DNA of 23,196 bases from Saccoglossus kowalevskii (Eukaryota; Hemichordata; Enteropneusta; Harrimaniidae). Every line of letters begins with the position of its first letter. The stretch's first letter is position 1. Location of the stretch: the NCBI RefSeq assembly GCF_000003605.2, contig NW_003120897.1:1-23196 (forward strand), read 5' to 3'. A program made the position numbers and the translations under genes. The notes beneath the pieces were generated by a model. That model saw nothing but the letters and a program-made list of their open reading frames with translations, was not told where the DNA came from and ran no database searches. Below, piece after piece: positions 1 through 23,196 of this stretch.

Positions 1-1880
1 GAAACTGAAATATCCATGACGACAAGCAAAATATGCAATATTTCCGGTAACCATGATTACTTACATTTTCCAAAATTCTTGCAAGTTAGCTACATTAACC
101 CAATGTTAATATTCGATTTTGTCTATGATGATTTGTTTATAGTTATAACAAAATAACAAACATTCTATTTACCTACACAGTATATTTTATCATGTTTTTG
201 TTTGGTTTTACTTTTGTTTTCTTTTGGAATGAAAAATATTTTGTGATGTGGTAGGTATATTTCACACATTGCGGGTTTTACACTATGAACTGCGTCTGGG
301 TTGTCGCAATCATGGTTATTGTGTTTCAGACGCAATGAAAACATTATAAGCTGCATGTGTTGTTGAAATCTTGTTATTTTCAATTGCACACTACTCTATG
401 TCATAGAATTAATCCTAAGCTTTGCAAAGCGCCATGATTAGTCTGAATGTTTTTTTTATATAGTGAATGTTTTTTGACATTAAATAGAACTATAAAAATA
501 CAAAATATATTGTGTTTCTGGTAACCCGATCTTGCCTATTTTTTTTTTCAATTCGGCCCTGTATCTTTTTATGACGAAACTGGACAATGGACATTTGTAC
601 GCAGACCTGTCATTTCTACTTGAAAATATTCACGTTTGAACCAACATGTCAACCTGTACATGCAAGATGTGGTGTATTATTCAAAAATATTCTCATATAA
701 TAGTATGGGCAAAGTGGCAGCGCGGAATAATGAATTGTGAATAATTAGATATTTTTTGTAAAATAAATGGTTATTATTATAAAATAAAATAAATCCTTCC
801 ATCCTTCTCTTACTTCTGTTTCCAATGTTACCAGAAACACACTATTTTATTTGGCCTCATCTCCAAATCAAATATAAATAAATGTCATACAAGTTTCAAA
901 TTATTTGATCTCTATTGAATGGCAAAAAAACAAATCATTATTAGTTTCGAAAATCTGCTCAGACTAGCGAGTATATGACCCAGATCAAAATGCTAGGTTT
1001 CGGGAGATTGTAGTGCGCCCTCAATCAATTGAATCGTTTTGTAAGCACGAGGGCTTCCTCTGTGGCACATGGTTACACTACAGACGGCTGGCAGTGATGT
1101 ATGACTGAGGCTGATGGATTGTTTCGCGATTTGATTTGATGTGTGTTATTTCTCATGGATGCGAGTCTAATTTCCACGAAGTTTTATTGTCGTAATGTGG
1201 GCCCCAGCTTGGACGTTTTTTTTTTTCTTCTTTTGTATAAGTGGTCCAGCCACTAGTGTTTCTTTTATGAGATTTTACGGCATTTCGCTTTCGTACATCC
1301 AAAATGAAGGAATTTTAAGATAAAAGAATTACCAAGATTAGTATCAACAAATCTTGAAATTGCTTTACTGGAAATGTTTTACTATTTACGATTCTACGAT
1401 AAATGTAACAAGCTACGCATTCCAGTTTGTTGCCACTTTTTTAATATTTATTCAAAACTATTACATTGGTTTTAGAAATGTTTATTTACAAATTCTATTT
1501 TAAAATAATTATAGTATGAGACTGGTTATTACACGTTGTGGTCTAATTGGTTAGCTGCTAAATAGGACTAGGTCATCGGGGAAATAGTAAATGGGTCGTT
1601 TATATTCACTGGGCAGTGAATACGTTATGTTTTGTTTATATAAACAGCGATTTTCATGAAGGCATGTACTTTATCATAATCAATGTGTAAACTCAATTTA
1701 CAGTTTTAGGCGATAATAAGTGACAAGTTTGTTTACACATCCATCATCCAGTAAGAATCCAGTATAAGTAATATACTTCTGACGTCATCAAAGATGGGGG
1801 AATGAATCTTGACTTTACAGTGAATCCCATTTGTAACATTTTGACAGATTTATACTACCTATAACATTAAAGCACAGCAC
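1..1880. other. non-coding flank, no gene recognised
   Basis: AT-rich sequence with stops in all frames and several A/T runs. No domain, RNA gene, inverted-repeat element or copy of the window's other repeats was seen. It lies downstream of the Mx gene and may include the distal end of its 3' UTR. Confidence 0.6.
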
Positions 1881-1886
1881 TTTATT
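1881..1886 (-). promoter_or_regulatory. candidate polyadenylation signal of the Mx-like gene (AATAAA)
   Basis: This is the first canonical AATAAA on the minus strand downstream of the stop at 2308, about 420 nt away. The implied 3' UTR would include the MITE at 2068-2210. No cDNA support is available. Confidence 0.4.
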
Positions 1887-2067
1887 TACACTTATACAAA
1901 TATACTCTGAAAAAATAAAAACATTTTCGTATTTTTACAAATTCTAACCAAACCTTTCTAGAGTATTCAAGCCAATTCTCGCCCGGAGACTAAAAACTAT
2001 CACGTGATGCCCTAATGACATCACGATTCCTCTTTGAAAATATTTGAGCACATTACTAGTCACTGTA

Positions 2068-2210
2068 TTAAAGCGGGGGAATCGTCACCTGCGCATGCGT
2101 CAGATGGCCATAGCGTGTCGTTGTTTACAAACGAGCGTCTACCCATGAGCCTTTGCGTTTTAGCGTGTGTTGTTATCGTCGCCTGGGACTCAAGTCCCGC
2201 GCGTGCGATG
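2068..2210 (+). repeat. MITE family A, copy 1 (right end lost)
   Basis: It starts TTAAAGCGGGGGAATCGTCA and continues through GCGCATGCGTCAGATGGCCA. The sequence is clearly homologous, over about 140 bp, to 9609-9780 and 20591-20727, all in the same orientation. The left terminus is intact, but the right terminus diverges after CCCGCGCGT. It lies about 100 nt past the Mx stop codon, so it is probably transcribed in the 3' UTR as antisense of the element. Confidence 0.85.
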
Positions 2211-2307
2211 TCAAGATGTCAATCAACTGAGTTACATTCAGGACAAAATTCAGAATCCTTCGAACTCAACAAAAAGCTAACAAACCACATGTGTACAAAC
2301 ACCGCTG

Positions 2308-5300
2308 TTATATTGTACTAAACATTGCAAGTTCCCTGCTGGCTCTGTCTAAACGTTCTCTTTTGGCTTCCAGGGAAAGTCGTCTTTCTTCCACGGCTGC
2401 ATCTTCTCGCAGGAACTCGTCAATGTTTCTCTCGATCAGGAACTTTGCCATTTCCACCTTGATATCATTTCCGAGTTCTTGCAACAAATAGAATGTTATC
2501 ATCAAAGGTATATCGTCCATCAGTCGAGTCGTAGCAACCTGCCAATATATAGAAAACATTACTCGTTGGGAGAGATTTATGTACATAAGTTTACTGCCCT
2601 ATACCATTAACTTATTTTCACAACAATTGCCGAAAATGCAGAATGGTGTACCATGTAACTGTTAACAAATAATAATTAAATTAAATACAGTACCGGTTCT
2701 GTAACATCTTGCGTATGACGTAACATTCGCTTCTCAGTATCTTTATAGATCCTATCACGTGTATGGATCATATCCTCCATTTTAAATTTGTCTTCGATTG
2801 CTTTTTTCGAGTTTGCAACAGCTTTAGTTTGCAAATCGCAGAACTTACTCTAATGTAAAACGGGATAAACAATAACATTTAATTACTAGTTTGGCGATTT
2901 ACATATCATATCCGAAATTTTGAAAACAATGAGTTGACCAATGTATATTTTCCGGAAGGATAAAGGACACTGGCCACCCGACAGCCAATTTAAAATCAGA
3001 TTAATTCGTTGTCGTACCATCTATGAACAAATTCATGAAGCATGCCCGGCCAGTAAAAGTTCAGCTTTGGACTCTGATGGAATAAAGGAGATGTTCAATC
3101 GTTCGACATAGAGTTACGAACATTGGGTTACACGAATGACCACGCCCATATTTTAGAAACCATATATAGTAACTCAAACTTTAATTAACAGTTAACCGAA
3201 TTTTGCGTTACGGGCAACATATATTTTTTGTTTTGTTCAACGTTGTATATTTCGCGTAATTCGGAGTTAAAGTTCAAGTTACTAAATGTGGACGTTTATC
3301 AGCATCACAGAATAAAGACATTCTCACTTGATTCACAATTGTTTTTTTATCAAAATACAATGTACCCGAACAAAACCTCAAAGATTCACTAGTACTTCAT
3401 GTAAATTCCAGTTGCTATTACGACCGACCATAATCAATTAATGGTGTAACCAAGATTAAACATATATAGAGCCTGATTTTTATGTTAGATTGTAATATTG
3501 GATGATTACCATCACTGTTGCTTGTAGTCTTGGAAACTGACTGTATGTATCACGGACTAGCCTTTGTCCAATCCTTTCCACTTCCATGTTAACAGCCTGT
3601 AGCAACCTCTCTGCGGGGGGTATAAATTGTTTGAGAATTTGACGAATTAGATTCTCGCAAATTATTCTGTCCTTGACAAACGGTGGTAGCTCCAACCCTC
3701 TCTGTTCAACAAGCTCCTCTTTGATCTCTGGTAAGTGCTCATCGCCTGTTTGGAAGAGAAAACGCAAATAAGCTATCACCTATTTATTAAATTGTCTTAT
3801 AATACGATGGCGGCCATCCATTTCTTGTCAGTCAATTGACATACACCCCTTGTATTTGTTATGTATAAAGCCGAGTTTCGTATTGTCCTGGATTCTTTTT
3901 TATACATATAACACCAGATTTGAGCTAATGTGATAGTCACATTCATATGGTAGCAATAATATCATCCATATTATTGAGTAAGGCTTATTTGAAATCAAAC
4001 TAAAAATGGATATCTTAAATATATTGTCTGCTTATCTAGAGGAAGCAGTTCTTATTTGTTCTGGGCAATAGATTACTTTATCATTGCCTCGATACATGAG
4101 CAATGTTGGTATAACATGTCGTGGACTACACTGCATTTGTATTATTACAAATAACCTGCATGTATTATTAAGTATTACACATCTTCTAGAAAATCTATAT
4201 AGAATCCATCATCGGACATAAACATTGTTTATGAAATTCTTTTGCAGAATGGATGATGTGTTTGAGTTATAGATGAAATAGAGTCTTGGTGTGCTTACTG
4301 TACCAACCACGACACAACACAACACAATGCGCAGTGTTAATACACTTATTAAGCAGATAAATCATTCTACGACTCAACCCTAATTATTTTATGGAGAACA
4401 ATCAAAACAATTACTGAGAATATTTGCATACTACTTGCTTATAAATGTATTTATTCGGGATACCTAATTGTGAGTGCTGAAACATGATAGTGTCACGTGA
4501 CGCCTCCTCCCCTCCACTTGAAGTGAGCTCCGGAGAACCACTGCATGGAACATCAGGTGCATTCGTAGCCTTATAAGACCGTTCCTCACACAATGTTTCA
4601 TTCTCTTCATCACTGTCGTCCATAGGGTCTTCTGCTTCTGGATGACTCAAAACCTCTTCTCTGGGAGAATAATAGTCTGAACCATCTGAACTCGTGTCAT
4701 CAGTCAATGATTCAAAAGATAAGTTTTCCATACTGCCATGTGAAGGTGTGGATATCGAATGGCCAGCTGATTGTTTGCCGGATGAACTTTCATGGAAACC
4801 TGATCCATGCTTATCAACATGCTGACGATGTGGAGTAGTTTTTCTTCGTCGAAAAAATGGAAACTTAGACTTAGATTTATGCGGTGGAAGGAATTCTTGA
4901 TAACCACCAATATCATCGGCGTTTACAGATTCCCATTCATCAACGTCGGGAGATAGAAGTGGAGACCGTTTCGACGATGAATGCATTCCTGGCTTTGCTA
5001 TCAAAGACAATTCACTTTTATTTGATGCAGCACCATCACCGTGCTTTGAACTAACATGAGATTCAGTACCAAGTGTTTTGCACTTTCCAGTAGAGTTGTC
5101 TGTCTTTGACGTGGGCTGGTCCATATGCGATTCTTTGGTAGGAAATGTTCTAGCCTCTCTCATTTTCTTTTCTGTGCTGCCATTATGAGATTTGTTTTGG
5201 GACACCATTCTTCTATCGAGTATCGGCTTCCTCACAGTGACTGTCTGAATGGCTGCCGAAAAATTGAGAAGAGACATGTCACTGTGGGGAAGCTCGAGTA

Positions 5301-7150
5301 CAAGTAGTCAGGCTGTTCCACTAATTAGATCTCAAACAAATAAGTTCGGCCCAACTAAGTTTGTAGTACATGATGTTGATTTCCCTGGGGCCAATCCAAA
5401 GTTCAAATAGATGCTAGAATTCGGCCTCCCATACATAAGTATCCTTGCCTTGCGCAATGTTATCTGCGCCCACTACATATAGACGTTAGCTTGTTTATTC
5501 AAATAGATTACTGGCTCCGCTGTGTTGCAACTACGCAGTTACAAAATAACCATGTGTCATTGTTTAATTGGTTTCCTGTGGCTCATATCGTAGTATAAAA
5601 TGGTACACTAAATCAATGAGCTAAATAATTTTTCATGTTTTTTAGTGTGTTGGTGAGCATGTTAAACAGAATGGGGTTCTTTTATTGCGTTTATTAAGAA
5701 AACACATGTCTTAATTATGTTCAAGGGCAATACAATGTTGTAAGAATAAAAGAAAGAAAAGGGAAAATAATGGCTAAGACCAGCTAGGCTTTTCCTTTTC
5801 CAGATGATGCTTACAATTCTTTGCGAACAATGTGTGTCATTCGAGGTTACGAGTCAACTTACCCACGTCATCAAAATTGAGTAAGTATCACGTTATGCAT
5901 AATAATAAATGCAACTATTACGCAAGATATCTATACAGTAAATAAAGGCACAATAATTTTGGTACACACATATTTAATACATCATTGTATTACTTACATG
6001 GTTGTAGTGATTCCAATTCATCGGCAAATGTGTCATACAGCTTCATCACTATAGTTTGTAATCGCATTGATCTATCATAAGTGGCGTTCTTGTAAACACC
6101 TTCGGCGGCGTTCTTGAAGTCATCTGGAAATCTGTCCAGCAGCTGTGGAAATGAATTGGTTGTGATAAAAGTATGAACCGTCAAAGTACTAGCCATAACG
6201 CATAGCATGTTTGAAACTATTATACATACCAGGACTGTGTAGATATTCTTATATCAAATGCCAATGCGCTATTCCGCAGTGAACCCGGTCCGTTTGAAAA
6301 GAAATTACAGGTGGGCCTTAAACAATTTAATTAAGTCTATGGCGAAATCAGTTTTGGCCTTCTCACTGAGTCTGTAGCACACAGTGACAATCGCCTAGGG
6401 CAAGGTTAAGTTATCATTAGTGTTAGGTTTAGACTCGTGTGTTCCAGATTATGAGTTTGACAGAACATGTTTAGAGAGCCTGTTTTACGAAAATTGTACT
6501 TGAAGCAAACATTCACAGATTACTTTCGTACTGAAGATCAAAAGCCTTAGGAATATGAAACAAAGCGAGTGTTTTGATCAAATACTAGTAGTCCACCGAT
6601 GTTCAAAGAATTGTCAAAAAACAATCAAATAATACCCTGTTGATATAATATAAAAAGATGTCAGCTGACGGGGTTACATAAACGGTAAATTACACACTTA
6701 CTCTGACTAGTAAATCAATTCGTTGTACGTCATTCATTGGCACTTCTTCTCCCAGCGTTGTTAGTTCCTGCTTAGTGTCCTCAAGTTTATCTTTAATAGC
6801 ATGCTGTATCTGGGGAACAGATTTCTGTAAAGAATGTACGCGAATTACAATGACGCCATTGCCATATTTCATTGCATTTATATGGCGGCAGTCGTCGTGC
6901 CGCGTCCTGTTCGATATGGGACTCATAGCGACGTATACAACGCGTGTAAAATACATGTTTATTTACATGAAATTCGAACACGCGCTGCACGACTACCACC
7001 GCGCTTTAATATGTGAAATGAAGTCCAAGCTTCTATGAAAAATGAAAACTGAGTTTGATGGGATTACAATGACTCACCAGTATTTGTTCCACAAGCTCTG
7101 TTGTTAGGCGATGTGCAAGTAATCGGGAACCAGCTTGACCAGAGAGAACA
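2308..7150 (-). CDS. Mx: stalk and GTPase effector domain (GED) of the Mx-like protein, coding exons 6-12
   Basis: Exons 6-8 and 10-12 encode the helical stalk and the C-terminal GED, which mediate oligomerisation and GTPase activation in Mx proteins (family knowledge). Exon 6 has [12 protein letters not shown], the end of the first bundle-signalling helix. Exon 7 runs from [18 protein letters not shown], like the Mx segment after the G domain. Exon 10 contains QRGLELPPF, equivalent to the L2 motif before ELPxF in vertebrate Mx. Exon 11 matches the helix before loop L4. Exon 12 begins after a 155-bp intron and has [15 protein letters not shown], the usual GED helix, ending in REL plus six residues. 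The stretch where vertebrate Mx has the roughly 40-residue L4 loop is only about 25 residues from IYK to the GED helix, so L4 looks reduced or missing. Confidence 0.9.
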
Positions 7151-10100
7151 CTGTAAGAGTACAAGTTTCACTTTGTTACGTGCGTCGTTTGAAATATAAT
7201 ACGCCCCTCACTTACCCATGATACACTGCTATAGATGGATGGCTCCTGACCGGAAATGCGGATTGTGACAAAGTTTGATGAGGCAATATTTCAGAACAAT
7301 CACACCAAATTCGTCTTAACGAGGTTCGCAAAGATTTGACAAACTATTATTAATATTATTATTTCCTTTATACTATAATTATTACGGGTTCATGACAATC
7401 GGGAACGAAAACAAAACTGTTACTAGACAATATTTTGCGAAACGAAGTACGGAATGTCATGGAAAAATTATAAAATGTGCATTTAATCTTTGTTTTGGCA
7501 TTGTGATAAAAGTATATTACTTAAAATGTTACTCGGTGACATTACTGAAGCATTTATGTATAATAAAAATATACTGTTCAAATAAATGATATTTTTTTTA
7601 GTTTGCAATATGTTACATAATTATTTCCCCAACGTGTTGCCCATATACTCAGTAGTGCAGTATTTTAATTCAGTAAACACCAGTCAGTCTGAAGAGAAAT
7701 AAAAAAACACATTACCAACCTGTAGTGTTTATGTTCTCTGAAGAACCGTTCCTCTTCGTCCATGGCCTCCTCCAGTGACATGGCATCTTCCAAGTTCCGC
7801 TGACTTCGGCATTTCATTATTGTGTATCCTTTCTTCAAATTGATCACTTTATTTTCAGCTATTCGCACCACGACATTCTCCGATCCTTTGTCGACAAGAT
7901 CTGGTTTGGTCAGCACACCTGAAATAAAATGCAAGTCATGCATAATATAGACAATGGAAAACGTAAAACATTTCATGTTACTCTTATATAATTTGCAACC
8001 ATTTGCGTTCGCACCATGTTGTCAGCGGACCTTACCAAGGTCAGGCCAATGCGTTTACCCACGTAACACGGTACCCATATAAACCACGACATCTATGACC
8101 TGTGTTGCTTCAAATGTACCAAATAAATACAACTCAAACTCACGTCTCTCAAAAAGTTTACGTACCAAGTGTTCTTGATCCGGTGGGATCCACTTCCTGT
8201 GCCATCTTGATTGCTTCTGTTGTTGCTATATCAACGTTACAAGGTATGACACACAAAACAATGGCATCGTCTTTGCTTATATACTTTTTAATCAAGTCTT
8301 TCGTCTGCGTTAACAAGAAATACAAACCTGTTACCCGTCTAAAATTAATCGTTTAGTTTTTTTAACTGTGTTTTGGTTTGGAGTCAGCCTGAATCACAAT
8401 TTGTTTTATCTCATGGATTAGTCTTATAGTGCCTGCAAGCATTGGAGTAAAGATGCAATTCCGTTCAATGGTATATACTAGTATACAGTAATATTATTTT
8501 AGGTTACCTAGGTTTCCGGACATATTTTCTATCAGTAATTTTTCAAAAGAAAAAAGTCAAAAATCGCTGGCAACTTGAAGGTTTTAGAAATTGAAATCGT
8601 TTTTTAAGGAGTTTCCCCCTATATTAAGATTTACCTATTTTAGCGAAGAGGTTGCCTAATCGTCAATCATGCGTATCATTTTCATGTGTGCGGGTAACGG
8701 GGCACATTGTGTGGCCAGACAACGTAACACTGAACCCCGGGGTACGTATCTGGTATGGGTAGAACTTACAAGTATTTAGCAAAATCCAAAAAAATGTCCA
8801 CTGATTTTCGAATAAAAATGTAACCTTTTTTTGATAAATGCGGATTTTCGGGAAAAAATTAAAAACCCCTATTTCACCCCTTTCTGCCCATTTGGTCAGT
8901 TTGGTTCAGGTAGAACTTTCACTAACTACTTTATTTTAAAGTATCCCCTTTTATGTTTTGTGGACATGCGAACATCGAACTTCCCCTTTCTCCGCAAATT
9001 CAGAAAGCACATGCGACTAGCCCCCCCCCCCCCGACTCGACCCGAGTCTGTGGCCAATACTGTTGTCACACTAATTGACACGGAGTCTGAAAAAGCAAAC
9101 CACAATATGAAAGAATGAGTTGACATTTATATCGAAGCTCCATCCACCTCTCATGAAAAGGTTCCGGATGAGTATTGTATTGGAACAGCGCCACCAAACA
9201 ACAGAATTCCTCACCTCATCTGCAATATTACGAGACTGTCCTTCTTGAGGGACCCTTGCAATACCAGGCAAGTCAATCAAAGTCAGGTTCGGTACGTGGG
9301 CTGACTGAATCTCAACTGTTATTGAAGTTTTACTGATGCCTTTCTGTGAATTCGTGATGTCTTGTTGTGCTGAAATATCAACAGGCGTTATTAATGTCAC
9401 ATCGGACAATACTGGAACGTACTGGAACGAAGACAGTAGACACAACTGTTTACTGGGCACCTAGAAACATAGCCCTGCTCTTGATCCGGGTAGAATTTCG
9501 GGAGAGAAAAAAAAACAACCATTTACCCAATCATTCCATTTCCCCCTATTGTTGAAGGAGAACAATGATACTTCATGTGCAAAAAATTTTACCCCTTCAA
9601 AAGGAGATTTTAAAGTGGGGGAGTCGTCACCTGCGCATGCGCCAGATGGCCATAGCGTGTCATTGTTTACAAACAAGCGTCTACCCATGAACCTTTGCGT
9701 TTTTAGCGTGTGTTGTTATCGTGTTAGCGTGTGGACTCGATTCCCGCGCGTACGTAGGTGACGACCCTCTCGCTATAAAACATATATAAAAGAAAATACA
9801 ACATGTATTTGGTTAATTTGTAAACTACTTTTACACTTTAAAACATGACTTCTCCCTTGAGCGACGGTTAATATCAGTCTTAGTACGAGTCCATCTAGTA
9901 GATGTGACTACGCCACAAACTTACATTTTATCAGAAGAAAAGAAACAGCTTGTTTGTCCTGCAATGTGCGTGTATCTGGTAACATGTGATTTTATATTAT
10001 TGTCTTTTTTGTAAATATATGTATAGCAGCCTAGAATTAATTGAATAGTCATCCATCTATCCATTCATAATAAATCCATTCATTGAATAAATAAATAAAT

Positions 10101-12015
10101 GAATAAATAAATGAATAAATAAATAACGTGCAGTTGTCATCTCACCTGTACGTATAGCAGCTCCAAGTTCATCCGGGCTATCAATGTACTTGTTTACTTG
10201 TTCCTTTGAGTAGTTTATGTACAGTATTTTGCCACACCATTCATCGTTATCCAGTGTTTTTAGTCTTAATTCTATGGGACATCGTGTCACAATTTCTACA
10301 AACAAATACACATGGGATTTTACGAGAGATTGATTTTGATGATGTATTTAAGGAGCCCTCTGATGTCAACTCCAAGTTAAAATGAGATAACACCAGGTTC
10401 ACATACAAGTCAAGTGTCACATTGTGCGTTGCGGTTGAATACAGCATGACGTCTATGCAAATAAACTATGAAGATTTCTTTCACATGATGACGTAACTTT
10501 TCTCGGAATCGCCGTACGGGAAATTCAGGAAATGAGTCAGACAACTTATCAGACCATCACATTAGACAATCAACCGGATCAGCATTGAAACTCGGGAAGG
10601 CAGATTAGGAAAGCGCAGAAAAAAATGTTGAAAGAAATATTTGACAGAGAAAATAACACACAATACTATTACAGTAAACAATCTAACACACATTTAAAAG
10701 CAGAAAGCTATATATTAATATCAACGTATAAAGAAACAGGTAAAGAAAAAGACTGCGCATAAGGGGTGGACCATTAGAGTAAAGTCTGGGGTGATGGGAG
10801 AAAAACTATGCAAACTATTTACTGGGCAAATTCCCTAAGAATAAGATTTTTTTTTTTTTTTTTTTTTTGTTCCATACAATAATTATTTTCAGGATTTGTC
10901 CTGTGCAATTTTGTTTGGAATTTCTAATGGTCCACCCCTAAAAAAATAATCTCCACACCTGATTTTCTACTTTAATGTACAAGTCCATGATATTACCCCC
11001 CCCCCCCAAGCATCTATGCTGTAAACCACCACCAAATAACACGTGGGGTATATCTTGACAAGACGTAGTGGCTGAGTAGCAAGAGTGAGAGACACGTGAT
11101 TGAAGATTCTACGAAAAACCTGAACAAAGACAAATCTACCTTTTCTAGGAATATATACTCGTTTGTTTAGGTGTTTTGTGTATTCCAGAGTAAATAGAGT
11201 TGACTTTATGTACAAAATCGCACGCACTATTGCCTCGAACTCTCATTACTTACACCATGGGCTTGTAAATGCCACGTTTGCATGATAAATAAATTACTAC
11301 CGTAGTACATGTATATGAAACAAAGACTTGTCCAGAGGGAGACGAGTACCCCCCCCCCCCTTCCGCCGCCACACATATACATGTACGTATAGTGACTATA
11401 CAAACATAGAAACCGAAAGTGTGACTGTCGGATACATTCCTTTTACGGCGGCAGTCGTCGTGCCGCGTCCTGTTTGATATTGGACTCATAGCGACGTATA
11501 CAACGCGTGTAAATACATTGTTTATTTACATGAAATTCGAACACGCGCTGCGCGACGACCAAAGCCCTTTAATAAAAATTGGCTGACTGGAGAAACAGAC
11601 ATTTCATAGAATCGCTAATGACCAAATGTACCTGTCAGTTAGTAGTTGAGGTGAACGTACAGACATCGAATGCATATTATAGCGGCAACCCCGCCCTCAT
11701 TTAGGGGGACCGTATTTTGTGAGACTTTTTATGTGGACTATTTATGAGCATAAATCGTAGAACAAATAAACGAGACATGCATTCTTTCTTATACTTGCCT
11801 AGTTACTTACCATTGCCTCTAGGAAGCTGAACCCCCGATATCGCTTCAAGTACGGAGCTTTTACCGACACTTTGGTCGCCGATGACAACCACGGCTGGAA
11901 GATCTACATCTTTATCCAAACCAATTCTTCTCAGCGAATCGACAAGATCGATGCAAGGACGTATGCGTTCTTGGTACGAAGCCGCCAGGGTCGGCACTTT
12001 CGAATCGGGAGCCAT
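2308..12015 (-). CDS. Mx: Mx-like dynamin-family GTPase, complete, 12 coding exons
   Basis: Large GTPase of the dynamin superfamily, closest in layout to interferon-induced Mx proteins: cytosolic, self-assembling through its stalk, antiviral in vertebrates (family knowledge; the role here is inferred). Coding exons on the minus strand, in order: 12015-11811, 10295-10146, 9369-9215, 8304-8166, 7918-7720, 7150-7078, 6824-6702, 6142-5998, 5252-4464, 3745-3510, 2849-2694, 2538-2308. All introns are GT-AG and every junction keeps phase, giving 866 residues and a TAA stop at 2310-2308. The ATG at 12015 lies in a good context (GAC ATG G) and the next 68 codons align with the Mx N-terminus up to LPRG. 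There is no PH or proline-rich domain, which separates it from classical dynamins. Exon 9 is an unusual 263-residue insert; the other 603 residues match a slightly short Mx. Exon borders were read by eye without transcript data. Confidence 0.93.
4464..5252 (-). CDS. Mx: large in-frame exon inserted in the stalk of the Mx-like protein (263 codons)
   Basis: Coding exon 9 encodes residues 397-659. The acceptor is a good pyrimidine tract ending in CGGCAG (AG at 5254-5253). The donor is TTAG|gtatcc (GT at 4463-4462). Its length of 789 nt is a multiple of 3 and both borders are phase 1, matching exon 8 (ends CCA T) and exon 10 (starts GC GAT). The protein is hydrophilic and rich in Ser, Lys, His and Asp/Glu, with no recognised domain, so it is probably disordered. 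It contains several SP sites, a basic-aromatic cluster at 522-534 ([13 protein letters not shown]), an acidic stretch at 602-620, and a DEWESV motif at 501-506. The frame is open throughout with no stop, which supports real coding sequence. An independent single-exon gene is less likely, because the only nearby ATG (5277) would lie inside the acceptor tract. Confidence 0.82.
6889..7010 (+). repeat. MITE family B, copy 1
   Basis: It lies in Mx intron 6 and makes up about half of that 253-bp intron, starting 65 bp from the exon 7 acceptor. It contains GGCGGCAGTCGTCGTGCCGC, then GACGTATACAACGCGTGTAA, then AAATTCGAACACGCGCTGC, and ends GCGCTTTAA. It is strongly similar to 11443-11572 and, inverted, to 19466-19597. 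The left TTAAAG terminus has decayed. Confidence 0.85.
7720..12015 (-). CDS. Mx: GTPase (G) domain of the Mx-like protein, coding exons 1-5
   Basis: These exons encode roughly residues 1-283. The P-loop G1 is GDQSVGKS at residues 46-53. The G2 threonine is T72, within EIVTR. G3 is DLPG at 151-154, in [13 protein letters not shown]4 is TKPD at 220-223, followed by LVDKG. The G5-like KCRS is at 252-255. The motif [13 protein letters not shown] in exon 4 is the usual dynamin or Mx strand and helix after G3. All nucleotide-binding residues I can check are present, so an active GTPase is expected. One oddity is the dynamin signature LPRG-[STN]-[GN]-[LIVM]-VTR: it reads LPRGNEIVTR here, with Glu69 at a Gly/Asn position. 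That codon is split across intron 1 (G|AA). Confidence 0.93.
9609..9780 (+). repeat. MITE family A, copy 2 (both terminal inverted repeats present)
   Basis: This is the most complete copy, in Mx intron 2. The left end (TTTTAAAGTGGGGGAGTCG and on) and the reverse complement of the right end (TTTTATAGCGAGAGGGTCG and on) match at 27 of 34 positions, with a perfect 10-bp core GTCGTCACCT. The element is about 170 bp with no coding capacity. The left border reads TTAA|AG and the right border GCT|ATAA, one change from TTAA. A TTAA target duplication with AG termini is typical of the Kolobok superfamily (inference). Confidence 0.85.
10085..10126. repeat. simple repeat (AAAT/AATG)n
   Basis: Alternating AAAT and AATG units in Mx intron 2, ending about 20 bp from the exon 2 donor at 10146-10145. 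Confidence 0.9.
10762..10939. repeat. MITE family C, copy 1, with perfect 17-bp inverted repeats
   Basis: It lies in Mx intron 1. AGGGGTGGACCATTAGA at 10762-10778 is exactly inverted at 10923-10939. The 178-bp interior is AT-rich, has a run of 22 T at 10847-10868 and no coding capacity. Comparison with the copy ending near 15605 suggests the true ends may lie slightly further out, because both copies continue past the CCCCT with a similar A/T-rich stretch and TAATCTC. Confidence 0.8.
11443..11572 (+). repeat. MITE family B, copy 2
   Basis: It lies in Mx intron 1. The left end is GGCGGCAGTCGTCGTGCCGC and the right end is GCGCGACGACCAAAGCCCTTTAA (last 23 bp). The reverse complement of the right end starts TTAAAGGGC and shares GTCGTCG with the left end, so these are imperfect terminal inverted repeats. 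The right border CCCT|TTAA fits a TTAA target site. Confidence 0.85.
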
Positions 12016-12018
12016 GTC

Positions 12019-12135
12019 TGCTTGCGTTACACAGTTTGAAGTGATATACGCATGGTTTGTGTCGGTTTCTTTTATTGAATGTGGTAGACGGGACTTTCCA
12101 GGTACATGTACACGTATTCATTGTATTTACATACC
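12019..12135 (-). other. possible 5' UTR intron of the Mx-like gene
   Basis: On the minus strand GAATCAG|gtatgt (GT near 12134) is a good donor, and GCAAGCAG just before ACATGG is a possible acceptor 4 nt upstream of the start codon. This would give a non-coding first exon and an intron of about 115 bp. The pyrimidine tract is poor, so the alternative is an unspliced 5' UTR. Confidence 0.3.
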
Positions 12136-12173
12136 TGATTCAAACAAACTCATCGCTTGAGATTTAGCCCGCA

Positions 12174-12494
12174 CTAGGGGGTCACCAATTTTGCAAGGAA
12201 CATTGCCCGATTCATTCGTTAAAATATTTCGGGCAATATACGCCATGAAGGGTACAATTTGCCGGACAAACAAATGGATAAACGTTATTCAAAATGCGTC
12301 CGTTCTAAGACATTTGTCCTATTTATCGAATATTATTTGTACAGGAAAATGTGTACAAATATTTAACACTCAAAGTTGCGTAAATATAAGTGAAAATGAG
12401 AAAACAATACATTCTTAAGTTAATAATTAGGTCGGTTATATTCCTCATCCCTACCGTCGCGTCCGAGACACGGACATACCCGGTGACCCCCTAG
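12174..12494. repeat. inverted-repeat element just upstream of the Mx-like gene
   Basis: CTAGGGGGTCACC at 12174-12186 is exactly inverted at 12482-12494, bracketing 321 bp without coding potential. Its inner edge lies 160 bp upstream of the Mx ATG, so it probably overlaps the promoter. A clear target-site duplication was not found; TTAGCC occurs near both ends but at different offsets. It could be a MITE or a chance inverted repeat. Confidence 0.5.
12388..12405 (+). promoter_or_regulatory. weak IRF/ISRE-like motif upstream of the Mx-like gene
   Basis: AAGTGAAAATGAGAAAAC contains the IRF core AANNGAAA (AAGTGAAA) followed by a second GAGAAA, a near match to the interferon-response consensus. 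It lies about 370 bp upstream of the Mx ATG inside the inverted-repeat element. Such short motifs are common in AT-rich DNA, so this is only suggestive. Confidence 0.2.
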
Positions 12495-14074
12495 CTTAGC
12501 CTTGATTAATACGTTTTTCCAATTTAATGTTAGAACGTTTGGATTTTAGCAAATGTTACATTAATTTATTTGACATGGGCGTCATTATTCTATGAATAAA
12601 TATACAATGTTTCTGGCTAGATATCTGTATTTATTTTTTATTTCACTCAAACTGACAGGTAGCTAGGGGAGCTTACATATTAAGATAACCTCGTGATTGG
12701 AAATACCCTTACTGGTGATCAACTGACTCTAACCGCGCAAGCTGCAGAACATATACTTGTAGTTTCGATTTATTCAAACTCGGGTAAATAGTGATAATTT
12801 ATGCAATCTCAGTCAGTCAGACCGATATATACTCGATCTTGTATATATTAATGTTACCTTAAACTATTTTTTCAACAAGTAGCACCATCATTTGGATCCA
12901 ACGTTTATTTCGAATATTCACAAATCAAGATTTATTTTTCATAACGGGAAATATATTTCATGGGAACAATTTTAATAACTAACATTGATATTGCGTCAAG
13001 TTGCACATATACTTCTACAACGGTAACAGTGGGTAGTTTAATCACGTCTCCTGGTGACAATGGCAATTGTTTATCTATTATTAAAATTGAATTGCTCAAC
13101 ATGCTGACAATAGGACAGGGGGAGCCAGGGTACCTAATATGTCTGAAGTTCAGATCAACAATTATTTTGTGCATTTCAATGATCAAACCGTTTTGGGGTA
13201 CTTTTGAGTATTAAGTAAACCAATGTTCATTTGTTAACAATTTTATTCTAGGCATTATTTGTGATATTTAAGGGTATCAGCTTATAAAGAGATGACAGAT
13301 TGTGGTAAACTTGATGATTTGAAAATATTAGAACCATATCATGAACGTTAAGGAGTATATATGTGTTATACATTGAGGTTTCCCTACTGAACTTTTGAGA
13401 ACACTTCGATGCCAGAGGAGATAATAGACAATACCTTATGTTGGAAGGAGGGGGCAAATATTTACGCCACGAAACATGAATTCATGGTCACAATTTTGTA
13501 TATAAATGTTTGTGTTAATTAGTTACTCCAGTGATTCAATCCAGAATGCCTACCACTGTGCGCTGACGCCGGGGATTTCCCACAGTGCTTATAGTAATCA
13601 TACATACATGCTTCAGATTGAACCATTAGTCTATAAATATGCCTATCACCCGTCGTCATGACAACTTACGTACTGACCTCAGCTGCTAACGTAATAATCG
13701 TAACCTACCTGTGGTGGCGCTTGATAGATTAACTGAACAAATGACAACTTTAGAAACTGCAGAAAGTTTAACAGTGCGGGAGCGCGTTAATGTGCACATT
13801 ATAATTGCTAAGTATATCTTGCTAGGGTGCTCAGATCCGATGCCATTAATATCAATTTGTGAGAAAAGTAAGGTAAAGTTGTGATAATCAACAACCCCGC
13901 AAAGACCTAGCGCCCTCCGCGGTGCTCAAAACCCAACACAGTGAGGTGAGATGTAATGCCGTACGGCCGGCGAGGGCGCCACTCACGCCTACATGTCAGT
14001 CTAGCAAAGACACTGATAGACTGTTCAAGTTGTATTACCATAATTGAATTGTTTCTAAAGCGTTAAAAAGAAAC

Positions 14075-14249
<175 letters not shown>

Positions 14250-15027
14250 GTATGAATATATGATATATAACCGTATTCAACTTGTATTGATAAGTCATTA
14301 CTAACGATTGAAACCAGAATTTTTATTTATTCATAAAAGCAGAACTCGCATAATAAAAAGGGGAAGTACATGTACTTTAAAATGTCACGGCATTGTTTTA
14401 CAAAAGTTTCAGTTCCGTACAATGTCCAAAACCCAGCCATGAATGCAATAGTGTTTACGCATGCGTCAAAATAACTTTACATGATTGATATGGTCAAAAA
14501 GCCACTTGAATTGTAGGCGCCTAAAATGCTAGATGAATGTACAATATCTCATAACTTTTTTTCTTGCTACAGTCATTACGTGACCCTCATTAGACCTTCA
14601 TTATGCCCCAAAGGTTGACTAAAGATGACTAACCATATTTTATAACTTCCTTTTGGTATTGTGTTGAAAAATTAATCACTGGCATTGTTGCTAAAATCTG
14701 GGCATACGGGGCTTCTTCCGTTGGTCACAACTGTGTACTGGATTGTCAACATGCCAAATCTGCCGGTTTCTAGATTTTAAACGAGAACATACTCTCCTCG
14801 AGCGCCACTGGAACAATAGGCAGTGACATCAGCAGGTGTTAGCAGCAGGGGTTTAAAGTGTTATAAATAATGTTTGTTTGAAAGTATAATTGTTATAAGA
14901 GATACTTGACCTTCTGTTGACCTCCTCTTGTTTCTGTCTTTGCCATACTATTAGTTGTCACGCAATGTGATCAAGTGTATTCTGTTGATTTGGTTTTACA
15001 TACACGACACAGTCCGTGTTTCATACC

Positions 15028-15218
15028 TACTGTAAAACCATTACATTTAACTGTTTTGTACATAATCACTGGGGTTTAATTTCACTCACGAATTCGTCAA
15101 GTGAACAATGAGTTTTATAATTGTTTCACACATTCAAGTGGATTTATTTTAGCGGATTTTACTTATCAGCAAAAATAGCGAAATTAAAAGCTAGTGAATA
15201 ATTAATGCATTTACAGTA
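15028..15218. repeat. MITE with TA-CTGTAAA termini
   Basis: It begins TACTGTAAAACCATTACATT and ends AATGCATTTACAGTA. The reverse complement of the end is TACTGTAAATGCATT, giving imperfect terminal inverted repeats. Borders fit TA|CTGTAAA and TTTACAG|TA, as expected for a Tc1/mariner-type TA target duplication (inference). Inside are AATTTCACTCACGAATTCG and AGCGAAATTAAAAGC, also in partly inverted arrangement. No coding capacity. Confidence 0.7.
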
Positions 15219-15435
15219 TTTATTGTATATGTGTGTTTAGTGTGTATTTCTTTAAATTATTTGAAGCCAGCATACGTTTTGACATGAAACACGTTTTAAC
15301 ACACGGGTCGTTTGCTCATAGACCTTAGAATGAGAGGGACGGGCAACTACAGTATCTCATTCTACGTAAATGTAAGCTTTGTAAGTATCTTTCGGACACA
15401 TCATAACATTATACTATTCTTTGTTAATGTTGTTT

Positions 15436-15605
15436 TCAAACTCTGGGGTCGATGGCAGAGAGTGTATTTCCCTTCGCTTAGTTTGTGCTATTTTTTTTCA
15501 ATGATGATTTTTATGTTATATTTTCCCTAAGAAATTAGCGTGCAGATTTTTTTTTCCTTTGTACTTTTTTAAAATCCTACCCCCCGTTTCTAACGGTCCA
15601 CCCCT
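15436..15605 (+). repeat. MITE family C, copy 2 (left end decayed)
   Basis: It shares with 10762-10939 the order AAACTCTGGGGT, GATGGCAGA, TTTCCCTAAGAA, a T-rich run, and the right terminus TCTAACGGTCCACCCCT (15589-15605, one change from copy 1). The left inverted repeat is not recognisable. It lies in the intergenic region between the two genes. Confidence 0.6.
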
Positions 15606-16156
15606 TATATTTTAATCTCTGCATAGTCTTCGAAATGCGTTAGGGAAAGTGAAACTGGACACTTCAGTCAACACGTGACTATATTGGGTCTCGGCATGGA
15701 AGGTACTAGTGGTCCCGGTAAATTTGACCACAACAAGCTACATTAAACAAGGTCGCTAAACTAATACACATTTATATTTTCTGTCATGACAAGTTTAAAG
15801 CAACGCCACACGACGAAACAATGTCACATGCACTTTCATAGAAGTGTTGTTTCGTAATTCCATGGATACTGACTGGTAATATTCGATTTAATGAAATATA
15901 CATACTAACACGCACGTATTGGTAACTATTCTAGTTTTGTCATCCCTACGGCTTGATCTCTAAGGTCATAGTTTGACCTTCAACAAGGGGGCTAATTCTT
16001 GATGTAGGCACAGTCTCTCTATGGGCTGTGATGTAGGTTTCTTACTGCACAGACGTTAGCATTTGGCCAAATATATATGGTCTACCGACAATACTTAAAA
16101 TGGTATAAGAGATGTGTTTTTAATTTAAATATCAAAACTGGAAAGGTGTATCATAC

Positions 16157-16181
16157 CATGGATGTACTAAGTACATCCATG
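16157..16181. other. perfect 12-bp inverted repeat around a single base
   Basis: CATGGATGTACT, one A, then AGTACATCCATG. It lies about 355 bp upstream of the testican start codon. It could be a dimeric protein-binding site, a cruciform or the core of a decayed element; nothing in the sequence decides this. Confidence 0.8.
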
Positions 16182-16536
16182 CATTAAGCGAACGCATATA
16201 ACGAGTTTACCCATATAACTTAGCATTTCTAAGGTCTCCCAAACACACATTCAGAAGGTCAGTTATTGTGACCGACCGAGGTACCCAAGAATTGATAATG
16301 TGCGCATGTGCGAGACTGTGACTACCGACTTAAATACCATCAGCGGAATATCGTGTTACTTGACCTCGGTTAAATTGACTTGTTTACCACTTTCTCAACC
16401 AATCAGCGCAGAGTCGGACCATTGTGTGCAAATCACCTCAAAATAAATCAACCTTCAGAAAACAAAAACAGACATCTCTCGCATGATAGTCTGAGATTTG
16501 TTCAAGCAGTTTCAACAAACTTTCCTAAAGTTAACC

Positions 16537-19500
16537 ATGATGCGATTGGCAGCGGTGTTAATACTTGTACTTGTGGCGGTAGAGGCGAGACCCAACAGAA
16601 CCCCAAAGGAATATAAGAAGTCGGGCGAATGGAAAGCACTTCTGAGACCAGTGGTAAGTTCGAAAATATATTGGCAACGCCCTGGGCAAGCAGAGTGGAC
16701 AGATCGATAACGTAGCTAACGTCGTATTTGATACTCATTCAAAATTACACTAACGGTACGGTATGTACGTACTCAGTTGCATTAAATTGCATACACTGTA
16801 ATGGGTGTATTCATAATATCCGGATTCAGTCGTTCAAGAATCGGTGGCTTTACATTCTATAGCTACATTTCTGAATCGTGGCTTATCTATGGGGGTAGAC
16901 GGAGTACTCATGTTATGACGTCTGTACTATGAGTTATGATTGGGTTGTCCTGGTCTTGAAAGCAGGTCGGCAGCGAGTAAATAAACACAGTTTCCTTTGA
17001 CAGTTTGGATAAACGCCACTTTATCAAAACGTAACGAGTGATTATAATCACTGACTTAGGGACCACTACAAGTTGAACAACTGAATAATGTGCACCCTGC
17101 AGGGGCGGATCTAGGATTCTGGAATAGGGGGGGGGGGCGATACGTTGGCCTAAGGCCAAGTTCGCGAGCGCCGATGGCGCGAAGCCCTGTTGGTTGTTAA
17201 AAGTAGTGGGGGCCGCGGCCCCCTCAGCCCCCATCTAAATCCGCCAATGCCCCGGGACACATACGTCAACTTTGACGTCGAAAGAATGTGTTGTGTAATT
17301 TTAGACAAAGAATCGCTCTCCGGTTGCAAGGAGCTGGTTATATATTATACGACTACATCAACAAATCAGGCGCGTTCACAGTTTGTGCACGACGAGGCGG
17401 ACAATCACCACATGTTTCATATCAAACATATGTATGAGTCCTGTGATAGATAAATTATAGAAGTATTATTTTAGTGATTATTATTGGATTGACACCAAAA
17501 TAAAATGTCGAATTTGATGATGTACTTGTATTAAATTTGCACGTATTACAATCTGTTCATAGTTGCCACCCAAATTGGCACCAAAGAACTACATTATTGC
17601 CAGGGCTTTAATTAAAATAAAATATTTACTCACCAAGTCTTACAAAAATGAATATAACACGGCCACATACGAACGAGGATCAACAGAAATGGTGGATCTG
17701 GTGACCTACTCGGTCAAACACATCACGTGACATTGACATTTACGAGCAATGAAAACAAAAACCTCTGATATTTACCAAGAGTGTTAATGTATTCAACCGC
17801 ATTCCTTTGAACAGTACGCTTTCTACAGTATTGTAAACGGCGCCGGGGATGGTCTTTCCCTTTGAGGCCGATGAATTAGTTTGTTGTCAAGGATCTCAAA
17901 GGAAATGAAGTCTTTTGTGTAATTTAAGTGCACTTTCGTGTCAGTGCAACCACTGTGGCATGTATGTTGACCAATATAAGGCCACCCGGTTTTGCATCAC
18001 TGGTATTTTTTTGTTGGGAACCATAGTCTAACGAAGTTCGTAACGGGGGATTATAATTCGGTATTCGTCCGTCCGTCTGGAGTCATGTTTCAAAACAGTG
18101 TGGACCAACTCTTTTCATTCTTTGCATGTGCATAATACTTTATCTGGGACATGTGCACATGCAGTGGTTAACTGATTCAATCAAAGATGACTGACTGACA
18201 GCCATTTTGTTTTTTGAAAATGTGGTATCTTATGCATATTTTTTGTTCAAATTTGGTAAATACATTATACATGTTAGGATACATGTATATGACGATTCGT
18301 TTTGCAATCGGATCAAAGATGGCGGACTGACTGCCATCTTGCTTTTTGACCATACTACTATATCTTCAAAGCTTGTGGACCATTTTTATTCACATTTGAC
18401 ACATACACCATGCATATAGGAGTACATGTTCATGTCAGTTTGTTCCATGATCAGATCTAAGATGGCCGACTGGCATCCATCTTCTGTTTTTTTGAAAATG
18501 TAGTATCTTGGACAGGATTTGTTGGTTTTCTTTCAAATTTGATACAAACATTTACACATGTTGCGATACATGACCATCATGACTAACTGGCAAAATGTAT
18601 TGTTGACATGTTTTTTTCTTCAAATTATACATATTAGGATACATGTCCATGACAATTTGTTTCACAATCGGGTCAAAGATGGTTGACTGCCTGCAATCTT
18701 GCTTTTTGACCATACTTCTATATCTCTGCACATGAGCCTGGACAAAAAAAATCAGTTTGGATACAAATATGCATGAATAGCATCCCTGTTTAATTTCTGA
18801 CTATATATTTCATTTAATACATCTAATTACTGTTGATACTAGACCAGCCAATTATTCACTCTCAGTTACTAACTATGCTTTTGATGCATATTTCTTTATT
18901 TTTGACATGAATAACATTTCCCCTAATCCCAACGGGGACTATGTCATTAACAATGACTTGTTGAGTTATAACTCCGATCCAATCATTAAAACTATTATAT
19001 AACATGTACACACAATAAGTTCTGTTTTAATCAATCATTATTCAACAACGTGGACATTTCGCACATTCTGATTGGTTAAAACATACATTGTCAGTATGAA
19101 ATCAACACTATAGAATATATTTTATAATTCTGGTTTTAGCAAAATATTTCACAGTGATGATTTTATGTGACCTACTACAATGCATTAATATTGTACGTAT
19201 ATAAAAAGAATATTATCTGATCCAACTCTTCCCCTTTTTTCATCTTTATAGTCGGAGAGTGATTCTCTAGTCAAAAAAGAATGGGAAGATATTCAGCCCA
19301 AGAAGACATACGACAAGGTTTATGGTGAGTTACCTGCGTGCGTTAGGTGTACTATGTTTGCACGTGCACGATTAGGATCAGTGCGCATGCGTTGCGCATT
19401 TCACTGCATGTTTCCACAGAACAGCATACTCAAGAAGACAAGCTAGCTCTGTTTATTACTTATATTGCCGTTTAGTGGTCGTCGCGCAACGCGTGTTCGA

Positions 19501-20262
19501 ATTTCATGTAAATAAACAATGTATTTTACACGCGTTGTATACGTCGCTATGAGTCCCATATCGAACATGACGCGGCACGACGTCTGCCGCCCTTTAAGAG
19601 CAATGTATGTGTGCATCGCGTGTTCGGATTTCTTGTAAACAAACAAGGTGTTTACATGCGTTGTATACGTCGCATTAGACCCATGTGGAGTGTGACGCAA
19701 TGCGACGACGAAAAGAGCGAACACAGTGTAATATGTTAGGTCACTTTAATAGCAACATAACAATTACATTTTAAAACGTTTGATTTCATATGCAGATCCA
19801 TGTGACGATTTGAAGTGTGGTAACGGTAAACTGTGCTTTGTTTTGGAAGACGATACAGCCACGTGCATGAGTAGACGCGCTATAGAAAGGAGGTAAAGAA
19901 CACTTTTAATTCAATGTGTGTGTGGGGGGGGGGGTAATTAAGCACATACAACAAATTTCATGTATTATGACAAAAAAACAGGTAAAGTGAAATGTACGGA
20001 ATCGGAATGTTTTATTCCACGTTGTTTATCAATTAATAAAAGTTAATATAGATTTTATCTTATAACTTCAGGTACAAACTACACGAGAAGAAGTACGATG
20101 AGGAGTCTTGTCAACGATGCCCAGATACCGAGTCATATCACGTGTGTGGTACCGATGGGAAAACCTACCACGATGTCTGTCATCTGGAAAGGAAAGCATG
20201 CAAGACGGGAAAGAAAATTGCCTGGATGTGTGACGGTCCTTGTCCATGCACACCACTTGACG
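16537..20262 (+). CDS. SPOCK: testican exons 1-4: signal peptide, N-terminal segment and Kazal domain
   Basis: Residues 1-17 form a signal peptide (MMRLAAVLILVLVAVEA, cleavage likely before RPN). Exon 2 has KKEWEDIQPKKTYDKVYDPC, like the testican-specific N-terminal region. A follistatin-like Cys-rich stretch runs from C66 through C71, C77 and C87 (DPCDDLKC, KLCFV, ATCMS). The Kazal-like domain, residues 109-155, has C109, C112, C121, C132, C139, C149, C153 and C155, with the hallmark VCGTDGKTYHDVC. Kazal domains bind serine proteases in some relatives; the testican Kazal is usually regarded as divergent. A potential N-glycosylation site NRT is at residue 19. Confidence 0.92.
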
Positions 20263-23097
20263 GTATTCAAACGAAAGATTAAGTTAAACACGATAACAGA
20301 GGGCGGTCGTTATATGCTTGAGATGACGTCACGTGGATATTCCGATACTTTACGTGTCTGTAAAATTTGGAAGAATCGGCGATTCAGTAACTTGTTGTTT
20401 TATTGTTTGTTTCGAATAAGCAAGGAGCAGAAGTTTTGGGGGATTGTACTAATATGTCGTCGTCTTCAATGTTGACCGCGATGAGTTATATCTATTGCGT
20501 ATTTATTTAGGAATAACAAATATTAAAGGACGGCAGTTGTCTGCCCTACGACCGCCGACCTTTAATGGAATGTAGTACAGTTGTAATTCATTAAAGCGGG
20601 GGAGTCGTCACCTACGCATGCGTCAGATGGCCATACCGTGTCATTGTTTACAAACGAGCGTCTACCCATGAGCCTTTGCGTTTTGTATGTGTGATGTTAT
20701 CGTCGCTCGGGACTCAATTCCTTTAAGTATATATCCATTGCATTAATAATTACTAATTATTTGTTAGATGAGATATCTTACACCAATATACAATTAGTTT
20801 TATCAGGGGACTCGGACGCTCGCCACTAATACATGCACTATGTTTTAATTACAGAAGAAATCCAACCTGGCTTTTACAATGACTACGTCCAGGAAGTAAG
20901 TTATTTCAATATTCGATACTTATTACATCATCATCAGTGTTAATTTAAAATCGAACGTAGGTAGAAGTGGTGTCACCGGCAACCAAATTAAATAAAACGA
21001 CGGTTGGCTAACTACATCGGACAAGAAATAGTCTCTCTGCGTCAGTTCTCGGACAGTCGCAGTTTTCCCTCACCGATAAAATTGACAAAAATATTTTTCT
21101 TAAAGAAGTACCCGGATTGTTGTTGTCTGGCAAGTACAATGCCTAACGCGTTAACATTTGAAAACAAATACAGTTGCTAGCAAAGAAATGTTCATTTATG
21201 CGGTATTTATTTCAGCCTAAGAAACTGGTCAAAGAAACTCTAATTCAGTCCGATGAACTGCCAGCAGGAAATGCGGTCGATCTCCCTGAACTGGAACAAA
21301 CTGCATATGACGTGGCAGATGGTGAGTGGTTAACGTCACAGTGTGCACGTGACCTGTAACAGTAGCTCGTGCATGTCTTTGTTTATTCAGATTTATGAGG
21401 GAGTTTTTAGTTCAATTCGCGAAGAAACATCTAATTAAATTGAGACTGTATTGCGCTGCTATAACATAATGTTGATTAGCCCAGGGAAAGTAATATAATG
21501 AAGAAGGTATTTATCTGTAATTGCTCACAGGGAAGAAACTCATTCAAATCCCCCTTTGAACTAATTAACATAAGTAGCAGCAATACATCTTCCAAATGTA
21601 TTTAATTTCCCCCCAGAGCAAGCTTGGGTGCCAAGTGAGTGCACTGATTCGGAATTGTCTGAACTTCCAAGACGGTTGATGGAATGGTTTAGATTGTTAC
21701 AAGCAGAAGAAGAGGACCTTTATAAGAAACATCCACACAAGGAGATGCCCGTACCTGGTAAATATAGCAAATAACTTGCATAGGAGACACGGCATTGTCA
21801 TGCATTGAATATTCATTATTCGAATTAAAGTCGAATAACGGATCGCAGTTTTAGAATCAATTTTTGAAATTCCTGTCCGACTAAGTTGTCTCTCATAACT
21901 GGTACCAGCCCTCATAGGGCAAATCAACGAACATGCGTCACTATCTTGAATGTCTCTTGACTTTAACAGATGTTGAGGTGCTCCCTAAATGCAAAGAGTC
22001 AACTGCCTGGATGTTTAACACACTTGACGTTGACAGAGATCTTGTGCTGTCTTCCAAGGAATACTACGACATGTACAACGACGAGTACGAAGTATGCATG
22101 AGAACCTTCCTAGATGAATGCGATCAAAACCGGGACTGGAAAATCACTGGAGACGAATGGTGTAACTGTTTCCATGCTGAAGAAGGTAGGAAATATATTC
22201 TTTTTGTTGCTAGGCGTTTTTCATACCCATATGTTTGATACTGAAACTAATGTTTTTGGGAGACAGATTGTGTGACTGACAAAAACACCACGTGAGTCTC
22301 GCAGTAGTCTATAATTGTAAACGCATTGGTTGTGAAGCTCTTTGACTGAAAACCATATGGAAATGTAGAAAAAATAGAACACATTGCATACCTAATATTA
22401 AACACTTGCAAATATTTAAAACGTATATCACGTTAAAATAAATACTTGTAGTATTTGGATAATTACTGATATAATTCCATACTACAGATTTCACTATGTA
22501 TCGTGTAATAATAATAATTTGTATGTTACTTGTTGACAGCTGTGAGACCACCTTGCTTCCAGGCAATGGACGACGTACCTACCATGATGGTATTAGGGGA
22601 GATCAGGCCTTTAGCAGGTATGTTACATCGAATAGAATTTTCTACGCTTTACAATGGTTTCGGAAAATTTAATCTGTGTTTGGTTTGGTTGTGGTATTTT
22701 TTCTGTTTTTATTTAAATAAAAAAACTTCGAGCACATCGTACCGGCGACTGTATACACAATTTGCAATACGTCGGATTGAAGCAAATAAACTTCTTACTT
22801 GGCCAGGTCAGTGTGGTCACACAATATGGTAGAATGGACAAGTTAGTGCATATATGAGAAGGAAAAAAGTGATTTAAATAAGGAATCATGGTGATATGTA
22901 AATTGCTTGATGTGACAATTTCATCACGAATGACATTTACTCACATCTTTAATTAATAGGTGCTTTCGTTCCGACTTGTGACGAAAACGGTTACTATTCA
23001 ACGGCGCAATGTCACGGCGGAACAGGATTTTGCTGGTGTGTTGATCAATACGGAGTTGAATACGAAAACACACGTGTGAGAGGAGAGCCCCCTTGTG
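16537..23097 (+). CDS. SPOCK: testican (SPOCK-type) proteoglycan core protein, 3' end beyond the window
   Basis: Secreted, Ca-binding extracellular-matrix proteoglycan of the SPARC superfamily; vertebrate testicans modulate proteases and cell-matrix signalling (family knowledge). Exons: 16537-16653, 19252-19324, 19796-19892, 20072-20262, 20855-20895, 21216-21321, 21617-21757, 21970-22185, 22540-22617, 22960-23097, all GT-AG and in phase, giving 399 codons so far. The domain order is signal peptide, Cys-rich DPC segment, Kazal, SPARC-EC with two EF-hands, thyroglobulin type-1. This matches testican and excludes SPARC (no thyroglobulin domain) and SMOC (different order). I chose ATG 16537 because it has an ACC context and begins a clean signal peptide; there is no upstream in-frame ATG in the same open stretch. 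The last exon ends in a donor (GT at 23098-23099), so at least one more exon, expected to carry the acidic glycosaminoglycan-bearing tail, lies outside. Confidence 0.94.
17100..17249. repeat. MITE with CAGGGGCGGATC-type termini (hAT-like)
   Basis: The left end CAGGGGCGGATCTAGG and the reverse complement of the right end, CATTGGCGGATTTAGATGGG, share GGCGGATYTAG. Short non-autonomous elements beginning CAGnGGCGGATC are commonly attributed to hAT transposons (general knowledge). It contains a G-run, the palindrome GGCCTAAGGCC, and GCGAGCGCC/GGCGCGAAG arms. No exact 8-bp target duplication was seen. Confidence 0.65.
18177..18740 (+). repeat. tandem satellite of about 110-145 bp units, with an internal palindrome
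   Basis: Units are recognised by AAGATGGC-n-GACTG-n-GCCATCTT, itself an inverted repeat, at about 18184, 18316, 18459 and 18675, with one degenerate unit near 18570. Each is followed by TTTTTGA and, further on, GGATACATGT-like and CAATCGGATC-like stretches. Two unit types alternate: TTTTTTGAAAATGTnGTATCTT and GCTTTTTGACCATACTnCTATATC. Confidence 0.8.
19466..19597 (-). repeat. MITE family B, copy 3 (inverted)
   Basis: It lies in testican intron 2, in the opposite orientation to the copies in the Mx gene. Read on the minus strand it starts TTAAAGGGCGGCAGACGTCG and follows the family through CATGAAATTCGAACACGCG. This copy keeps the full TTAAAGGGCGGCAG terminus that the other copies have lost. 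Confidence 0.85.
19598..19712 (-). repeat. second, diverged partial copy of MITE family B, in tandem with copy 3
   Basis: Directly after copy 3 the sequence repeats the same order of motifs with many changes: GCGTGTTCGGATTTCTTGTA, then a TTTACATGCG block, then GTTGTATACGTCGCATTAGA, then a degenerate GACGCAATGCGACGACG. The pair is a tandem arrangement of one intact and one old copy, both inverted. Confidence 0.7.
20522..20566. repeat. 45-bp imperfect palindrome, probably an internally deleted family B MITE
   Basis: The left arm ATTAAAGGACGGCAGTTGTC and the reverse complement of the right arm (ATTAAAGGTCGGCGGTCGTA) match at most positions. The left arm resembles the family B terminus TTAAAGGGCGGCAGTCGTC. 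TTAA is present at both borders, so this could be two terminal repeats with almost no interior. Confidence 0.6.
20591..20727 (+). repeat. MITE family A, copy 3 (right end diverged)
   Basis: It lies in testican intron 4. It starts TTAAAGCGGGGGAGTCGTCA and follows copies 1 and 2 through GCGTCTACCCATGAGCCTTTGCG and the GGGACTCAATTCC region. It then ends in CTTTAA instead of the long right inverted repeat. It lies 24 bp past a 45-bp palindrome related to family B. Confidence 0.85.
21617..22185 (+). CDS. SPOCK: testican exons 7-8: SPARC extracellular Ca-binding (EC) domain with two EF-hands
   Basis: The EC domain starts with CTDSELSELPRRLMEWF, matching the SPARC or testican first helix. EF-hand 1 loop is residues 275-286 (DVDRDLVLSSKE), with Asp at 1, 3 and 5 and Glu at 12, but Leu instead of Gly at 6. 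EF-hand 2 loop is residues 307-318 (DQNRDWKITGDE), with Asp, Asn, Asp and terminal Glu. The loops are linked by the C298-C306 pair typical of this fold, followed by WCNCF. Both loops keep all acidic ligands, so calcium binding is expected. Confidence 0.92.
22540..23097 (+). CDS. SPOCK: testican exons 9-10: thyroglobulin type-1 domain
   Basis: Residues 333-399 hold C333, C360, C371, C378, C380 and C399 with the QCH and CWCVD motifs. This is the standard six-cysteine thyroglobulin type-1 repeat, which in other proteins can inhibit cysteine proteases. The domain is split by a phase 1 intron, as are most introns of this gene, which fits exon-module assembly. Confidence 0.92.
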
Positions 23098-23196
23098 GTG
23101 AGTGTTCGTGATAAACAGACAGTATTAGTTGTCACACAATATCAACCGTTCATACATGGATACATTACTGTGTTACACCATTACTTACTGCTACCC

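Follow-up and report, generated by a model that had tools for sequence, protein, structure and literature searches.

The gene described here raises the question of what an exon of 263 codons is doing within the stalk of an Mx-type GTPase, at a point where human MxA has no counterpart: whether it is coding sequence at all, whether it is always spliced in and, if translated, what it might contribute. The window, by which we mean the whole stretch of DNA analysed, comprises 23,196 nucleotides of Saccoglossus kowalevskii (contig NW_003120897.1, positions 1 to 23,196, assembly GCF_000003605.2).

The window carries a complete Mx gene

The gene lies on the minus strand, runs from 12015 to 2308 and is complete, with 12 exons and introns that all follow the GT-AG rule. 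Exon 1 (11811..12015) supplies the start codon, the N-terminus and the P-loop GDQSVGKSS, and is conserved in a second Mx gene on contig C4618. Exons 2 (10146..10295), 3 (9215..9369, containing DLPG), 4 (8166..8304), 5 (7720..7918, containing TKPD), 6 (7078..7150) and 7 (6702..6824) were placed by the gene model and by comparison with the C4618 gene. Exon 8 (5998..6142), which encodes part of the stalk and ends in phase 1 after ESLQP, and exon 10 (3510..3745), which opens with the L2-equivalent, were placed by the gene model and alignment with MxA. Between them lies exon 9 (4464..5252), the 263-codon insert, which is predicted to be disordered and has the same phase, 1, at both ends and conserved flanks. 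Exon 11 (2694..2849) is shortened: its last residues are RHTQDVTEP, and the donor that follows them, CCG|GTACTG, is weak. Exon 12 (2308..2538), placed by the gene model and Pfam, encodes the rest of alpha4, the GED and the stop codon. Both frames are open: inclusion of exon 9 gives a protein of 866 amino acids and skipping one of 603.

The translation contains a GTPase domain with P-loop, DLPG and TKPD motifs. Pfam recognised Dynamin_N (2.2e-45), Dynamin_M (1.4e-51) and GED (2.8e-08), and the ten families that it reported with E values up to 1 included no PH family. When the skipped form was compared with the PDB, the best matches were MxA and MxB, with human MxA (3szr) matching over nearly the full length at E 4.7e-115; full-length MxA and MxB chains scored from 2.4e-109 to 9.9e-107 in the PDB search, and the best non-Mx chain 7e-56. 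Since the match to MxA extends along nearly the whole skipped form and lies far above that of the best non-Mx chain, we assign the product, by match scores and domains, to the Mx-type GTPases, in keeping with the sequence-only reading, which had called it Mx-like. No relatives of the Mx protein were found in IMG/VR. Contig C469 gave a 41% match, which we attributed to a different gene of the dynamin family.

Exon 9 is a constrained coding exon

Exon 9, read from 5252 to 4464 on the minus strand, comprises 789 nt between an AG acceptor and a GT donor; its coordinates, length, phases and exact fit between two stalk exons are all as first proposed. It lies within the longest stop-free run of the window (4411-5307, 298 codons; the next longest has 142), whereas the longest run in 60 windows simulated with matching dinucleotide content averaged 132 codons and never exceeded 196. 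When codon log-odds were derived from the other exons, the correct frame of exon 9 scored 0.066, more than any of the other five frames and more than each of 2000 random intron stretches (null maximum -0.201); as most other frames of exon 9 also exceed the intron null, this measure says little about frame.

The decisive evidence comes from the one further Mx gene that the genome search found, on contig C4618, which has an exon 9 at the same site with identical splice signals. That exon is 537 nt long, again in phase 1-1, and the two versions differ by five indels (3, 153, 96, 3 and 3 nt), every one a multiple of three, compared with 17 of 75 indels in the introns (10 of 11 counted, as intron 1 was too long); the hypergeometric chance of this contrast, worked out by hand on gaps as placed by MAFFT, is about 0.001. 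Omega for exon 9 was 0.375 (Nei-Gojobori; bootstrap range 0.22-0.67, with no sample at or above 1) and rose to 1.17 and 1.27 when either wrong frame was read; for the rest of the Mx protein it was 0.221. The insert is thus under constraint, but less so than the enzyme, and the two long indels, of 153 and 96 nt and both in frame, imply that much of its length is dispensable. Given the same boundaries in a second Mx gene, the exclusively in-frame indels and an omega of 0.375, exon 9 is a genuine, constrained coding exon of an Mx gene, and both Mx genes found in the S. kowalevskii genome have the stalk insert in common.

This largely refutes the notion of exon 9 as an open frame that arose by chance, a remnant of a transposon or a piece of another gene within an intron. 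Such an origin would sit well with an insert that has no known domain and a composition unlike that of the rest of the protein, but it is at odds with a long open frame under in-frame constraint, with a phase that fits at both ends in both copies, and with the presence of the exon at only two loci, both Mx, in the genome search; we give it hardly any credence. A chance open reading frame or a repeat is ruled out by the second copy and the genome searches. The insert had no homologue in Pfam or the PDB at E up to 1 and no relatives in IMG/VR or elsewhere in the same genome, and phage records yielded a single chance match (E 8).

We also considered whether the C4618 copy might be an allele. The homology found between it and the window is limited to 1222-12519, short repeats apart, and the neighbouring SPARC-like exon (21850-22300) has no other match in the genome; for these reasons a second gene is favoured, although part of the C4618 contig reads N.

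The insert separates two elements of interface 3

In the alignment of the skipped form with MxA, the insert comes directly after the position equivalent to E424 and some 15 residues ahead of Y440 (residue numbers for MxA were assigned by hand from the 3zys row, where LPGF begins at residue 445). The exon therefore does fall inside the stalk, directly before the L2-equivalent QRGLELPPF, and the statement that vertebrate Mx proteins have no insert here is borne out for MxA, which has none at 424/425. The interface-3 residues of MX1 include R408 and YRGR440-443, and mutants in them form dimers rather than tetramers (PMC4702540, Table 1 and text). As the site lies between R408 and YRGR440-443, the insert splits the stretch between two elements of interface 3. 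In the same paper, the MX2 interface-3 mutants YRGK487-490AAAA and G439D keep full anti-HIV-1 activity (PMC4702540), so altering interface 3 need not alter antiviral function.

Splice signals of exon 9

The exon 9 donor had initially been described as good, which it is not. Scored with general consensus weights, TAG|GTATCC reaches only 2.8 bits, the lowest of the 11 donors in each gene (the others have 3.5-12.9), and it is unchanged between the two copies. The 100-nt intron flanks of exon 9 rank first and second of 22 in identity (0.93 on the donor side, 0.92 on the acceptor side), compared with 0.36 to 0.90 for the remaining 20; two of these, belonging to the short intron 6, extend into exon sequence in C4618. 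Over 50 nt the corresponding values are 0.96 and 1.00, equalled by the donor side of exon 6 (1.00) and the acceptor side of exon 4 (0.96). A weak but conserved splice site and conserved flanks are the usual marks of regulated splicing. The length of exon 9, a multiple of three, and its equal phase at both ends would allow it to be skipped cleanly. In view of this symmetry, of a donor weaker than any other in the gene and of 100-nt flanks conserved above all the rest, the splice signature, drawn from two copies in one genome, suggests that exon 9 is an alternative (cassette) exon.

The same donor can be read in another way. Beyond it, in both copies, 16 codons remain open after the split codon before a TAA (4411-4413), and the conserved stretch that they occupy (4411..4463, minus strand) is a possible alternative 3' end. 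Were exon 9 a terminal exon read through its weak donor to this stop, the product would comprise the GTPase domain, part of the BSE, the start of the stalk and a disordered tail, without L2, L4 or the GED, and could be a dominant-negative or assembly-dead form. The open frame to a common stop, the identity of the post-donor stretch (0.96 over 50 nt, 0.93 over 100 nt), the weakness of the donor and an AATAAA that both copies have 42 nt before intron 9 ends (+676 of 718 nt in the window, +1287 of 1329 in C4618) would all suit such an isoform. Yet in both copies the phase of the GT donor is exactly the one that exon 10 requires, exon 10 and those after it have open frames under constraint, the shared AATAAA lies more than 600 nt beyond the stop, and the nearer hexamers (+9 in the window, +114 in C4618) are not common to the two genes. 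We regard a terminal exon as unlikely, though worth bearing in mind, and retain the cassette reading in what follows.

The insert is predicted to be a disordered arm

In the charge-hydropathy plot the insert scored -0.143 and the rest of the protein +0.094, and charge-hydropathy together with composition called the insert disordered in both copies. AlphaFold2 returned a mean pLDDT of 49.4 and a pTM of 0.11 for the insert, with no helix of four or more residues, from an alignment of two rows, for which low confidence is to be expected even of some ordered proteins. The flexible module envisaged in the sequence-only reading is thus upheld by prediction, and we describe the insert as a predicted intrinsically disordered arm.

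The arm is not uniform in its conservation. The stretches best kept between the two copies include the first 19 residues and IAKPGM. A basic patch, RRRK (residues 531-534, 4840..4851, minus strand), within FFRRRK, is conserved in the C4618 copy, and DEWESV (residues 501-506, 4924..4941, minus strand), DEWESL in C4618, matches the published xLIR pattern (PMC5119064). Among 20,000 shuffles of the insert a W-type xLIR arose in 1.2% and any xLIR in 13.9%. As each copy has in addition a second xLIR match of its own (LSFESL in the window, EEYETL in C4618) and 18 further patterns were also tried on the insert, the WES[V/L] LIR-like motif, with its putative binding of Atg8, offers no more than a lead. 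Both readings, LIR and RRRK, are tentative, being based on degenerate motifs.

Could the arm instead be a constitutive disordered spacer without any regulated role, tolerated, fast-changing and kept because it is harmless? Its omega of 0.375 against 0.221 for the rest of the protein, the length differences of 51 and 32 codons between the copies and the lack of a homologue elsewhere in the genome are what such a spacer would show. Against it stand an omega clearly below 1 (0.22-0.67), the conserved blocks within the insert and the unusually conserved 100-nt intron flanks, and we consider it somewhat less plausible even than the terminal exon.

The window copy lacks loop L4

Comparison of the copies placed a 336-bp deletion in the window at the junction 2719..2720 (minus strand), relative to C4618:211038-211373. 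It took with it loop L4, the 12 residues that follow and the strong exon-11 donor, AAA|GTAAGT. The C4618 version of exon 11 has 43 more codons. The extra part consists of a Ser-, Pro- and Asp-rich stretch resembling L4, followed by NKILRALQVYLK, whose 12 residues are aligned with MxA EEIFQHLMAYHQ, immediately ahead of the alpha4 residues common to all. Loop L4, between alpha3 and alpha4, is therefore present in the C4618 copy and absent from the window copy and, since MxA has both L4 and the part that follows, the absence represents a loss. Because L4 and the strong donor went together, exon 11 of the window now ends at a poor donor: the best remaining, CCG|GTACTG, scores 3.5 bits and, unless it is used, the frame meets a stop a few codons on. 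An assembly error may lie behind the deletion.

This qualifies the original contrast between the insert and an L4 further along as the virus-recognising part. The contrast is inapplicable to the window copy, where L4 is missing; the C4618 copy keeps the loop. The loss of L4 in one copy of the pair does not remove the window gene from the Mx family by descent. MX1 without L4 forms dimers and is inactive against influenza virus, MX2 without L4 has moderately lower activity, keeping about 80% inhibition (PMC4702540), and specificity comes largely from L4 in MX1 and from the N-terminal domain in MX2 (PMC10986937).

The deletion also raises the prospect that the window copy is a decaying gene, in which the insert would be functionally irrelevant. 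The removal of L4, the following residues and the strong donor, with a stop close by unless the weak donor is used, speaks for decay. Every other exon, however, is open, omega outside the insert is 0.221, and of the 11 differences that MxA polarises over 544 positions only 2 fall in the window copy and 9 in C4618 (15 more were uninformative), so that the window copy is not the faster evolving of the two. Decay is therefore doubtful in our view, if the least improbable of the alternatives considered here.

Other features of the window and genome

Positions 18027-18963 of the window hold a repeat, up to about 0.9 kb long, that is dispersed across the genome: at least 83 matches are known, one of them involving sequence outside 18027-18963, and most have about 70-85% identity. 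A shorter family of about 140-170 bp occurs in the window at 2066-2207, 9607-9778 and 20573-20723, in intron 5 of the C4618 Mx gene and once further along C4618; it looks like a small non-autonomous element. On the plus strand, the open frame at 21918-22238 encodes a calcium-binding domain of the SPARC type (Pfam SPARC_Ca_bdg, 4e-17), for which a search for a second match in the genome returned none. Elsewhere in the assembly, contig C4830 is mitochondrial: in COX1, COX2 and ND1, TGA is read as Trp and ATA as Met, AGG is absent from all three, AAA stands at Lys positions and, of two AGA codons, one coincides with a conserved Ser, all judged by eye against vertebrate sequence. On this contig COX1 has the opposite orientation to COX2 and ND1, an inversion that is not among the lancelet (Asymmetron) rearrangements with which we compared it (PMC2034537).

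A model for the arm

With moderate confidence, we propose that exon 9 is a regulated cassette encoding a disordered arm that tunes assembly of the stalk and carries short docking motifs. For this role we infer the disorder, the optional inclusion, the steric control of interface 3 and the recruitment through motifs. Skipping of exon 9 would give a compact, ordinary Mx of 603 amino acids and inclusion the 866-residue form, in which the disordered arm would leave the stalk at about MxA 424/425, between R408 and YRGR440-443. By analogy with the disordered regions of Drp1, the included arm would sterically restrain assembly of the stalk through interface 3. It would also present docking motifs, namely the acidic-flanked, LIR-like WES[V/L], the basic patch FFRRRK and SP/TP sites, which might bind partners or cargo; partner binding or phosphorylation would then release assembly. 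In the window copy, which is without L4, the arm might be the main remaining flexible contact site.

A bolder version holds that the spliced arm took over target recognition and hand-off, gates interface 3 and connects through its LIR to autophagy, and that the window copy discarded L4. If the arm does carry an Atg8-docking LIR, captured particles would go to autophagy. We think this version improbable, and prefer the regulated cassette with an assembly-tuning arm.

The variable domain and the A-insert of Drp1 (DNM1L) are alternatively spliced. The proposed arm resembles them as a disordered region in a dynamin-family protein, one that in Drp1 restrains assembly or activity: the disordered variable domain first restrains and then directs self-assembly, by steric means (PMC6051998). 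Unlike the insert, the Drp1 variable domain takes the place of the dynamin PH domain (PMC6051998), not a site before L2. The PDB search, the one sequence comparison that bears on the two, gave no match between them. The window protein is like human MxA and MxB in the full-length homology of its skipped form, in its GTPase-stalk-GED layout and in its L2-equivalent loop, and unlike MxA in having the insert at 424/425 and no L4.

Langley et al. 2025 list Mx orthologues from lancelet, acorn worm, flatworm, abalone, Owenia and Lamellibrachia, and conclude that Mx predates interferon and has undergone gene duplication and loss (PMC11789081). Their trees were built on the GTPase domain, and 'alternate splicing' occurs once, where only the longest isoform was kept. 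The main text of that paper contains neither 'disordered', 'loop L4' nor 'splice' and uses 'insertion' of a giant virus; we found no mention of a stalk insert there (PMC11789081). In the literature searched, which held few subscription papers, we found no description of an insert in the Mx stalk.

The arm would represent a third site for a flexible module in Mx proteins, placed beside the interface that controls assembly and apparently under the control of splicing. The S. kowalevskii pair offers a natural comparison between a gene with L4 and a short arm (C4618) and one with a long arm and no L4 (window). Together, the arm and the sister copy that has lost L4 would allow the coupling of assembly and recognition to be studied in a non-vertebrate Mx.
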